Assembly: GCF_002198715.1 (NCBI RefSeq)
Contig: NZ_MWLK01000001.1
Span: 62,001-126,000, forward strand
Length of the DNA: 64,000 nt
From: Rhodomicrobium sp. R_RK_3
Lineage (GTDB): Bacteria; Pseudomonadota; Alphaproteobacteria; Rhizobiales; Rhodomicrobiaceae
Direction: 5' to 3'
A program made the position numbers and the translations under genes. Each line of letters begins with the position of its first letter. Position 1 is the stretch's first letter. Of the stretch, positions 1 to 64,000 are shown in pieces. The notes under the pieces were generated by a model. The model was not told the origin of the DNA and did not search any database. It was given only the letters and a program-made list of their open reading frames with translations.

Positions 1-423
1 CAGGCGCGCAATGCCTTCAGGATTTGCGAGACATTTCTGACATCGGAGGTGCTGACCAAAAGCCACGGCAATGTGCGGCGGGCGCTGCCGCTGCTGCGCC
101 AATATGACGACCTCGCCCCGCTTCTCAGTCAGGCGGAATGGGCGGCCCTGAAGAACGATCTGTTGATCTCGGTCAATTACCTGGACGCCGCGGCCAAGCT
201 GATCAATTCCAAGACCGTCGATACCGGCATATCCGAACATTGCCTCAAGTCGTTCATGGAAGGCTATGCCCAGATCATCAAGAAACACGGCAAGCCCAAG
301 CAGGACGGGTTCTGCCCGCAAGACGCGCTGATTTGCGATCTGCAGCAATTCGACCAGCTCGCGCAATTCGTGAAGGAGCATGAACCCAAGCCGCCGGCAA
401 GGGTCGCCAAGAAGGGCGAATGA
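1..423 (+). CDS. Partial hypothetical protein (3' end only)
   Basis: The reading frame is open from the first base of the window, so the 5' end lies upstream and only the last 140 codons are visible. A GTG at 49 could serve as a start, but the frame continues upstream of it without a stop, so I treat the gene as truncated by the window edge. The product is soluble and mixed alpha in character, with two cysteines in the C-terminal third and a basic, proline-containing tail. I recognise no family or motif. The next gene starts about 100 bases downstream on the same strand. The function is unknown. Confidence 0.55.
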   Translation, partial: QARNAFRICETFLTSEVLTKSHGNVRRALPLLRQYDDLAPLLSQAEWAALKNDLLISVNYLDAAAKLINSKTVDTGISEHCLKSFMEGYAQIIKKHGKPKQDGFCPQDALICDLQQFDQLAQFVKEHEPKPPARVAKKGE

Positions 424-519
424 GGCGCGCTGGCTTCCGCGTGAAGGGGGATGTGTTCGTCGCGATTGCTCCATATGATGCTACGGCGACCGCTCAACGC
501 CCACACGCGAAGCTGACCC

Positions 520-1056
520 ATGCTCACCCTGACCCTTTTCCGCCACGCCAAATCGAGCTGGGCGGAGCCGTCGATGCCCGATTTCGACCGCCCGCTCGCC
601 CCGCGCGGCGAAGAGGCCGCGCCCCGCATGGGCGCATTCCTCGCCGGGCGCGGCCTCGTCCCCGATCTCATCCTCTGCTCGACCGCGCGGCGCACCCGCG
701 AAACCCACGATCTGGCTTTCGCCGCCCTGCCCCGCCCGGAAACGCAATTCCTCGACGCCATCTACCATGCCACCGTCCCGGCCCTCCTCGCCATCATCCG
801 CGCCGCGCCCGCCGACACCCGCCACCTCATGCTGATCGGCCATAATCCGGGCCTCCAGGCCCTGGCGCTGAAGCTGATCGGCGGCGGCGATCCCGATGGC
901 CGGCGCGAAATTGCCCACAAATTTCCCTCGGCCGCCATCGCCGCGATGAGCTTCGACGCGGCGGGCTGGTCCGCCGTCCAGCCGGGCGGCGGGCACCTCC
1001 TGTTTTTCATGGCGCCAAGGCAGCTTCCGGCGCCCTTGAGCGGAAGCCGCTCATAA
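520..1056 (+). CDS. SixA-like histidine phosphatase
   Basis: This is a 178-residue protein of the histidine phosphatase (phosphoglycerate mutase-like) superfamily. The signature RHA is at residues 8-10 in LFRHAKSSW, with R8 and H9 as the catalytic pair. A second arginine motif RRTRETHD is near residue 57, and the second catalytic histidine is H108 in LIGHNPG. The LFRHAKS start and short length fit the SixA branch, whose E. coli member dephosphorylates phosphohistidine. The substrate here cannot be told from sequence. No signal peptide is visible. It stands alone upstream of trpG with a gap of about 70 bases. Confidence 0.85.
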   Translation: MLTLTLFRHAKSSWAEPSMPDFDRPLAPRGEEAAPRMGAFLAGRGLVPDLILCSTARRTRETHDLAFAALPRPETQFLDAIYHATVPALLAIIRAAPADTRHLMLIGHNPGLQALALKLIGGGDPDGRREIAHKFPSAAIAAMSFDAAGWSAVQPGGGHLLFFMAPRQLPAPLSGSRS

Positions 1057-1124
1057 TTCCTGCGCTTTCCTCTGGACGCCCGCGCCTAATTTTGCTGTTC
1101 TCTCCGGCACGGCGGAGGCGAGTT

Positions 1125-1772
1125 ATGATCACGCTCATCGATAATTACGACAGCTTTACCTACAACCTCGTTCACTATCTCGGCGATCTGGGCGTGGCCT
1201 GCCGCGTTTATCGCAATGACAAGATCTCGGCCGAGGCCGTGCTGGCCGAGGAGCCGCGCGCCATCGTGCTCTCGCCCGGCCCCTGTTCGCCCGTCGAAGC
1301 CGGAATCTGCCTCGAGCTGATCGAGAAAAACGACGGCCGGGTGCCGCTACTCGGCGTGTGCCTCGGCCATCAGGCCATCGGCCATGCCTATGGCGGCAAG
1401 GTCATCCGTGCGCCCAAGCTGATGCACGGCAAGGTCTCGACCATCTACAATTCCAGTGAGGGCATCTTCCAGGGCCTGCCGACCGAATTCGGCGCCACCC
1501 GCTATCACTCGCTGCTGGTCGAGGAAAAGTCCCTGCCCTCCTCGCTGCGCATCACCGCCAGCACTTCGGACGGGCTCATCATGGCGCTGCAGCACCGCAG
1601 CCAGCCGGTCTTCGGCGTGCAGTTCCACCCGGAAAGCATCGCCTCCTCCTATGGCCACGCCATGCTGGCGAATTTCCTGCGCATGGCCCGCATCAACTGG
1701 CGCCCGATCAAGGAAAACCTCGATCTGCCGCGCACCGTCATGACCGGCACCTCGCCGGAGGCGATGCGATGA
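1125..1772 (+). CDS. trpG: Anthranilate synthase component II (glutamine amidotransferase)
   Basis: This 215-residue class I glutamine amidotransferase supplies ammonia to TrpE for anthranilate synthesis, and related PabA enzymes do the same for p-aminobenzoate. It starts with the typical MITLIDNYDSFT. The nucleophile is C79 in GVCLGHQ, and the rest of the triad is H169 and E171 in FHPES. The ATG at 1125 is chosen because GGAGGCG lies just upstream and it gives the conserved N-terminus; the frame is open 11 codons further. Its last four bases overlap trpD (ATGA). Dual use by TrpE and PabB is possible because trpE is not in the window. Confidence 0.95.
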   Translation: MITLIDNYDSFTYNLVHYLGDLGVACRVYRNDKISAEAVLAEEPRAIVLSPGPCSPVEAGICLELIEKNDGRVPLLGVCLGHQAIGHAYGGKVIRAPKLMHGKVSTIYNSSEGIFQGLPTEFGATRYHSLLVEEKSLPSSLRITASTSDGLIMALQHRSQPVFGVQFHPESIASSYGHAMLANFLRMARINWRPIKENLDLPRTVMTGTSPEAMR

Positions 1773-2800
1773 CCACCGACGACGCGGCCGCCCGCTTCCG
1801 GCCGCATTTCGAGACGGTCGCATCCGGCGGCCGTTTGAGCGAGGAGGACGCCGCCAGCGCCTTCGACGCCATCATGGAAGGCGGCGTGCCGGAAATGCAG
1901 CTCGCGGGCTTCCTGGTCGCCATGCGCGCGCGCGGCGAGACGGTGGACGAGATCGCGGGCGCGGTGCGCTCGATGCGCGGCAAGATGCGCAAGATCGCCG
2001 GTCCTGCCGGCGCCATCGACGTGGTCGGCACCGGCGGCGACGCCAAGGGCACCTTCAACGTCTCGACCGCCACCTCCTTCGTCGTGGCGGGCCTCGGTGT
2101 GCCCGTCGCCAAGCACGGCAACCGGGCGGTGTCGTCCCGGTCCGGCGCCGCCGATGTGCTCGAACATCTCGGCATCAACCTCGCCATGACGCCGGAGGAA
2201 GCCGAGCGCAGGCTTGCCGAAACCGGCATCGCCTTCCTGTTCGCGCCGACCTATCATTCCGCCATGCGCCACGCCGCGCCCGTGCGCGCCGGCCTGAAGC
2301 TGCGCACCATCTTCAACCTGCTCGGGCCGCTGTCCAATCCCGCCGGCACCAAGCGCCAGCTCATCGGCGTCTTCTCGGAAGTCTGGATCGAGCCGCTGGC
2401 CGAAGTGATGCGGCGCCTTGGCGCGGAACATGTCTGGGTCATGCATGGCGCGGACGGGCTGGACGAGCTGTCCACCACCGGCGTCTCGAAGGTCGTCGAG
2501 CTGAAGGACGGCAAGCTGCGCCAATTCGAGGTGACGCCGGAACAGGCTGGTCTCGCCCGGGTTACGCTGGAAGGACTGATCTGCGGCGCCCCCGCCGAAA
2601 GCGCGGCCTCGATCCTGGCCTTGCTCGACGGGCAGAAAGGGCCGTTCCGCGACATCGTCCTGCTCAACGCCGCGGCGGCTTTGATCGTCGCCGGCAAGGC
2701 TGAAAGCTTGGCCGAGGGCGCCGAACTGGCCGCCGCCTCCATCGACGAGGGCAAGGCGGCGGCGGCGCTCAAGCGGCTGATCGCGCGAGGCAAGACGTAA
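1769..2800 (+). CDS. trpD: Anthranilate phosphoribosyltransferase
   Basis: This 343-residue enzyme transfers the phosphoribosyl group of PRPP to anthranilate, the second step of tryptophan synthesis. The PRPP-binding glycine-rich loop GTGGD is at residues 87-91 and the conserved [12 protein letters not shown] is at 115-126. Length and motifs are those of a complete TrpD, with no TrpG fusion. It overlaps trpG by 4 bp and is followed 4 bp later by trpC, so the three are co-transcribed and probably translationally coupled. Confidence 0.96.
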
Positions 2801-2804
2801 CCTC

Positions 2805-3644
2805 ATGACGACAATCCTGGCACAGATCGCCCGCTACAAGCGCGAGGAAATCGCGGCGGCCAAGGCCAAGATCCCGCTCGCCGAGATCGAGCGGATGGCC
2901 GGGGATGCCCCCAATGTCCGCCCCTTCGCCGCCACCGTAATGGCCTGTGCCGAGGAAGGCCGCTACGCCCTCATCGCCGAAATCAAGAAAGCCAGCCCCT
3001 CGCGCGGCCTGATCCGCGAGGATTTCGACCCGGCCTCGCTCGCGTTGGCCTATGCCGCGGGCGGCGCGGCCTGTCTCTCGGTCCTGACCGACGGCCCCTC
3101 CTTCCACGGCGATGACGAGCATCTGCTCGCCGCCCGCGAAGTCTGCGCCCTCCCCGTGCTGCGCAAGGATTTCATGCTCGACCCCTATCAGGTGCCGCAA
3201 TCGCGCGCGCTCGGGGCCGATTGCATCCTCATCATCATGGCCGCCGTCGACGATTTCCTCGCCATGGAACTGGCCGGCGCGGCGAACGCCTGGGGCATGG
3301 ATGTGCTCGCCGAAGTCCACAATGAGGACGAGCTGGACCGCGCGCTCAGCCTTCCCACCTCCTTGATCGGCATTAACAATCGCGACCTGAAGACTTTTGA
3401 GACCTCGCTCGGCGTCACCGAAAGGCTGATGCCGCTGATCCCGCGCGGCCGCCTCACCGTCAGCGAAAGCGGCATCTTCACCCATGCCGACATCCAGCGT
3501 CTCGCCGGAGCCGGCGCGCACGCCTTCTTGGTCGGCGAAAGCCTGATGCGCCAGCCCGATGTCGCGGGCGCGACGCGTCTGCTGCTGGCCGGCGAAGGCG
3601 CGCCCAAAACCTCGCCCGCAGCCTATCGCGAGGCGTCAGCGTGA
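2805..3644 (+). CDS. trpC: Indole-3-glycerol phosphate synthase
   Basis: This 279-residue TIM-barrel enzyme closes the indole ring of CdRP in tryptophan synthesis. It shows [10 protein letters not shown] at residues 59-68 (catalytic lysine loop), the barrel strand motif [17 protein letters not shown] and SESGI. It is a monofunctional TrpC with no PRAI (TrpF) domain. It lies 4 bp after trpD and overlaps moaC by 4 bp (GTGA). This links tryptophan and molybdenum cofactor genes in one transcript, an arrangement familiar from Rhizobiales. Confidence 0.96.
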
Positions 3645-4126
3645 CCTCCAGCCTCTCCCATATCAACGAGCGGGGCGAGGCGAACATGGTCGATGTCTCG
3701 GACAAGGCCGTCACCGCCCGCTCCGCCATCGCCGAGGGTTTCGTGGTGATGCAGCCGGAAACGCTGGCGCTGATCCGCGAAGGTGCCGCCGCCAAGGGCG
3801 ACGTGCTGGCGACCGCCCGCATCGCCGGCATCATGGCCGCCAAGCGCACCCACGAGCTGATCCCGCTCTGCCATCCGCTCGCCATCACCAAGGTCACGGT
3901 CGATTTCGAGGAAACCGCGACGCCTCCGGGCCTGCGTGTCGAAGCGCTGGTCAAGGTCAGCGGCCAGACCGGCGTCGAAATGGAAGCGCTGACGGCTGTT
4001 TCGGTCGCCTGCCTGACCATCTACGACATGCTGAAAGCCGCCGACAAGGCGATGCATTTCGAAGGCATCCGCGTCATCGAGAAATCCGGCGGCCGCTCCG
4101 GCACATACAAGGCCAAGGGGCGCTAA
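3641..4126 (+). CDS. moaC: Cyclic pyranopterin monophosphate synthase
   Basis: This 161-residue protein converts the MoaA product into cyclic pyranopterin monophosphate in molybdenum cofactor synthesis. The family motifs are LCHPL, the long conserved helix beginning [10 protein letters not shown], and the C-terminal [10 protein letters not shown]. The GTG start at 3641 overlaps the trpC stop (GTGA), which favours coupled translation. A later ATG at 3686 (MVDVS) would also give a full domain, so the first 15 residues are uncertain. moeA follows after a single base. Confidence 0.95.
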
Positions 4127-4127
4127 C

Positions 4128-5315
4128 ATGCTGTCCGTCGCCGAAGCCCTGGCGCTGGTCGTCGCGGAGGCGAATCCGCTCCCCGCTGAAGACGTGCCGC
4201 TCGCCGAAGCCCATGAGCGCGTTCTGGCCGAAGATCTCGCCGCGCGCCTGACCCAGCCGCCCTTCCGCTCCTCCGCCATGGACGGCTACGCCGCCCGGCA
4301 AGCCGACCTCACCGCCCTGCCCGCGCGCCTGCGCCTGATCGGCGAATCCGCCGCCGGGCACCCGTTCCACGGCCAGGTCGGGCCCGGCGAGACCGTACGC
4401 ATCTTCACCGGCGCGGAAGTCCCCGACGGCGCGGATTACATCATCATCCAGGAAAATGTCAGCGCTCTCGGCGGCAGCGTCGACATCCATGAGCTGAGCA
4501 GCGGCGAGTCGATCCGCGCCGAAGGCAGCGATTTCAGCCTGGGGCAAGTGCTGCTGCGCGCCGGAAAGCGCCTGTCCGCGCGCGATCTGATGCTCGCCGC
4601 GCAAATGAACCACGCCGTGCTGCCGCTGCGTCGGCGTCCGAGGGTCGCCATCCTCGCCTCGGGCGACGAGCTGGTCCGCCCCGGCGAGACGCCCGGCGCG
4701 GGCCAGATCATTTCCTCGATCCCCTATGCGCTCGCCGCCATGCTGCGCAAGGCCGGAGCCGACCCCATCCCGCTCGGCATCGCCCGCGACACCCAGCAAA
4801 GCCTTGCCGAGCACATCGCCGCCGCCGGAGACGCCGACATCCTCGTCACCATCGGCGGCGCCTCGGTCGGCGACCATGACCTCGTGCGCGGCGCGCTGGA
4901 GAGCGCGGGCTACGGCATCGCTTTCCACAAGGTCGCCATCCGCCCCGGCAAGCCGCTGATGTCGGGCGCGCGCGGGCGCCAGCGCGTCATCGGCCTGCCC
5001 GGAAACCCCGTTTCGGCGGCGGTCTGCGCCCAGATCTTCCTGTTGCCGCTGATCGCTGCCCTGCTGGGCGAAAACCCGATCTCGCCCACGCCGGCCGAGT
5101 TGCCGCTCGCCGCGCCCCTCCCCGAAAACGGCCCGCGCCAGCATTATATGCGCGCCCGTTACGTCTCCCGCCTTGCCGAGAGCGCCGTCGAAGCGCTCGG
5201 CCAGCAGGACAGCGCGCTCGTCGCGACGCTTGCCGCCGCCGATTGCCTGATCGTGCGGCCGCCCTTCGCGCCCGCCGCGCATGCAGGTGATTTCGTACAG
5301 GTCCTGCCGCTTTAA
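4128..5315 (+). CDS. moeA: Molybdopterin molybdenumtransferase
   Basis: This 395-residue protein inserts molybdate into adenylylated molybdopterin, the last step of molybdenum cofactor synthesis. Domain order is typical: N-terminal segment with SSAMDGYA, domain with FTGAEVPDGAD, MoCF-like domain with ASGDELVRPGE and TIGGASVGDHD, then the C-terminal beta-barrel domain with GLPGNPVSA at the junction. It follows moaC with a 1-base gap. Both genes fit the presence of a molybdopterin-fold protein at 44.9 kb, although no direct link is shown. Confidence 0.95.
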   Translation: MLSVAEALALVVAEANPLPAEDVPLAEAHERVLAEDLAARLTQPPFRSSAMDGYAARQADLTALPARLRLIGESAAGHPFHGQVGPGETVRIFTGAEVPDGADYIIIQENVSALGGSVDIHELSSGESIRAEGSDFSLGQVLLRAGKRLSARDLMLAAQMNHAVLPLRRRPRVAILASGDELVRPGETPGAGQIISSIPYALAAMLRKAGADPIPLGIARDTQQSLAEHIAAAGDADILVTIGGASVGDHDLVRGALESAGYGIAFHKVAIRPGKPLMSGARGRQRVIGLPGNPVSAAVCAQIFLLPLIAALLGENPISPTPAELPLAAPLPENGPRQHYMRARYVSRLAESAVEALGQQDSALVATLAAADCLIVRPPFAPAAHAGDFVQVLPL

Positions 5316-5373
5316 CCGATGGAAAATCTCTCCTGCTGTAAAAAGCGTCAAAGCGGCCCTCGAATCGCTTGCG

Positions 5374-5388
5374 GAACACAACTAGAAC
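5374..5388. promoter_or_regulatory. LexA operator (SOS box) of lexA
   Basis: The sequence reads GAAC-ACAACTA-GAAC, which is the reverse complement of the alphaproteobacterial LexA box GTTC-N7-GTTC. It lies 80 bases before the lexA start, where autoregulation is expected. A degenerate second site, GTTC-CTGCTTT-GTAC, sits at 5399-5413 with one base off in the second half. Confidence 0.85.
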
Positions 5389-5467
5389 AAGTATAGATGT
5401 TCCTGCTTTGTACAACCGGGTCTTGAGGGCGGCCGCATCGCCCCGCCGTCCCCTTCGAGGAACCATA

Positions 5468-6169
5468 ATGCTCACGCCCAAGCAGAAAGAGCTTCTCCTC
5501 TTCATCAATGAGCGGCTGAAGGAATCCGGGGTGCCGCCCTCCTATGATGAAATGAAGGAAGCGCTCGATCTGCGCTCCAAATCGGGCATCCACCGGCTGA
5601 TCACCGCCCTCGAGGAGCGCGGCTTCATCCGCCGCCTGCCCCACCGGGCAAGAGCGCTGGAGATCATCAAGCTGCCGGAAATGGCGCAATCCAGCTTCAA
5701 ACCGGCCGCCAGCCGGGGCTTTTCGCCATCGGTCATCGAGGGCAGCGGGCGGCGAGGGTTTAGCGAGGATCCCGACGGCGGCGGCTATGCCTCGGGCGTG
5801 CCCGTGATGGGCCGAATCGCGGCGGGCGTGCCGCGCTCGGCCATCGAGAATCACAGCCATACCATCAACGTCCCCGAGGACATCCTCTCCCCCGGAGAGC
5901 ATTTCGCGCTTGAGGTGAAAGGCGATTCGATGATCGACGCCGGCATCCTCGACGGCGACACCGTCGTCATCAAGAAAACCGACACCGCCACCAATGGCGA
6001 CATCGTCGTCGCCCTGGTCGACGAGGAGGAGGCGACCTTGAAGCGCTTCCGCCGCAAGGGCCAGTCCGTGGCGCTGGAAGCCGCCAACCCCGCCTACGAG
6101 ACCCGCATCTTCGGCCCCGACCGCATCCGCATCCAGGGCAAACTGGTCGGCCTGCTGCGCCGCTACTGA
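5468..6169 (+). CDS. lexA: SOS repressor LexA
   Basis: This 233-residue protein is the SOS-response repressor with self-cleaving S24 peptidase fold. The N-terminal winged helix (about 1-65) has the usual [13 protein letters not shown] start. The cleavage bond is A119-G120 in GRIAAGV, the catalytic serine is S154 in GDSMIDAGI and the lysine is K192. The ATG at 5468 is chosen for this conserved start although the frame opens at 5369. A LexA box lies at 5374-5388, so the gene is autoregulated. Its 3' end has been duplicated downstream and has decayed (see 6170-7445). Confidence 0.97.
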
Positions 6170-6187
6170 GCGGCGTGCCCGCCCCAG

Positions 6188-6256
6188 CCGTCGTCCCGGC
6201 GCCGCAAAGCGGCGAGCCGGGATCCAATGGCCGATCCGCGAGCACTGCCGAAGCGA
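6188..6256. repeat. R1 element, truncated copy
   Basis: This matches the left half of the R1 family (CCGTCGTCCCGG, then GCGGCGAGCCGGGA and CCGATCCGCGAGC). The right half, with the CCGGGGCGACGG end, is missing. It begins 18 bases after the lexA stop codon. Confidence 0.75.
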
Positions 6257-6290
6257 TGAACCAAGAGCTTGAAAAGATTAACCGTTTCGA

Positions 6291-6392
6291 AATCCCCGCG
6301 AAGGCGGGGATCCAGTATTCACAAACTCGAAATTGGCTTTCTGCCAAACCGCTTACGTTGCGGCGTACTGGATCCCCGCCTTCGCGGGGATT
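6291..6392. repeat. R2 element with perfect 27-bp inverted ends
   Basis: The ends at 6291-6317 and 6366-6392 are perfect inverted repeats of 27 bp, built around GGATCC and CCCCGC...GCGGGG. A 48-bp non-palindromic centre separates them. On RNA this would form one long hairpin, and it sits 121 bases after lexA. Confidence 0.85.
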
Positions 6393-6471
6393 TCGTTTTT
6401 AGCAATTGGCAGCTCGATCCAATCTCCCATCGGGTCCCGGGTCTGACGGCACGGATGGATGCCACGCCGCG

Positions 6472-6545
6472 GATCGGCCCCGAAGGCCACCCCCCGCATC
6501 CGGGAGACAAACCGGTCGCCCCGCCGCGCCGCTACCGAAACGGCG
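6472..6545 (+). pseudogene. Decayed copy of the lexA 3' end (copy B)
   Basis: In the lexA frame this reads I-G-P-E ... G-D-K-P-V ... R-R-Y, aligned with the LexA C-terminus F-G-P-D ... [11 protein letters not shown], but the stop codon is lost (CGA in place of TGA). It leads directly into R1 at 6559, as the real lexA end leads into R1 at 6188. There is no start codon or complete domain, so it is a relic. Confidence 0.6.
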
Positions 6546-6558
6546 TTGCCCGCCCCGG

Positions 6559-6669
6559 CCGTCGTCCCGGACGCCGCGAAGCGGCGAGCCGGGACCCATT
6601 GGCTGATCCGCGCATGCTGCGGCAAGCGGCGATGCGAGTGGGCCCCGGCTCTGACGGCCGGGGCGACGG
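6559..6669. repeat. R1 element (complete)
   Basis: Complete R1 copy of 111 bp. It starts CCGTCGTCCCGG and ends CCGGGGCGACGG, with internal GCGGCGAGCCGGGA and GTGGGCCCCGGC. The ends are near-perfect inverted repeats. It is nearly identical to the copy at 7021-7131. Confidence 0.85.
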
Positions 6670-6747
6670 ATGAGGCGGAGGTTGTGCCCAAATTGGGCAG
6701 CCACCGCGAGGCCGATGCAACTTGCGGAAACGCCCCAGCTTTTTGTC

Positions 6748-6847
6748 ATCCCCGCGAGGCGTGGATCCAGTAAAGGACAAAGTTGATGTCGGGCAAAGCC
6801 TTGCCATGAATGCTGCGGCGGACTGGAGCCCCGCATTCGCGGGGATT
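6748..6847. repeat. R2 element, degenerate ends
   Basis: R2 family copy whose inverted ends carry several mismatches (GAGGCGTGGATCCAG on the left, GACTGGAGCCCCGC on the right). Its centre is almost the same as that of the copy at 7209-7305. Confidence 0.75.
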
Positions 6848-6942
6848 TCGTCTTAGCAATGGGGGCCATCAAATCTCACCCCAATCGGGCAGGCCCCGGT
6901 GCTGACGGCGAAGGCGAATCACGGCGGATGCCCCGCCGCCGA

Positions 6943-7009
6943 TCGGCCCCGCCTGCACCTGCATCCAGGGCAGGCCGGTCGGCCTGCCGCCCCGCTACTG
7001 AGACGGCGT
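6943..7009 (+). pseudogene. Decayed copy of the lexA 3' end (copy C)
   Basis: Read in the lexA frame this gives I-G-P-A-C-T-C-I-Q-G-R-P-V-G-L-P-P-R-Y-stop. The true LexA end is [19 protein letters not shown]-stop. Base identity continues past the stop codon into the following R1 element. It has no start and no upstream domain, so it is a fragment left by tandem duplication. Confidence 0.75.
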
Positions 7010-7020
7010 GCCCGCCCCGG

Positions 7021-7131
7021 CCGTCGTCCCGGACGCCGCGAAGCGGCGAGCCGGGACCCATTGGCTGATCCGCGAGCGCTGCGGCAAGCGGTGATGCGAG
7101 TGGGCCCCGGCTCTGACGGCCGGGGCGACGG
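7021..7131. repeat. R1 element (complete)
   Basis: Complete 111-bp R1 copy, nearly identical to 6559-6669 and inside the longer direct duplication. Ends are CCGTCGTCCCGG and CCGGGGCGACGG. Confidence 0.85.
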
Positions 7132-7208
7132 ATGAGGCGGAGGTTGTGCCGAAGTGGGCAGCCACCGCGAGGCCGATGCAACTTGCGGAAACGCCCCAGC
7201 TTTTTGTC

Positions 7209-7305
7209 ATCCCCGCGAGGCGGGGATCCAGTAAAGGGCAAAGTTGATGTCGGGCAATGCCTTGCCATGAATGCTGCTGAGTACTGGATCCCCGCTTTCG
7301 CGGAA
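7209..7305. repeat. R2 element, right end eroded
   Basis: R2 family copy with a good left end (CCCCGCGAGGCGGGG) and a right end that breaks off after CCCCGCTTTCGCGG. The centre matches 6748-6847. Confidence 0.75.
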
Positions 7306-7445
7306 TCGACGACTGTGGGGTCGGCAACGCGCCTTCCGACCTTCCGGCGCTGTATGAAGCGCTTCCACTTTCCGGGCCACGCCCTATCCGCGCCGCGTGC
7401 AGCGTTTCCGCGCCGTTGGGCTCGCCTCCCCTCAGCCGGCACCCA

Positions 7446-9686
7446 TTACCGCATATCCACACCCTCGACCGCCGCCGTCGCCTCGCCCCCCTCCGGCTCC
7501 GGCTCCTGATCCGGCGCGACGGCCGGGATCGTCTGCCGCCGCCGGTATCCGATCGCCCAGGGCCGCCGCCCCCGATCCTCCGCGACCGTGCGCACGCTGA
7601 TCCGCCCCTCCCCGACCCGCAGCGTCTGCGCGCCGCCCTCGCGCAGATCGCGGCTGTCGATCACCAGCTCCGGCTGGGTGCAGCCCGCCGGCAACGGAAA
7701 ATCGGCGATCAAAATCGCCGCCCGCCGGCAATCATCCGCCAGCGCGGACGGGTGGCTGACATGGCTGATGAGCTTCCCCTTCACCAGCGCTATGCAGCTC
7801 TGCCCGTCGCACTGAAAAAGCTTCGACCCGCGCGCCGCCTTGGCCGGGCGCAGATCGCCATCCGCCTCCATCCAGCGCTCCAGACTATAGGTCGCCTTGC
7901 GGCTGTCACCCGTCGCGATCAGCCCCTTGGCGTCGCGGATGGCGACGATCTTGCCCTCGCGCTCGATCCAGATGTCCGGCCGCTCGCCGAACGGCGCCAG
8001 CGCCAGTCCCGCCCCGACCGCCGCGAGCCCGGCCCAGCGCCACCGCCCGCGCCAGGCGACCAGCCACAGCCCGCCGAACATCATCAGCGGCAGCGCCCCT
8101 TCGGCAAAGCTCGGCACGCCGATCGCCGCGCCCGGCAGCCCCGCCGTGAAGGCGGCGACGCCAAGCATGCCCTCGATGCCCTTGTCCATCGCCATCAGCG
8201 GCCAATAGTCCAGCCCGAACGGCATGGCGACCAGCGCGACGAGCGCCATCGGCATGACCAAGAGCGACACGAACGGCGTCGACAGCACATTGCCGATGAC
8301 GGAATAGGTGGCGAGACGGTGGAAATGATAGGCGGCGAGCGGATCGACGGCGGCGCTCGCCAGCAAGGTCGTCATCGCCGCATCGACCACCAGCATCAGC
8401 GGCACCGCCACGAGCCCGGGCCAGCCGTCGAAGAAGCGGAATGCGGGCCGCGCCTCATAGAAGGCGATCAGCGCGGCGGTCGCGGCGAAGGACATCTGGA
8501 AGCCGGCATCGGTCAGGCTCTGCGGCAGCACGATCAGGATCAGAAGCGCGGAAAAGGCCAGATTGCGCTGGCTGATCGCCGGACGGTTGAGGATGACGGC
8601 GATGAAGATGATGGCGATCATGATATAGGAGCGTACCGCCGTCACCGCCGAGCCGGAGATCGCCAGATAGAGGCTGGCGACGATCAGCGCGCCGACCGCC
8701 GCCCAGATCTTGATCGGAAAGCGCAGCGCGATCGCCGGGAAGAGTGCCAGCAGCGCCCGGATCAGCCAGAACATCGCGCCCGCCGTCAGCGCCATATGCA
8801 GGCCGGAGATCGAAATCACATGCGCGAGCCCCGAGTCGCGCAATTGCTGCCAGGCCTTTTCCGAGATCTGGCCGCCCTCCCCCATGATGAGCGCCTTGGC
8901 GATGGCGCCGCGATCGCCGCTCAGCGCTGCGCCGACGCGCGCGGCAATGGCATGGCGCAGCCGCTCCAGCGGCGCGCGGAGGCGCAAATCCCAGGGCGCC
9001 GGACCGGCGCCGGCCAGCGGCTCGATCTTGCCGGTGACATAGCCGCTGGCGCCAAAACCGGAGAACCAGTAATAGCGGCCGAAATCGAAGCCGCCGGGCA
9101 TGGTCGGCTCGGGCGGCGGCATCAGCGTCGCGCGCAGGCGCACGGCGTCGCCGGTCTCGGGCGGCGCGCCCTTGCCGCGCTGGCTGATGCGGACCCGGCC
9201 GGGCATCGCCTCGGGCGCGAGGCCGTTGATGCGCACCGGCCGGATGGTCAGCCGCACGCGCTTCTCCTGCATCTCGGCCCGCTCGACCCAGCCTTCGAGC
9301 TCGACATAGCGCAAGGTCCGCTGCAAGGCGGGCGCATCGACGGCGAGCGCATGGAGCTTTGCATTCAGGAAGCCGAATGCGACCATCAGCACCGTGCTGC
9401 TGACGATCAGCCGGAAGGTGGTCAGCCGAAAGAACAGCCGCAGCGCGATGGCGATCATGGCGGCGGCGATGGCGAGCGCGAGCGGCGGCTCGTCCGGCGC
9501 GCCCAGATAGAGCGCGATGCCGAGGCCGAACAGCACCGGCAGCCACAGGAACCAGCGTCCCCGCTCGGCATCGAGCGCCGCCTCAAGCCGCCCGAGCACG
9601 CCCGGCGTCTGGGGCGGGGCCGCCCAGCCAAAACCGCCCGGCGGCGGCGCGGCCACGCTGCCCATCGCCGCTTCGCTCAGTGACAT
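7446..9686 (-). CDS. comEC: ComEC/Rec2-family competence membrane protein
   Basis: This 746-residue polytopic protein belongs to the ComEC/Rec2 family, the inner-membrane channel for uptake of single-stranded DNA. It has an N-terminal DUF4131-type region with two membrane segments. The central Competence domain carries the signature [12 protein letters not shown] near residues 292-303, followed by many hydrophobic helices. The C-terminal part is short and looks like a degenerate remnant of the beta-lactamase-like domain. The gene is divergent from gltX, 90 bases away. No other competence genes are in the window, so a role in transformation is inferred from family only. Confidence 0.9.
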
Positions 9687-9776
9687 CGCCGAAAGCCCGC
9701 CTTACGCACGCGGCGTCCCTATGCTAAACCGGCGGCAAATCGATTGCCCTTCATTCTGACTTATGGAACTTGCGCT

Positions 9777-11216
9777 ATGCCCGGTAAAGTCGTGACGCGC
9801 TTTGCGCCCTCCCCGACAGGGTTCCTACATATAGGCGGCGCCCGCACGGCGCTGTTCAACTGGCTCTACGCCAAGGCGACCGGCGGCCAATTCCTCCTGC
9901 GCATCGAAGACACCGACCGCACCCGCTCCACCGATGCCGCCGTCGAGGCAATTCTGGACGGCCTGCGCTGGCTGGAGCTGAATTGGGACGGCGAGCCGGT
10001 GTTCCAGTTCGCCCGCATGGACCGCCATGCCGAGATCGCGCGCCAGCTCCTGGCCGAGGGCAAGGCCTATCGCTGCTATGCGACGCCGGAGGAGCTGGAG
10101 GCGATGCGCGAGAAGGCGCGCGCCGAGGGCCGCTCTCCTGTCTATGACGGGCGCTGGCGCGACCGGGACCCGTCCGAGGCGCCGAAGGACGCGCCCTTCG
10201 CCGTGCGCTTCAAGGCGCCGAACGAGGGCGAGACCGTGGTCGACGACAAGGTGCAGGGGCGCGTCACCTTCCCCAACAAGGATCTCGACGACCTCATCAT
10301 CCTGCGCAGCGACGGCACCCCGACCTATAATCTGTCCGTCGTCGTCGACGATCACGACATGGGCGTCACCCATATCATCCGCGGCGACGACCATCTGACC
10401 AATGCCGCCCGCCAGTCGCAGATCTATGCCGCGCTCGGCTGGGACATCCCGGTTTTCGGCCATATTCCGCTGATCCATGGGCCGGACGGGGCAAAAATGT
10501 CGAAGCGCCACGGCGCGCTCGGCGTCGGCGCCTATCGCGAAATGGGCTATCTGCCAGCCGCGATGCGCAATTATCTGGCCCGGCTCGGCTGGAGCCACGG
10601 CGATGACGAGATCTTTTCGACCGCCCAGATGATCGAATGGTTCGGCACTGACGCGCTCGGCAAATCCCCCTCGCGCTTCGATTTCGCCAAGCTGGAAAAC
10701 CTCAACGGCCATTATATCCGCGCGGCGAGCGACGCCGAGCTGATCGCCGCCCTGCGCGATCTGCTGCCGCATCTGCCGGCGGACAAGTCCCTGCCCGCAA
10801 ACCTCAGCGATGAGGACTGGCGCAGGCTCGAGCTGGCCATGCCGGGGCTGAAGGAGCGGGCCAAGACGCTGGTCGAGCTGATCGACGGCGCGCGCTTCCT
10901 GTTCGCCAAACGGCCGCTCAAGATCGAGGAAAAAGCCGCCAAGCTGCTCAATCCGGAGGCCCGCGCCCGGCTAGCCGCCTTCCATGATTCGCTGCTCGGG
11001 CTCAACGACTGGTCGGCGGCCGGCATCGAAGCCGCCGCCCGCGCCCAGGCTGAGGCCCTCGGCATCAAGCTCGGCGACCTCGCCCAGCCATTGCGCGCTG
11101 CACTCACCGGCCGCACGGTTTCGCCCGGAATCTTCGACGTGCTGTTCGTTCTCGGCCGCGAGGAAGCGCTGGGCCGCATCGAGGACCAGGCCGCGCCTGT
11201 CAAGACCGCCGAATAG
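9777..11216 (+). CDS. gltX: Glutamate--tRNA ligase
   Basis: This 480-residue class I aminoacyl-tRNA synthetase charges tRNA-Glu. The HIGH-like motif is in [14 protein letters not shown] near the N-terminus, and the KMSKS-like motif is KMSKRHG. The catalytic and C-terminal anticodon-binding parts are complete. The ATG at 9777 is chosen over the upstream TTG at 9744 because it gives the usual [15 protein letters not shown] beginning. The gene is divergent from comEC and followed by gltA on the same strand. Confidence 0.96.
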
Positions 11217-11416
11217 CGGCCTTGTTTTTGCACGATTTTCCGAGAAAATTCGCGGGGACGGAGGTCTCGTTCATGTGAGCTTCAGCTCCCCCTTGCGCGC
11301 GGCACGAAAACGGACCATTTTATATTGCGTTGCAAAAACAGGCCGATATGCGCTGCAGCAATGTCCTGGCACACTCGCCACAAGCGAACGATCTCAAATG
11401 AGTGAGGAGACGAACG

Positions 11417-12751
11417 ATGACCCTTCCGGGGGCGGTTCCAACGCAGGATAAGGATAAGCTTGAGCCGACCGGCCAAGCCAGCTTTGCAATCAAGGGACAG
11501 CAACACAGCTTTCCGGTCTATTCCGGCACGCTCGGCCCGGATGTGGTCGACATTTCAAAGTTTTACGCCGAGACGGGGGCGTTTACCTACGATCCGGGCT
11601 ACACCTCGACCGGCGCCTGCCGCTCCGACATCACCTTCATCGACGGCGACAAGGGCATTCTCCTGCATCGTGGCTATCCGATCGAGCAGCTCGCGGAACA
11701 GGGGAATTTCCTGGAAACCTGTCACCTGCTGCTCTACGGCGACCTGCCGAACGAGGAGCAATATGCCGACTTCAAGAACCGTGTGACCTATCACACCATG
11801 CTGCACGAGCAGATGAACCGGTTCTATACGGGCTTCCGCCGGGACGCGCATCCGATGGCGGTGATGGTCGGGGTCGTCGGCGCGCTGTCGGCCTTCTATC
11901 ACGACTCCACCGACATCACCGATCCCGTGCAGCGCGACATCGCGGCCATCCGCATGATCGCCAAGATGCCGACCATCGCGGCGATGGCCTATAAATATTC
12001 CATCGGCCAGCCCTTTATCTATCCGCGTAACGACCTCGATTACGCGTCGAACTTCCTCTATATGAGCTTCGCGGTGCCTTGCGACGAATACCGGGTCAAC
12101 CCGGTGCTGTCGCGCGCCATGGACCGCATCTTCCTCCTGCACGCCGATCATGAGCAGAACGCCTCCACCTCGACGGTGCGGCTGGCCTCGTCCTCGGGCG
12201 CCAATCCCTTCGCCTGTATCGCCGCCGGCATCGCCTGCCTGTGGGGGCCGGCGCATGGCGGCGCGAACGAGGCGGCGCTGAAGATGCTGATGGAGATCGG
12301 CACCCCCGACCGCATCCCGGAATATGTGAAGAAGGCCAAGGACAAGAACGACCCGTTCCGCCTGATGGGCTTTGGCCACCGCGTCTACAAGAATTACGAC
12401 CCGCGCGCCCGCGTCATGCAGCAGACCTGCCGCGAAGTGCTCGACATCGTCGGCATCAAGAACGATCCCTTGCTGCAGGTGGCGATGGAGTTGGAGCGCA
12501 TCGCGCTCGAGGATGATTATTTCATCGAGAAGAAGCTCTATCCAAACATCGACTTCTATTCCGGCATCACGCTGAAGGCGCTCGGCTTCCCGACCTCGAT
12601 GTTCACGGTTTTGTTCGCCATCGCGCGCACGGTCGGCTGGATCGCGCAATGGAAAGAGATGATCGAGGATCCGGATCAGCGCATCGGCCGCCCGCGCCAG
12701 CTCTATACGGGCCCGGGCTTGCGCGAATATGTGCCGATCACCAAGCGCTGA
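11417..12751 (+). CDS. gltA: Citrate synthase
   Basis: This 444-residue type II (hexameric, Gram-negative) citrate synthase condenses acetyl-CoA with oxaloacetate to start the TCA cycle. Conserved parts include [12 protein letters not shown] and [13 protein letters not shown] with the active-site histidines, and a C-terminal [10 protein letters not shown]. The ATG at 11417 has a good ribosome site, GAGGAGA at 11404-11410. A 200-base leader separates it from gltX. A strong intrinsic terminator follows at 12771-12803, so it is the end of its transcript. Confidence 0.97.
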
Positions 12752-12770
12752 TTATTGCTAAGAATTATAG

Positions 12771-12803
12771 AGGACGGCGGGGCAAGTCTCCGCCGTCCTT
12801 TTT
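12771..12803 (+). terminator. Rho-independent terminator of gltA
   Basis: A perfect 10-bp stem AGGACGGCGG / CCGCCGTCCT (12771-12780 with 12790-12799) and a 9-base loop are followed by a run of T. It lies 20 bases after the gltA stop. Confidence 0.9.
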
Positions 12804-12860
12804 GCTTGAGCGGGAACCAACCCATCCGGCCACGCATTTCTGACCCACTGACCGGAGGAT

Positions 12861-13133
12861 ATGCATTTGAAGATCACCTGTCTCGCCCTTGCCTGCACGC
12901 TGATCGCGGCTCCCGCCTTCGCTCAGACCCAGCCCTCGGTGACGCTGCCGCCTCCCGCGGACAAGACCGCGACGCCAGCGCCGGAGGAAAAGCCCGCGCC
13001 CGCCAATCCCGACGCCAAGCCCACCCCTTCGGACAAGCAGGGCAACGAAACCGGCTGGGGCGGCAACTGGAAAACCGACGACGAAGGCAAAGCCGACCCC
13101 AAACGCAATGAGGTGCAGGGGCAGCCCAAATGA
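12861..13133 (+). CDS. Small exported proline-rich hypothetical protein
   Basis: This 90-residue protein starts with a clear signal peptide, about residues 1-21 (MHLKITCLALACTLIAAPAFA, cleavage after AFA). The mature part is short, hydrophilic and rich in Pro, Ala, Lys and Asp, with a central GWGGNWKTD. It has no catalytic motif and looks intrinsically disordered. A GGAGG ribosome site lies just before the ATG. It stands alone between the gltA terminator and a repeat-filled gap. The function is unknown. Confidence 0.6.
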   Translation: MHLKITCLALACTLIAAPAFAQTQPSVTLPPPADKTATPAPEEKPAPANPDAKPTPSDKQGNETGWGGNWKTDDEGKADPKRNEVQGQPK

Positions 13134-13163
13134 GTTTGGTTTGCCGAGACCTTTGCGCCTCTT

Positions 13164-13272
13164 CCGTCGTCCCGGACGCCGCGCAGCGGTGAGCCGGAAC
13201 CCATTGGCGGAACAGTTGGCACCGTGCTCGCGGAGGGGCGAGTGGGCCCCGGCTCTACGGCCGGGGCGGCGG
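13164..13272. repeat. R1 element, diverged centre
   Basis: R1 copy with intact ends (CCGTCGTCCCGG and CCGGGGCGGCGG) and the GTGGGCCCCGGC block. The middle differs from other copies (ACAGTTGGCACCGTGCTC). Confidence 0.8.
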
Positions 13273-13351
13273 AGAAGTTGTGTCAGAGAGTGAAGAGACC
13301 CCGTTGCGGGCGCCGCGCCCGAATGCTGACGCCGTCATGCCTCTTCCTTGC

Positions 13352-13452
13352 ATGCCCGCGAAGGCGGGGATCCAGTAAAGGGCAAACTTAGCCGTTCAGC
13401 ACAGCCGTAATTACACACGCTGCGGCGTACTGGATTCCCGCTTCACGGGTAT
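13352..13452. repeat. R2 element, imperfect ends
   Basis: R2 family copy. The left end is GCCCGCGAAGGCGGGGATCC. The right end is TACTGGATTCCCGCTTCACG with mismatches. Confidence 0.75.
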
Positions 13453-13503
13453 GACAATCATGGGGCTGAGGCCGGGGCAATTCCCGATATCCATAGTCTT
13501 CGA

Positions 13504-13602
13504 AATCCCCGCGCAGGCGGGGATCCGGTACCCCTCAGCGCCAGCGGTCGGGCATCATGCCAATTTCGAATTGAATACTGGATCCCCGCCTGCGCGGGGA
13601 TT
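13504..13602. repeat. R2 element with long inverted ends
   Basis: The 27-base ends at 13504-13530 and 13576-13602 pair with one mismatch. They share a compensated change from the consensus (GCGCAGGC on the left, GCCTGCGC on the right). The paired change suggests that the hairpin, or the palindrome, is maintained. Confidence 0.85.
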
Positions 13603-13621
13603 TCGCGCTGATTGGCTCAGT

Positions 13622-14821
13622 CTAACGCGGCACCGACAGCCGCTTCTTGATCCCCTGCTCGATCACGGCGATCGCCGTCTCGGCGGCGCGCTCGCTCGGC
13701 GTGGTGCCGTCGAGCAGCATCTTGCCTGCTATGCGGTTGATGCCGCTTTCCTGGCGCTGGCGCTCGGCGGTGTCGGAGAGGAGGGGCAGCAGCGCTTCGG
13801 TCAGCTTCTCGCCGGTGCAATCCTCCTGGATATATTCCGGGAAGATGTTCTCGCCGATCACCAGATTGGCCAGCACGATCGAGGGCACCTTGATGAAGCG
13901 CCGCAAATGCACCGCCAGCCCGTCGACCCGGTAGGCGACCACCATCGGCACGCCGGACAGCCCGAGCTCCAATGTCACCGTGCCCGAAGCGGCGAGCGCC
14001 GCCTTGGCCAGCCGGAAGGATTTGAACTTGTCGCTCTCGCCCATCACCAGATGCGGCCGAACCGGCCAATCGGCGAGCCCGGCCTCGATCAGACCGCGCA
14101 CCGAGGCGACCGCCGGGATAATCACCTCCATCGGCCCGTTGCGCTCCAGGAGCAGCCGCACGGCCTCGCCGAAGGGCTGCATCAGGCGCTTGACTTCGGT
14201 CGGCCGGCTGCCGGGCAGCACCAAGAGCACCGGCTTGGCCGGATCGAGCCCCAGCCGGACGGCAAGTTCCGCCGCATCCAGACTGTTGATCCAATCGACC
14301 TTTTCGATCATCGGATGGCCGACATAGGAGCAAGGCGGCCCGCCGAGCTGGCGATGAGCTTCCGGCTCGAAGGGCAGGATCGCCATCAGATGGTCCACAT
14401 AGGGGCGCATCTTCCTGGCGCGGCCCGGACGCCAGGCCCAGACGCTCGGCGAGACATAGTCGATGATCGGGATCATCGGCAGGCGCTTGCGGATGCGCTT
14501 GGCGACCGGATGGGTGAATTCGGGACTGTCGATGATGATGACGCCGTCGGGATCGGCGAGCAGCCCGGCCGAGACCGCCTGATAGACCCGGCGCACCAGC
14601 TTGGGCAGCCGGGCGAGGATGGCGAGCGGCCCCATCACGGCGATGTCGGCGAGCGGGAAGATCGAGCGCAGCCCTTCGGCTTCCATGGCCTCGCCGCCGA
14701 CGCCGGAGAACAGGATCGGCGTGTCGGACTTGGCCTTCATGGCCGCCATCAGCTTGCCGCCGAGCAGGTCGCCGGAATGCTCGCCCGCGACGATGAAGAT
14801 GCGGCGCGCTCTGGGTTTCAA
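13622..14821 (-). CDS. lpxB: Lipid-A-disaccharide synthase
   Basis: This GT19 glycosyltransferase joins lipid X and UDP-2,3-diacylglucosamine to make the lipid A disaccharide at the inner membrane. The N-terminus has IFIVAGEHSGDLLGG, followed by the GVGGEAM and SPEFTHPVAKRIRK blocks and VLPGSRPTEVKR in the C-terminal half. I place the start at the TTG at 14821 because AAGGAG lies six bases before it, giving 399 residues. An in-frame ATG at 14875 gives 417 residues but has no ribosome site. It is the last gene of the lpxD-fabZ-lpxA-lpxI-lpxB run. Confidence 0.92.
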   Translation of the reverse strand: MKPRARRIFIVAGEHSGDLLGGKLMAAMKAKSDTPILFSGVGGEAMEAEGLRSIFPLADIAVMGPLAILARLPKLVRRVYQAVSAGLLADPDGVIIIDSPEFTHPVAKRIRKRLPMIPIIDYVSPSVWAWRPGRARKMRPYVDHLMAILPFEPEAHRQLGGPPCSYVGHPMIEKVDWINSLDAAELAVRLGLDPAKPVLLVLPGSRPTEVKRLMQPFGEAVRLLLERNGPMEVIIPAVASVRGLIEAGLADWPVRPHLVMGESDKFKSFRLAKAALAASGTVTLELGLSGVPMVVAYRVDGLAVHLRRFIKVPSIVLANLVIGENIFPEYIQEDCTGEKLTEALLPLLSDTAERQRQESGINRIAGKMLLDGTTPSERAAETAIAVIEQGIKKRLSVPR

Positions 14822-14933
14822 AACCGTCTCCTTGCGGCCGGGGAGGATCGAAAATGGCCGATAATGATTGCGCAAGATTTTTGGGGAAAAGCCGAACGCG
14901 CCTTCCCCCGATCGTGATCCGGGTGGCCGGGAA

Positions 14934-15779
14934 TCAGACCGTCATGTCGGCGCCGGTCACGAAAAGCTTGTGGCGGTCGGCCAAGTTGACCATCTCCGCC
15001 TGATCCGCGATCATAACTTGTCCGCTCATAACCGCAATCCCCGCGAGGCCGGCAGCCGCGGCTAATTCGACGGTGCGTGGTCCGACAACGGGCATGTCGA
15101 TGCGGAGTTCCTGCCCCTGCTTGGGCGCCTTGACCAGCACGCCGGCGCGCTTATGGCCGCCCCACTGCTTCAACCCGGCGCAGCGTTTCAGCATTTCGTC
15201 GGTGCCCTCGGCCGCCTCGACCGCCAGCACATGGCCGCGCGCGATGACGGCGGCCTGACCGACATCGAACGGCCCGAGGGCTGCCAGCAGGGCAAAGCCA
15301 TGCGCGATGTCGCGCTCATCCTCGTCGCCCGGCGCGAGCCCGCCGCAGGGGCCCTTGGGCGCCAGCAGCGCGGGGGCGATCTCATGCGCGCCGCGCACGG
15401 TAAAGCCCTGGGCCTCGAAGAAGCGGACGACGCGCTTCAGAACGGTGTCGTCGCCGCCGCGCGTCAGGGTGAGGATGGTGGGCAGGTGCCGGATCAGGCC
15501 GAAATCGACGCCGACCTTGCGCAGATCGGGCCGGCGCAGGCTGCCGACGATGACGAGTTCGGCGCAACGGGCCTCGCGCAGCGCGCCGAGCAGTCCGCCG
15601 AGCTCGCCGAGCCGCACCCAGCGATGGGGGAAGCGCGCGATATCGGCGCTGGCCTGGCCCTTCAGCGCCACCACCTGCACCTCGATGCCCTTGGCGAGCG
15701 CCGCCTCGCAGACCGCGACCGGGATCGAGCCGGCGGCGGCGACGATGCCGAGGCGCGTCGGAAGCGGCCTAGCCGGCAT
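14934..15779 (-). CDS. lpxI: UDP-2,3-diacylglucosamine diphosphatase LpxI
   Basis: This 281-residue protein of the LpxI (DUF1009) family hydrolyses UDP-2,3-diacylglucosamine to lipid X. It is the alphaproteobacterial substitute for LpxH. Recognisable parts are LGIVAAAGSIPV at the N-terminus, VGSLRRPDL, HEIAPALLAPKG in the middle and GVLVKAPK in the C-terminal domain. The position between lpxA and lpxB supports the assignment. The gap to lpxA is 41 bases. Confidence 0.92.
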   Translation of the reverse strand: MPARPLPTRLGIVAAAGSIPVAVCEAALAKGIEVQVVALKGQASADIARFPHRWVRLGELGGLLGALREARCAELVIVGSLRRPDLRKVGVDFGLIRHLPTILTLTRGGDDTVLKRVVRFFEAQGFTVRGAHEIAPALLAPKGPCGGLAPGDEDERDIAHGFALLAALGPFDVGQAAVIARGHVLAVEAAEGTDEMLKRCAGLKQWGGHKRAGVLVKAPKQGQELRIDMPVVGPRTVELAAAAGLAGIAVMSGQVMIADQAEMVNLADRHKLFVTGADMTV

Positions 15780-15820
15780 ATGCGCACCTCATGCCGCTGC
15801 CCCGCCCCAGCATCTCCGGC

Positions 15821-16657
15821 TCAGCCGCCGTTGCGCGGCACGCAGAGCGAACGGCTCGACTCGGCCTTGATGAACTGCACGATGCGCTGGACATGGGCGT
15901 CCTCGCTGAACATCTTCTCAACGTCGTCCAGCCTTTCGCTGATCGTGCCTTCGGTGGCGAACAGCATGCGGTAGGCCTTGCGCAGGCTGTGGATCTTTTC
16001 GCGGTCGAAATTATGCCGCTTCATGCCGACGATGTTCAAGCCGGCCAGATGCGCGCGGTTGCCGAGCGCCATGCCGAAGGGGATGACGTCGTTCTCGACG
16101 CCCGACATGCCGCCGATGAAGGCGTGGGCGCCGATGCGCACATGCTGGTGCACGGCGGACAGCCCGCCGACGCTGGCGAAATCGCCGACGACGCAATGGC
16201 CGCCGAGCGTCGCGTTATTGACCAGGAGCACATTGTTGCCGATGTGGCAGTCATGCGCGATATGGGCGCCGGTCAGGAACAGGCCGTTATTGCCGACGCG
16301 GGTGATGAGGCCGCCCTGCTCGGTGCCGGGGTTCATCGTCACATATTCGCGGATGACATTGTTCGAACCGACGATCAGCCGGCTGTCCTCACCGCGGAAT
16401 TTGCGGTCCTGCGGCGACTGGCCGATCGAGGCGAAGGGGAAGATCTGCGTCCCCTCGCCGATCTCGGTCTTGCCGGCGATGACGACGTGCGAATGGATCC
16501 GCACATTGTCGGCCAGCACGACTTCGGGACCGATCACCGAGAACGGGCCGATTTCCACATTCGCTCCGACCCGGGCGCCGGCCTCGACGATGGCGGCGGG
16601 GTGGATAAGGGTGCCGTCGCCGGCATGCACGGACGCTTGGGAACTCGGAATGTGCAT
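15821..16657 (-). CDS. lpxA: UDP-N-acetylglucosamine acyltransferase
   Basis: This 278-residue enzyme adds the first hydroxyacyl chain to UDP-GlcNAc in lipid A synthesis. The N-terminal two thirds are left-handed beta-helix hexapeptide repeats (for example IHPAAIVEAGARVGANVEIG). The conserved block GAHIAHDCHIGN holds the catalytic histidine, and a C-terminal helical domain follows. The start codon is one base after the fabZ stop, so the two are translated together. The length is normal for LpxA. Confidence 0.96.
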   Translation of the reverse strand: MHIPSSQASVHAGDGTLIHPAAIVEAGARVGANVEIGPFSVIGPEVVLADNVRIHSHVVIAGKTEIGEGTQIFPFASIGQSPQDRKFRGEDSRLIVGSNNVIREYVTMNPGTEQGGLITRVGNNGLFLTGAHIAHDCHIGNNVLLVNNATLGGHCVVGDFASVGGLSAVHQHVRIGAHAFIGGMSGVENDVIPFGMALGNRAHLAGLNIVGMKRHNFDREKIHSLRKAYRMLFATEGTISERLDDVEKMFSEDAHVQRIVQFIKAESSRSLCVPRNGG

Positions 16658-16658
16658 A

Positions 16659-17165
16659 TCAGCCAGCGGCTGCCTCTCGTGCTTTGTTGGGATCGATGAT
16701 CATGGCGCTGATTTCGGCCTCGGCGACCAGCGCGCCCTCGACCTTGGCCTCGCATTGGAACCGCCATACGGGCCCGCGATTGCGGATCTTCTTGACGTGA
16801 TAGTGGAGGCAGTCGCCGGGCAGCACCGGGCGGCGGAATTTGGCCCGGTCGATCGACATGAAATAGACGACGCGCGGCTCGTAGGTCTCGCCGAGCTCGG
16901 CGACGCAGATGGCGCCCGCCGTCTGGGCCATGCCCTCGATCAGCAGCACGCCCGGCATCACCGGAAAGCCGGGGAAATGGCCCTGGAAGCAGGGCTCGTT
17001 GATGGTGACGTTCTTGATGCCGGTGGCGGAGCGGTCGCCGTCGATGTCGATGATGCGGTCGATCATCAGAAAGGGATAGCGATGCGGCAGCAGCCTCATC
17101 ACGCGGGCGATGTCCGCCGTGCCGAGCGTCTTCGTCGCCGGGGCCGCCGAATTTTCCTCGGTCAT
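16659..17165 (-). CDS. fabZ: 3-hydroxyacyl-ACP dehydratase FabZ
   Basis: This 168-residue hotdog-fold enzyme dehydrates 3-hydroxyacyl-ACP in fatty acid elongation and shares its substrate pool with LpxA and LpxD. It has [13 protein letters not shown], the catalytic histidine in [11 protein letters not shown] (H63) and the acidic residue in LLIEGMAQ (E77). The ATG at 17165 is chosen because GGGGAG lies about 8 bases upstream. A GTG at 17174 adds three residues but lies directly against that site. It lies between lpxD and lpxA. Confidence 0.95.
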
Positions 17166-17210
17166 GCCGCGCACTCCCCGCCGATCTGCTGCAATTGTCC
17201 TGCCGTCATC

Positions 17211-18278
17211 TCACTCACCAAGTTTCGTCAAGTCTTTCAGATGCTTGCCGCTCAGCTTGTCGGTCAAGCGCTTCATCAGGGCGATTTCGCGCGCCCAGGC
17301 CCGCAGCGGCTTGGCCGGCGTGCCGCCCCAGCGTTCGCCGCGCGGCACGCTCTCGGCGACGCCGCTATTGCCCGCGACCTGCGCCCCGGCGCCGATGGTG
17401 ATATGTCCCACCGTGCCGCTCTGGCCGCCCATCACGGCGAAATCTTCCAGAACCGAGGAGCCCGAAATCCCGACCTGCGCCACCAGCACGCAATGCCTGC
17501 CGATGATGACGTTATGGCCAATCTGAACGAGATTATCAATCTTCGTTCCCTCGCCGATGATGGTATCGCGCAAGGCGCCCCGGTCGACGGCGCTGTTGGC
17601 GCCGATCTCGACCCAGTCCTGGATGATGACGCGGCCGATCTGGTGCACTTTGTAGTGCAAATCGCGGCCCATGGCGAAGCCAAATCCGTCCTGGCCGATG
17701 GCCGCGCCGGAATGGATGATGACGTTGTTGCCGATCAGCGCATGGGTGATGACGGCGCGCGGGCCGATGAAGCAATTGCGCCCGATGGCGCAGCGATAGC
17801 CGATGACCGCGCCGGCCGCGATGCGGGTGCCCGCGCCGATCTGGGCTTCCGGGCCGATGATGGCGCCGGGCTCGACGATGACGCCGGCTTCCAGCACGGC
17901 GCTTGGGTCGATATGGGCGCCGCCGGGGGCCGTCGGGGCGGCCGCCTTGGGCTGGGCCGCCTCGGGATAGAACAGGCCGAGCGCCTTGGCATAGGCGCGG
18001 TAGGGCTCGGGCGAGACCAGCACGGCGGTGCGGGGCGGGACGCGCTCGGCGAATTTGGCCTGGATGAAGCAGGCCGCCGCCTTCGTGCCGGCGAGCTGAG
18101 GCAGATATTTCGGATTGTCGAGGAAGGCGACGTCGGACGGGCCCGCCGCGTCGAGCGGACGGATGTCGGAAATCTCGCGGGCGGCGAGCGCCTCGTCGGC
18201 AAGAACGGCGCCGCCGATTTCGGCGATGCGGGCCAGGGGAAAGGGGCCGGCGCGGTGGTAGAAGCCTGGATGTTCCAT
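17211..18278 (-). CDS. lpxD: UDP-3-O-(3-hydroxyacyl)glucosamine N-acyltransferase
   Basis: This 355-residue enzyme adds the N-linked acyl chain in lipid A synthesis. It has an N-terminal uridine-binding domain, a left-handed beta-helix of hexapeptide repeats from about residue 110 onward, the conserved QIGHNVIIG segment and a C-terminal helical tail. The ATG at 18278 (MEHPGFY) is chosen because the open frame before it runs through a hairpin. It is downstream of bamA with a 73-base gap and upstream of fabZ. Confidence 0.95.
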   Translation of the reverse strand: MEHPGFYHRAGPFPLARIAEIGGAVLADEALAAREISDIRPLDAAGPSDVAFLDNPKYLPQLAGTKAAACFIQAKFAERVPPRTAVLVSPEPYRAYAKALGLFYPEAAQPKAAAPTAPGGAHIDPSAVLEAGVIVEPGAIIGPEAQIGAGTRIAAGAVIGYRCAIGRNCFIGPRAVITHALIGNNVIIHSGAAIGQDGFGFAMGRDLHYKVHQIGRVIIQDWVEIGANSAVDRGALRDTIIGEGTKIDNLVQIGHNVIIGRHCVLVAQVGISGSSVLEDFAVMGGQSGTVGHITIGAGAQVAGNSGVAESVPRGERWGGTPAKPLRAWAREIALMKRLTDKLSGKHLKDLTKLGE

Positions 18279-18302
18279 TGGTTTTTCTTGCTTCTGAAAT
18301 GC

Positions 18303-18329
18303 CGAAGGCCCCGCCGATCGGGGCCTTCG
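18303..18329. terminator. Hairpin between bamA and lpxD
   Basis: A perfect 10-bp stem (CGAAGGCCCC / GGGGCCTTCG, 7-base loop) lies between the bamA stop and the lpxD start. There is no T-run on the transcribed (minus) side, so it is more likely an attenuator or mRNA-stability hairpin than a full terminator. Confidence 0.5.
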
Positions 18330-18351
18330 CAAATTTGCTCGTCAAGCGCTC

Positions 18352-20679
18352 CTAGAACTTGGTCGTCGCGCCGAAGCGGAAGAATTCCTCTTCGTCGAGA
18401 TCTGCCTTGTTGATGACATAGGCAAAGTCTGCGCGGAGCGGGCCGACCGGCGAGTTCCAGAGCAAGCTTGCACCGACCGAAGACCGAAGCACGTCGTCAT
18501 TGTTGACCGCACCCGAGAAGTCGCTGTCGAACAAGGAGCCGGCGTCGGCAAAGACGGCACCGCTGAAGCCAAGCTCTTCCGGCAGGAACGGGATCGGGAA
18601 GCGCACTTCCAGCGTACCGGCGTAGAAGATATTACCACCGATGGCGTCGAAATCGCCGCTGCCGTCCGTCCGCTGAGCGCGCGGGCCGATACCGGAGGTG
18701 TCGAAGCCGCGGATCGTCTCACCGCCCTTAAAGAAGGCGTCGACCGCGACCACGTCCTGCCCGCCGAAGCCGGCAATGTGACCGCCGATCAACCGGCCGA
18801 CCAGGGTGATGCCCTCATAGATCGGATAGTAGCCACGCGCTTCAGCCACGGTCTGGATGTAGTTCACGTCGCCGCCGACACCCGCCAGTTCCTGGGTAAG
18901 GGCAAAATAGGCGCCCTTGGACGGGTTGAGGCGGTTGTTGCGCGAGTCCCAGGTCAAGGAGTAGCCGACCGACGAGATCAAGCGTTCGCCTTCGACCTGC
19001 TTGATGGCTTCCGAAGCGTCGTCGTCGACGTTGAACACTTCGTCCTGCACCAGGCTGTAGCTCGGCTGCAGCCAGACATTGTCGGTCAGGGCGAAGCCGA
19101 CGCGGACCGAACCGCCCGTCTTGCGCTGCTCGTAGCCCGACTCGTCGCTGAAGTCGTTTTCCTTGTGGAAGGCGTCGAAGCCGGCCGAGATGTTCTGGTC
19201 GAGGAAGCGCGGCTCGGTGAAGCTGAGGTCGATCTGGCCGCTTTCCAGGCTGCCCGACAGTTTCACCCGCAGGAACTGGCCCTTACCGAGCAGGTTGCGC
19301 TCCGTATAGGCAACTTCGGCGATGGCGCCCACGCTGGAGGAGTAACCACCGGCCAGCGAGAGTTCACCCGTTGCCTGCTCTTCGACGACGAAGTTCAGCA
19401 CGACGCGGTCAGGCGCGGAACCGGGTTCGCGGTTCACCTTCACGCTCTTGAAGAAGGCCAGCTTCTGCAGACGGACGCGGGCCTGGTCGACCAGCAGCCG
19501 GTTGTAAGCGTCACCTTCAGCCAGACGCAGCTCGCGGCGGATCACGTAATCCCGAGTGCGGGCGTTGCCGACGATGTTGATGCGCTCGATATAGACCCGC
19601 GGGCCCTGCTCGACGACATAGACGATGCCGATGGTGCGGCTGATCGGGTCACGCTCGACGCGCGGCCGGATCTGCCCGAAGGCATAGCCCTGCTCGGCGA
19701 CGGCGATGGTCAGCTTTTCCGTGGTGTTGTCGACATATTCGGCATTGTAGGTCGCGCCCTGATGGGTGAGAACTTCGCCCCTCAGGCTGGCCGGATCGAT
19801 CGAGGGCAGCGTCGATTCGATATCGACCTTGCCGAAATTGTAGAGCTCGCCCTCTTCCACCGTGAAGGTGATGAAGAAGCCCTTGCCTTCCCGGTCCAGA
19901 TCGGCGACGGCGGAGACGACGCGCGCATCGGCATAGCCACTCTTGAGATAATAGCGGCGCAGCAATTCGCGGTCGAGATTGAGCCGGTCCGGATCGTAGA
20001 CGTCGGTCGACTTCAGGAAGCTGAGGAAATTCGATTCGGTCGTGGTGATCACGCTGCGGAGCTGAGAGTCCGAAAAGGCGCGATTGCCGATGAAGGTGAT
20101 GTTCAGAACCTTGGTCTCAGGACCTTCCTGAATGACGAAGGCGAGGTTCACGCGCTCATTGTCGAGCTGGATCACCTGCGCGTCGACCTGCACCGCGTAA
20201 TAGCCGGAGCGGCGGTACACGTCCAGAATGCGCTGGACGTCCGATTGCACCTTGGCGCGGGTGAAGACCGAGCGGGGCTTCAACTGGACTTCAGGAGCGA
20301 GGGTCTCGTCCTTGATGTCCTTGTTACCCTCGAACACGACCTGGTTGATGATCGGGTTTTCGTTCAGCACCGTAACGGTGACGACGCCGTTATTCTGCTG
20401 AATGTTGACATTCTCGAACAGCCCCGTGGCGACGAGCGCCCGGATGCTTTCATTGGCCTGGTACGGATCGTAGCGATCGCCTTGATTGAAGGTCAGATAG
20501 CTCTTGATCGTCTCCGGCGCGATGCGCTTCGACCCGACGACCCTGATCTCACGGATCACAGGCCCGGACTGAGCATATGCTTCGCTGCCCACGACCGTCT
20601 GGATCCCCCCGGACCAAACGCACGCGGCTGCCAGCAGACTTGCCAGAAGTTTCAGTCTGATCATTGCCATGCGCAGCAT
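18352..20679 (-). CDS. bamA: Outer membrane protein assembly factor BamA
   Basis: This 775-residue protein is the core of the BAM complex that folds beta-barrels into the outer membrane. It has a signal peptide (cleavage near AYAQ-SG), five POTRA domains (from IREIRVVGSKRI) and a C-terminal Omp85 barrel with GVGGDVNYIQT and GGETIRGFDTSGIGPR (the RGF motif). It ends in phenylalanine, as barrels do. I start at the ATG at 20679 (MLRMAMIRLKLL), and ATGs at 20715 and 20661 are alternatives. It follows rseP, the usual order in this group. Confidence 0.95.
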   Translation of the reverse strand: MLRMAMIRLKLLASLLAAACVWSGGIQTVVGSEAYAQSGPVIREIRVVGSKRIAPETIKSYLTFNQGDRYDPYQANESIRALVATGLFENVNIQQNNGVVTVTVLNENPIINQVVFEGNKDIKDETLAPEVQLKPRSVFTRAKVQSDVQRILDVYRRSGYYAVQVDAQVIQLDNERVNLAFVIQEGPETKVLNITFIGNRAFSDSQLRSVITTTESNFLSFLKSTDVYDPDRLNLDRELLRRYYLKSGYADARVVSAVADLDREGKGFFITFTVEEGELYNFGKVDIESTLPSIDPASLRGEVLTHQGATYNAEYVDNTTEKLTIAVAEQGYAFGQIRPRVERDPISRTIGIVYVVEQGPRVYIERINIVGNARTRDYVIRRELRLAEGDAYNRLLVDQARVRLQKLAFFKSVKVNREPGSAPDRVVLNFVVEEQATGELSLAGGYSSSVGAIAEVAYTERNLLGKGQFLRVKLSGSLESGQIDLSFTEPRFLDQNISAGFDAFHKENDFSDESGYEQRKTGGSVRVGFALTDNVWLQPSYSLVQDEVFNVDDDASEAIKQVEGERLISSVGYSLTWDSRNNRLNPSKGAYFALTQELAGVGGDVNYIQTVAEARGYYPIYEGITLVGRLIGGHIAGFGGQDVVAVDAFFKGGETIRGFDTSGIGPRAQRTDGSGDFDAIGGNIFYAGTLEVRFPIPFLPEELGFSGAVFADAGSLFDSDFSGAVNNDDVLRSSVGASLLWNSPVGPLRADFAYVINKADLDEEEFFRFGATTKF

Positions 20680-20887
20680 TGGTAATTCTTTGCCCCCGTT
20701 ACGCCGGTCCCCCAAGACGTCAGCTCACCCAATTATCAGCCACCGGTTTGTGTCTGCAATTTGGCCCAGGCCGCGACGTCTCAAGATCCTCCGCGGATGT
20801 GGCCCCCCGGCCACGACCGCCTTCCCGTTTCTCACCACCGATGAACGATTCCGGCTTGTCACCAATAAAGCCTTGAACCTTCATCCT

Positions 20888-22039
20888 TTATCCCATTTGA
20901 CGGATCAGATGAATCACATCGTTCCGTGTCGCAAAAAGCATTAACATGATCACCAATGCGAAGCCAATTCTAAAACCGATTTCCATGACCCTTTCACTCA
21001 ATGGCCGGCCGCGTATGGCTTCTATGCCATAGAACAGCAGGTGGCCGCCATCGAGCATCGGGATAGGAAACAGGTTCAGAAGGCCGATATTGATCGAGAT
21101 GATCGCAATCCAGCGGAACAACTCCACGAAGCCGATCGAGGCGACCTCGCGCGAAAGTTGTGCAATACCGACCACGCCGCGAACCTGATCGCCGGAAGCC
21201 TGTCCGACCGCGAGTTTCTGAATGAAAACCAGAGGTTGCTTCATCCAGAAATACGTTTCGGAAAGGCTCTGCGAAAACGCCTCGACGGGGCCGAATTGCT
21301 TGTAGGTAACGTCCTCGTTCTTGCGGCCGATGCCGAGCAGGCCGATCTGAACCAGATTGCCGAATCGGTCCTTGGTTTCCTTCAGCTTCGGCGTCGCCAC
21401 GAGGGTCAGCGGCTGGCCATTGCGGTCGACCGTGACGTGGAGCGGGGTTTCGGCATTCAGCATGACGATGCGCTGGATGTCGTCGAAGCTCTGGATATTG
21501 GTGCCGTCAATGCCGCGGATGACGTCGCCGGGCTGGAAACCGGCCTCGGCAGCGGCGCTGTCCGGCTCGACCGTCGCGACGCGCGGCTCCAGGATCGGCT
21601 TGCCCATGAAGATGAACCAGGCCGTCAGGATGACGATGGCGAGCAGGAAATTGGCCAAAGGCCCGGCGGCGACGACGGCGGCGCGCTGGTAGACCGGCTT
21701 GGCGTGGAAATTCCCCGCCCGCTCCTCGGGCGAGAGCGCCGCCAGATCGCCTTGGCTGGGAACGCTCGCGGCATTCTCGTCGCCCTTGAATTTCACATAG
21801 CCGCCGAGCGGCACCCAGGCGAGGCGCCACCGCGTGCCGTAGCGGTCGTAGAAGCCGCCGATTTCGGGGCCGAAGCCGATGGAGAACGCCTCCACGCTGA
21901 CGCCGAAAAATCGCGCGACGAGGAAATGCCCCATCTCATGGACGAAAACCACAACGCCCAGAACGAACAGGAACGGTACAACCCATGAGAGGTAGTACCA
22001 GGCGCCCGTCCACATCGCCGTATCGGCTAGATTGGTCAT
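20888..22039 (-). CDS. rseP: Site-2 intramembrane metalloprotease RseP
   Basis: This 383-residue M50 zinc protease cuts membrane-bound anti-sigma factors and signal-peptide remnants. The zinc motif HEMGH is at residues 34-38 in the first membrane helix, one PDZ domain is centred on PGDVIRGIDGT, and the second catalytic motif is NLFPIPMLDGG. The ATG at 22039 (MTNLADTAMW) is chosen, with the open frame 19 codons longer. It lies between dxr and bamA. Confidence 0.95.
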   Translation of the reverse strand: MTNLADTAMWTGAWYYLSWVVPFLFVLGVVVFVHEMGHFLVARFFGVSVEAFSIGFGPEIGGFYDRYGTRWRLAWVPLGGYVKFKGDENAASVPSQGDLAALSPEERAGNFHAKPVYQRAAVVAAGPLANFLLAIVILTAWFIFMGKPILEPRVATVEPDSAAAEAGFQPGDVIRGIDGTNIQSFDDIQRIVMLNAETPLHVTVDRNGQPLTLVATPKLKETKDRFGNLVQIGLLGIGRKNEDVTYKQFGPVEAFSQSLSETYFWMKQPLVFIQKLAVGQASGDQVRGVVGIAQLSREVASIGFVELFRWIAIISINIGLLNLFPIPMLDGGHLLFYGIEAIRGRPLSERVMEIGFRIGFALVIMLMLFATRNDVIHLIRQMG

Positions 22040-22108
22040 GCGAATGCAACTCCGGTTAACGGGCGCCGCGCGCCCGGCGGGATCACGTCCCGGCAAGCGG
22101 CTCGTGCA

Positions 22109-23275
22109 TCAGGCGGCGCAGAGCCGCGTGGCGAGCGCCCGGGCCGCACGGTCGGCTTCGAGAACATCGTCCAGCGTCTTGGCGACGAATGTCCCGTATT
22201 CAGCAAGCGATGCCTCGAGCGCGGCTTCCACGACTGTCGGTATAGTCATAAAGCCGATTTGTCCGGCAAGAAAGCTTTCTACTGCGATTTCGTTAGCGGC
22301 ATTGAGCACCGTCGGCGCGATGCCGCCCGCCTGCAGCGCCTCGCGGGCGATGCGCAGCGCGGGAAAGCGCGTCTCGTCGGCCGCCTCGAAGGTCAATTGC
22401 GCGAGCTTGACCAGATCCAGCCGCTCGGTCGGCGCCGCCATGCGTTCGGGCCAGGACAGGCTGTAGGCAATCGGCGTGCGCATGTCGGGCGCGCTCATCT
22501 GCGCGATGACCGAGCCGTCGCAATATTGCACGAGGCAATGGATGATCGACTGCGGATGCACCAGCACGCGGAGCTGGTCCACCTCGACCGGAAAAAGGTG
22601 ATAGGCCTCAATGATTTCAAGGCCCTTGTTCATCAGCGTGGCACTGTCGATGGTGATCTTGCGGCCCATCGACCAGTTGGGGTGTTTCAGCGCCTGTTCG
22701 GGCTTGGCCGCCTTGAGCTGCGCCGCGCTCCAGTCGCGGAACGGGCCGCCGGAGGCCGTCAGGGTGATGAACTCGATGCAGCGCGAGGGCGAGCCGTCGA
22801 TGGCCTGAAAGGCGGCGGAATGCTCGCTGTCGACGGGCAGGAGCCGGGTGCCGGCCGCCTTGATCGCCGAGAGGAAGACTTCGCCGGCCGAGACCAGGCA
22901 TTCCTTGTTCGCCAGCGCGACGCAGGTGCCTTGCGTGGCGGCGGCAAATGTCGGCCTGAGCCCTGCGGCGCCGACGATGGCCGCCATGATCCAGTCGGCG
23001 GGAATGCGGGCCGCGTCACAGACGGCGTCCTCGCCGGCGGAGGCCTCGATGCCGGTGCCGGCCAGCAGTTTCTTCAGCTTGCCGAACTGGCTGGGGTCGG
23101 CAAGCGCCGCATGCTTGGCGCGGTGTTTGATCGCCAGCTCGGCGAGGCTTTCGGCGTTCGTGCCCGCCGTCAGCGCCACGATTTCGAATTGCTCAGGCGT
23201 CCGGCCGATCAGGTCGAGCGTGCTTTGCCCGACCGAGCCTGTTGCGCCCAGGACGGTGACTTTACGCGGGTTCAT
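22109..23275 (-). CDS. dxr: 1-deoxy-D-xylulose 5-phosphate reductoisomerase
   Basis: This 388-residue NADPH-dependent enzyme makes MEP in the non-mevalonate isoprenoid pathway. The N-terminal Rossmann motif is TVLGATGSVGQSTLDL. The middle has NKECLVSAG and VDSEHSAAFQ (metal-binding residues), and the conserved TASGGPFRDW and NWSMGRKITIDSATLMNKGLE (split in text as NWSMGRKI and TIDSATLMNKG) follow. The C-terminal helical domain is complete. It feeds the undecaprenyl pathway served by uppS in the same block. Confidence 0.96.
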   Translation of the reverse strand: MNPRKVTVLGATGSVGQSTLDLIGRTPEQFEIVALTAGTNAESLAELAIKHRAKHAALADPSQFGKLKKLLAGTGIEASAGEDAVCDAARIPADWIMAAIVGAAGLRPTFAAATQGTCVALANKECLVSAGEVFLSAIKAAGTRLLPVDSEHSAAFQAIDGSPSRCIEFITLTASGGPFRDWSAAQLKAAKPEQALKHPNWSMGRKITIDSATLMNKGLEIIEAYHLFPVEVDQLRVLVHPQSIIHCLVQYCDGSVIAQMSAPDMRTPIAYSLSWPERMAAPTERLDLVKLAQLTFEAADETRFPALRIAREALQAGGIAPTVLNAANEIAVESFLAGQIGFMTIPTVVEAALEASLAEYGTFVAKTLDDVLEADRAARALATRLCAA

Positions 23276-23323
23276 TGAGAATCAGCCCTCCGCTTGCCGA
23301 CGGATCATTGCCTTTAAACTGTT

Positions 23324-24208
23324 TCATGGCCAGAGCAATAATGCGCGGCCGGGATTGGCGGGGTCGAGGCTCCAGGCGATGATGCCCGCCGCCACCGCGA
23401 CGACGACGAGGCCGTCAATGCGGTCGAGCACGCCGCCATGACCGGGAATGAGGCCGCTGGAATCCTTCATGCCGAAGACGCGCTTCAGCGCCGATTCGCC
23501 GAGATCGCCGAGCTGGGCGACGGCCGCGAGCCCGATGGCGAGCAGCGCCAGCCGCCCATTGCTCTCGCCGATCAGGATGCCGAAGATGAGGCCGGCGAGC
23601 CCGGCCGCCAGCGCGCCCCCGATCAGGCCGGACCATGTCTTCTTGGGTGAGATGCGCGGCGCAAGCTTCGGGCCGCCGAGCCAGCGGCCGAACACATAGG
23701 CGGCGCTGTCGGTGGTCCAGACGATGGCGAAGATGTAGAGGATCGCCTGCCAGCCATAGGCGGCGTCGCTCCGCAGCCAGATCAGGGCGATGGCGGGCAG
23801 CCCCGCGTAATAGACCCCCGCCGCCGACCACCAGGCTTGCGGGCGCTCGTCCTTGAAGGCGCGCACGGCGAAGACGCCGATGGTGCCAAGGATGACGGCG
23901 AAAAGGGCGCAGCTCAGGCAGCCGCGCACCGTCGCCCAGGAGGCGATGGCGGTCGCGGCAAGCTGGACGAAGAAGGCGGCGTCGAAGCCGGAATTGCGCA
24001 CCAGCCGGCCCCATTCCCACGCCATGGCGGCGATGAACAGGGTGATCAGCACGGCGAAGCTTTCGAGGCTGGTGAGGGTGAGGAAGAGCGCGACGGCGAC
24101 GAGGATCAGCGCCGAATAGATCCGGACCGATAATTCCCGTGTCTTGCCCTGATGTGCCGTGCCCTGCCCGTTTTCGGATGAAATCGGTTCACCCGTCACG
24201 CGCTGCAT
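23324..24208 (-). CDS. cdsA: Phosphatidate cytidylyltransferase
   Basis: This 294-residue polytopic membrane protein makes CDP-diacylglycerol from phosphatidate and CTP. The family signature [12 protein letters not shown] and the C-terminal [12 protein letters not shown] and [13 protein letters not shown] are present, with about eight membrane segments. The ATG at 24208 (MQRVTGEP) overlaps the end of uppS by 13 bases. The open frame runs a further 41 codons inside uppS, which I reject as non-coding. It sits between uppS and dxr. Confidence 0.94.
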
Positions 24209-24951
24209 CTTGCGCTCAATCCTCCGAAGCGGCGCTCCCGGCTCTGAAAGTCGGAGACGGCCTTGACCAGCATCTCCTTGGAGAAATCCGGCCAATAGGC
24301 ATCGAAGAAGACGAATTCGGTATAGGCGCATTGCCAGAGCAGGAAGTTGCTGATGCGCTTGTCGCCGCCGGTGCGGATCATCAGGTCGGGCTCCGGCAGG
24401 CCGTGCGTGTCGAGCTGGGCGTCGAACATCTCGGCGCTGATGTCGGCGGGGTCGATCTCGCCGCGCGCCGCCTTCAGCGCGAGCGCCCGCGCCGCCCGCG
24501 CGATCTCGTCGCGTGAGCCGTAATTGAAAGCCGTGGTGAGGCCGAGGCCGGTGTTGTTCCTGGTGATCTCGACCGCGTCGCGGATCAGCTTCACCACCTC
24601 AGGCTCGACCTTTTCCTCGGTGCCGATGACGCGGATGCGGACATTCTGCTCGTGCAGATCGGCAAGGTCCCGCCGGATGAACAGCTTCAAAAGCCCCATC
24701 AGGTCGGTGATCTCGTCCTGCGGGCGGCGCCAGTTCTCGGACGAGAAGGTGTAGAGCGTCAGATGGCCGATGCCGAGCTCGATGGCCGCCCGGACGCAGG
24801 CGCGCACCGACTCGACGCCCCGCCGGTGGCCCTCGGCGCGCGGCAGGCCGCGCTGCTTGGCCCAGCGGCCATTGCCGTCCATGATGATCGCAATATGAGC
24901 GGGGACGGGCCCCGCCGCATCCATCGAAACCGCATTTTCTGGTGGCGTCAT
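24196..24951 (-). CDS. uppS: Di-trans,poly-cis-undecaprenyl diphosphate synthase
   Basis: This cis-prenyltransferase makes the C55 lipid carrier for peptidoglycan and other wall polymers. The catalytic motif [15 protein letters not shown] is near the N-terminus, [12 protein letters not shown] is in the middle, and [19 protein letters not shown] is near the C-terminus. I start at the ATG at 24951 (MTPPENAV). Starts at 24972 and 24924 (MDAAGP) are also possible since none has a clear ribosome site. It overlaps cdsA and follows frr after a short gap. Confidence 0.95.
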
Positions 24952-25008
24952 CGCAAGTGCCAACCCGTCCACTATGAACCTAGAACACGAAAGAAACCGG
25001 CCGCGGGC

Positions 25009-25572
25009 CTAGACCTGCATGATTTCGGCTTCCTTGGTCGAAAGCGTGCCGTCGATTTCCTTAATAATCTTGTCTGTCAGCTCCTGCACCTTGGCCGACA
25101 GCGAATGATGATCGTCCTCGCCGATGGAATGATCCTTTTCGAGGCGCTTCAGCAGGTCCATGCCGTCGCGGCGGACATTGCGGACCGAAATCCGCGCCTG
25201 CTCGGCATATTTGGCGGCGATCTTGGAGAGCTCGGTGCGCCGCTCCTGGTTCAGCTCCGGGATGGGCAGGCGCAGCGTGGTGCCGTCCATGACCGGGTTG
25301 AGGCCGAGATCGCTCTCGCGAATGGCCTTGTCGACGGCGTTGACCATGCTCTTGTCCCAGACCGAGACCGAGATCATGCGCGGCTCGGGCACCGAGACCG
25401 TCGCCACCTGGTTGATCGGCATCTTCGAGCCATAGGCGCTGACCATGATCGGATCGAGCAGGCTGGCGCTGGCCCGGCCGGTGCGCAGACCGCCGAATTC
25501 CTGTTTGAGAATTTGGAGCGCGCCGCGCATCCGCTTCTCGATATCCTTGAGGTCGAAATTGCCGTCCGCCAT
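25009..25572 (-). CDS. frr: Ribosome recycling factor
   Basis: This 187-residue protein acts with EF-G to split ribosomes after termination. The sequence shows the family blocks [44 protein letters not shown] (read as two overlapping motifs), the central [22 protein letters not shown] region in shorter form, and the C-terminal helix DKIIKEID. The length is standard. It is downstream of pyrH and upstream of uppS, the usual alphaproteobacterial order. Confidence 0.96.
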
Positions 25573-25712
25573 GGTCTTGATCCTTGCTTCGCGGTTTTGA
25601 CGCCGTAAATCGATTCTGTGGTAATGCCTTGCGGGGCGGAGCGCAATATCATCCCCGCCGGTTTAGGTGTTCCGCGCAAGGCCCCGGGGGCCGTCGCCGG
25701 GCGCGGCGCGGC

Positions 25713-26450
25713 TCAGCCCGCCGTCACCAGGGTCGAGGCCAGCTCGCCATAGAGCACCTGCTCGATGCTGCCCTCGCCTTCGACGCAGAAGACCAGGATC
25801 GGGATCGCCGCATCGCGCGCGAGCGCAAAGGCCGCGCCGTCCATGATCTTCAGATTGCGGGCGAGCGCCTCGTCATAGGTCAGCCTTTCGTAGCGCACCG
25901 CATTCGGGTCGCGCTTGGGATCGGCGGAATAGACGCCGTCGACCTGGGTGGCCTTGAGGATGACGTCGCAGCCCATTTCGGCGGCGCGCAAGGCGGCGGT
26001 GGTGTCCGTCGTGAAGAACGGGTTGCCGGTGCCGCCGGCGAAAATCACGATCTTGCCTGCGGCGAGATCCCGCAGCGCGCGGTCGCGCTGGAACAGCTCG
26101 GCGCCGACCTGCTCGACGGGAATCGCCGAGTGGATGGCAACCGCTGCCCCTGCCCGCTCCAGTGCATTGCCGAGCGCAACGGCGTTCATCACCGTCGCCA
26201 GCATGCCGATATAATCGGCCTTGACCCGGTCCATGCCGGAGGCGGCGCCCGCCATGCCGCGAAAGATATTGCCGCCGCCGATCACCACACAGATCTGCGT
26301 GCCGCCGAGCGAGGCGGCCTTAATCTCGCGGGCAAAGCGCAGCGCGGTCGCGGGATCGACGCCATAGGCGGCATCGCCGAGTAAAGCCTCGCCGGAGAGT
26401 TTTAGCAGGGCCCGCCGGTAAAGCGGCGCGCGAGGCGATTCAGCGGCCAT
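25713..26450 (-). CDS. pyrH: Uridylate kinase
   Basis: This 245-residue bacterial UMP kinase of the amino acid kinase family phosphorylates UMP to UDP. Motifs are ALLKLSGEAL at the N-terminus, VIGGGNIFRG, FAGGTGNPFFTTDTTAALRA, and a C-terminal GEGSIEQVLYG. It is separated from tsf by an R3 palindromic element that probably terminates the upstream transcript, so pyrH-frr may have its own promoter inside the 26451-26514 gap. Confidence 0.96.
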   Translation of the reverse strand: MAAESPRAPLYRRALLKLSGEALLGDAAYGVDPATALRFAREIKAASLGGTQICVVIGGGNIFRGMAGAASGMDRVKADYIGMLATVMNAVALGNALERAGAAVAIHSAIPVEQVGAELFQRDRALRDLAAGKIVIFAGGTGNPFFTTDTTAALRAAEMGCDVILKATQVDGVYSADPKRDPNAVRYERLTYDEALARNLKIMDGAAFALARDAAIPILVFCVEGEGSIEQVLYGELASTLVTAG

Positions 26451-26514
26451 GTTTGGGGCTCCTCAGACTGTCCGCCATTGCAAGACCCAATTGGTTTCCG
26501 CTGCTGGAAAAAAG

Positions 26515-26647
26515 GCCCCCTCACCCACCGGCCTTCGGCCGGAGCCCTCTCCCTCGAGGGGAGAGGGCAAGCGGGGCGCCTCTCGTTTTTTTTGCCCTCT
26601 CCCCTTGAGGGAGAGGGCGGGCGCCGGAGGCGACCGGGTGAGGGGGC
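26515..26647 (-). repeat. R3 palindromic element; probable terminator of tsf
   Basis: The ends GCCCCCTCACCC and CCGGGTGAGGGGGC form inverted termini. Two internal palindromes (GCCCTCTCCCTCGAGGGG and GCCCTCTCCCCTTGAGGG type) lie between them. On the minus strand the right arm is followed by T6 (complement of A at 26508-26513). A hairpin 15 bases after the tsf stop with a T-run fits an intrinsic terminator. A second copy is inside uvrC. Confidence 0.75.
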
Positions 26648-26661
26648 TGCTTGTTCAGCCC

Positions 26662-27588
26662 TTAACCTGCCGCCGCCGCCGCGACTTCAGCGGCGAAATC
26701 GCTCTCGGCCTTCTCGATGCCTTCGCCGAGCGCGTAGCGCACGAAGCCGGTCACCTTGACAGGCGCGCCGATCTTCTTCTCGGCCAGCGCGATCGCCTGC
26801 TCGACGGTGTTCTCGCCGTCGATGACGAAGATCTGCTTCAGCAGCACCGACTCCTTGAAGAACTTGTCGAGCCGGCCCTGCACCATCTTCTCGATGACCG
26901 CGTCGGGCTTGCCCTTGCCCTGCTCACGGGCCTGCTCGGTGAGTACGGCGCGCTCGCGTTCGACCACGACCGGGTCGATGTCCTCGGCGGTCAAAGCGAG
27001 CGGGTTGGTCGCCGCGACATGCATGGCGATCTGGCGGCCGAGCTCCATCAGCTTGCCCTTGTCACCGGTCGATTCGACCGCGACCAGCACGCCCATCTTG
27101 CCCAGATCCGGCGCCACCGAATTATGCACATAGCTCGCCACGACGCCGTCGCCGACCGTCAGATAGGCCGTGCGGCGCAGACTCATGTTCTCGCCGATCT
27201 TGCCGACCATCTCCTGGATGTGGTCCGTCACCGCCTTGCCGCCCGGCATGGGCGAGGCCGCGAGCTTGGCGGTGTCGCCCTTCGCCTTCAGAGCCAGCGT
27301 CGCGATCTCCTTGACCATCGACTGGAACAGCTCGTTGCGGGCGACGAAATCAGTCTCCGAATTCACCTCGACCACCGTGCCGGCCTTGGGCTCGACGGCG
27401 ACGCCGATCAGGCCTTCGGCCGCAACGCGGTCGGCTTTCTTGGCCGCCTTGGACAGGCCCTTGGCGCGCAGCCAGTCGATGCCGGCTTCCATGTCGCCGC
27501 CCGTCTCGGTGAGGGCTGCCTTGCAGTCCATCATGCCCGCGCCGGTCTTCTCGCGCAGATCCTTGACCATCTGTGCCGTTATTGCCAT
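26662..27588 (-). CDS. tsf: Translation elongation factor Ts
   Basis: This 308-residue protein is the nucleotide exchange factor of EF-Tu. The N-terminal UBA-like domain has [19 protein letters not shown], and the core has [11 protein letters not shown], the standard EF-Ts signature. The complete C-terminal part is present ([19 protein letters not shown]). It follows rpsB after a 178-base spacer with a GC hairpin and is followed by the R3 element. Confidence 0.97.
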
Positions 27589-27699
27589 GTCCGCCTCATT
27601 GAACCTAAGATTTCGGGCTTTGCTCTTTTCGAGCGTTATCCGTTCCGACGTCAGGGAACGGGGCTGTTACTTTGTGTCTGAACCTGAATATTGCAATAA

Positions 27700-27729
27700 C
27701 GCCGCGCCCCCCGCTTGGGGGGACGGGCG
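27700..27729 (-). terminator. Hairpin between rpsB and tsf
   Basis: CGCC...CCCCCC-GCTT-GGGGGG...GGCG forms a two-part stem in the rpsB-tsf spacer. On the minus strand it is followed by TTATTGC, a weak T-stretch. It may act as a partial terminator that adjusts the rpsB to tsf ratio. Confidence 0.5.
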
Positions 27730-27766
27730 TTTTGCACATTCAAGCTCTCGCCTGAGGCGCGGCTGG

Positions 27767-28840
27767 TTAAGCCGTCGCCTCGGCCGGTGCTGCGGCTTCC
27801 GCCTTGAGCGTCTTGGCCTGTTCGATCCAGCCGCTCTTGCTGATCTTGCCCTTGGCGTTGAAGGACTCGTCCAGCTCTTCCAGATTGTCCGGCGTGAACT
27901 CGGCGATCTGCCAGAAATGGTAGATGCCGTGCTCGTTCAGCTTGCGCGCCCAGCCCTTGCCGACGCCCGCCAGCTTGGTGAGATCGTCCGCCTCGCCCTC
28001 GGCTGCCGCCAGCGGCGTGAAGCCGGAGAGCTGGGCCGGTTCGGTCTCGACCACCTCGCGCGGAGCCCGGCGGCCCTTGCGCGGCTCGCCGGACAGGTCT
28101 TCCGAGAGCGGCTCGGCCGAAGCGCCGAGGTCAGCGCCGCCGCGCGATGCGCCGCGTTCGATGCCGTCGATGGCGGCGCGGGCGATCAGGTCGCAATAGA
28201 GCGTGATGGCGCGGCCGGCGTCGTCATTGCCCGGCACCAAAAAGTCGATGCCGTCGGGGTTGGAATTGCTGTCGACCACCGCGATCACCGGGATGCCGAG
28301 CTTCTTGGCTTCGGCGACGGCGATCGACTCCTTGTTGGTGTCGATGATGAACATCATGTCGGGCAGGCCGCCCATGTCGCGGATGCCGCCGAGGGCCTGT
28401 TCGAGCTTGTCGCGCTCGCGGGTGAGCTGCAGCAGCTCCTTCTTGGTGAAACCGTGCGCCGTGCCGCTGGAGAGCATTTCGTCGAGCTGGCGCAGGCGCT
28501 TGATCGAATTGGTGATGGTCTTCCAATTGGTCAGCATGCCGCCGAGCCAGCGGTGATTGACGTAATACTGGGCCGAGCGCTTTGCCGCATCAGCGATGAC
28601 GTCCGACGCCGCGCGCTTGGTCGCGACGAACAGCACACGGCCGCCGCGCGCCACGATATCGCTCACCGCGACCAGCGCCTGATGCAGCAGCGGCACGGTC
28701 TGGGCGAGGTCGATGATGTGGATCTTGTTGCGGTCCCCAAAGAGGTAACGCTCCATTTTGGGGTTCCAGCGATGGGTCTGATGGCCGAAATGGACGCCCG
28801 CTTCCAGGAGCTGACGCATCGTAAACTGTGGCAAAGCCAT
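27767..28840 (-). CDS. rpsB: 30S ribosomal protein S2 with a C-terminal HhH-like extension
   Basis: The first 230 or so of 357 residues are a normal S2: [56 protein letters not shown] and [11 protein letters not shown]. After an acidic/basic linker the last 85 residues contain [31 protein letters not shown] and [10 protein letters not shown]. This resembles the helix-hairpin-helix-like tail found on L21 and some other proteins of alphaproteobacteria. E. coli S2 is about 240 residues, so the extension is a lineage trait. GGAGGG precedes the ATG at 28840. Confidence 0.95.
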
Positions 28841-29143
28841 GGGCTCGCCCTCCTTCTTTTCCGGTTAAATCCTCCGCGGAACATGCGGCCGGGTTCGACG
28901 CCAGCCACCGGAGCGAATGAATGGGGCCTCTCCCGAGGCCCTTCATGCGAAAATTCCGCGTGTGTGATGGAGCTGCTTATAGGGTGCGCCGGGGCAAATA
29001 GCAAGATCTGGTGCAAGATTTCATGGCTCCGCCAGGACAGGTTGAGTCGGCGGCACGCGCGGGCGCCCGCCCCGTCCCCGAACCTTGCGCGCCCCGGGCC
29101 GTTACCCGGTCAGCGCCATGCCGCGCAGAGCCGGGAGGCCGCC
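28841..29143. promoter_or_regulatory. rpsB leader and divergent intergenic region
   Basis: These 303 bases lie between the divergent rpsB and DUF2254 genes and have no gene. On the rpsB side there is a GGAGGGCGAGCC ribosome site and, about 60-125 bases upstream of the start, the R4 repeat with a GGGCCTC-TCCC-GAGGCCC hairpin. S2 operons in other bacteria are often controlled through a leader RNA, but no known leader motif is identified here. Confidence 0.45.
28900..28966. repeat. R4 direct repeat, copy A
   Basis: 67 bp sharing about nine in ten bases with 30422-30487. It includes CCGGAGCGAATGAATGGGGC, a 7-bp hairpin with a TCCC loop, and CGCGTGTGTG at the right end. The two copies are in the same orientation and bracket the DUF2254 gene. 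Confidence 0.8.
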
Positions 29144-30442
29144 ATGCTCGTCCGCCTGAATTCGCTTTGGGAACAGGTGCGTACCGGTCTCTGGTTCCTT
29201 CCCCTGCTGATGACCCTCGCCGCGGTGGCGCTCGCCTGGCTGACGCTGGGGACCCGGCTCAATCTGGGGCAGTCCACGGTGTGGTGGCTGCATAGCGGCA
29301 GCGCCTCCGACGCCGCCTCGCTGCTGTCGAGCCTGCTCGCCTCGATGATCACCATGGCGACGCTCGCCATCTCCATCACCATGGTGGTGCTGACGCTGGC
29401 CGCGAACCAGCTCGGCCCGCGCCTGATCCGCATCTTCATGGCCGACCGGCGCACGCAGACCATGCTGGGCTTCTTTCTCGCCACCATCGTCTACGTCGTG
29501 CTCGTGCTGCGCAGCATCAACAGTGAACTCAGCGCCGGCAAGGTGCCCAACCTGGCCGTGTCGGTCGGCACGGCGATGGTGCTGGCCTGCGTCTTCCTGC
29601 TGTTGTTTTTCATCAACCACCTCGCCCGCTCGATCGTCGCCGACACCATCATCAACCGCATCGGCACCGACCTCGACGCCGCCGCGGCGGAGATGCTGCC
29701 GGACGCCGGAGCGGCACCGGCGGCGGGCGAGCGGCCCGCCCTCGGCGACGGCGGCGCCATCCTGCGATTCAAGCGCGGCGGCTATATCGAGGGCATCGAC
29801 CACGGCGCCCTGGTCGAATGCGCCAGGGAGGCCGGGGCGGTGATCGACCTCGACCTGCGGCCGGGGCAGCACATCCTGCCGCACGGGGCGCATGGGCGAA
29901 TCCATCCCGCCGCCGCGCTGACCGACACGCTGCTGCGCGCCGTCTCGAACCATGTGGTGCTGGCTGGCGAGCGCACCGGCAACGGCGATCTGGAATTTCT
30001 GATCCGCCAGTTGGTGGAGATCGCGCTGCGGGCGCTGTCGCCGGGCGTCAACGACCCGTTCACCGCCATCGCCGTCATCGACCGGCTCGGCGTTTCGGTC
30101 GCCTCGATCATGCGGCGCGACATGGAAACCGGGGTCTGGCGCGACGAGGAGGGCCGACCCCGGCTGCTGACTGAGACGACGACCTTTCGCGGCCTGGCGG
30201 ACGTCGCCTTCAACCAGATCCGTCAGGCCGGCGAAGGGGAGCCGGCGATCCTGATCCGGCTGGTGAGCACGCTGACGCCGCTGCTGGAGCAGGCACGGGA
30301 CGAGGAGCAGCGGCGGGTGCTGCGGGAGCATATTGAGCTGGTGACGGGCGCGGGGGAGCGGTCGGTGAGGGATGGGTATGATTTGGCGGCGCTAAGGGCG
30401 GTGGGGCCGGGCAAGTTTGAAGCCGGCCGCCGGAGCGAATGA
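29144..30442 (+). CDS. DUF2254 family membrane protein
   Basis: This 432-residue predicted inner-membrane protein fits the DUF2254 family. Four membrane segments are clear at about 17-37, 60-85, 105-123 and 138-160. A soluble C-terminal region follows with GGYIEGIDHGAL, DLRPGQHILPHG and the conserved LSPGVNDPFTAIAVIDRL. The family function is not established. The ATG at 29144 is chosen because GGGAGG precedes it by five bases. The same frame is open far upstream, but that part is antisense to rpsB and tsf and not real. The stop codon lies inside R4 copy B. Confidence 0.85.
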   Translation: MLVRLNSLWEQVRTGLWFLPLLMTLAAVALAWLTLGTRLNLGQSTVWWLHSGSASDAASLLSSLLASMITMATLAISITMVVLTLAANQLGPRLIRIFMADRRTQTMLGFFLATIVYVVLVLRSINSELSAGKVPNLAVSVGTAMVLACVFLLLFFINHLARSIVADTIINRIGTDLDAAAAEMLPDAGAAPAAGERPALGDGGAILRFKRGGYIEGIDHGALVECAREAGAVIDLDLRPGQHILPHGAHGRIHPAAALTDTLLRAVSNHVVLAGERTGNGDLEFLIRQLVEIALRALSPGVNDPFTAIAVIDRLGVSVASIMRRDMETGVWRDEEGRPRLLTETTTFRGLADVAFNQIRQAGEGEPAILIRLVSTLTPLLEQARDEEQRRVLREHIELVTGAGERSVRDGYDLAALRAVGPGKFEAGRRSE

Positions 30443-30487
30443 ATGGGGCCTCTCCCGAGGCCCTCATGGGAAAACTGCGCGTGTGTG
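30422..30487. repeat. R4 direct repeat, copy B
   Basis: 66 bp matching 28900-28966, with one base lost after GAGGCCC and one after GAAAA. It includes the last seven codons of the DUF2254 gene and its stop. Low-GC sequence begins about 50 bases after it. Confidence 0.8.
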
Positions 30488-30544
30488 CGTTGCGGGGCGT
30501 GCAACCGATTCAGGGGCAACACGTGGCAGCGGAAATCCGGACGA

Positions 30545-30587
30545 TACATATTACAATGTACGTAAGTGTTGCATATGGGGCACATAT
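30545..30587. promoter_or_regulatory. Two short inverted repeats upstream of the HTH cassette
   Basis: TACAT-ATTACA-ATGTA (30545-30560) and ATATG-GGGCA-CATAT (30573-30587) lie 60-105 bases before the first gene of a cassette in which every product has a helix-turn-helix. They are candidate operators. Chance occurrence in AT-rich sequence is possible. Confidence 0.4.
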
Positions 30588-30648
30588 TGGGCGTCGAATC
30601 AGTTTATGATTAAATATGTCTTATTTTTAACGGCCACAAGCGATCGCC

Positions 30649-30966
30649 ATGAGTTCTGAAACATATCTGCGCGCCATATTGAGTATGGTCGCCCGTCAGG
30701 CACTTCCACCCGACCAACTCGCGAAAATAGTCGCTCCCAGCACCAGTCAACATGCGCAACTGCTAGCGTACAACATGTGTGATGGTACTCGGAGTCAAGG
30801 TGACATAGCAAAAGCCAGTAATATTGATCCAGGAAACTTCAGCCGCACAGTTGCACGATGGATCGATGCGGGCGCGTTGTTCCGAATTGGCGATGCACGT
30901 GACGCTAAATTGCTGCACCTCTATCCATTGCCACCTGATGTCATGCCGAAAGAGCGTTCGAAATGA
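30649..30966 (+). CDS. Small winged-helix (MarR-like) protein, cassette gene 1
   Basis: This 105-residue protein has a winged-helix pattern at about residues 35-95. A helix LLAYNMCDGTRSQGDIAKAS and the recognition-type helix NFSRTVARWIDAGALF are followed by a short wing with LLHLYPLPP. It resembles MarR-like small DNA-binding proteins, but no exact family is recognised. The ribosome site is weak. Codon use and base composition differ sharply from the flanking genes. The stop overlaps the start of the next gene (ATGA), which begins a four-gene run. Confidence 0.65.
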   Translation: MSSETYLRAILSMVARQALPPDQLAKIVAPSTSQHAQLLAYNMCDGTRSQGDIAKASNIDPGNFSRTVARWIDAGALFRIGDARDAKLLHLYPLPPDVMPKERSK

Positions 30967-31217
30967 AGCTAGACAATGAGGATTCCAGTCGCCTCGAAGG
31001 CAAGCTAGATACCTTGATCCGGTTGATTGCGCTAAACATTACTTTAGATATTAGCTCGATCAAGGATAAAGCAATCTTACTCAGCAAGGCGGGTCTGCAG
31101 ATTAAAGAGATCGCAATGTTGTGCGATTCTACTCCGAACGCAGTAAGCGTGGCACTATACAAGGCTAAGAAAAATACCGGTAGGGTTAAGGCCTTGGACA
31201 TTGAGGACGCAGCCTAA
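30963..31217 (+). CDS. Small HTH protein (sigma region 4-like), cassette gene 2
   Basis: This 84-residue protein has an N-terminal amphipathic segment (LEGKLDTLIRLIAL) and a C-terminal helix-turn-helix KAGLQIKEIAMLCDSTPNAV. The second half of that motif continues SVALYKAKK, as in sigma-70 region 4 or the small HTH proteins annotated sigma-like. It has no polymerase core-binding region, so it is not a full sigma factor. It overlaps cassette gene 1 by 4 bp and gene 3 by 1 base (TAATG). The function is unknown and DNA binding is inferred. Confidence 0.6.
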   Translation: MKLDNEDSSRLEGKLDTLIRLIALNITLDISSIKDKAILLSKAGLQIKEIAMLCDSTPNAVSVALYKAKKNTGRVKALDIEDAA

Positions 31218-31402
31218 TGGGCACGAAAATCGAAGAAGCTTTACTTGAAGAGTTGACCAACATTAGGCGCCTTCTCATTTTTTCGCTGTTGCGATCCGGC
31301 GCGACCCAATCACAGGTTGCTGGTGCCCTCGGCACTTCTCAAAGCCAGATTAGTAAAATGTTTCCAAAAACATCGAAGGGAACAGTGGAGCCCAGGCAGT
31401 AG
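31217..31402 (+). CDS. 61-residue HTH protein, cassette gene 3
   Basis: This very short protein has the same layout as cassette gene 2. An N-terminal helix LLEELTNIRRLLIFSLL is followed by the helix-turn-helix RSGATQSQVAGALGTSQSQI, which resembles XRE-type or sigma-like HTH units, then a basic tail. Genes 2 and 3 may be distant relatives, since both pair an N-terminal amphipathic helix with an HTH. The start shares its A with the stop of gene 2. Gene 4 begins two bases after its stop. Confidence 0.55.
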   Translation: MGTKIEEALLEELTNIRRLLIFSLLRSGATQSQVAGALGTSQSQISKMFPKTSKGTVEPRQ

Positions 31403-31404
31403 TC

Positions 31405-32295
31405 ATGGCAATTGCGGTTCGCGATCACCTTTCAAATACGCCGGAACACATTGAGGAAGCTGCAAAGGCGATCGGTAAAGGCCATCGGCAAGCCGTGTTC
31501 AGAGCAATTTACCATCACAAAAGTCCAATCAAGACTGTCTCGGACATTGTTGCCGTCACCGGCTTGCCTAGGACGCGGGTCCTGCAATGCGGAAGTGATC
31601 TTGCCAAGCGGACTATCGTGACTCAGACAAAAAAGGGAGGCGAGACCGCTTATGAAATGATCACCTTCTTCCAAGTGAATAAGGCAAAAATCTTAAGGCT
31701 AGCCCGGGACCCCAAAGCTCTTAACGCTTGGCCGACCAAACGGAAGAATTTGATCGCAGCACCCCTTCCTCTAACGGTGCGGTTACCGACACTAGGTGCA
31801 GATGTTAGGAATTTAACGATTGACGAAATCCCCAATTTTGATCGGATTAAGTCTATTCCGGTCGGAGATTCTTTGTCAAAAGAGATCAGCGAAGAACATT
31901 TCAAGCGCGGAATTCAAAATATATTAGGTGACGCCGGGCAATTTAAAGATTGGGGTGGAGAGAATTGCGATTTGTTTTCATCTCGCCTTAGGGTGGATGG
32001 CCAAAGGCGGAACGCAGCCTTTGCCTTCAAGGGGCCTGGGCAAAGTGGGCGCTTAGTCCCGGGCCGGATGGGAAAGAACGGCGATCAGGCACAACGCCTC
32101 TTTACTCTTCCTGCGGAGGTATTTGTAGCTCAACATTGGCGGGAGATCGATCCGAGCGTTATTGAGTTAATGCGTGTGCTCGCTGTCGCGAAGTCGTTAA
32201 GTACGGGCAAACCCGTCTGGATATGCATCATAGACGGGCAAGACTCCGAACGGCTACGTAAGGGCTATCCGAGGGAATTCAGCGCTCAGATCTGA
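31405..32295 (+). CDS. Winged-helix protein with nuclease-like C-terminal domain, cassette gene 4
   Basis: This 296-residue protein has two parts. Residues 25-95 form a winged helix (RAIYHHKSPIKTVSDIVAVT then GLPRTRVLQCGSDLAKR). Residues 165-290 form a compact alpha/beta domain with DWGGENCDLFSSRL (E186, D189), AAFAFKGPG (K209), GKNGDQAQRLF and VWICIIDGQD. The acidic pair followed by a hydrophobic strand ending in lysine recalls PD-(D/E)XK endonucleases, although the usual E-x-K is F-x-F-K here. I recognise no named family. It is the last gene of the cassette and is convergent with dnaE. Confidence 0.65.
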   Translation: MAIAVRDHLSNTPEHIEEAAKAIGKGHRQAVFRAIYHHKSPIKTVSDIVAVTGLPRTRVLQCGSDLAKRTIVTQTKKGGETAYEMITFFQVNKAKILRLARDPKALNAWPTKRKNLIAAPLPLTVRLPTLGADVRNLTIDEIPNFDRIKSIPVGDSLSKEISEEHFKRGIQNILGDAGQFKDWGGENCDLFSSRLRVDGQRRNAAFAFKGPGQSGRLVPGRMGKNGDQAQRLFTLPAEVFVAQHWREIDPSVIELMRVLAVAKSLSTGKPVWICIIDGQDSERLRKGYPREFSAQI

Positions 32296-32330
32296 CGCTC
32301 CCCGGAAGTGGATGCCTTAGGAAATTCCTC

Positions 32331-35300
32331 TCAAAAAGCCACCACCTCAATCACCCCCGGCAGCGCCTTCAGCGCACCGGCCTGCCGGGGCGTCACGTCA
32401 AAATTCCCGCCCAGGTTCAGCTCCACCTCGCGCGCCGGATCGCCCAGCCGCAGGCGCAGCTTCAGCACCGTCGCGCCGCCGTCGCCGACCGTCTTCACCA
32501 TCTGCTCGACCGACAGCCGCCCATCCGCGACGATGCACAGCCCCGACCGCGACCGTCCCAGCGCCGCGTCCAGATCCTGCACGGTCTTCACGCGCGTCTT
32601 GACGTTCTCGCCGTCGAGCTCTGCCTCGACGGTGAGCAGCACGGCCTTGCCGGGCTCCAGCGCCTCGCCGGCGAGCGCCAGCGTGTCGGAGAAGATGACG
32701 GCCTCGAACTGGCCGGTCGGGTCGGAGAAGCCGCCGAAGGCAAAGCGGTTGCCGGATTTGGAGCGGCGCTCCTGCTTATAGGTGACGGTCGCGGCGATGC
32801 GGGCCTCGGCGCGGGGCTGCCCTTGCAATTTCGCCTCCAGCTCGGACCAGCGCATGATGTTGAGGCGGGTCAGCGCGTCGGAATAGTCGTCGAGCGGGTG
32901 GCCGGACAGGTAAAAGCCGATGGCGTCCAGCTCGTGGCTGAGCGTTTCCATCAGGTCCCAGCGCGGCACCTCGCGCAGTTGCAGGCTGGACGCCGTCGCC
33001 AGCTCCAGGCCGCCGCCGCCGAACAGGCTGGACTGGCCCGAGGCGCGATCGGTGGCCAGGCGGCCGGAGAAGGAGAGGATCTGCTCGATATTGGCGTAGA
33101 CGCGGGCGCGGTTGGGCTCCAGCGCGTCGAAGACGCCGGCCGCCGCCAGCGTTTCCAGCGCGCGCTTGTTCAGCACTTTCGGGTTCAGCCGCTCGGCGAA
33201 GTCGGCGAGCGTCCGGTAGCCGCCCTGCCCTGCCCGCTCGGCGGCGATCTGCTCGACCGCGCCGCGCCCGATATTCTTCAAGGCCGCCAGCGAATAGCGG
33301 ATGGCGCCGTCCTCGGGCAGGAATTCGCCGCCGGATGAATTCACCGAAGGCGGCAGCACCTTGATCTTGTTGCGCCGCGCCTCCTGGGCGAACAAATACA
33401 GCTTGTCGGTATTGCCCATGTCGTAGGTCATGGTGGCGGCCAGGAACTCGACGGGGTAATTGGCCTTCAGGAAGGCGGTGTGATAGGCGAGCAGCGCATA
33501 GGCGGCGGCGTGGGACTTGTTGAAGCCGTAGCCGGCGAATTTGGCCACCATTTCGAAGATGTAGTCGGCGCGGCCCTTGTCGACGCCGTTCTTGATGGCG
33601 CCCTCCATGAAGCGCGCCTTCTGCTTGTCCATCTCCGCCTTGATCTTCTTGCCCATGGCGCGGCGCAGCAGGTCGGCTTCGCCGAGCGAGTAGCTCGACA
33701 GCCGCTGCGCGATCTGCATCACCTGCTCCTGGTAGATGATGACGCCGTAGGTCTCCTCCAGCACCGGCTGGATCAGCGGGTGCATGTAATCGACCTTTTC
33801 GAGCCCGTATTTGCGGTTGATATAGGTCGGGATGTTGTCCATTGGGCCGGGGCGGTAGAGCGAGACCATGGCGATGATGTCGCCGAAACGGTCGGGCTTT
33901 AGCTTGCGCAGGCTTTCGCGCATGCCCGTCGATTCCAGCTGGAACACGCCGACCGTGTCGCCCTTGGCCAGAAGTTCGTAGGTTTTGGTATCGTCGAGGC
34001 CGAGCGTCGCCAGATCCAGCTCGATGCCGCGCTGTTTGATCAGCGCCAGCGCCTTCTGGATGACGGTCAGCGTCTTGAGGCCCAGGAAGTCGAATTTGAC
34101 GAGGCCGGCCGGCTCCACCCATTTCATGTTGAACTGGGTGACGGGGAGCGTCGAGCGCGGGTCGCGGTAGAGCGGGACGAGTTCGATCAGCGGCCGGTCG
34201 CCGATGACGACGCCCGCCGCGTGGGTCGAGGCGTGCCGGTAGAGGCCTTCCAGCTTCTGCGCGATCTCCAAGAGGCGCTTGACCACCGGATCGCTGTCGC
34301 GCTGGTCCTGGAGCTGCGGCTCGCCCTCGATGGCCTCGGCGAGCGTCACCGGATTGGCGGGATTGTTCGGCACCAGCTTGCAGAGCCGGTCGACCTGGCC
34401 GTAGGGCATTTGCAGCACGCGGCCGACGTCGCGCAGCACGGCGCGGGCCTGCAGCTTGCCGAAGGTGATGATCTGGGCGACGCGGCGCTGGCCGTATTTC
34501 TCCTGCACATAGCGGATGACTTCGTCGCGCCGGTCCTGGCAGAAGTCGATGTCGAAATCCGGCATCGAGACGCGCTCGGGATTGAGGAAGCGCTCGAACA
34601 GCAGGCCGAAGCGCAAGGGGTCGAGATCGGTGATCGAGAGCGACCATGCCGCGACGGAACCCGCGCCCGAGCCGCGCCCCGGCCCGACCGGAATGCCGTG
34701 CGCCTTGGCCCATTTGATGAAGTCCGAGACGATGAGGAAGTAGCCGGAGAATTTCATCGTGGCGATGACGTTCAGCTCGAATTCGAGCCGGGTCCGGTAG
34801 TCCTCCTCGCTCGCGCCCTCGGCGAGGCCCACGACGCGCAGCCGCTCGGCGAGGCCCTCGCGCGCCTGCCGGCACAGCTCGGCGGTCTCGGCGGCGTTGG
34901 CGTCATCCTTGTCGCCGTCGGTCGCGGTGAATTGCGGCAGGATCGGGCTGCGCATTTTTGGCCGGAAGGCGCAGCGGCGGGCGATCTCGATGGTGTTGTC
35001 CAGCGCCTCCGGCAGGTCGGCGAACAGCGCCATCATTTCCGCGCGCGACTTGAAATAATGCTCCGGCGTCAGCTTGCGCCGCTCGTCCTCGGAGATGTAG
35101 CGGCCCTCCGCGATGCAGATCAGGGCCTCGTGCGCCTCAAAATCCTCGCGGGCGGGGAAGTAGCACTGATTGGTTGCCGCGAGCGGGATGTTGAGGGCGT
35201 AGGCGAGCTTCAGCAGCTCGGCCTCGACGCGCTTTTCCTCGGCCGTGCCGTGGCGCTGGATCTCGATGTAGAGGCGGTTGCCGAAGAGCGCGTGCATCGC

Positions 35301-35810
35301 CTCGAGCTGGGTGCGGGCGGCGGCGTGGTTGTCCTCGCGCAGGAGGCTGTCGATGGGGCCGTCCGGGCCGCCGGTCAGGGCGATCAGGCCCTGGTTATGG
35401 CGGGCGATCTCGTCCCAGGTGACGTGGATCTGGGTGTCGTCCGGATGGTCGATGAAGGCGGCGCTGGTGAGGCTGAGCAGGTTTTTGTAGCCCTCCTGGT
35501 CCTTGACCAGCAGGGCGATGGAGCCGGCGAGCTGGATGCCGGGGGCCTGCCCGTTCTTGCGCGCGGCGTCGGGCTCGGGATCGGCGGCGGCGATCGAGAG
35601 GGTGCAGCCGGTGATCGGCTGGATGCCCGCGCCGACGAGGGTTTCGGCGATCTCGAGCGCGCCGAACAAATTGTTGCGGTCGGTGACGGCGAGCGCGGGC
35701 TGGGCGTCCTTGGCGGCGAGCTTGGCCAGCGCCTTGACGGGCAGCGCCCCCTCCAGCAGCGAATAGGCCGAGTGGAGGCGCAAATGTATGAAGCCGGGTG
35801 TTGCCGCCAT
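32331..35810 (-). CDS. dnaE: DNA polymerase III subunit alpha
   Basis: This 1159-residue replicative polymerase has an N-terminal PHP domain (FIHLRLHSAYSLLEGAL). The C-family catalytic core has GPGRGSGAGSVAAWSL and MPDFDIDFCQDRRDEV with the catalytic aspartates. It is followed by VDYMHPLIQPVLEETYG, a helix-hairpin-helix region and a C-terminal OB-fold with VTYKQERRSKSG. The length is that of DnaE1. It begins near the R1-filled gap at 35811. Its stop lies 35 bases from the low-GC cassette, whose insertion did not disrupt it. Confidence 0.97.
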   Translation of the reverse strand: MAATPGFIHLRLHSAYSLLEGALPVKALAKLAAKDAQPALAVTDRNNLFGALEIAETLVGAGIQPITGCTLSIAAADPEPDAARKNGQAPGIQLAGSIALLVKDQEGYKNLLSLTSAAFIDHPDDTQIHVTWDEIARHNQGLIALTGGPDGPIDSLLREDNHAAARTQLEAMHALFGNRLYIEIQRHGTAEEKRVEAELLKLAYALNIPLAATNQCYFPAREDFEAHEALICIAEGRYISEDERRKLTPEHYFKSRAEMMALFADLPEALDNTIEIARRCAFRPKMRSPILPQFTATDGDKDDANAAETAELCRQAREGLAERLRVVGLAEGASEEDYRTRLEFELNVIATMKFSGYFLIVSDFIKWAKAHGIPVGPGRGSGAGSVAAWSLSITDLDPLRFGLLFERFLNPERVSMPDFDIDFCQDRRDEVIRYVQEKYGQRRVAQIITFGKLQARAVLRDVGRVLQMPYGQVDRLCKLVPNNPANPVTLAEAIEGEPQLQDQRDSDPVVKRLLEIAQKLEGLYRHASTHAAGVVIGDRPLIELVPLYRDPRSTLPVTQFNMKWVEPAGLVKFDFLGLKTLTVIQKALALIKQRGIELDLATLGLDDTKTYELLAKGDTVGVFQLESTGMRESLRKLKPDRFGDIIAMVSLYRPGPMDNIPTYINRKYGLEKVDYMHPLIQPVLEETYGVIIYQEQVMQIAQRLSSYSLGEADLLRRAMGKKIKAEMDKQKARFMEGAIKNGVDKGRADYIFEMVAKFAGYGFNKSHAAAYALLAYHTAFLKANYPVEFLAATMTYDMGNTDKLYLFAQEARRNKIKVLPPSVNSSGGEFLPEDGAIRYSLAALKNIGRGAVEQIAAERAGQGGYRTLADFAERLNPKVLNKRALETLAAAGVFDALEPNRARVYANIEQILSFSGRLATDRASGQSSLFGGGGLELATASSLQLREVPRWDLMETLSHELDAIGFYLSGHPLDDYSDALTRLNIMRWSELEAKLQGQPRAEARIAATVTYKQERRSKSGNRFAFGGFSDPTGQFEAVIFSDTLALAGEALEPGKAVLLTVEAELDGENVKTRVKTVQDLDAALGRSRSGLCIVADGRLSVEQMVKTVGDGGATVLKLRLRLGDPAREVELNLGGNFDVTPRQAGALKALPGVIEVVAF

Positions 35811-35941
35811 TGCCGTTTCGCCCTCATCGAATCGTGAGGTGCAAGCTTGAAGGCCCAGGGCCGGATATTAAAGGGGGATGTGCGGGTTATTCAATGGGGA
35901 GTGTGACGGGGGTGGCGCGGCGGATAAACCTTGTCATCATC

Positions 35942-36052
35942 TCGTCGTCCCGGACGCCGCGAAGCGGCGAGCCGGGACCCAATCATCGATCCGCGAGCAC
36001 TGCGGCAAGCGGAGATGCGAGTAGGCCCCAACTCTGACGGCCGGGGCGACGG
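35942..36052. repeat. R1 element
   Basis: R1 copy with TCGTCGTCCCGG at the left end and CCGGGGCGACGG at the right end. The internal GTGGGCCCCGGC block is changed to GTAGGCCCCAAC. Confidence 0.8.
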
Positions 36053-36114
36053 GGAGTAGGACACACCTGTACTCCACCTCGTAGCGCCTCATTGTGATCG
36101 GCCCATCTGCCAAC

Positions 36115-36223
36115 CCGTCGTCCCGGACGCCGCGAAGCGTGAGCCGGGACCCAATCCCGTCTCCGCTGCCGCTTCGCCAGCCGTTAGGCGAGTGGGCCCC
36201 GGCTCTCTCGGCCGAGGCAACGG
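36115..36223. repeat. R1 element, diverged
   Basis: R1 copy with intact left end (CCGTCGTCCCGGACGCCGCG), a different centre (CGCTGCCGCTTCGCC) and a degraded right end (GGCCGAGGCAACGG). Confidence 0.8.
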
Positions 36224-36281
36224 AGTAAGGGGATTCACATTGTTCACATCTCAGCGTTTTCATGAGACGGGCTACCCCCTC

Positions 36282-36392
36282 CCGTCGTCCCGGACGCCGC
36301 GAAGCGGTGAGCCGGGACCCAATGGCTGATCCGCGATCGCTGCGGCAAGAGGATATGCGAGTGGGCCCCGGCTCTTACGGCCGGGGCGACGG
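36282..36392. repeat. R1 element
   Basis: Complete R1 copy close to those at 6559 and 7021, with both ends intact. It abuts the 3' end of the GIY-YIG gene. Confidence 0.85.
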
Positions 36393-36408
36393 AATAAAGC
36401 TTGAAGGC

Positions 36409-36693
36409 TCAACACATCAGCGTCTCGTAGAGGTCGCGCCACTCGGGATTGTCGGCCTCGATCAGGTGGATTTTCCAACTCCGATGCCACTTCTTCAGAC
36501 GCTTTTCCTGGGCGATAGCCTCGGCCGCGGTGCTGAAGGGCTGGACGCAGACGAGCCGAGACAAAGCGTGCTTCCGGACGAATTCGGAACCCGATCCTGC
36601 ACGGTGCGATGCAATCCGCGCGGGCAGATCATTGGTCACGCCGATGTAGAGCGTGCCGTGCTTGCGGTTGGTGAGGACATAGACGAAGTGCAT
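36409..36693 (-). CDS. Small GIY-YIG nuclease family protein
   Basis: This 94-residue single-domain protein has the GIY-YIG motif as VYVLTNRKHGTLYIGVTNDL (Y5 and Y16-I17-G18), the catalytic-type arginine R26 and the later glutamate in AIAQEKRLKKWHR. Free-standing members of this size are common in Proteobacteria, and their roles are mostly unknown. The ATG at 36693 (MHFVYVL) is chosen. The open frame extends 106 codons upstream through hairpin-rich sequence that does not look coding. An R1 element sits 17 bases after its end. Confidence 0.85.
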   Translation of the reverse strand: MHFVYVLTNRKHGTLYIGVTNDLPARIASHRAGSGSEFVRKHALSRLVCVQPFSTAAEAIAQEKRLKKWHRSWKIHLIEADNPEWRDLYETLMC

Positions 36694-37293
36694 TGCGGGC
36701 GCCCTGGCACTCAGCCGCGCAATCTGCGCCGCGCCCTGCCCCGGCAAAATACGCAATGCTGCTAGGGCCCCGCCAAACTTATCCCCGCCCTCCCCACCTC
36801 CCGTAAACTCACCCCGTTCCTTCCCCAGAGGGACGCGGGGCTCGAGACCGGCTCGCCTACGTTGGGGCAGGAATGCGGTGCCTGAGGAATCCGCGAGGGA
36901 TCTGGCCGGGTGGCGAACGCAGGCCGGCCTCACGGTGGGTGTAACGAACCCGCACTCAGGGGTCCTGGAGCTGACCCTCCCGTTGGCTGGAATGCGCGGG
37001 ACATAGGTCATGTGACATGGGGCTTACACCCCATGTGATGCGCCGCGTGCAGAAAGAGCCGGGCGTGCATGGCCAGTTTCGAGAAGAGAGCGGACATGGG
37101 CCAAAATATCGCCGCGCGCGGGCAGCCGGGAGGTTGCCACTAAAATATAAGGACCAGCCTCACGGCGGCCCGCGCCGTCCCTCAAGGGGGCGGAAAACGA
37201 AGTGAAGCAAAGCCTCGCGGGCAAAACCCGGCGAGCCGTTCGGTGCTGCCCGGAGGTGCGATGAAACGATATGCGGTGCCCGGCTCTGCCCGG
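36694..37293. other. 600-bp region with serial hairpins and no recognised gene
   Basis: I see no credible protein gene here. Several hairpins follow each other on the + strand. Examples are CCCCA...TGGGG near 36822-36868 and GGCCGG...CCGGCC near 36903-36930. Others are GTGGGT...ACCCGC, GGGTC...GACCC near 36960, and a perfect ACATGGGG-CTTACA-CCCCATGT at 37015-37036. Short open frames on both strands (for example 37017-37205 + and 37024-37224 -) lack motifs. It could hold a structured RNA. It does not match the tmRNA, RNase P or SRP signatures I know. Confidence 0.5.
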
Positions 37294-38025
37294 CTACGAC
37301 GCTTCCCGCGCCACGACCGCCGGCGTGAACGCCTTTTCCTCGATCAGCTTGCCGCCGTCGAGCCGCAGCACGCGGTCCATGCGCTGCGCCAGCTCGTGAT
37401 TATGCGTGGCGATCAGCGCCGCGAGCCCGGCCTTGCGCACGAATTGCAGCAATTGCTGGAACACCCGCTCGGCGGTCTCGGGGTCGAGATTGCCGGTCGG
37501 CTCGTCGGCCAGCAGGACAAGCGGGGCGTTGGCCACCGCGCGCGAGATCGCCACGCGCTGCTGCTCGCCGCCGGACAGCTCGGAGGGGCGATGCGTCAGC
37601 CGCTCCTTCAGGCCGAAAATGCTGAGCAGGTCGGTCGCCCGCTTCACCGCCTCGCCGCGCTTCAGACCGGCGATCATCTGCGGGATGGCGACGTTTTCCA
37701 GCGCGGTGAATTCGGGCAGCAGGTGGTGGAACTGGTAGACGAAACCGATATCGGTGCGCCGGATGCGGGTGCGCTCGGCATCGCCCAGCGAGGCGCAGTC
37801 GCGCCCGCCCAGCATGATCGAGCCTTCGTCGGGCTTGTCGAGCAGCCCCGCGACCTGCAGCAGCGTCGACTTGCCCGCGCCGGACGGGGCCACCAGCGCG
37901 ACGGTCTCGCCCTCGTAAAGCTCGGCCGAGGCGCCGTCGAGCACATGGATCTCGCGGTCGCCCTGCTTGAAGGAGCGCTTGAGATTGATGAGCTGCAGAA
38001 TAGGGGTTCGCACGCGCTTGTCCAC
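37294..38025 (-). CDS. lolD: Lipoprotein-releasing ABC transporter ATPase LolD
   Basis: This 243-residue ATPase powers release of lipoproteins from the inner membrane by the LolCDE complex. Walker A is [11 protein letters not shown], the signature is [14 protein letters not shown] and Walker B is [13 protein letters not shown]. The [19 protein letters not shown]-loop is typical of the MacB/LolD group. It starts four bases after the lolC/E stop, so the pair forms one operon. Confidence 0.94.
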
Positions 38026-38029
38026 GGCA

Positions 38030-39298
38030 CTACTCGTATCGTAAAGCTTCGACGGGATCGAGGCGCGCGGCGCGCCAGGACGGATAAAGCGTGGCGAGAA
38101 TCGACAGCGACAGCGCCATCACAACCACCGAGGTGACCTCGCCGGTATCGATCTCGGCCGGCATGCGCGAAAGGAAATAGATCTCGCCAGGAAAAATCCT
38201 GGTATTGGTCAGCCAGGAGATGAACTGACGGATTTCCTCGATATTGGCGCAGACCAGCACCCCGAGCAGAAGGCCCGCCAGCGTGCCGACGACGCCGATG
38301 CTGGCGCCGGTGATGAAGAACACCCGCATCACCGCGCCCTGGCTCGCGCCCATGGTGCGCAGGATGCCGATGTCGCGGCCCTTGTCTTTCACCAGCATGA
38401 TCATGCCGGAAACGATGTTCAGCGCGGCGACCAGCACGATCAGCGTCAATATGATGAACATCACATTCCGCTCGACCTGCAACGTGTTGTAGAAGGTGGC
38501 GTTGCGCTGTTTCCAGTCGGTCAGCAGCATGTCGCCGCCGGCCGCGGCCGAGAGCAGCGGCCGCATCTGGTCGATGCGGTCGGGATTTTCGACCAGCACC
38601 TCGATGACATGGGCGGCGCCCGGCAGGTTGAAGAATTTCTGCGCCTCATCGAGCGGCAGGAAGGCGATGGTCGCGTCATATTCCGACATGCCGATCTCGA
38701 AGATCGCCGTGACCGGATAGCGTTTTATGCGCGGCGTGGTGCCGAAGGGGGTGGAGGCGCCGCGCGGGGCGACCACGGTGATCTCGTCGCCGAGGCGCAC
38801 GTTCAGCGTATTGGCGAGCCGCGTGCCGATGGCGATGCCGCCGCTGAGGTCGAAGCCGTCGAGCGAGCCGTACATGACCTTGGAGGCGATGCCCTCGAGG
38901 CTCTTCAGATCCTCTTCGCGCACGCCGCGCACGAAGACGCCGTTCGAGGCGAGGTTGCTGCTCATCAGCGCCTGGCCCTCGACGATCGGAAAAGCCTGCG
39001 TCACGCCTTGCGTCCGCTTCAGCCGCTCGGCGATGTCGGCATAGTCGGTGAAGTCGCGTGCCAGCGGGCGGACGAGGACATGGCCGTTCAGCCCGAGGAT
39101 CTTGTCGAACAGCTCCTTGCGGAAGCCGTTCATCACCGACATCACGATGATGAGGGTCGCGACCCCCAGCATGATGCCGATGAAAGAGAAGCCGGCGATG
39201 ACCGAGATGAAGCCTTCCTTGCGGCGCGCGCGCAGATAGCGCGATGCAAGCATCCATTCGAAAGGCGCGAACGGCCTCGTTTCGGCGACTTCAGCCAC
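38030..39298 (-). CDS. lolC: Lipoprotein-releasing system permease LolC/LolE
   Basis: This 422-residue inner-membrane permease works with LolD. It has an N-terminal membrane helix ([20 protein letters not shown]), a large periplasmic MacB-type domain (about 50-260) and three C-terminal helices with the FtsX fold, ending in [12 protein letters not shown]. Alphaproteobacteria usually have one permease (LolF type) that plays both LolC and LolE roles, and only one is seen here. It begins two bases after the proS stop. Confidence 0.92.
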
Positions 39299-39301
39299 TT
39301 T

Positions 39302-40651
39302 TTAAGCTTTCCTTGCCGTGATCGGCGGTAATGAGGTCTTCTTTTGAAGCGTTTTTAAGGCGGTGTCGAGCTTCAGCGTCTCGCGCTCGCCGGTCGCCCG
39401 GTTCTTCAGTTCGATTTCGCCCTTTTCGAGCCCTTTCGGCCCCACCACCACCTGCCACGGCAGGCCGATCAAGTCCATGGTCTTGAACTTGCCGCCCGCG
39501 CGCTCGTCGGTGTCGTCATAGAGCACCTCGATGCCGGCGGCGGTCAGCCCCCGATAGAGCGTCTCGCAAGCCGCGTCCGTGGCGGCATCGCCCGCCTTCA
39601 GATTGAGCAGACCGATGGTGAATGGCGCGACCGACGCCGGCCAGATAATGCCCGCCTCGTCATGGCTCGCCTCGATGATGGCGCCCGCAAGCCGCGACAC
39701 GCCGATGCCGTAGGAGCCGCTCTCGACCAGCGTCCACTGGCCGTCCGGACCCTGCACCTGCGCCTTCATCGGCTTCGAATATTTGCTGCCGAAGAAGAAG
39801 ATGTGCCCGACCTCGATGCCGCGCGCGTCCATGCGCGCCGCTTCGGGCACCTCCTTGTCGAAGCGCGCCGCGTCGTGCATCTCGTCGGTCGCGGCGTAAA
39901 GGCTGGTCCATTGCGCGATGATCGGGGAGAGATCCTGATCGTAATCGGTCTCCTCGCCCGGAACGGCCATTTCGATCAGGTCACGGTGGCAATAAACTTG
40001 GCTCTCCCCGGTCTCGGCGAGGATGATAAACTCGTGGCTGAGATCGCCGCCGATCGGGCCGGTATCGGCTTTCATCGGGATCGCCTTCAGTCCGAGCCTG
40101 GCGAAGGTCCTGAGATAGGCGACGAACATTTTGTTATAGGAGTGCCGCGCCGCCTCGGGTGTCAAATCGAAGGAATAGGCGTCCTTCATCAGGAATTCGC
40201 GGCCACGCATGACGCCGAAGCGCGGGCGGATCTCGTCGCGGAATTTCCACTGGATGTGGTAGAGGTTGCGCGGCAGGTCGCGATAGGTCTTGACGCTGTC
40301 GCGGAAGATCTGGGTGATCTGCTCCTCGTTGGTCGGGCCGAACAGCATATCGCGCTCGTGCCTGTCCTTGATGCGCAGCATCTCGGCGCCGTAATCGTCG
40401 TAGCGGCCGCTTTCGCGCCACAGATCGGCGGACTGGATGGTCGGCATGAGCACTTCGATGGCGCCGGTGCGGTCCTGTTCCTCGCGCACGATCTGCTCGA
40501 TCTTCTTCAGGACGCGCAGGCCCAGCGGCAGCCAGGAATAGATGCCTGCGCTCGATTGCCGGATCATGCCGGCGCGCAGCATCAGCCGGTGCGAAACGAT
40601 CTCGGCTTCCTTGGGATCGTCGCGCAGGATCGGCAGAAAATAGCGGCTCAT
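39302..40651 (-). CDS. proS: Proline--tRNA ligase
   Basis: This 449-residue class II synthetase is of the short alphaproteobacterial type without the long editing insertion. It has [16 protein letters not shown] at the start, motif 2 [21 protein letters not shown] in part, motif 3 [12 protein letters not shown], and a C-terminal anticodon domain with [17 protein letters not shown]. The start at 40651 is preferred, with an ATG two codons upstream as alternative. It is translated together with lolC and lolD downstream. Confidence 0.95.
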
Positions 40652-40760
40652 GCGCATGGAAGGCGCTCCCGGGCTTCACGGCGGATGGACTGATCCCCGG
40701 CTCTTAGCGGATGATGCCGCGCGAGGCAATGGCTGACGGCGGTTTTGCCCGATAACGCGC

Positions 40761-42683
40761 CTAAATCGCCACCTGCGTGCCGATCTCGATGACCCGGTCG
40801 CGGGGGATCTGGAAATAGGAGGTGGCATCCTCGGCGGAGGAGGCGAGCCAGATGAACAGGCGCTTCTGCCAGCGCGGCAGGCCGTTCTTGCCGAGGCGCA
40901 AGGAGCGGCGGGACAGGAAGAAGGAGGCCTCGTTCGCCTCGATGCCGAGCCCGCGCTGCTTGCAATGCATCAGGATCTTCGGGACGTTCGGCGTCTCCAT
41001 GAAGCCGTAGGACGCCGTCACGCGGGTGAAGGTGTCGTCGATCTTGGAGACCTCGACGCGCTCCTTGCGGGGCACACGCGGCACGTCTTTCGTCACGATG
41101 GTCAGGATGACGTTGCGCTCATGCAGGACGCGATTGTGCTTCAGGTTATGCATGAGCGAGGTCGGCGCCAGATTGGCCGTCGAGGTCAGGAAAATCGCCG
41201 TGCCGGGGACGCGGTGCGGCGGGCTCGCCTCCAGCTTGCGCACCAGCCAGCAGAGATCGATCTCACTGCGCTGCGTCGCCTTGGTCAGCGCCCGCGAACC
41301 GCGGATCCAGACCGCCATCACCGTTGCGATGGCGGTCGCCATGACGAGCGGCAGCCAGGCGCCTTCGAACAGCTTGACGGCGTTGGCGGCGAAGAACACC
41401 TGCTCCATGATGACGATCGGCACCATCAGCATCGCCGCCCGCCAGAGCGTCCATTTCCACACCCGCCAGAGCAGGAAGAAGGCCAGCACGGAGGAAATGA
41501 TCATGTCCGCCGTCACCGCCACGCCGTAGGCGGCGGCGAGGTTGCTGGAGGTGCGGAACATCAGAGTGACGAGGATGACGGCGACCATCAGCATTATGTT
41601 GACGCGGGGGATGTAGATCTGGCCCGCCATCGTCGCCGAAGTGTGCAGGATGTTGACGCGCGGCAGCAGGCCGAGTTGGATCGCCTGCCGGGTCAACGAG
41701 AAAGTGCCGGTGATGACCGCCTGGCTGGCGATGACCGTCGCCATGGTGGCCAGCAGCAGCACCGGGAACAGCGCCCAGCTCGGATACAGGTGGTAGAAGC
41801 TATCCTTGACCGCCGCCGGGTCGGAGAGCACCAGGGCGCCCTGGCCAAAATAGTTAAGGGCGAGCGCCGGCAGCACCAGGCTGAGCCATGCCGTCTGGAT
41901 CGGCTTGCGGCCGAAATGGCCAAGGTCGGCGTAAAGCGCCTCGGCGCCGGTGACCGCAAGGAAGACGAAGCCGAGCACCCAGATGCCGTTCAGCCCGTTG
42001 GTCGCCAGAAAGCGGATGCCGTAAAGCGGGTTGATGGCGTTGAAGACGTCGAAATTGTCGGCGATGTGGATCAGGCCGCCTATCGCAAGCATGGCGAACC
42101 AGCACAGCATGATCGGGCCGAACAGCGCCGCGACCTTGGCCGTGCCGTAGGGCTGCACCGCGAACAGGCCGATCAGGATGATGATGGAGATCGGCAGCAC
42201 CGCCACCTCAAGGCTGGGCTGCAGCAGTTTCAGCCCTTCCACCGCCGACAGCACCGATATTGCGGGCGTTATGACCGAGTCGCCATAGAAGAATGAGGCG
42301 CCCACGAGGCCGAGAACGAGGATCAGCGGGGAATATCGCCCGGCGCTGGACTGGACGAGCGCCATCAGCGCGAAGGTGCCGCCTTCGCCCTTGTTGTCGG
42401 CCCGCAGCAGCAGCAGAACATATTTGCCGGTGACGACCAACAGCAGCGCCCACAGGATGAGCGATAGGACGCCAAGTACGGCTTCGCGCCCATGCAGGCC
42501 GCTGTGCTGCGCGGCGGTCACGGCCTCACGGAAGGCGTAAAGCGGGCTCGTGCCGATATCGCCATAGACGACGCCGATGCTGCCGACGACCAGCGCCGCC
42601 ATCGAAGCTGGCACAGGCACCGGTATGACGCCGGGTTTGCTGTTGGCGGGCGTTTCCGCCGTCGCGGCAATGGGTGTTATCAT
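40761..42683 (-). CDS. kup: Kup-type potassium uptake transporter
   Basis: This 640-residue protein of the KUP/HAK/KT family imports potassium. It begins with GSIGVVYGDIGTSPLYAFRE, the family hallmark. About twelve membrane segments follow up to residue 430 (ADNKGEGGTFALMAL, YGDSVITPAISVLSAVEG), then a soluble C-terminal domain of about 170 residues. The ATG at 42683 is chosen, with the open frame 28 codons longer. It stands alone between proS and apt. Confidence 0.94.
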   Translation of the reverse strand: MITPIAATAETPANSKPGVIPVPVPASMAALVVGSIGVVYGDIGTSPLYAFREAVTAAQHSGLHGREAVLGVLSLILWALLLVVTGKYVLLLLRADNKGEGGTFALMALVQSSAGRYSPLILVLGLVGASFFYGDSVITPAISVLSAVEGLKLLQPSLEVAVLPISIIILIGLFAVQPYGTAKVAALFGPIMLCWFAMLAIGGLIHIADNFDVFNAINPLYGIRFLATNGLNGIWVLGFVFLAVTGAEALYADLGHFGRKPIQTAWLSLVLPALALNYFGQGALVLSDPAAVKDSFYHLYPSWALFPVLLLATMATVIASQAVITGTFSLTRQAIQLGLLPRVNILHTSATMAGQIYIPRVNIMLMVAVILVTLMFRTSSNLAAAYGVAVTADMIISSVLAFFLLWRVWKWTLWRAAMLMVPIVIMEQVFFAANAVKLFEGAWLPLVMATAIATVMAVWIRGSRALTKATQRSEIDLCWLVRKLEASPPHRVPGTAIFLTSTANLAPTSLMHNLKHNRVLHERNVILTIVTKDVPRVPRKERVEVSKIDDTFTRVTASYGFMETPNVPKILMHCKQRGLGIEANEASFFLSRRSLRLGKNGLPRWQKRLFIWLASSAEDATSYFQIPRDRVIEIGTQVAI

Positions 42684-43133
42684 CGTGACATGAAGCCGTG
42701 CGACGGTGCCGTAGCGTTCGGCAGGCCGCTTAAAAATGGGCGCGCTCTCCCAAGCAAACCGAGCCACATCACAACGCCCGATCGCTCGCGAACCGCCGGA
42801 CTTCTATACCGTTCGGCGATGCTTTAACAATCACGTTTGCTGCGTGGAGGCCCGCTCCGGTCGATTTATTCGCTCGCGACCGATGGGCAACAGATGGCGA
42901 GGCCAGCCCTGCCGGTCAAGACCGTCCGCGCCGGTGAATGATCTCGGGACATATTCGTCAAGACACCCCGCTGCGAGGTTTAATCTGCCCCGGCAACAAT
43001 CGCCGGCAGGTAATGGTTCCGGCGGGTCGGGAGACAGGCTTAAGGGAGTTCGGGCGGGGACCGAAAAGGCGGCGGCCGCCGAGGACTGCCGCCACTCCGC
43101 GTTTTCCCGGCTGCCGCGAAGCCCGGCTGGGAG
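42684..43133. other. 450-bp intergenic region, nothing recognised
   Basis: This lies between the kup start and the apt stop (both minus strand). I see no gene with a plausible start, ribosome site and motif, and no repeat-family member. It should contain the kup promoter, but no clear sigma-70 site is visible. Confidence 0.6.
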
Positions 43134-43679
43134 TCAATGGCCCTCGAAGGCGATCAGTGCATGGCAGGGGACGCCGAGCGATTCAAGCCGGGCAATGCCG
43201 CCGAGTTCGGGAAGGTCGATGATGAAGGCGGCGCCCACGCTGATGCCGCCGACGCGCGTCACCAGCTTGTGCGCGGCCTCGGCCGTGCCGCCGGTCGCGA
43301 TCAGGTCGTCGACGATGAGCACGCGCTCTCCAGCCGAGATCGCGTCGTCATGCACTTCGAGCACGTCGGTCCCGTATTCGAGCTGATATTCCTGGCCGAT
43401 GGTGCGGGAAGGCAGCTTGCCCTTCTTGCGCAGCGGAACGAAGCCCGTGCCCAGGCGGTCCGCGACGGCGCCGGCCAGGATGAAGCCGCGCGCCTCGATG
43501 CCCGCGACGGCCTCGATGCCGGCGGTGCGATAGGGCTCGGCAAGGCGTTCGATGCAGGCGTTGAAGCCCGCCGCGTGTTTCAGCAGCGTCGTCACATCGC
43601 GGAACATGATGCCGGGCTTGGGATAGTCAGGAATGGAGCGCACGAGCGCCTTCAGATCGAGTTCAACCCGTTGGCTCAT
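43134..43679 (-). CDS. apt: Adenine phosphoribosyltransferase
   Basis: This 181-residue enzyme salvages adenine with PRPP to AMP. The PRPP motif is RVLIVDDLIATGGTAEAA, and the N-terminal block PDYPKPGIMFRDVTTLL and EARGFILAG are also typical. The ATG at 43679 (MSQRVELDL) is chosen. It is near mtnP, whose reaction releases adenine from methylthioadenosine, so the neighbours form a short salvage route. Confidence 0.96.
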   Translation of the reverse strand: MSQRVELDLKALVRSIPDYPKPGIMFRDVTTLLKHAAGFNACIERLAEPYRTAGIEAVAGIEARGFILAGAVADRLGTGFVPLRKKGKLPSRTIGQEYQLEYGTDVLEVHDDAISAGERVLIVDDLIATGGTAEAAHKLVTRVGGISVGAAFIIDLPELGGIARLESLGVPCHALIAFEGH

Positions 43680-43929
43680 GGAATTCCCCCAAAGCAGCCG
43701 CCTCCTCGAGCGCAACTGAATCGCTCGTCGTCTTCGTGCTTAGCCTTTGTCCGGGTTGAGAGCAAGAATACGGGTGGCCGCAGGCCGGATTTTCCGTAAG
43801 CGCGCGGGTGCTGCGCCTGGAGCGGGATCGAATTCGGCGGAGACTGCTATGTCATCCCGCGGCGCCACAACGCCAGGAAGTCGGTACGCGCATGACCTTA
43901 AGCTATGCGCGTATCGTACATCGCCAGCG

Positions 43930-44811
<882 letters not shown>

Positions 44812-44872
44812 GCGCAAATTCCCGCAAGGGTTGGCTCGCGGGACAAGCGCCGAGAAACGCCTCCCGCGAGGT

Positions 44873-45439
44873 TTAGAGAACCTCGATATAGAATACCGAC
44901 GAAACCCAGCTTTGCATTTCCTCTTTGGACGGCGTCTCGCCCGCGCCCGGCTTGTGGAGAAGCCAGAGCGGTCCGAAATCGCCGCCTGTGACTGGCTTGC
45001 CATCGACAAGATGCGCCAGAATCCATTCTTTCGTCTTCACTTCTTCGGCAGTGAGATCGACGGTCGAGCCGTCCCTTGCGGTCAGCTTGATCGCGCCGAC
45101 ATCCGCGCCCGCTGCGCGAAGAACATCGGCGAGCAGCGGACCGGCAAAGGTGCTGTCGCCGCCTGGTGTCGACACGCGGAGCTCATGCACCGGCAGGCCC
45201 GAGAAGGTCTCGCCGTCAAACGCCATTGCCTTTTCGAAGCTGATCTTCTGCTCCTTAAAGGCGGGATCGGTTTCGGTGCTGGCCGAACCGCGATTCCAAT
45301 GGGCGATCTTACCCGCGAGCGTCACGATGACATTGCCCTTGGTTGCGGGTTTCTCTTCGGCGACGCCTGCGCCGGCCATCAGCATGAGTGCCGCAAGCGC
45401 TCCCCCGAGCGCCGTGACGCGAAACGAAAACTTGATCAT
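44873..45439 (-). CDS. Exported molybdopterin-binding-fold protein
   Basis: This 188-residue protein has a signal peptide (about 1-27, cleavage near GVAEE). The mature domain resembles the oxidoreductase molybdopterin-binding (sulfite oxidase-like) fold: VTLAGKIAHWN, FSGLPVHELRVSTPGG, GPLLADVLRAAG and GPLWLLHKPG. It contains no cysteine, so the usual molybdenum thiolate ligand of SuoX-type enzymes is absent and catalysis is doubtful. It follows petC across a terminator. The role is unknown and the family call is by pattern only. Confidence 0.7.
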   Translation of the reverse strand: MIKFSFRVTALGGALAALMLMAGAGVAEEKPATKGNVIVTLAGKIAHWNRGSASTETDPAFKEQKISFEKAMAFDGETFSGLPVHELRVSTPGGDSTFAGPLLADVLRAAGADVGAIKLTARDGSTVDLTAEEVKTKEWILAHLVDGKPVTGGDFGPLWLLHKPGAGETPSKEEMQSWVSSVFYIEVL

Positions 45440-45493
45440 ACCTTGTCTCCCCCAAACCCAGGCGATGTTGCAAAACTTAGCCGGTGACGCAAT

Positions 45494-45520
45494 AAAAAAG
45501 CCCTGCGTGACAGGGCTTTT
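45494..45520 (-). terminator. Terminator after petABC
   Basis: AAAAGCCCTG and CAGGGCTTTT (45496-45505 with 45511-45520) form a 10-bp stem with a 5-base loop. On the minus strand it is followed by a six-T run. It lies 100 bases past the petC stop and could also work in the plus direction. Confidence 0.85.
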
Positions 45521-45619
45521 CCGGTTGGCGTAACTTGTATGCCGCTTGCGGCATTTTCCGGTCGCGGCCGACACGAAAACGCCGTTTTCGCCGCCGCGTC
45601 CCCGCGTGGAAACGCTCCG

Positions 45620-46504
45620 CTAATGCTTGACGTTCCGCCACAAAGCGCGCTTCGAAAGATAGAGCAATCCAGCCAGGATCACCAGATAGATTAGCACCTT
45701 GAGGCCCATGCGCTTGCGCTCTTCCAGCTTGGGCTCGGCCGACCACATCAGGAAGGCCGTGACGTCCCGCGCATAATTGTCGACCGTGCCGGGGGTACCA
45801 TCGGTGTATTCCACCGAACCGTCGGTCAAAGGCTGGGGCATGGCGATCTGGTGGCCCGGAAACGCCTTGTTGTAGTTCATCCCCGCCGTCAGGTTGAAAC
45901 CGGCGGGCGGCTCGGCATAGCCGGTCAGCAGGGCGTAGATATAGTCCGGACCGCCCTCCTGATAATTGGTGACGATGTCGCGGATCCAGTGGAAGGGCGA
46001 CATGTACCAGGCGCCCGAGCTTTCGACGGCCCGCGCCTTCGCCATCACCGACAGATCCGGCGGCACCGCGCCGTTCTGAGCGGCGGCCGCCGCTTTGGCA
46101 TTCGCGTAGGGCGAGGGGAAGCGGTCGGAGGGCTTGCCCGGCCGGGTGAACATATCGCCGTTGTCGTCGGGACCGTCTTGAACCTGGGCTTCGGAGGCGA
46201 ATTGCTCGACATTGCCGGTGGCGAATTCCGGACCGCCCGGCTGCGACAGATTGCGGAAATACATCAGCCGCATGCCGTGGCAGGCCGCGCAGACATTCTT
46301 GTAGACTGTATAGCCGCGCCGGAGCTGGGCACGGTCGAAGTGGCCGGTCAGCCCGCCAAAGGTCCAATCCTGTCGCGAGGCTTCGGCGCCGTGGCTGCCT
46401 TCACCCTCGGCGGCCCGGCTCGGGCCGGCATAGGCGATGGCCGATGCCGCGACCAACAGGGTCAGGGATTTGCGCCAGCCGCGCTGTGAAAAGAGCGTCA
46501 TCAT
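45620..46504 (-). CDS. petC: Cytochrome c1 of the bc1 complex
   Basis: This 294-residue haem subunit passes electrons from the Rieske protein to cytochrome c. It has a signal peptide (about 1-31), the haem c site CAACH (C72, C75, H76) and a conserved PPDLSVMAKAR. The axial-methionine region is HQIAMPQPL, and a C-terminal membrane anchor (LKVLIYLVILAGLLYLS) follows. It is a stand-alone c1 with no cytochrome b fusion as in Bradyrhizobium fbcH. It is the last gene of petABC. Confidence 0.96.
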   Translation of the reverse strand: MMTLFSQRGWRKSLTLLVAASAIAYAGPSRAAEGEGSHGAEASRQDWTFGGLTGHFDRAQLRRGYTVYKNVCAACHGMRLMYFRNLSQPGGPEFATGNVEQFASEAQVQDGPDDNGDMFTRPGKPSDRFPSPYANAKAAAAAQNGAVPPDLSVMAKARAVESSGAWYMSPFHWIRDIVTNYQEGGPDYIYALLTGYAEPPAGFNLTAGMNYNKAFPGHQIAMPQPLTDGSVEYTDGTPGTVDNYARDVTAFLMWSAEPKLEERKRMGLKVLIYLVILAGLLYLSKRALWRNVKH

Positions 46505-46516
46505 CCTATCCTCTCA

Positions 46517-47818
46517 CTAGCGCTTTTCAGCGGCTGCCGCCGCGGGCTGGTTCACACGGCCTGCTCCGGTATGCCCGCCGCCGCCCTCACCGAAGATCGA
46601 ATCCGCGACACTGCGGGGCCGGGCCTTCGGCGTCTCAATGATGCCGACGACGGGCATGACAACCAGGAAGTGCAGGAAGTAATAGGCGGTGAAGATCTGC
46701 CCCATGATCACATAGCCGCCTTCCGGAGGCTTGGCGCCGATGAAGCCGAGGCCAAGACAGGTGATGACCAGCAGCCAGAAGAACCACTTATAGATGGGCC
46801 GGTAGCGGGTCGAGCGGACGCGCGAGGTGTCGAGCCAGGGGATGAAGAACAGCACGGCAATGGCGCCGAACATCGCAATCACGCCGCCGAGCTTCGACGG
46901 GATCGAGCGCAGGATGGCGTAGAAGGGCAGCAAATACCATTCCGGCACGATATGCGGCGGCGTCTGCAACGGGTTGGCTTCGACGTAATTGTCCGGGTGG
47001 CCGAGATAGTTCGGCAGGTAGAAGACGAAATAGGCGAACAGCACGCCGAATACCGTCACGGCGAAGAGGTCCTTCGTCGTGTAATAAGGGTGGAACGGCA
47101 CCGTCTCCTTGGCGGGATCACGCAGGTCGACGCCTGTCGGATTATTGTTGCCCGGCACGTGCAGCGCCCAGATATGCAGGCCGACGAGGCCGGCAATCAC
47201 GAAGGGCAGCAGGTAATGCAGGCTGAACAGGCGGTTGAGCGTGGCGTTGTTCACCGAGAAGCCGCCCCAAATCCATTCTACCAGCATCGTGCCAAGGCCA
47301 GGGATGACCGTGTCGAGCGAGGAGAACAGGTTGGTGATCACCGTCACCGCCCAGAAGCTCATCTGGCCCCAGACCAGCGAGTAGCCCATGAAAGCCGTCG
47401 CCATCATGGCGAGGAAGATCAGCACGCCGATGATCCACAAGACCTCGCGCGGCGCCTTGTAGGAGCCGTAATAGAGGCCGCGGAAGATGTGCAGATAGAC
47501 GGCGAGGAAGAACATCGAGGCGCCGACCGCATGGGTGTAGCGCATCAGCCAGCCATAGTTCACGTCGCGCATCAGATGCTCGATCGAATCGAACGCGACG
47601 GCGGTGTTGGCGGCGTAGTGCATCGCCAGGACGATGCCGGTGACGATCTGCACACCGAGACAGAAGGCGAGAATGCCGCCAAAAGTCCACATGTAGTTCA
47701 GATTGCGCGGCGTCGGGAAATCCAGAATGGTGTCATAGGCGAAGCGGATGACCGGCAGCCGGCTGTCCATCCAGCGCGTAAAACCGTTCGTCGGCTCGTA
47801 AGTCGATTGATGTGCCAT
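46517..47818 (-). CDS. petB: Cytochrome b of the bc1 complex
   Basis: This 433-residue quinol-oxidising membrane subunit has eight membrane helices. It shows [31 protein letters not shown], the Qo-site sequence VIPEW-type motif ([15 protein letters not shown]) and the histidine pairs that hold the two b haems. The ATG at 47818 (MAHQSTYEP) is used. It lies 20 bases after petA and 12 bases before petC. Confidence 0.97.
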
Positions 47819-47838
47819 GATTGAAGGCCCCCGCGGGC

Positions 47839-48414
47839 TTAGCCGATCTTGATTTTGGTGTCGGACGTGAATGTATAAGGCGGGATTTCCAGATTGCGCG
47901 GAGCCGGTCCCTTGCGGATACGGGCGGCCGTATCGTAGACCGAGCCGTGGCACGGGCAGAACCAGCCGCCGAATTCGCCGCGATCGTCACCCGTCTTCTG
48001 CCCCTTCGGAATGCAGCCGAGATGGGTGCAGATGCCGATGGCGATCAGCCAGTTCTCATGTCCGTTCTTGGTGATGTTCTCGTCGGTCGCCGGTGCCTCG
48101 ACGTTGACGCCCATGATGCGCGCGACCGGGTCCTTGAGCTGATCCAGCGGCACGTCCCGCGCCGCCTTGATCTCCTCGGGGGTGCGGTTGCGCACGAAAA
48201 TGGGCTTGCCGCGCCACATCACGGTGATCGCCTGACCCGTCTGAACCGGGGCGAGATCGATCTCGACACTGGCGAGCGACAGCGCGGACTGGTCCGGGTT
48301 CATCTGATCGATCAAAGGCCAGAGCGCGGCGGCGGCACCGACCCCGACGAAGGCCGTGGCTGCGATGTGAATGAAGTCGCGCCTGGTTACAGGTTCATCC
48401 AGCGTCGTGGCCAT
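47839..48414 (-). CDS. petA: Ubiquinol-cytochrome c reductase iron-sulfur subunit
   Basis: This 191-residue Rieske protein holds the 2Fe-2S cluster through C129, H131, C153 and H156 in CTHLGC and CPCHGS, with the paired C134 and C155. The N-terminus has a Tat-type RRDF followed by one membrane helix that remains as anchor. It is the first gene of petABC and is divergent from trmL with a 220-base gap that should contain both promoters. Confidence 0.97.
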
Positions 48415-48634
48415 GAATGATGTTCCCTTTCCTCTGCCGAACGCACCCCAGCCGGGCCGGGTTTTATGGTCCCTGGCGCCGGGTTTTGCGTCGTTCAGCT
48501 TTATTCTTCTGCGAGCCGGTATCTAAAACCCGCTTATGGCATTGTCCACCTCTAGATGTCCAGTTGGCGGAGCCGGACAAATCGGCGCAACGCCGTGACA
48601 AATACGCCGCATCCTGAAGGTGAGGATTTCGCTG

Positions 48635-49123
48635 ATGCAACTTGCGCTCTACCAGCCCGACATCCCCCAGAATATGGGTACGATTCTGCGGATGGCGGCA
48701 TGCCTTGATGTCGCGGTCGAGGTCATCGGCCCGGCCGGTTTCGACATGTCCGATCGGAGCCTCCGCCGGGCGGGCCTGGACTATCTGGACGCGGTGCGTA
48801 TCATCCGCCATGCCGCCTTCGCCGATTTCGAGCGCGAGCGGCGCGCGCGGGGTGCGCGGCTGGTGCTGATGACGACGGCAAGCGCGGTGCCGTATACGGA
48901 GTTCGCGTTTCGCACGGGCGACGTGCTTTTGGCGGGGCGGGAGAGCGCCGGGGTGCCGCAATCGGTGCATGAGAGTGCCGATGCGCGCGTCGCCATCCCA
49001 ATAAAGCCCGGTTTGCGCTCGCTCAATGTCGCCGTCGCGGCGGCGATGGTATTGGGTGAGGCACTGCGGCAGACAGGCGGATTCGCGCCTCTTGCGGCGG
49101 GCGGTCAAACAGGTGAGCCATGA
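48635..49123 (+). CDS. trmL: tRNA (cytidine(34)-2'-O)-methyltransferase
   Basis: This 162-residue SPOUT methyltransferase modifies the wobble base of tRNA-Leu. It has [20 protein letters not shown] and the trefoil-knot region [14 protein letters not shown] followed by [21 protein letters not shown] use the ATG at 48635, since [13 protein letters not shown] is the usual beginning, although a GTG at 48620 is in frame. Its stop overlaps the hemF start by 4 bp. Confidence 0.93.
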
Positions 49124-50037
49124 CGATGAACGATGCAGCCGACTTGAACATCCATGCGAGCGGACTGGAGCAGGAGAAGGCGAAGGCAAAAGTCTGGTTC
49201 TCGGCGCTGCGCGACGACATCTGCGCCGCGCTGGAGCGGCTCGAGGACGAGGCAGGCGCCGGCCAGATGGCGGAGATGCCGGCCGGGCGCTTCGAGCGCA
49301 AGGACTGGGCGCGCACCGGCGAGGACGGCAGTGACGGCGGCGGCGGCGTGATGTCGATGCTGCACGGCCGGCTGTTCGAGAAGGCCGGCGTGCATGTTTC
49401 GACCGTATACGGTGAATTCTCCAAGGAGTTCCGCGGTCAGATCCCCGGCGCGGATGCCGACCCCCGCTTCTGGGCCTCGGGCATTTCGCTGATCGTGCAT
49501 CCGCGCAACCCGCATGTGCCGACCGTTCACATGAACACGCGCTTCGTAATTACGACGAAAAGCTGGTTCGGCGGCGGCGCGGATTTGACCCCGGTGCTGA
49601 ATGCGCGGCGGACGCAAGAGGATGCCGACACGGTCGCCTTCCACGCGGCGATGCAGGCCGCCTGCGAGAAACATCCGGTGGCGGACTACGCGAAGTACAA
49701 GAAATGGTGCGACGATTACTTTTACTTGCCGCACCGCAAGGAGCCGCGCGGCATCGGCGGGATTTTTTACGACTACCTGAATACGGGCGACTGGCCGGCG
49801 GAATTCGCGTTCACGCAGGATGTCGGCCGGGCGTTTCTGGGGATCTATCCGGAGATCGTGCGGCGGAACATGGCGACGGCCTGGACCGAGGCGCAGCGCG
49901 AGGAGCAGCTCATCCGGCGCGGCCGCTATGTGGAATACAATTTGCTCTACGACCGGGGCACGATTTTCGGGCTGAAGACCGGCGGCAATGTCGCCAGCAT
50001 TTTGAGCTCGATGCCGCCGGTGGTGAAGTGGCCTTGA
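49120..50037 (+). CDS. hemF: Oxygen-dependent coproporphyrinogen III oxidase
   Basis: This 305-residue enzyme decarboxylates coproporphyrinogen III to protoporphyrinogen IX in haem synthesis and needs oxygen. It has [19 protein letters not shown], the conserved [21 protein letters not shown] region (quoted in part), [13 protein letters not shown] and [16 protein letters not shown]. It is complete. It overlaps trmL by 4 bp. Its place beside the cytochrome bc1 operon fits a need for haem in aerobic respiration. Confidence 0.97.
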
Positions 50038-50059
50038 GCGGCGGCGCTTCGAATGCCGT

Positions 50060-50611
50060 CTAAGCCACCCGGCGGAACAGCCCCGGATAATCCGTGACCA
50101 ACCCGTCCGCATCCACCTCGATCTCCGCCGCGAACCCGCTCGCCAATGCTTCGAAGCGGTACCGGCGGTCATCGAGCCGCGTATAGCGCTGCGGGTCGGC
50201 GGTGAGGCGCAGCTCGGGGAAACTGACATAGGCCACGGCGATTTCCACCGACTGCCCGACATCCAAGCCGCAGCGCCGGATCGGCAAAGTGTTAGTGAAC
50301 GGCGTGGCGGTGATGTCGACGTCGATGGCGCCGCTCAGATGGGGCAGCGGCCGGCCGTCGTCGCCGGTCCAATTGCCCGCGCCGTCGGCCGAGAAGGCGA
50401 GCGCCGCATCCGCGCCCAAAAGGGCGACCTCCACGCGGCGGACGCGCCAGGCGGCGTCGCAGACCATGCGGTAGCCGCCCGCGGCCAGCGGCGCGTCGGC
50501 CGGGATCAGGGCGCTATAGGCGACGATCGCCTCGCCAGCGGGTCGAAGGACGAGATGCTCGAGCCCTCGCCCCTGCCAATCCGTCCAGCGCGCCGTGATC
50601 TGGTCCCGCAT
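50060..50611 (-). CDS. Putative glycolipid-binding family protein
   Basis: This 183-residue soluble protein begins RWTDWQGRGLEHLVLR, then GGYRMVCDAAWRVRRVEV, GNWTGDDGRPLPHLSG and a repeated VDITATPFTNTLPIRR. This pattern fits the glycolipid-binding family (PF06475), known by name but with little biochemical support. The C-terminus carries YTRLDDRRYRFEA and EIEVDADGLVTDYPGLF. It starts 14 bases after the uvrC stop and is probably in the same transcript. No signal peptide is seen. The function is uncertain. Confidence 0.75.
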   Translation of the reverse strand: MRDQITARWTDWQGRGLEHLVLRPAGEAIVAYSALIPADAPLAAGGYRMVCDAAWRVRRVEVALLGADAALAFSADGAGNWTGDDGRPLPHLSGAIDVDITATPFTNTLPIRRCGLDVGQSVEIAVAYVSFPELRLTADPQRYTRLDDRRYRFEALASGFAAEIEVDADGLVTDYPGLFRRVA

Positions 50612-50625
50612 ATCGGCCTCCCCGC

Positions 50626-52884
50626 CTAAGTCTTGTCACCCCGGAAGAAATCGTAAATCGTCTGCGCCATCGCCGCGCTAATGCCTTCCACCGCCTGCAA
50701 ATCCGCCAAGCCCGCCCGGCTGATCGCCTTGGCCGAGCCGAAATGCTTGAGCAGCGCACGCCGCCGCTTCGCCCCGACGCCGGCGATCTCGTCCAGCGGG
50801 TTCGCCGCGATCGCCTTCGAGCGTTTTGCCCGGTGCGTGCCGATGGCGAAGCGGTGCGCCTCGTCGCGCAGGCGCTGCACGAAATAGAGCACGGGGTCAC
50901 GCGGCTCCAGCATGAAGGACGGGCGGCCGCGCATGAAAAAATGCTCGCGGCCGGCATTGCGGTCGGGGCCTTTGGCGATGCCGGCGAGGGCAAGACCGCT
51001 AATGCCGAGTTCGGCCAAAACCTCTTGCGCGGCGGCCAGTTGGCCCGCGCCACCGTCGATCAGCACGAGGTCGGGCGTGCCCCAGTCGGATTTTTTGACG
51101 TCTGGATCGTCGCGCGTCTCGGCGGCGTCGGCTTCGAGCTCGGCCCATTCGGTCAATGCGGGGTCGTCCTCGGGGTCGGAGGTGGTGTCGAGTCCGGTGC
51201 CTTCCATGTCGGCCCAGGCTTGTGGCGCCCCCTCACCCGGCGCCGGCGCGTCACCCTCCCCCTCGAGGGGAGAGGGCTGAGCCGAGGCTGTGGCTGGCTC
51301 TATGCCCCGTTCCGATGTCAGATAGCGTGGATCATTCGCCTCTTCTAGCCCCGTCAGGCGACCGGGTGAGGGGGCTTGCGGCGCATCCTCATACACAAGC
51401 GCAGCGGTCGCTGCGTCGAGCGCTTCCTCGGCGGGCGTCTCCACGTCCCCGGCCGCCTTCGCCCGCTCCTTCGCTAGCCGCGAGAAGCGCCGCCGCAGCA
51501 CCTCCTTCATCATGGCGTAATCGTCGCCGGGGGTGAGCGTGTCGGATTTGATGTTGAACTTGCGGTACTGATTCTTCACGAAGCCTTCCGGCCCAGCGAC
51601 GATCATCGCGCCGACGGCGTTCGTGCCCTGGATGTGGCTGTTATCGTAGACCTCGATGCGGGCTGGGCGGCGCGGCAGACCGAACGTCTTCGCCACGCCA
51701 TCCAGCAATTTGCCCTGGCTCGACGCATCGGCCAGCTTCCGACCCAGCGCCTCGCGGGCATTGGTGAGCGCATGCGCCACCAGTCCGGCCTTTTCGCCGC
51801 GCTGCGGAATGGCGATCTCAACCTTGCGTTCAGCCTTGATGGTCAGCGCCTCGGCGAGCAATGCGCGTTCGGGAAACTCATGCGAGACGAAGACGCAGCG
51901 CGGCACCGGCTTATCGTCGTAGAACTGCGCGATGAACGCCTCCAGCACCTCCTCGACGCCGAGCGAACGGTCGGCGCGGGGGAAATAGGCGCGGTTGCCC
52001 CAGTTCTGGCCGGCGCGGAAGAAGAACACCTGGATGCAGGTCTGCCCGCCCTCCTGATAGGCGGCGAAGACATCCGCCTCCTCGACGCCGCGCGGATTGA
52101 TGCCCTGCGTCGCCTGCACATGGGCGAGTGCCCAGAGCCGGTCACGGTAACGGGCGGCGCGCTCGAATTCCAGCTCGGCGCTGGCCTCTTCCATCAGCGT
52201 GTTGAGCTTCCTCTGCACGGCGTCCGTCTTGCCGGCGAGGAAGCGCTCAGCCTCGTCGACCAGCTTGCCGTAGGCGTCCAGTTCGATCTCGCCGGTACAA
52301 GGCCCCGAGCAACGCTTGATCTGATAGAGCAGGCATGGGCGGGTGCGGCTCTCATACATGGCGTCGGAGCAGCTTCGCAGCAGGAAGGCGCGCTGCAGCA
52401 TATTCAGCGTGCGGTTGACCGCGCCCGCCGATGCGAAGGGGCCAAAATATTCCCCCTTCAGATTACGCGCGCCACGATGCTTCATGATCTGCGGCGCGCG
52501 GTGCTCGCGCGAGATCAGGATATAGGGAAACGATTTGTCGTCCCGCATCAAGACGTTGAAATAGGGCCGGAAGCGCTTGATCAGATTGGCTTCGAGCAGC
52601 AGCGCCTCGGATTCCGTCGCCGTGGTGACGAACTCCATCGACGCGGTCGAGGCGATCATACGGGCGATGCGGTTGGTATGCCCGCCGAGCCTTGTGTAAT
52701 TGCTCACGCGCGCCTTCAGGCTGCGCGCCTTGCCGACATAGATCACATCGCCGCGCAGATCGAGCATTCGGTAGACGCCGGGCGTCGACGGCAAATGCTT
52801 CAGATAGCGCGCGATGACCCGCGGGCCGACCTCTTTGGCCGCCGCCAGCCCCTCGCCATCATGATCGACATCGTCAGTGTTCAT
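50626..52884 (-). CDS. uvrC: Excinuclease ABC subunit C
   Basis: This 752-residue protein makes the two incisions in nucleotide excision repair. It has an N-terminal GIY-YIG domain ([20 protein letters not shown]), a Cys-rich region ([15 protein letters not shown]), a UVR domain ([19 protein letters not shown]), an RNase H-like endonuclease domain ([26 protein letters not shown]) and C-terminal (HhH)2. It is about 140 residues longer than E. coli UvrC. Much of the extra length is a loop at about residues 470-600 that contains an in-frame R3 palindromic element. The start at 52884 (MNTDDVDHD) lies two bases after the rhomboid gene. Confidence 0.94.
51227..51375. repeat. R3 palindromic element inside uvrC
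   Basis: The ends GCCCCCTCACCCGG (51227-51240) and CCGGGTGAGGGGGC (51362-51375) are perfect 14-bp inverted repeats, and the inner CCCTCGAGGGGAGAGGG palindrome matches R3 at 26515-26647. It is translated in the uvrC frame as about residues 504-553, giving a Pro/Gly/Ala-rich peptide (for example [11 protein letters not shown] and PAPGEGAP). Confidence 0.85.
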
Positions 52885-52886
52885 GC

Positions 52887-53618
52887 TCAGTCCGGATAGT
52901 CCCAGGGTCCCGGCTGCCAGCTCCGCGCCGGGCGCTGCGTGGGTGCGAATAGCAGGAACAGCGGCACCAGCGCCAGTCCCGCGAGGAAGCCGCCAATATG
53001 CGCCCACCAGGCGATGCCGCCGCCCGTGCTCGGCTGCATAGCCTCCCAGGCGCCCTGCAGCAATTGTATCCCGAACCATATGCCGGCATAGAACAGCGCC
53101 GGAATGGTGAAGATCAGTGGAATGATGACGACCGGCACCAGCAGCGTGATCCTTGCCTTGGGGAACCGCGCCGCATAGGCCCCAATCACCCCGGCGATCG
53201 CACCCGATGCGCCGATCACCGGCACTTCGGAAGTCGGGTTGAAATAGCCATGGGCGTAGGTCGAGAGCACGGCGCAGCAGAGATAGAATATCAGGAACTG
53301 CATCGAGCCCATCCGGCCTTCCAGGGTCGAACCGAAAATGTAGAGCGTCCACATGTTAAAGATGATGTGAAGCCAGCCGCCATGCATGAAAGTCGCGGTG
53401 AGGAAAGGGAAGAGGTCCAGCGCCGTCACCCCGGCCCGCAGATGGGAGTCGGGATCGAAATACATGTAGGGCACCAGCCCGAACATATAGGTGAATTCGA
53501 CGTCTTCGATCGGCCCCAGGCTTTGCTGATAGAAAAATACCAGCGCGTTCGCCACGATCAGACCGTAGACGACGACGGGGGTTGCCACACTCGGTATTGA
53601 GTCGCGAAGAGGAAACAT
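52887..53618 (-). CDS. Rhomboid family intramembrane serine protease
   Basis: This 243-residue protein has six membrane segments. The catalytic serine is S138 in GASGAIAG and the histidine is H207 in AWWAHIGG. The supporting motif is [12 protein letters not shown] with H84 and N88. The loop between helices 1 and 2 is of the usual length. The ATG at 53618 (MFPLRDSIP) is chosen. It is two bases upstream of uvrC in the same direction. Substrates are unknown. Confidence 0.93.
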
Positions 53619-53816
53619 CTTTTTCGAAATACTCGGCCAGCGCGGCGATTGCCGCATCCTTACGCGCGCCGGAATGGCAAATCGCGATCGGGGCGCCGCA
53701 ACCTTAATTTAGGCACTTCGGGCGTATTAGCCAGAGGCAACGCCCGTTCGTGGCGGCGCTTGGTCGCGCCGGATGCTTTGACGAAACCTTTAGAGCCGAG
53801 CCAAGAGATCCAAAAC

Positions 53817-54224
53817 ATGACCCGATTCGTCCTGGCCATACTCGCCTTGCTGATCCCGCCCACAGCCCATGCGCAGTCGGCCAAAGACATCGATTGCAGT
53901 AAGGCGATGTCGACCGTCGAGATGAATTATTGCGGCGAGAAGGATTTCGATACGGCCGACAAGGCGCTCAATGAGGCCTATCAGCGGGTTATTGCTATGG
54001 TTTCCAAGAGCGATGCCGCCCCGCCTTACGACGCAAAAAGCTGGGAAACCGCCCTGCGCCAGTCGCAGCGGGCTTGGGTCGCCTTCCGGGAAGCCGAGTG
54101 CAACGGGCTCGTGCCGATGGAGTGGTCCGGCGGCACCGGCACGACATCCGCCGTGCTCGCCTGCATGACCGAGCTGACCAAGGCCCGCACCAAAGATCTC
54201 GATGCGCACGCCGAGACGCGCTAA
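53817..54224 (+). CDS. Exported DUF1311 (LprI-type) protein
   Basis: This 135-residue protein has a signal peptide (1-20, HAQ-S) and a DUF1311 domain. It shows DCSKAMSTVEMNYC, the conserved DTADKALNEAYQRV helix, SQRAWVAFREAEC and a closing AVLACMTELTKAR. Four cysteines (C27, C39 and two later) probably form two disulfides. Some relatives inhibit lysozyme (LprI), but the role here is unproven. The ATG at 53817 is taken because of the signal peptide. A decayed second copy of part of the domain follows its stop codon in the same frame. Confidence 0.85.
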   Translation: MTRFVLAILALLIPPTAHAQSAKDIDCSKAMSTVEMNYCGEKDFDTADKALNEAYQRVIAMVSKSDAAPPYDAKSWETALRQSQRAWVAFREAECNGLVPMEWSGGTGTTSAVLACMTELTKARTKDLDAHAETR

Positions 54225-54329
54225 CGCGCCGAAGACATCAGCAGCGTTTCGCGCGTAGGAGGTGACGAGTTTGCCGATGCAGAAAACGCGCTGAGCGAAT
54301 CCTATCACCATGCCCTTGCTCGAACTTAG
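54225..54329 (+). pseudogene. Decayed DUF1311 fragment
   Basis: In the frame of the preceding gene, directly after its TAA, the sequence reads ...E-D-I-S-S-V... then G-D-E-F-A-D-A-E-N-A-L-S-E-S-Y-H-H-A and a TAG at 54327. This matches E-K-D-F-D-T-A-D-K-A-L-N-E-A-Y-Q-R-V of the intact domain. It has no start codon of its own. The rest of the 311-base gap to the EF-hand gene (54330-54535) holds nothing I recognise except that gene's ribosome site. Confidence 0.65.
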
Positions 54330-54535
54330 GAAGCTCCGCCAAGGATCTCAATGCGCGTTACGGGATGCCTTAGATTGTTCCGCCGACGGCGCCAATCATG
54401 GCGAAGATGTGGCAAGTCCAGTTGGGTGCGTGCGGTGAAATTTTGGAACCGTCTCTGCGAATTGTCAGTTCTCCTGCCAGTGGCTCTCAGCGGGGCCGCA
54501 ATGGAACCAAGTTAAAGCACAACAGGAGAAAACTG

Positions 54536-54820
54536 ATGAAGTTTTCCAGCTTCGCACTTGCCGCAGCCTTGTCGGCTGCTTCCTATGGTGTGGCCCAGGC
54601 GCAATCGTCGAACACTTTGACCGAGGACCCCAGGCTTTGCGTGTCGCGAGCCACGGCGCTCGACGTCAATCGCGACACCTATATCGACGCCCAGGAATAT
54701 GAGAGCTATGGCCGCATCGCGACCAATGTCGACACCAATGGTGATGGGCGCATTTCCGCCGAGGAGCGCACGGTCGCTTGCCGCGACGGCGCGCTGGAGG
54801 CCCTCCGGCCCAAGAATTAA
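54536..54820 (+). CDS. Small exported EF-hand protein
   Basis: This 94-residue protein has a signal peptide (1-22, AQAQ) and two EF-hand loops. The first is DVNRDTYIDAQE (D43, N45, D47, E54) and the second is DTNGDGRISAEE (D66, N68, D70, E77). Two cysteines (C35, C82) flank the pair and may form a disulfide. It probably binds calcium in the periplasm. The ATG at 54536 follows an AGGAGA site. An intrinsic terminator follows directly. The physiological role is unknown. Confidence 0.85.
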   Translation: MKFSSFALAAALSAASYGVAQAQSSNTLTEDPRLCVSRATALDVNRDTYIDAQEYESYGRIATNVDTNGDGRISAEERTVACRDGALEALRPKN

Positions 54821-54824
54821 CAAG

Positions 54825-54859
54825 AAACGGGTGGGCGGCGATGCGGCGCCCGCCCGTTT
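54825..54859 (+). terminator. Terminator of the EF-hand gene
   Basis: AAACGGGTGGGCG (54825-54837) pairs with CGCCCGCCCGTTT (54847-54859) in a 13-bp stem with one G-T pair. It ends in TTTA, five bases after the stop codon. Confidence 0.75.
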
Positions 54860-55012
54860 ATCCTGCCCAGGAGCCTGATTCTGAACCGCGCCCAACAAAC
54901 CGGTGTGGATTGCCGCCAATTATCGCAATAATCTTTCTACGTTGTTTCTATTTCTCTGCGCTCTATCTATACATCAGCGGCAAGGAAACGCGTCGATAAG
55001 GGCGGAAAAATC

Positions 55013-56242
55013 ATGGCAAGACTGACTCCCCTCGGCTATCTCGACCGGGCACTGAAGACCGTTACGGATCTCGGCATCCCCACCAAACGCACCGACGACG
55101 AACCTATTACCGGCCTGCTCGATCAGATCGTCGATCTCGACCAGGACAAAGTTACCGTGATCGGCCGCACCCTGGCCGAGGCGTCAACCTTCAATGAAAT
55201 CGTGCGCAATGAAGTCGCCGGGATGCAGATCGGTGAGCGCTATAACGACATCGTCGCCGCCTTCAATTCGATTCGCGACGACAGCAAATCACTCGTCGAC
55301 CAGCTCGCCGACGGCAAGATTAGCACCTATGAGCGGGTCACCAACATCTGGATGAAGGTCGCGCGCGGCGACGTTGCCGACCGTTTCGACGAAATCCGCG
55401 CCAGCTACATCGCCGTCGCCAAGGAGACCAAGAACCAGATCACCCGCGAGCATAAGATCCTCGACGCCTATCGCGATTATCGCGGCGCCTATAAGCAATC
55501 GCAGGTGCTGGCACTGGAGGTCTACGAAAAGGCCAAGGCCAAGCTCGACGAATCCCGCACAGTCCTCAAGGAGGCCTCCGATAAGGTCGGCTCATATGCC
55601 GGCAATTCGCCCGCCGAGCGCGCCGAACTGGAAATGCAGCGCGACGAGCAATTGCGCCTGATGATGAACGAGGACAAACGCTACCAGATCGCCAAGGACC
55701 TCGCCGACAACCTGACCATAGGCTACAACACGTCCGAAGTCATCATGTCCCGGCTGATGCAGACGACCAGCGCCAAGGAGCGGGTCTATGCGCAGGCGGT
55801 CAGCTTCTTCTCCACCAACGAGGCGGTGCTGACGGCGCTGAAGGCGTCCTTCACCGGCATGTTCGGCCTGCACGAATCGACCAAGACGCTCGAGGCGATG
55901 AAGAAGGGCGTGTCCGACAGCCTCGAAACCCTCTCCGAAGTCGGTGACGTCGTCACCGAGGAGGCGATCAAGGCCGGCTACGGCCCGACGGTGCGCGCCG
56001 ATGCGGTGAAGAAGCTCGTCGACAGCGTCACCAATTTTCAGGAGCGCTCGCGCGAGATCATCGACGAGATGCGGGTCTTGGCGACGCGCAATTCGGAGGA
56101 AATCCGCGATGCGGTCGAAAGCGGCAAGCGCCGCATGGCCCGGCTTGCCTCCGACATCAAGGATCTGCCGCCTGCCGACGGTGCCCGCTCGCTGCCGCCG
56201 TCGGCCGCGGCCAAGGCGCTGCCGTCGCAGACGCAAGTCTAG
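55013..56242 (+). CDS. Long helical protein of a rhizobial 'cell surface protein' type, operon gene 1
   Basis: This 409-residue, nearly all-helical protein has no signal peptide and no membrane segment. Blocks such as LLDQIVDLDQDKVTVIGRTL, ERYNDIVAAFNSIRDD, KDLADNLTIGYNTSEVIMSR and AVSFFSTNEAVLTALKASFT recall a protein annotated 'cell surface protein' in Rhizobiales. That name is not supported by the sequence, because it lacks any export signal. The overall pattern also recalls TelA-like helical proteins. It ends in a Pro/Ala/Ser tail. It is the first of three tightly spaced genes. Confidence 0.7.
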   Translation: MARLTPLGYLDRALKTVTDLGIPTKRTDDEPITGLLDQIVDLDQDKVTVIGRTLAEASTFNEIVRNEVAGMQIGERYNDIVAAFNSIRDDSKSLVDQLADGKISTYERVTNIWMKVARGDVADRFDEIRASYIAVAKETKNQITREHKILDAYRDYRGAYKQSQVLALEVYEKAKAKLDESRTVLKEASDKVGSYAGNSPAERAELEMQRDEQLRLMMNEDKRYQIAKDLADNLTIGYNTSEVIMSRLMQTTSAKERVYAQAVSFFSTNEAVLTALKASFTGMFGLHESTKTLEAMKKGVSDSLETLSEVGDVVTEEAIKAGYGPTVRADAVKKLVDSVTNFQERSREIIDEMRVLATRNSEEIRDAVESGKRRMARLASDIKDLPPADGARSLPPSAAAKALPSQTQV

Positions 56243-56251
56243 TTCCCCCCG

Positions 56252-57190
56252 ATGAACGCGGCCGCCGAAGGGGCAAAGCCCCCGCTCGACGAGGTGATGC
56301 TGTCGATGGATGTCGTGGACACCATCCGCCAGGACCAGCGCGTCGCCGAGCAGGAGATGGACGAGGACACGCGGCGCAAAGGCCTGATCGCCCGGCTGCG
56401 TGAGATTTATCATGGTCAGGGCATCGAGGTGCCCGACCATATTCTCGAAGAGGGCGTCAGGGCGCTGGATGAACGGCGCTTCGTCTATGAGCCGCCGCGC
56501 TCCAGCTTCTCGGTGGCGCTCGCCCGGCTCTATGTCAGCCGCTGGCGCTGGGCGAAATCGGCCGGGGTGGTCGCACTGGTGCTTGGGGGCATCTCGCTGG
56601 GTTGGCAGGCGTTTCATGTCTGGCCGCAGGCGCAGCGGGAAGCTGCCGCCCGCACCGAACTCAGCACCACCCTGCCGAGCCGGCTCAACACGCTCCTTGC
56701 CACCGTCGATGCGGAAACCAGCAATCCCGCGGTCGAGGCCAAGGCCAAGCAGTTGCACGATTCCGGCCTCGCCGCCGCCGCCGCCGGACAGGCTGAGCCG
56801 GCGCGCGCCGCGTCCGCCGATCTCGCTGCGCTGCTCGACGAATTGCGCCTCGCCTACAACATCAAGATCGTCTCGCGCCCCGGCGAAATGAGCGGAATCT
56901 GGCGCGTGCCGAAGGTCAATCCGCAGGGCAAAAATTATTATCTCGTGGTCGAGGCGGTCGATGCGAATGGCCGCGTGCTCGAGCGCCCCGTCGTCAACGA
57001 GGAGACGGGCCGCGCGGAAAAAGTGAAGAAATGGGCGGTGCGGGTGCCTGAATCGACGTTCAGCGCGATCCAGGCTGATAAGCGCGACGATGGCATCATC
57101 CAGCGCGCGGTGATCGGCGTGAAGCGGCGCGGCGAACTCGATCCGGAATGGCGCATCGAAACCCTTGGGGGGGCGCTCACTCAATGGTGA
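56252..57190 (+). CDS. Single-pass membrane protein (DUF6384-like), operon gene 2
   Basis: This 312-residue protein has a cytoplasmic N-terminal part with a helical repeat (RKGLIARLREIYHGQGIEVP), one membrane helix at about 102-122 (KSAGVVALVLGGISLGWQAF) and a C-terminal domain of about 185 residues. That domain has a helical stalk, then a beta-rich end (KNYYLVVEAVDANGRVLERP, KWAVRVPESTF). I believe it corresponds to the family named DUF6384, without a known function. It starts 9 bases after gene 1 and overlaps gene 3 by 7 bp. It may anchor gene 1 and gene 3 products at the membrane. Confidence 0.7.
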   Translation: MNAAAEGAKPPLDEVMLSMDVVDTIRQDQRVAEQEMDEDTRRKGLIARLREIYHGQGIEVPDHILEEGVRALDERRFVYEPPRSSFSVALARLYVSRWRWAKSAGVVALVLGGISLGWQAFHVWPQAQREAAARTELSTTLPSRLNTLLATVDAETSNPAVEAKAKQLHDSGLAAAAAGQAEPARAASADLAALLDELRLAYNIKIVSRPGEMSGIWRVPKVNPQGKNYYLVVEAVDANGRVLERPVVNEETGRAEKVKKWAVRVPESTFSAIQADKRDDGIIQRAVIGVKRRGELDPEWRIETLGGALTQW

Positions 57191-58620
57191 TGGGAATGAT
57201 TACGGGGCGGCAGACGCTGGCCTCGATCGAGGAGGCCCTGCAACAGGTCAGCGCCGAGTCCAACCGGTTGAGCGCCGAGCTGGATAGCGCGACCCAGGAG
57301 AAGGCGCGGCTGATCGCCGAGCGCCTGACCGCTTTCCAGGAACTGGCGAAATTCCGCGCCAAGCTCGCCACGGTCGACGGCGTCATCGACGAGGCCGACC
57401 AGTTGTCCGCTCAGGTCACGACGATCCTGCAGGCGCGGCAGAAAACGCTGAACGCGCTGCAAAAGCGCGAAGCGGACGCCAATAGCACGCGCGAGCGCAT
57501 CCTCGCCGAGCAGAAGCTCCTCGATAAGGATGTCGAGCAACTGGAGAAGAAGCTCGACGCGCTCGGCGAAGCCGCCCGCAAGGCGCTGGCCGCCGATCCG
57601 GCCTATAATTCCCATGCCAAGCTCTATGCGGACTCGCGCGGCGTAGTGGAGAAGGCGAATGAGAAAGCGGCCAAATCCCGCGCCGAAGAAGCGGAGAAAG
57701 GCGCGCCTTATCGAAATGATCCGTTGTTCCTCTATTTGTGGGAGCGCAAATTCGCCACCTCGGACTATCCGCACAGGGGTCTCGTGCGCTGGCTCGATGG
57801 CTGGGTCGCGCGGCTGATCGGCTATCAGGAGGCGCGGCTCAATTTCAACATGCTGACCGCGATTCCGCAGCGCCTTGCCGAACACGCCGCGCGCATGGCG
57901 CAGATCATGAAGGCGGAGAAGGACGCGCTCGACGCCATCGAAGGCGCAAAAATCCGCGAACTCGCCGACGACGACCTCCCGCAAAAGCTTCGTGCCGCCC
58001 ATGCCAGCCGCGAAAAGCAGACCGCCGATATGCAGGCGTTGAACGCCGAGTTGCAGGAGACCGGCGCTCAGCTCAAAATCTACGCGGAAGGCCAGGACCA
58101 GTCCTTCCGTGCGGCGATCGATGGGACGACGAAATTTCTGGAAGGCGTCAATCTGGGGTCGTTGCTGCGCGATGCGCGGCGAACGCCCGATGTGCAGGAC
58201 GACGAGATCGTGGCGCTGATCGGCCGGCTGGCGGACGGGGTCAATGCCGTCGAGCAAGACGCTCAGAGCAAGCGCGCGGCGCTGGACGCCGCTTTCGCCC
58301 GCAAACAGGAATTGCTCCGCATCGCCTCTGAATTCCGGCGCGCGCGCTACGACCAGCCGGGCTCGGTGTTCGATGCGCCCTCGGGGAGCAACACGCAGCA
58401 ATGGCTGCAACTGCTCTTGCAGGGCGCGATCACGGCGGCCGATTACTGGATTCGCACCCAAAACAGCCAGCGCTGGCGCAATCGCCCCGGCGACGGTTAT
58501 CGGCGGTCGGATTTTCCGAGCAGTCGCGGCAGTGACTGGTTCGGCGGCGGCAGCAGCGGCGGCGGGTCTTCGGGCCGCAATGATTCCGGTCCGGATTTCC
58601 GTACCGGCGGTGGATTCTGA
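57184..58620 (+). CDS. Coiled-coil protein with Gly/Ser-rich tail, operon gene 3
   Basis: This 478-residue protein has a long coiled coil in its first 170 residues (ETASIEEALQQ-type heptads, VEQLEKKLDALGEAARKAL). A conserved middle follows with DPLFLYLWERKFATSDY and LVRWLDGWVARLIGYQEARL, then another helical stretch and a Gly/Ser/Asn/Arg tail (WFGGGSSGGGSSG). No catalytic motif is seen. The ATG at 57184 overlaps gene 2. The three genes form one operon whose members are all helical, which suggests a membrane-associated complex. The function is unknown. Confidence 0.7.
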   Translation: MVMGMITGRQTLASIEEALQQVSAESNRLSAELDSATQEKARLIAERLTAFQELAKFRAKLATVDGVIDEADQLSAQVTTILQARQKTLNALQKREADANSTRERILAEQKLLDKDVEQLEKKLDALGEAARKALAADPAYNSHAKLYADSRGVVEKANEKAAKSRAEEAEKGAPYRNDPLFLYLWERKFATSDYPHRGLVRWLDGWVARLIGYQEARLNFNMLTAIPQRLAEHAARMAQIMKAEKDALDAIEGAKIRELADDDLPQKLRAAHASREKQTADMQALNAELQETGAQLKIYAEGQDQSFRAAIDGTTKFLEGVNLGSLLRDARRTPDVQDDEIVALIGRLADGVNAVEQDAQSKRAALDAAFARKQELLRIASEFRRARYDQPGSVFDAPSGSNTQQWLQLLLQGAITAADYWIRTQNSQRWRNRPGDGYRRSDFPSSRGSDWFGGGSSGGGSSGRNDSGPDFRTGGGF

Positions 58621-58662
58621 AGGCTCGACCGGGTTGCCGGGCTGTACTCGGGTGAGAGCTGG

Positions 58663-59472
58663 CTACCGCTTCCCCTTCTTTTCCGTCTCCAGCGATTTTT
58701 TCAGCGCATCCATGATGCTGATGACGTTGGTGCTCGCCTCGGCTTCGTCTTTCTGCGCCTTCGCGGCAGGCTTCTTGCCCTTCTTCTTGCGTCGGCCTTC
58801 GATGATGTCCTTCAGGCGTTTCTGGACGGGATCGTCCACCATCGAGCGGTCCCAGGGCTGCGACAGATCCTCGATCAAACGCTCGACCAGCGCGACGCTC
58901 TTGGGATCGGGCTTTTCGATCTCGGCATCGCCGATATAATCCTTGGGATCGCGCACCTCGTCGCCGTAGCGTAGCGTCCAAAGCACGATGCCTTTGCCGC
59001 GCGGCTCCAGCATCACCGCCCGCTCCCGCCGGTAGAGCACCAGCCGCGAAATGCCGACAGTGTCTGTCGCCGCCATGGCGTCGCGGATCACGGAGAACGC
59101 CTCCTGAGCGACGTCGTCGTCGGGGAGCAGATAATGCGGGGTGTCGTACCAGATCCAATCGATGGAATTGGCGGGCACGAAGGTGTCGATGTTGATCGTG
59201 CGCGTGCTTTCCAGCCCGATTGCCTCGATCTCGTCGTCCTCCAAAGTGATGTAATGACCGGCGTCGGTCTCGTAGCCCTTGGCTTCGTCGCCTCCCTCGA
59301 CAGGCTTGCCGGTTTCCTCATCCACATAGCGTGTGCGCAGCCGGTTGCCGGTCGCGCTGTTCACGGTATGGAAGCGTACTTTCTCGCGTGAGGTCGTCGC
59401 CGGCGTCATCGCCACCGCGCAGGTGACGAGCGAGAGTTTGAGATAGCCCTTCCAGAATGTGCGCGGCGCCAT
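58663..59472 (-). CDS. ku: Non-homologous end joining protein Ku
   Basis: This 269-residue bacterial Ku forms a homodimeric ring on DNA ends and recruits LigD. The N-terminus is APRTFWKGYLKLSLVTCAVA. The core shows KGYETDAGHYITLEDDEIEA (split here), SIDWIWYDTPHYLLPDD and KGIVLWTLRYGDEVRD. A lysine-rich C-terminal tail (RRKKKGKKPAAKAQK) fits the DNA-bridging extension. The ATG at 59472 is chosen. No ligD is in the window. It is convergent with the coiled-coil operon. Confidence 0.95.
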   Translation of the reverse strand: MAPRTFWKGYLKLSLVTCAVAMTPATTSREKVRFHTVNSATGNRLRTRYVDEETGKPVEGGDEAKGYETDAGHYITLEDDEIEAIGLESTRTINIDTFVPANSIDWIWYDTPHYLLPDDDVAQEAFSVIRDAMAATDTVGISRLVLYRRERAVMLEPRGKGIVLWTLRYGDEVRDPKDYIGDAEIEKPDPKSVALVERLIEDLSQPWDRSMVDDPVQKRLKDIIEGRRKKKGKKPAAKAQKDEAEASTNVISIMDALKKSLETEKKGKR

Positions 59473-59526
59473 GCGGAGCCTCCATTGGCTCTGGGGCGAA
59501 CACTCGATCGGTAAATCCGTTCCCAA

Positions 59527-60216
59527 CTATGTGGGTCCGCCGCTCACCCTCTGGAGCATCCAGGCGGCGGCAGTATCGAGGAGTTCGCCAAGGACTTCCG
59601 CGTCCTTGCGCCCGGACTTGGCCGGAACGTGAAAGGCGTGGTCGGCTTCTTGAGCGAGCGCCAATGTCGCGCGCGGGCCCAGCGCCGCGATGACGGGGCG
59701 CAGCAGGTCGAGCAGCGCCAGCGCGTCACGCGTGCCTTGCAGGAACAGCAGGGGGATGTCGGTTTCAAGGAGGTGGTCGGCACGGATAGCCGAAGGCTTA
59801 CCCGCGGGATGAAGCGGAAAGGCCAAGAACACCAGCCCGCGCACACCGGGGAGCGCCGCGATCGCCTGCGCCTGCGAGGTCATGCGCCCTCCGAACGACT
59901 TGCCGCCGGCAAATAGCGGCAGGTCCCCTGCCAGCCGCGCCGCCTCCGCAACAGCAGCGCGCACGGCCCCATGCGCGATGACGGGCGCGTCGGGACGGCC
60001 GGAACCGCGCTCCATATACGGAAATTGAAAACGCAACGTCGCGATACCGCGTTCGGCGAGGCCATCCGCGACGGCCTGCATGGAACGATGTGCCATGCCC
60101 GCGCCGGCGCCGTGCGCTAGGACGAGGCAGGCGCGCGCCCCGTCCGGCTTGAGCCACAGGCCGGAGACAGTTCCGCCGGCTTCGATCGGGATGGTCAAAG
60201 TTTGCGCGGGCGCCAT
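59527..60216 (-). CDS. Alpha/beta hydrolase (Tex30/KANL3-like)
   Basis: This 229-residue alpha/beta-hydrolase fold protein has LVLAHGAGAGMAHRSM, then LRFQFPYMERGSGRPD, and the nucleophile S107 in GGKSFGGRM (G-x-S-x-G). The acid is in LFLQGTRDAL and the histidine is in ADHAFHV. This layout matches the KANL3/Tex30-type hydrolase group whose substrates are mostly unknown. The ATG at 60216 is chosen because the 21 upstream codons are not conserved-looking. It lies between ku and xthA, all on the minus strand. Confidence 0.82.
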   Translation of the reverse strand: MAPAQTLTIPIEAGGTVSGLWLKPDGARACLVLAHGAGAGMAHRSMQAVADGLAERGIATLRFQFPYMERGSGRPDAPVIAHGAVRAAVAEAARLAGDLPLFAGGKSFGGRMTSQAQAIAALPGVRGLVFLAFPLHPAGKPSAIRADHLLETDIPLLFLQGTRDALALLDLLRPVIAALGPRATLALAQEADHAFHVPAKSGRKDAEVLGELLDTAAAWMLQRVSGGPT

Positions 60217-60310
60217 GCACGCGATAGTAGCGCGGCGCAAAGGCGTTGGCAGCAACCGAAAACCACGCTTTGGCGCCATCCAGGCGCACGGACCGCCCGT
60301 TTAGCCGTGA

Positions 60311-61090
60311 TCAGCGCAAGGCGATCCAGGCGGGCGCATGATCGCTGGCGCCCTGCTCGCCGCGCACGGCCATGTCGACGCCCGCGCCCGTCAGCCGCCG
60401 GGCAAGGTCAGGGGTCAGCAGAAAATGATCGAGCCGGAGCCCGGCATTGCGCTCCCAGCGATGGCGTTTGTAATCCCAGAATGTGTAGATGCGCTTTTCG
60501 GGGTGGAGCCTGCGGATAGCGTCCGTCCAGCCCTGCGCGAGCAGCTTTGCGAAAGCGGCCCGGCTTTCGGGCTGCAGCAGCGCGTCGTCATCCCAGGATT
60601 TGGTCGGATAGATGTCGATATCGGTAGGCACAACATTGTAGTCACCGGCGAGTACGGCTGGAATGCCGGCTGCCTTCAGCGTCGCGGCATGGGTGATGAG
60701 GCGCTCGAACCATGCGAGCTTGTAGTCGAATTTTGGTCCCGGTTGTGGATTGCCGTTCGGCAGATAGAGGCAGCCGATCAGCACTCCGGCGACAGCAGCC
60801 TCGATATAGCGGCTCTGCGCATCGGAAATATCGCCCGGCAGACCGATCCGGGTCAGAATGGGCGTGGTGCCCTTGGCAAGGATTGCGACTCCGTTCCAAG
60901 TCTTCTGGCCGTGCCAGACGGCGGAGTATCCGGCTTCGGCTAGCGCGGCTTCCGGAAAATTCTCCTGCGCGGCCTTGAGTTCCTGCAGGCAGGCCACGTC
61001 CGGACTGGTGCTTTCGAGCCAGCCGAGCAAGCTCGGGAGCCGGCGATTGACATTGTTGACGTTGAAGCTGGCTATTTTCACGGCGGCCAT
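60311..61090 (-). CDS. xthA: Exodeoxyribonuclease III
   Basis: This 259-residue Mg-dependent AP endonuclease and 3'-5' exonuclease belongs to the EEP superfamily. Motifs: IASFNVNNVNRRLP, CLQELKA (metal-binding E), YLPNGNPQPGPKFDYKL in part, LAGDYNVVPTDIDIY (catalytic D/N), RLDHFLLTPDL and ASDHAPAW (catalytic H). It is complete. Together with ku it makes a small repair group, though the genes may be transcribed separately (gap of 94 bases to the hydrolase). Confidence 0.95.
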   Translation of the reverse strand: MAAVKIASFNVNNVNRRLPSLLGWLESTSPDVACLQELKAAQENFPEAALAEAGYSAVWHGQKTWNGVAILAKGTTPILTRIGLPGDISDAQSRYIEAAVAGVLIGCLYLPNGNPQPGPKFDYKLAWFERLITHAATLKAAGIPAVLAGDYNVVPTDIDIYPTKSWDDDALLQPESRAAFAKLLAQGWTDAIRRLHPEKRIYTFWDYKRHRWERNAGLRLDHFLLTPDLARRLTGAGVDMAVRGEQGASDHAPAWIALR

Positions 61091-61257
61091 GATCCTGCGA
61101 ACAGCTCTTCTTTTTAATCAATTGAAACTCAAGCAATTTCACGCTGAGCGCAACTCTGATCACGCGTCCGGGAGGCGTCTTTTCTGACCGGCGTCACGAC
61201 CCATCTCAAGGCTACGGTCGAGCAGAAGCTCAGCCACCTAAAAAACTGGAGAAGATC

Positions 61258-61419
61258 ATGACCACGTTCGTTCGTTCCGCACTCGTCGCTCTCGCCTTTT
61301 TCGGCGCCGTTTCCGCCGCCTCCGCTGCTCCGCGCTACAACGCTGACCGCAATTTGGGCGTCTTTCCCGGCTCGCCCGCAATCTCCGATTTCGATGCCGC
61401 CATCAATAAGGCCGGCTAA
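61258..61419 (+). CDS. 53-residue exported hypothetical protein
   Basis: This very short gene starts with ATG at 61258 after a GGAGAAG site. The first 22-24 residues are a signal peptide (VRSALVALAFFGAVSAASAA). The mature part is about 30 residues: PRYNADRNLGVFPGSPAI then SDFDAAINKAG. A 13-bp hairpin follows 20 bases after the stop, so the gene has a start site, a signal sequence and an end of its own. No family is recognised. Confidence 0.65.
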   Translation: MTTFVRSALVALAFFGAVSAASAAPRYNADRNLGVFPGSPAISDFDAAINKAG

Positions 61420-61438
61420 TACGATTTAGCGACGGTCA

Positions 61439-61470
61439 AATGGGCTCGGGGGGAAATCCCCGGGCCCATT
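61439..61470 (+). terminator. Hairpin after the 53-residue gene
   Basis: AATGGGCTCGGGG pairs with CCCCGGGCCCATT (13 bp with one T-G pair, loop GGAAAT). There is only a short T-stretch after it, so termination may be partial. Confidence 0.6.
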
Positions 61471-61616
61471 CTCATGCGTGCGCCTAGCATCCTATTTCGG
61501 TCCGACCGTTATCGGACCCTTAATCCAACTGTAAAAACGTTGAAAGCGGACTTGCCGCCCCTTCCGATCTTGCCTGTCATAGGGCTGGATTGCCCGTGAT
61601 TGCTGGGAGGAAGTGG

Positions 61617-62657
61617 ATGCAAGCATATCGATCGCTCACACGTCGCTCCGTCCTGGCGGCCCTCATGGCCGCCCTGGTCTCGTGCTGGTCGCCGGCTGCC
61701 GTCTTGGCGCAATCGGCCGATCCGCTGCCATCTTGGAACGAGGGACCGGCCAAGGCATCGATCCTCAGCTTCGTCGGCCGCGTCACCGCGCCGGACTCGC
61801 CGGCCTACCTGCCGGAAATCGAGCGCATCGCCGTCTTCGACAATGACGGGACGCTTTGGCCGGAGCACCCGATGTACGCTCAGCTTGCTTTCGCGCTCGA
61901 CCGTGTAAAAACGCTCGCGCCCAAGCATCCGGAGTGGCGCAAGCAGCAGCCGTTCAGGGCCGCGCTTGACGGCGATATGAAGACGCTGGCGGCGTCCGGC
62001 GAACGCGACCTAGTGCAACTGATGGTCGCCACTCATAGCGGCATGACCACCGATGCCTTCGAGCAGATCGTCACCGATTGGCTGGCATCGGCGCGGCACC
62101 CGCACTTCAACCGCCTCTACACCGATCTCGCCTATCAGCCGATGCTCGAACTGCTCAGCTATTTGCGCGCCAATGGTTTCAAGACTTACATCGCCTCTGG
62201 CGGCGGCGTCGAGTTCATGCGGCCATGGACCGGGCGCGTCTATGGCGTGCCGCCGGAGCAGGTGATCGGCACGTCGGTCAAGACCCGCTTCGAAATGCGC
62301 AACGGCAGGCCGCAGCTTTACCGTATCGGCGAGGTCAATTTCATCGACGATAAGGCAGGCAAGCCGGTCGGCATCTGGGAGGCCATTGGCCGCCGCCCGG
62401 TCGCGGCTTTCGGCAATTCCGACGGCGATCTGGAAATGCTGCAATGGACCACCTTGGCGGGTGGCGGACGCTTCGGCCTGATCGTGCATCACACCGATGC
62501 CGAGCGCGAATACGCCTATGATCGCGACACGACTTTCGGACGGCTCGACAAGGCGCTTGATGCCGCGGCCATCAACCAATGGACGGTCGTGGATATGAAG
62601 ACCGACTGGAAGGTGATTTTCGCGCCCGAAACAGAAGGACGTCCGGTCGGCGAATGA
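61617..62657 (+). CDS. Exported HAD-superfamily phosphatase
   Basis: This 346-residue protein has a signal peptide (about 1-31, with RRSVLAALMAALVSCW, AVLAQ). The HAD domain has motif I VFDNDGTLW (D75, D77) and the threonine/serine motif TYIASGGGVEF. The acidic motif is AFGNSDGDLEML, and the rest is YAYDRDTTFGRLDKAL near the end. The substrate is unknown, and the location should be periplasmic. The ATG at 61617 follows GGGAGG by six bases. A longer in-frame start at 61590 has no ribosome site. Confidence 0.85.
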   Translation: MQAYRSLTRRSVLAALMAALVSCWSPAAVLAQSADPLPSWNEGPAKASILSFVGRVTAPDSPAYLPEIERIAVFDNDGTLWPEHPMYAQLAFALDRVKTLAPKHPEWRKQQPFRAALDGDMKTLAASGERDLVQLMVATHSGMTTDAFEQIVTDWLASARHPHFNRLYTDLAYQPMLELLSYLRANGFKTYIASGGGVEFMRPWTGRVYGVPPEQVIGTSVKTRFEMRNGRPQLYRIGEVNFIDDKAGKPVGIWEAIGRRPVAAFGNSDGDLEMLQWTTLAGGGRFGLIVHHTDAEREYAYDRDTTFGRLDKALDAAAINQWTVVDMKTDWKVIFAPETEGRPVGE

Positions 62658-62729
62658 TGCAGGGGAAAAATGAGGGCGGCGCCGGACCCCGGTGCCACCC
62701 CTTGTATCTCAAAGCCTAAAGCCGATGGC

Positions 62730-63047
62730 CTAGCGGCCGCCGCCGCCACCATCGCCACCGCCGCCGCCGCCGATCTCTTCGTCCTGCGCGCCCCAGAAGT
62801 CGACGGTCGCATCCCGCAGCGTCTGCTTGCAATCCGAAGCGCAATCGACCCAGCCACCGCCGGGAATGCGGACATGCCGGGCGCCATTTTCCCGAATGCG
62901 GACAGGCGCGGTAATGCGCTGGTCCTTAAAGTCGCCGGTGACCGTGACCGTGTCGTAATTGGTCTTGGCGAAGGCCGTCAGGCTCGCCGCACCGAGAGAC
63001 GACGCAATCAGAGCGGCGGTCAGCGCAGATTTTCCGATGATTTGCAT
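62730..63047 (-). CDS. Small exported Gly-rich hypothetical protein
   Basis: This 105-residue protein has a signal peptide (1-27, LTAFA-K). The mature domain has VTVTGDFKDQRITAPVRI, then GARHVRIPGGGWVDCASDC and KQTLRDATVDFWGAQ. It ends in a low-complexity Gly/Asp tail (GGGGGGDGGGGGR). The two cysteines four residues apart may bond. The ATG at 63047 is chosen (MQIIGKSAL). It is convergent with the HAD gene. The function is unknown. Confidence 0.65.
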   Translation of the reverse strand: MQIIGKSALTAALIASSLGAASLTAFAKTNYDTVTVTGDFKDQRITAPVRIRENGARHVRIPGGGWVDCASDCKQTLRDATVDFWGAQDEEIGGGGGGDGGGGGR

Positions 63048-63256
63048 TCCAGTACTCCCACCTGTAGGAACTTGTTCAACTGGCCATATCCGCCGGCGCG
63101 GAAATGACAATCTCATGCGTCTACAAGCGGGAGGGTAGCGCCAAAATTTATCGCGTTACGAGACGGAAATCCCCTCAAGACGAATACAGTGTCAATGCGC
63201 GACCTGCGAGTTAATCGGTTTTCTTTAGTTGCCTTTATCCAATACCGGCACCCGCG

Positions 63257-64000
63257 TCAGAAGCGGCTGGTTAAGCCGACCACCGGGCCATATTCCACGT
63301 CGTCGATCTTATATTCGAACCGGCCCGAGCCCTCCGAGAAGTCGACCGCGAGCGCCCGGTAGCCGACATAGCCCTCCATCGGCATCCCGAACAGAGTGCA
63401 GGCCTGGAAATTATAGGCGCCGATGACCTGCCAGGAGAAATCGCTGCCGGCGCCGAAGCCGCCGACATCGCCGCGCAGGACCAGTTCCTGGCCGAGCGCA
63501 CGCTCATAGCGCAGCCGGGCGCCGATGAACGGGTCGGCCCATTCGACAGTGCCGGACCTGGCGATGGCGCGATTGCGGGTAATGCGCAGGCCGTCGCGGT
63601 CGAACGTCGAGGACAGATCGGCGGAAACGTCGAGTTCCTGGCGCCAATAGCGAGCGCCGCCGAGCACGTCTAGCGCCAGCGAGCTGTTCCTGCCGGAATT
63701 GACCCCCGAATACCACGCGCCCACCTCATAGGCGCCGCCGACCTCGACGGTCGCCTGCTCGAAATCGACGCTGATATCGGCGCCGAGCCGTCCGGCCACC
63801 CGTCCATTGACCGCGCGCGCGAAATCCTTGCTGTCGGTGAGCTTGGCGTAAACGATATCGTTGAAGAGGCTGACCGGGCCGCGCCGCATCTCCGCGTAAC
63901 TCATCCAGGCCGGGATGCCATCGAAATCGAGATGGTCGAGGATCTCGCTGATACTGGCCTCGACGTCCAGCTTGCGCCCCTTGACGATGGCATCGCCCGA
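63257..64000 (-). CDS. Partial outer-membrane beta-barrel-like protein
   Basis: The frame is open to the right edge of the window, so the N-terminus is missing and 247 residues are visible. The start region reads IVKGRKLDVEASISEILDHL and AWMSYAEMRRGPVSLFNDIV. This is followed by alternating hydrophobic strands (GGAYEVGAWYSGV, FIGARLRYERALG, SWQVIGAYNFQAC) ending in GLTSRF. The C-terminal phenylalanine and strand pattern suggest an outer-membrane barrel. No specific family is assigned. Confidence 0.7.
   Translation of the reverse strand, partial: SGDAIVKGRKLDVEASISEILDHLDFDGIPAWMSYAEMRRGPVSLFNDIVYAKLTDSKDFARAVNGRVAGRLGADISVDFEQATVEVGGAYEVGAWYSGVNSGRNSSLALDVLGGARYWRQELDVSADLSSTFDRDGLRITRNRAIARSGTVEWADPFIGARLRYERALGQELVLRGDVGGFGAGSDFSWQVIGAYNFQACTLFGMPMEGYVGYRALAVDFSEGSGRFEYKIDDVEYGPVVGLTSRF

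Follow-up and report, generated by a model that had tools for sequence, protein, structure and literature searches.

A row of small helix-turn-helix genes beside a PD-(D/E)XK-like nuclease gene: a possible immune module with exchangeable effectors

Why should three very small helix-turn-helix (HTH) proteins be encoded end to end, ahead of a putative nuclease, in DNA of foreign base composition? The locus lies in a 64,000-nucleotide stretch of Rhodomicrobium sp. R_RK_3 (here called the window, meaning the whole stretch analysed). The explanation that we favour, with a probability of about 0.55, is that the cassette serves innate immunity, as a module made up of a HTH sensing layer, an adaptor and an exchangeable effector.

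A low-G+C cassette of four genes

The features of the locus are as follows.

30649-30966, plus strand: gene 1, 105 aa, MarR-like winged-helix protein, array class c
30963-31217, plus strand: gene 2, 84 aa, sigma-70-region-4-like HTH with a leucine-rich N-terminus, class b
31217-31402, plus strand: gene 3, 61 aa, HTH_23-like HTH with a leucine-rich N-terminus, class a
31405-32295, plus strand: gene 4, 296 aa, putative effector with a winged-helix adaptor and a PD-(D/E)XK-like nuclease domain
31432-31743, plus strand: predicted adaptor winged helix (gene 4 residues 10-113), ArsR/MarR-like fold, common to the CHAT protein of locus L121
31861-32268, plus strand: predicted PD-(D/E)XK-like domain (gene 4 residues 153-288), candidate active-site residues E163, E186, D189 and K209
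about 30520-32345, no strand: low-G+C segment holding the cassette, from a 50-base G+C profile, running from the DUF2254-like gene to dnaE
frame ending at 30442: DUF2254-like gene, bordering the segment on the left
32331-35810, minus strand: dnaE, bordering the segment on the right
30563-30586, no strand: weak imperfect palindrome upstream of gene 1, a possible operator to which comparison gives no support

The four open reading frames are packed as the sequence-only reading described them, with a 4-base overlap, a 1-base overlap and a 2-base gap; they were called by a longest-ORF rule and counted from the first start codon, and the overlap lengths are therefore upper limits. The base composition is indeed foreign. 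The G+C counts on which that claim was based, 21 of 60 at 31021-31080 and 43 of 60 at 32401-32460, are exact, and the cassette as a whole (30649-32295) has 49.9% G+C, with z = -5.7 against the rest of the 64 kb, where 592 overlapping stretches of the same length average 64.8% (sd 2.6) and never fall below 57.1%. There is no tRNA in the 64-kb window, and the edges of the low-G+C segment have no common exact repeat longer than 8 bases. The left neighbour, which we take to be DUF2254-like, has relatives that are 26-34% identical among the matches listed. The inverted repeats reported before gene 1 are present but weak (a 15-nt imperfect palindrome at 73% and a 15-nt pair at 80%), and are given no weight here.

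A HTH or winged helix had been proposed for all four products, and this holds. Gene 1 passes the Pfam MarR_2 model (2.5e-6, 28 bits against a cut-off of 27) and shares 44-49% identity with the genes that open the arrays of loci L010, L011 and L027. The Pfam matches of gene 2 (sigma70_r4, 0.0048) and gene 3 (HTH_23, 1.9e-4) are under the family cut-offs, and both genes have numerous relatives at comparable positions in other loci (alignments A10, 34 members, and A11, 22 members); for gene 4 the winged helix comes from the AlphaFold2 model. The two-part layout of genes 2 and 3, a leucine-rich N-terminal stretch followed by the HTH, is read by eye in the alignments. The small array proteins form one broad family, and the borders between classes a, b and c are soft, since the profiles for genes 1-3 overlap and reached no fixed set in six iterations at E 1e-3. 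Gene 1 has no match on plasmids and none confirmed in viral contigs. When 75 array proteins were compared with PADLOC, 14 models were matched, mainly HTH-bearing ones (Csa3, CasR, CARF, PDC-M05A), with at most 5 members each. A stretch of PDC-M05A is resembled by 35 residues of gene 1 (3e-4). A passage of PMC12988326 gives PDC-M05 as a nucleotidyltransferase plus HEPN and describes PDC-M05A as the nucleotidyltransferase, whereas gene 1 encodes a 105-aa winged helix in which no nucleotidyltransferase domain was found.

The nuclease-like protein

The AlphaFold2 model of gene 4 has a pLDDT of 89.3. Because the winged helix filled the first fold search, the C-terminal domain was also predicted alone (pLDDT 89.7, pTM 0.85), and in that model it has the alpha-beta-beta-beta-alpha-beta core of the PD-(D/E)XK fold. 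The gene 4 model has strands at 190-197 and 200-209, with an acid at the second strand and a lysine ending the third. The seven top rows in VIA-align of residues 153-288 are Avs4 (Z 8.3, chain residues 2-171, rmsd 3.8, 127 aligned), FokI twice (Z 8.2, 124 aligned), MspJI twice (7.4), AspBHI (7.3) and a Pyrococcus repair endonuclease; the tool itself rates a Z of about 8 as modest, and further down come chains of RNA polymerase subunit E (Z up to 6.5) and CD38 (5.3). The proposed PD-(D/E)XK fold is supported by the model and the VIA-align ranking; Foldseek found nothing below E 1e-3 for gene 4 or its C-terminal domain. Sequence searches of the PDB gave chance-level matches only.

The proposed catalytic residues E186, D189 and K209 are unchanged in all 83 of the aligned relatives, as is G210; E186 belongs to one of the two search motifs by which these relatives were reached, and the other three are outside them. 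The acid expected two residues before the lysine, in the canonical D/E-x-K, is missing (residue 207 is alanine, and the consensus of the 34-member alignment A4 is A-F-K), for which reason the domain is labelled PD-(D/E)XK-like. This acid is replaced in some PD-(D/E)XK members, and here E186 or E163 may substitute for it.

The matched domains, which we take to be the N-terminal nuclease of Avs4 and the cleavage domains of FokI, MspJI and AspBHI, have a fold like that of residues 153-288, and they too have an acid before the second strand and a lysine closing the third. However, identity is only about 9-10%, gene 4 lacks the acid two residues before the lysine, and it has motifs of its own (DWGGE-x2-D and GKNGDQ-x2-R). 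It also differs from this group in having neither a NTPase nor a fused base reader. Gene 4 is thus predicted to be a winged helix joined to a PD-(D/E)XK-like nuclease domain, and we infer that the nuclease is active. The cassette could instead be a cluster of regulators, either serving transcription or derived from a phage, whose nuclease fold has been domesticated and is inactive, a reading that the regulator-like look of the small proteins and the absence of the canonical acid before K209 would suit. We consider it highly improbable, given that D189, K209 and G210 are kept in every relative though outside the search motifs, that PHROG matches gene 4 at 0.013 at best, and that effectors are exchanged, as described below.

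Arrays of small HTH genes and their effectors

A single-protein search with gene 4 gave no relative in 60 related genomes, 384 other class genomes or viral contigs, and its relatives were reached only via plasmid and phage matches to the C-terminal domain. The best 80 of 94 loci were kept. Two forms of the nuclease were compared, that of gene 4 and one with the nuclease domain on a different N-terminus; sorting was initially by length, with L008 and L042 reassigned by N-terminus (in the case of L042, once its array was known). With this sorting, 33 of the 37 gene-4-type loci have one to six tiny HTH genes near the nuclease, and none of the 48 of the other form do (Fisher p = 1.6e-19; the 48 are 47 different ones, because the protein of L005 is also that of L056). 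Upstream DNA is shorter than 1 kb in L006 and L016 (gene-4 type) and in L035, L048 and L058 (other form), and when these last three are excluded p is 1.2e-18. Small HTH genes do accompany the nuclease elsewhere.

The arrays of the gene-4-type loci comprise 116 small HTH genes, 72 of 81 same-strand neighbours being at most 20 bases apart. Seven further small HTH genes lie directly downstream of the nuclease, all in loci of this type. The order seen in the window (MarR-like, sigma4-like, HTH_23-like, nuclease) is found again in three named alphaproteobacteria, and the number of small genes differs from locus to locus, the largest arrays having eight (L204) and seven (L202). The array is on the opposite strand in L012, for the most part in L025, and in part in L204. 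A profile of gene 4 residues 10-113, built with L008 and L042 themselves included, finds the adaptor domain in 34 gene-4-type loci out of the 36 fetched, L006 and L013 being the exceptions, and in no locus of the other form.

A search with the gene 2 family alone led to seven further arrays, in which the conserved module is found with several unrelated effectors: the same nuclease in two, a CHAT, a TIR and a Swt1-like HEPN protein in one each, and a weakly nuclease-like protein in two (NucS_C at 0.0047 in L122; by eye only in L203). In L121 a CHAT domain (PF12770, 7e-14) is fused to the adaptor domain of gene 4 itself (profile match 1.5e-20). The TIR of L123 is of the CAP12 type (PF10137, 9.2e-23), and its protein has a second adaptor in common with the HEPN protein of L042 (7e-8). 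Swt1-like HEPN domains occur beside arrays in L042 (3.5e-7), in L034 and L041 (9.9e-6 and 1e-4, both under the Pfam cut-off) and in L202 (assigned by similarity to L042, 2.7e-21), and the R-x4-H motif is kept in all four. L030 has a Ymh HEPN (2.2e-10) and L029 a NucS-like nuclease (4.8e-9). The counts per alternative effector are small (CHAT 1, TIR 1, Swt1-like HEPN 4). Plasmid queries with CHAT, TIR and HEPN returned relatives of the effector domain, and six CHAT regions examined, from 62 plasmid records, held no ORF matching the array profiles. Two hits were rejected as new arrays, one in G719 (a transposase by eye) and one in G611 (the genome of L010); weak HTH-profile matches in 24 genomes (17 + 7) are outside the array counts.

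Exchange of effectors is typical of immune systems, and it is on this point that the proposal of a defence-type cassette finds indirect support. Exchangeable toxins are also typical of toxin-antitoxin modules, as are a tight operon, small HTH genes before a toxic enzyme, and patchy spread. The HTH proteins would then be autorepressing antitoxins that restrain the effector, the result being addiction, with phage protection as a side effect; AbiEi/AbiEii directly after L122 would agree with this. Nevertheless we think it unlikely, in view of the arrays of up to eight small HTH genes, the opposite-strand arrays, the adaptor domains that the effectors carry, and the CHAT and TIR effectors, which are more typical of sensor-effector immunity.

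FokI has HTH-bearing recognition subdomains joined to its nuclease, which suggests a modular restriction enzyme, in which the array proteins would be DNA-specificity subunits reading a few bases each, the FokI-like nuclease would cut the composite site, and variable arrays would give variable specificity. The similar fold of FokI in VIA-align and the variation in module number and class among loci fit this. On the other hand, related arrays accompany CHAT, TIR and HEPN effectors, which need no DNA site, and the operon lacks the partner methyltransferase of a type II/IIS restriction-modification system, none of the four cassette proteins having a methyltransferase match in Pfam. Moreover, when the recognition helix of class b is located by eye in the alignment, its columns vary no more than the remaining ones, and this part thus gives no hint of a rapidly changing DNA specificity. 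A restriction enzyme of this kind is improbable.

Proposed function, novelty and spread

In the immune module that we propose, the tiny HTH proteins encoded in a row, which in the window are MarR-like, sigma4-like and HTH_23-like, would form the sensing layer, joining via their leucine-rich N-termini and binding nucleic acid jointly. The N-terminal winged-helix adaptor of gene 4 would couple to this layer, and the exchangeable C-terminal effector would execute the response, being released or placed when foreign or damaged DNA is met, presumably that of phage or plasmids. In the window the effector would be a FokI/Avs4-like nuclease cutting DNA; a related layer in the sister cassettes would drive a CHAT, TIR, HEPN or other nuclease-like protein. 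Whether this amounts to a new class of immune system in bacteria and archaea, with one to eight separately encoded tiny HTH proteins as a combinable sensor that assembles on nucleic acid and releases a nuclease, CHAT protease, TIR or HEPN RNase via common adaptors, is in our view an even bet. The immune systems known to us recognise invaders by means of a single large protein, a guide RNA, a cyclase or a reader of modifications. Here recognition would be built differently, from a variable set of HTH proteins, mostly of 55-150 residues, and the sensing layer would be common to unrelated effectors across bacteria and archaea. Short "HTH domain" genes, easily filed as regulators, would thereby acquire a role.

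The sequence-only reading knew of no described system of this composition, and family-model searches (including Pfam, PADLOC and PHROG) and a literature search agree: no known system matches the cassette, the array is not described in any model or literature searched, and the cassette family is apparently undescribed. Avs, CBASS, Pycsar and ABC-3C are conflict systems with exchangeable effectors. They resemble the present cassettes in having the same kinds of effector domain beside a conserved module and adaptors common to effectors, but here the conserved part consists of separate small HTH proteins in a row that varies between loci. Unlike CBASS, Pycsar and Avs, the four cassette proteins have no nucleotide cyclase or STAND NTPase family in the family-model searches. 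Exchangeable CHAT, TIR, HEPN and nuclease effectors are described for prokaryotic conflict systems in sections of PMC8195603. In PADLOC, PDC-M34B is matched by the HEPN proteins of L034 (2.2e-31) and L041 (1.1e-24) and PDC-S35 by the TIR of L123 (4.6e-18); it is the effectors that these models match.

The spread of the cassette is patchy. In the tree, 14 phylum labels on 29 of 34 rows, from bacteria and archaea, are interleaved, and a sensitive profile matches 2 of 385 class genomes, one weakly. Frequent defence neighbours had been predicted, and this prediction was not borne out among the neighbours scanned. Near gene-4-type loci PADLOC matched 51 families over 133 proteins, with at most three members among those listed, compared with 392 families over 119 proteins near the other form (raw, unmatched counts, for proteins up to 800 aa and 700 aa respectively, leaving aside L037, L038, L041, L042, L045, L046, L051 and the window's own neighbours). 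The few defence matches among the scanned neighbours suggest that gene-4-type cassettes are not usually in defence islands, and since they lie mostly among ordinary genes, searches based on such islands would tend to miss them. The other form adjoins LmuA/LmuB, SIR2, OLD-like and kinase genes, and is also on plasmids. Restriction genes near gene-4-type loci are represented by single IIG and MTase_I members among 25 families listed (133 neighbours). A 984-aa protein upstream of the L007 array, outside the scan by its size, is by eye a restriction-modification enzyme.

The cassette and the fold of gene 4

The cassette consists of four tightly packed ORFs, whose coordinates bear out the gene overlaps reported in the sequence-only reading:

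30649-32295, + strand: the cassette as a whole
gene 1, 105 aa: MarR-like
gene 2, 84 aa: sigma4-like
gene 3, 61 aa: HTH_23-like
gene 4, 296 aa: winged-helix adaptor (residues 10-113) and PD-(D/E)XK-like nuclease domain (residues 153-288)

It lies in a stretch of low G+C, about 1.8 kb long, flanked by dnaE and by a gene that is presumably DUF2254-like. Its G+C content is 49.9%, against 64.8% (sd 2.6) elsewhere in the window, and is lower than that of all 592 overlapping windows, which agrees with the foreign base composition noticed earlier. The nuclease profile has a single match in the window's own genome, where other matches are weak (best E 0.07 for gene 1 and 0.014 for the gene 2 family).

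A helix-turn-helix (HTH) or winged helix had been proposed in all four products, and this holds: gene 1 is MarR-like in Pfam, genes 2 and 3 have HTH matches there, both sub-threshold, and gene 4 is modelled with a winged helix. No match to gene 4 was found in Pfam or NCBIfam; it has weak matches to PADLOC Csa3 (0.0056, over the N-terminus) and in PHROGs (0.013). The AlphaFold2 model, based on 34 relatives, divides into a winged helix and a distinct C-terminal domain (pLDDT 89.3, pTM 0.57), and the C-terminal domain modelled alone from 71 sequences gives pLDDT 89.7 and pTM 0.85. The best structural alignment of this domain is with residues 2-171 of Avs4 (Z 8.3), which we take to be the nuclease domain of that protein, followed by FokI (8.2 and 8.0), MspJI (7.4 and 7.0), AspBHI (7.3) and a Pyrococcus repair endonuclease (6.5), Z values near 8 being modest. 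Further down, EcoT38I, SgrAI, BamHI and EcoO109I are interspersed with chains of RNA polymerase subunit E and with CD38. Foldseek alone gave no match below 1e-3 for the domain model.

In 83 aligned relatives D182-E186, D189, K209, G210, G223, D227, Q228 and R231 are invariant, only D189, K209 and G210 being unbiased by the search motifs (the DWGGE stretch and G-x-NGDQ-x2-R), and E163 is almost invariant. The PD-(D/E)XK-like pattern of E186, D189 and K209 is thus supported by invariance and by the fold matches, with the reservation that E186 falls within a search motif. Two positions ahead of the lysine, where an acid is usual, the domain has A207.

Spread of the nuclease and its HTH array

A single scan across 84,980 species genomes found 94 relatives, of which the best 80 were kept; with plasmid and phage records, a viral contig and the window these make 86 sources of the domain (locus L001 repeats the window). 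Among these sources, including the best 80 of 94, the form of gene 4 (about 295 aa) occurs in 37, and a form with a different N-terminus (about 350 aa) in 48. The gene 4 form is rare: a single-protein search found it in one of 385 genomes of the class, the window's own, and a profile search in two, the second being a weak match (1.2e-5) in a 651-aa protein that by eye is SF2-helicase-like (L124:6610-8565). Judged from its sequence, this protein may perhaps carry the gene 4 nuclease domain as a fusion with a helicase.

A tree of 34 gene-4-type proteins, 29 of them labelled, spans 14 phylum labels in bacteria and archaea. It has 17 label changes against a minimum of 13, an excess that, as the program itself warns, is no proof of transfer. 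Clustering of the labels exceeds that expected by chance, with 1 of 200 shuffles giving a count as low.

Iterated profiles of genes 1-3 were applied to 2268 small ORFs lying up to 4.5 kb upstream of the nuclease, on both strands. They identified 116 small HTH genes, spread over 33 of the 37 loci of gene 4 type, whereas the 48 loci of the other form have none (both sets including the best 80 of 94 relatives). Small HTH genes thus accompany the nuclease in most loci of this type, which bears on the earlier suggestion to check whether the four genes stay together. The gene-4-type loci with no array are L006, L013, L031 and L008, and the first three of these have a nuclease ORF of only 134-205 aa. 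In L013 (405-1473) an ORF that by eye is transposase-like stands between a linker-resembling piece and the nuclease domain, and the gene seems to be interrupted.

The arrays have 1-6 genes (three genes in 10 loci, five in 6, four in 5, and six, two or one in 4 each), and 72 of 81 same-strand neighbours are spaced by 20 bases or less. Seven further members lie directly downstream of the nuclease (L014, L029, L030, L033, L046), and some are on the opposite strand (all in L012, 4 of 5 in L025, 1 of 6 in L018). The two classes aligned in numbers have by eye a leucine-rich N-terminus followed by an HTH, which is the common layout already recognised in genes 2 and 3. The window's order of MarR-like, sigma4-like, HTH_23-like and nuclease genes recurs in L010, L011 and L027, with two extra HTH_23-like copies in each of L010 and L011. 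Run on the genomes of 33 of 36 fetched gene-4-type loci, the gene 2 profile has matches below 1e-6 in 24.

Arrays with other effectors

The gene 2 profile was also run by itself, without regard to the nuclease. In the 385 class genomes 21 match at 1e-4, and four are strong (<1e-10), these being the window's and three with no nuclease; among 388 genomes of the phylum its matches were limited to the window, L010's genome and a transposase. One new array came from the phylum of L038 (179 genomes), and the archaeal phylum of L009 (120 genomes) gave 11 matches, three of them new and strong.

Arrays found irrespective of the nuclease
L121 (class): five array genes followed by a 346-aa protein that combines the adaptor of gene 4 (1.5e-20) with a CHAT domain (7e-14)
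L122 (class): five array genes, a further one on the opposite strand, and after them a 255-aa protein (weak NucS_C, 0.0047) followed by AbiEi and AbiEii
L123 (class): two array genes (one matching weakly), followed by a CAP12-type TIR (9.2e-23)
L161 (phylum of L038): three small genes and the same nuclease as gene 4
L202 (archaea): a 262-aa protein with seven small HTH genes around it, two ahead and five behind; HNH-like gene (by eye) next
L203 (archaea): four small genes and a fifth that by eye resembles a winged helix, followed by a 262-aa protein showing a D...QxK pattern (by eye only)
L204 (archaea): the same nuclease, three array genes upstream and five divergent

Two of these seven arrays therefore have the gene 4 nuclease and five have something else. 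The nuclease profile has no match in the L121, L122 and L123 stretches. The 262-aa protein of L202 is similar to the HEPN protein of L042 (2.7e-21), and that of L203 has no PDB match. Near the double divergent array of L204 is a gene, tyrosine-recombinase-like by eye (9299-10441), that is possibly a mobility gene.

Some nuclease loci contain a second effector: a Swt1-like HEPN in L034, L041 and L042, a Ymh HEPN adjoining an opposite-strand HTH gene in L030, and, in L029, a NucS-like nuclease that follows a downstream HTH gene. An N-terminal adaptor is common to the TIR of L123 and the HEPN protein of L042 (7e-8). Upstream of the array in L015, the inner part of a 313-aa ORF (5833-6774) begins by eye like these two proteins, with no significant pairwise match to them and no family match for its C-terminal part; it is possibly a further effector. 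Each alternative effector is supported by 1-4 arrays, and two of the effector labels are weak.

Possible function, and the array-less form

Many prokaryotic immune systems, including Avs, CBASS, Pycsar and ABC-3C, have exchangeable effectors behind one conserved module. The array cassettes resemble these, with nuclease, CHAT, TIR and HEPN exchanged in the same way, and by analogy an immune function is likely. HEPN effectors are treated in PMC3710099. Several of the effectors do not have a DNA site as their target, which makes a role for the array as sensor or trigger likelier than one as a subunit for site specificity; the way in which its small proteins would assemble, and what they would recognise, are matters of inference. 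Two observations count against the immune reading. The recognition helices of the sigma4-like class show no hypervariability, and, in a scan that covered 133 of the 173 proteins listed near them, the gene-4-type cassettes appear mostly among ordinary genes, contrary to the defence-island expectation, so that the usual defence-island argument appears to fail for them. That the cassette instead behaves as a toxin-antitoxin system we consider less probable.

Such arrays were not found described in the open-access PubMed Central literature and no PADLOC system model fits them, in line with the earlier remark that no described system is known to have this composition, and the array architecture appears to be new. 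The PADLOC candidate models PDC-M34B and PDC-S35 match two effector types.

The array-less form adjoins LmuA/LmuB, SIR2, OLD-like and kinase genes and is also found on plasmids, which suits a nuclease domain of defence that serves in two contexts. Family matches of its neighbours, taken as a set, include LmuA, LmuB and SIR2_2. On a contig filed as phage (L004:2196-6403), the nuclease stands directly before genes that by eye are SIR2-like and HerA-like ATPase genes, in what looks like a defence locus. In L065, L072 and L079 (Saccharothrix, Streptomyces) it is preceded by two genes, whose products have 456-460 aa and 985-1049 aa. An identical array-less nuclease protein is encoded on viral contig IMGVR_UViG_2932987669 (L005:7410-8480) and in Sulfidibacter corallicola (L056:7410-8480); close to it, the viral contig has a gene that by eye is serine-recombinase-like.
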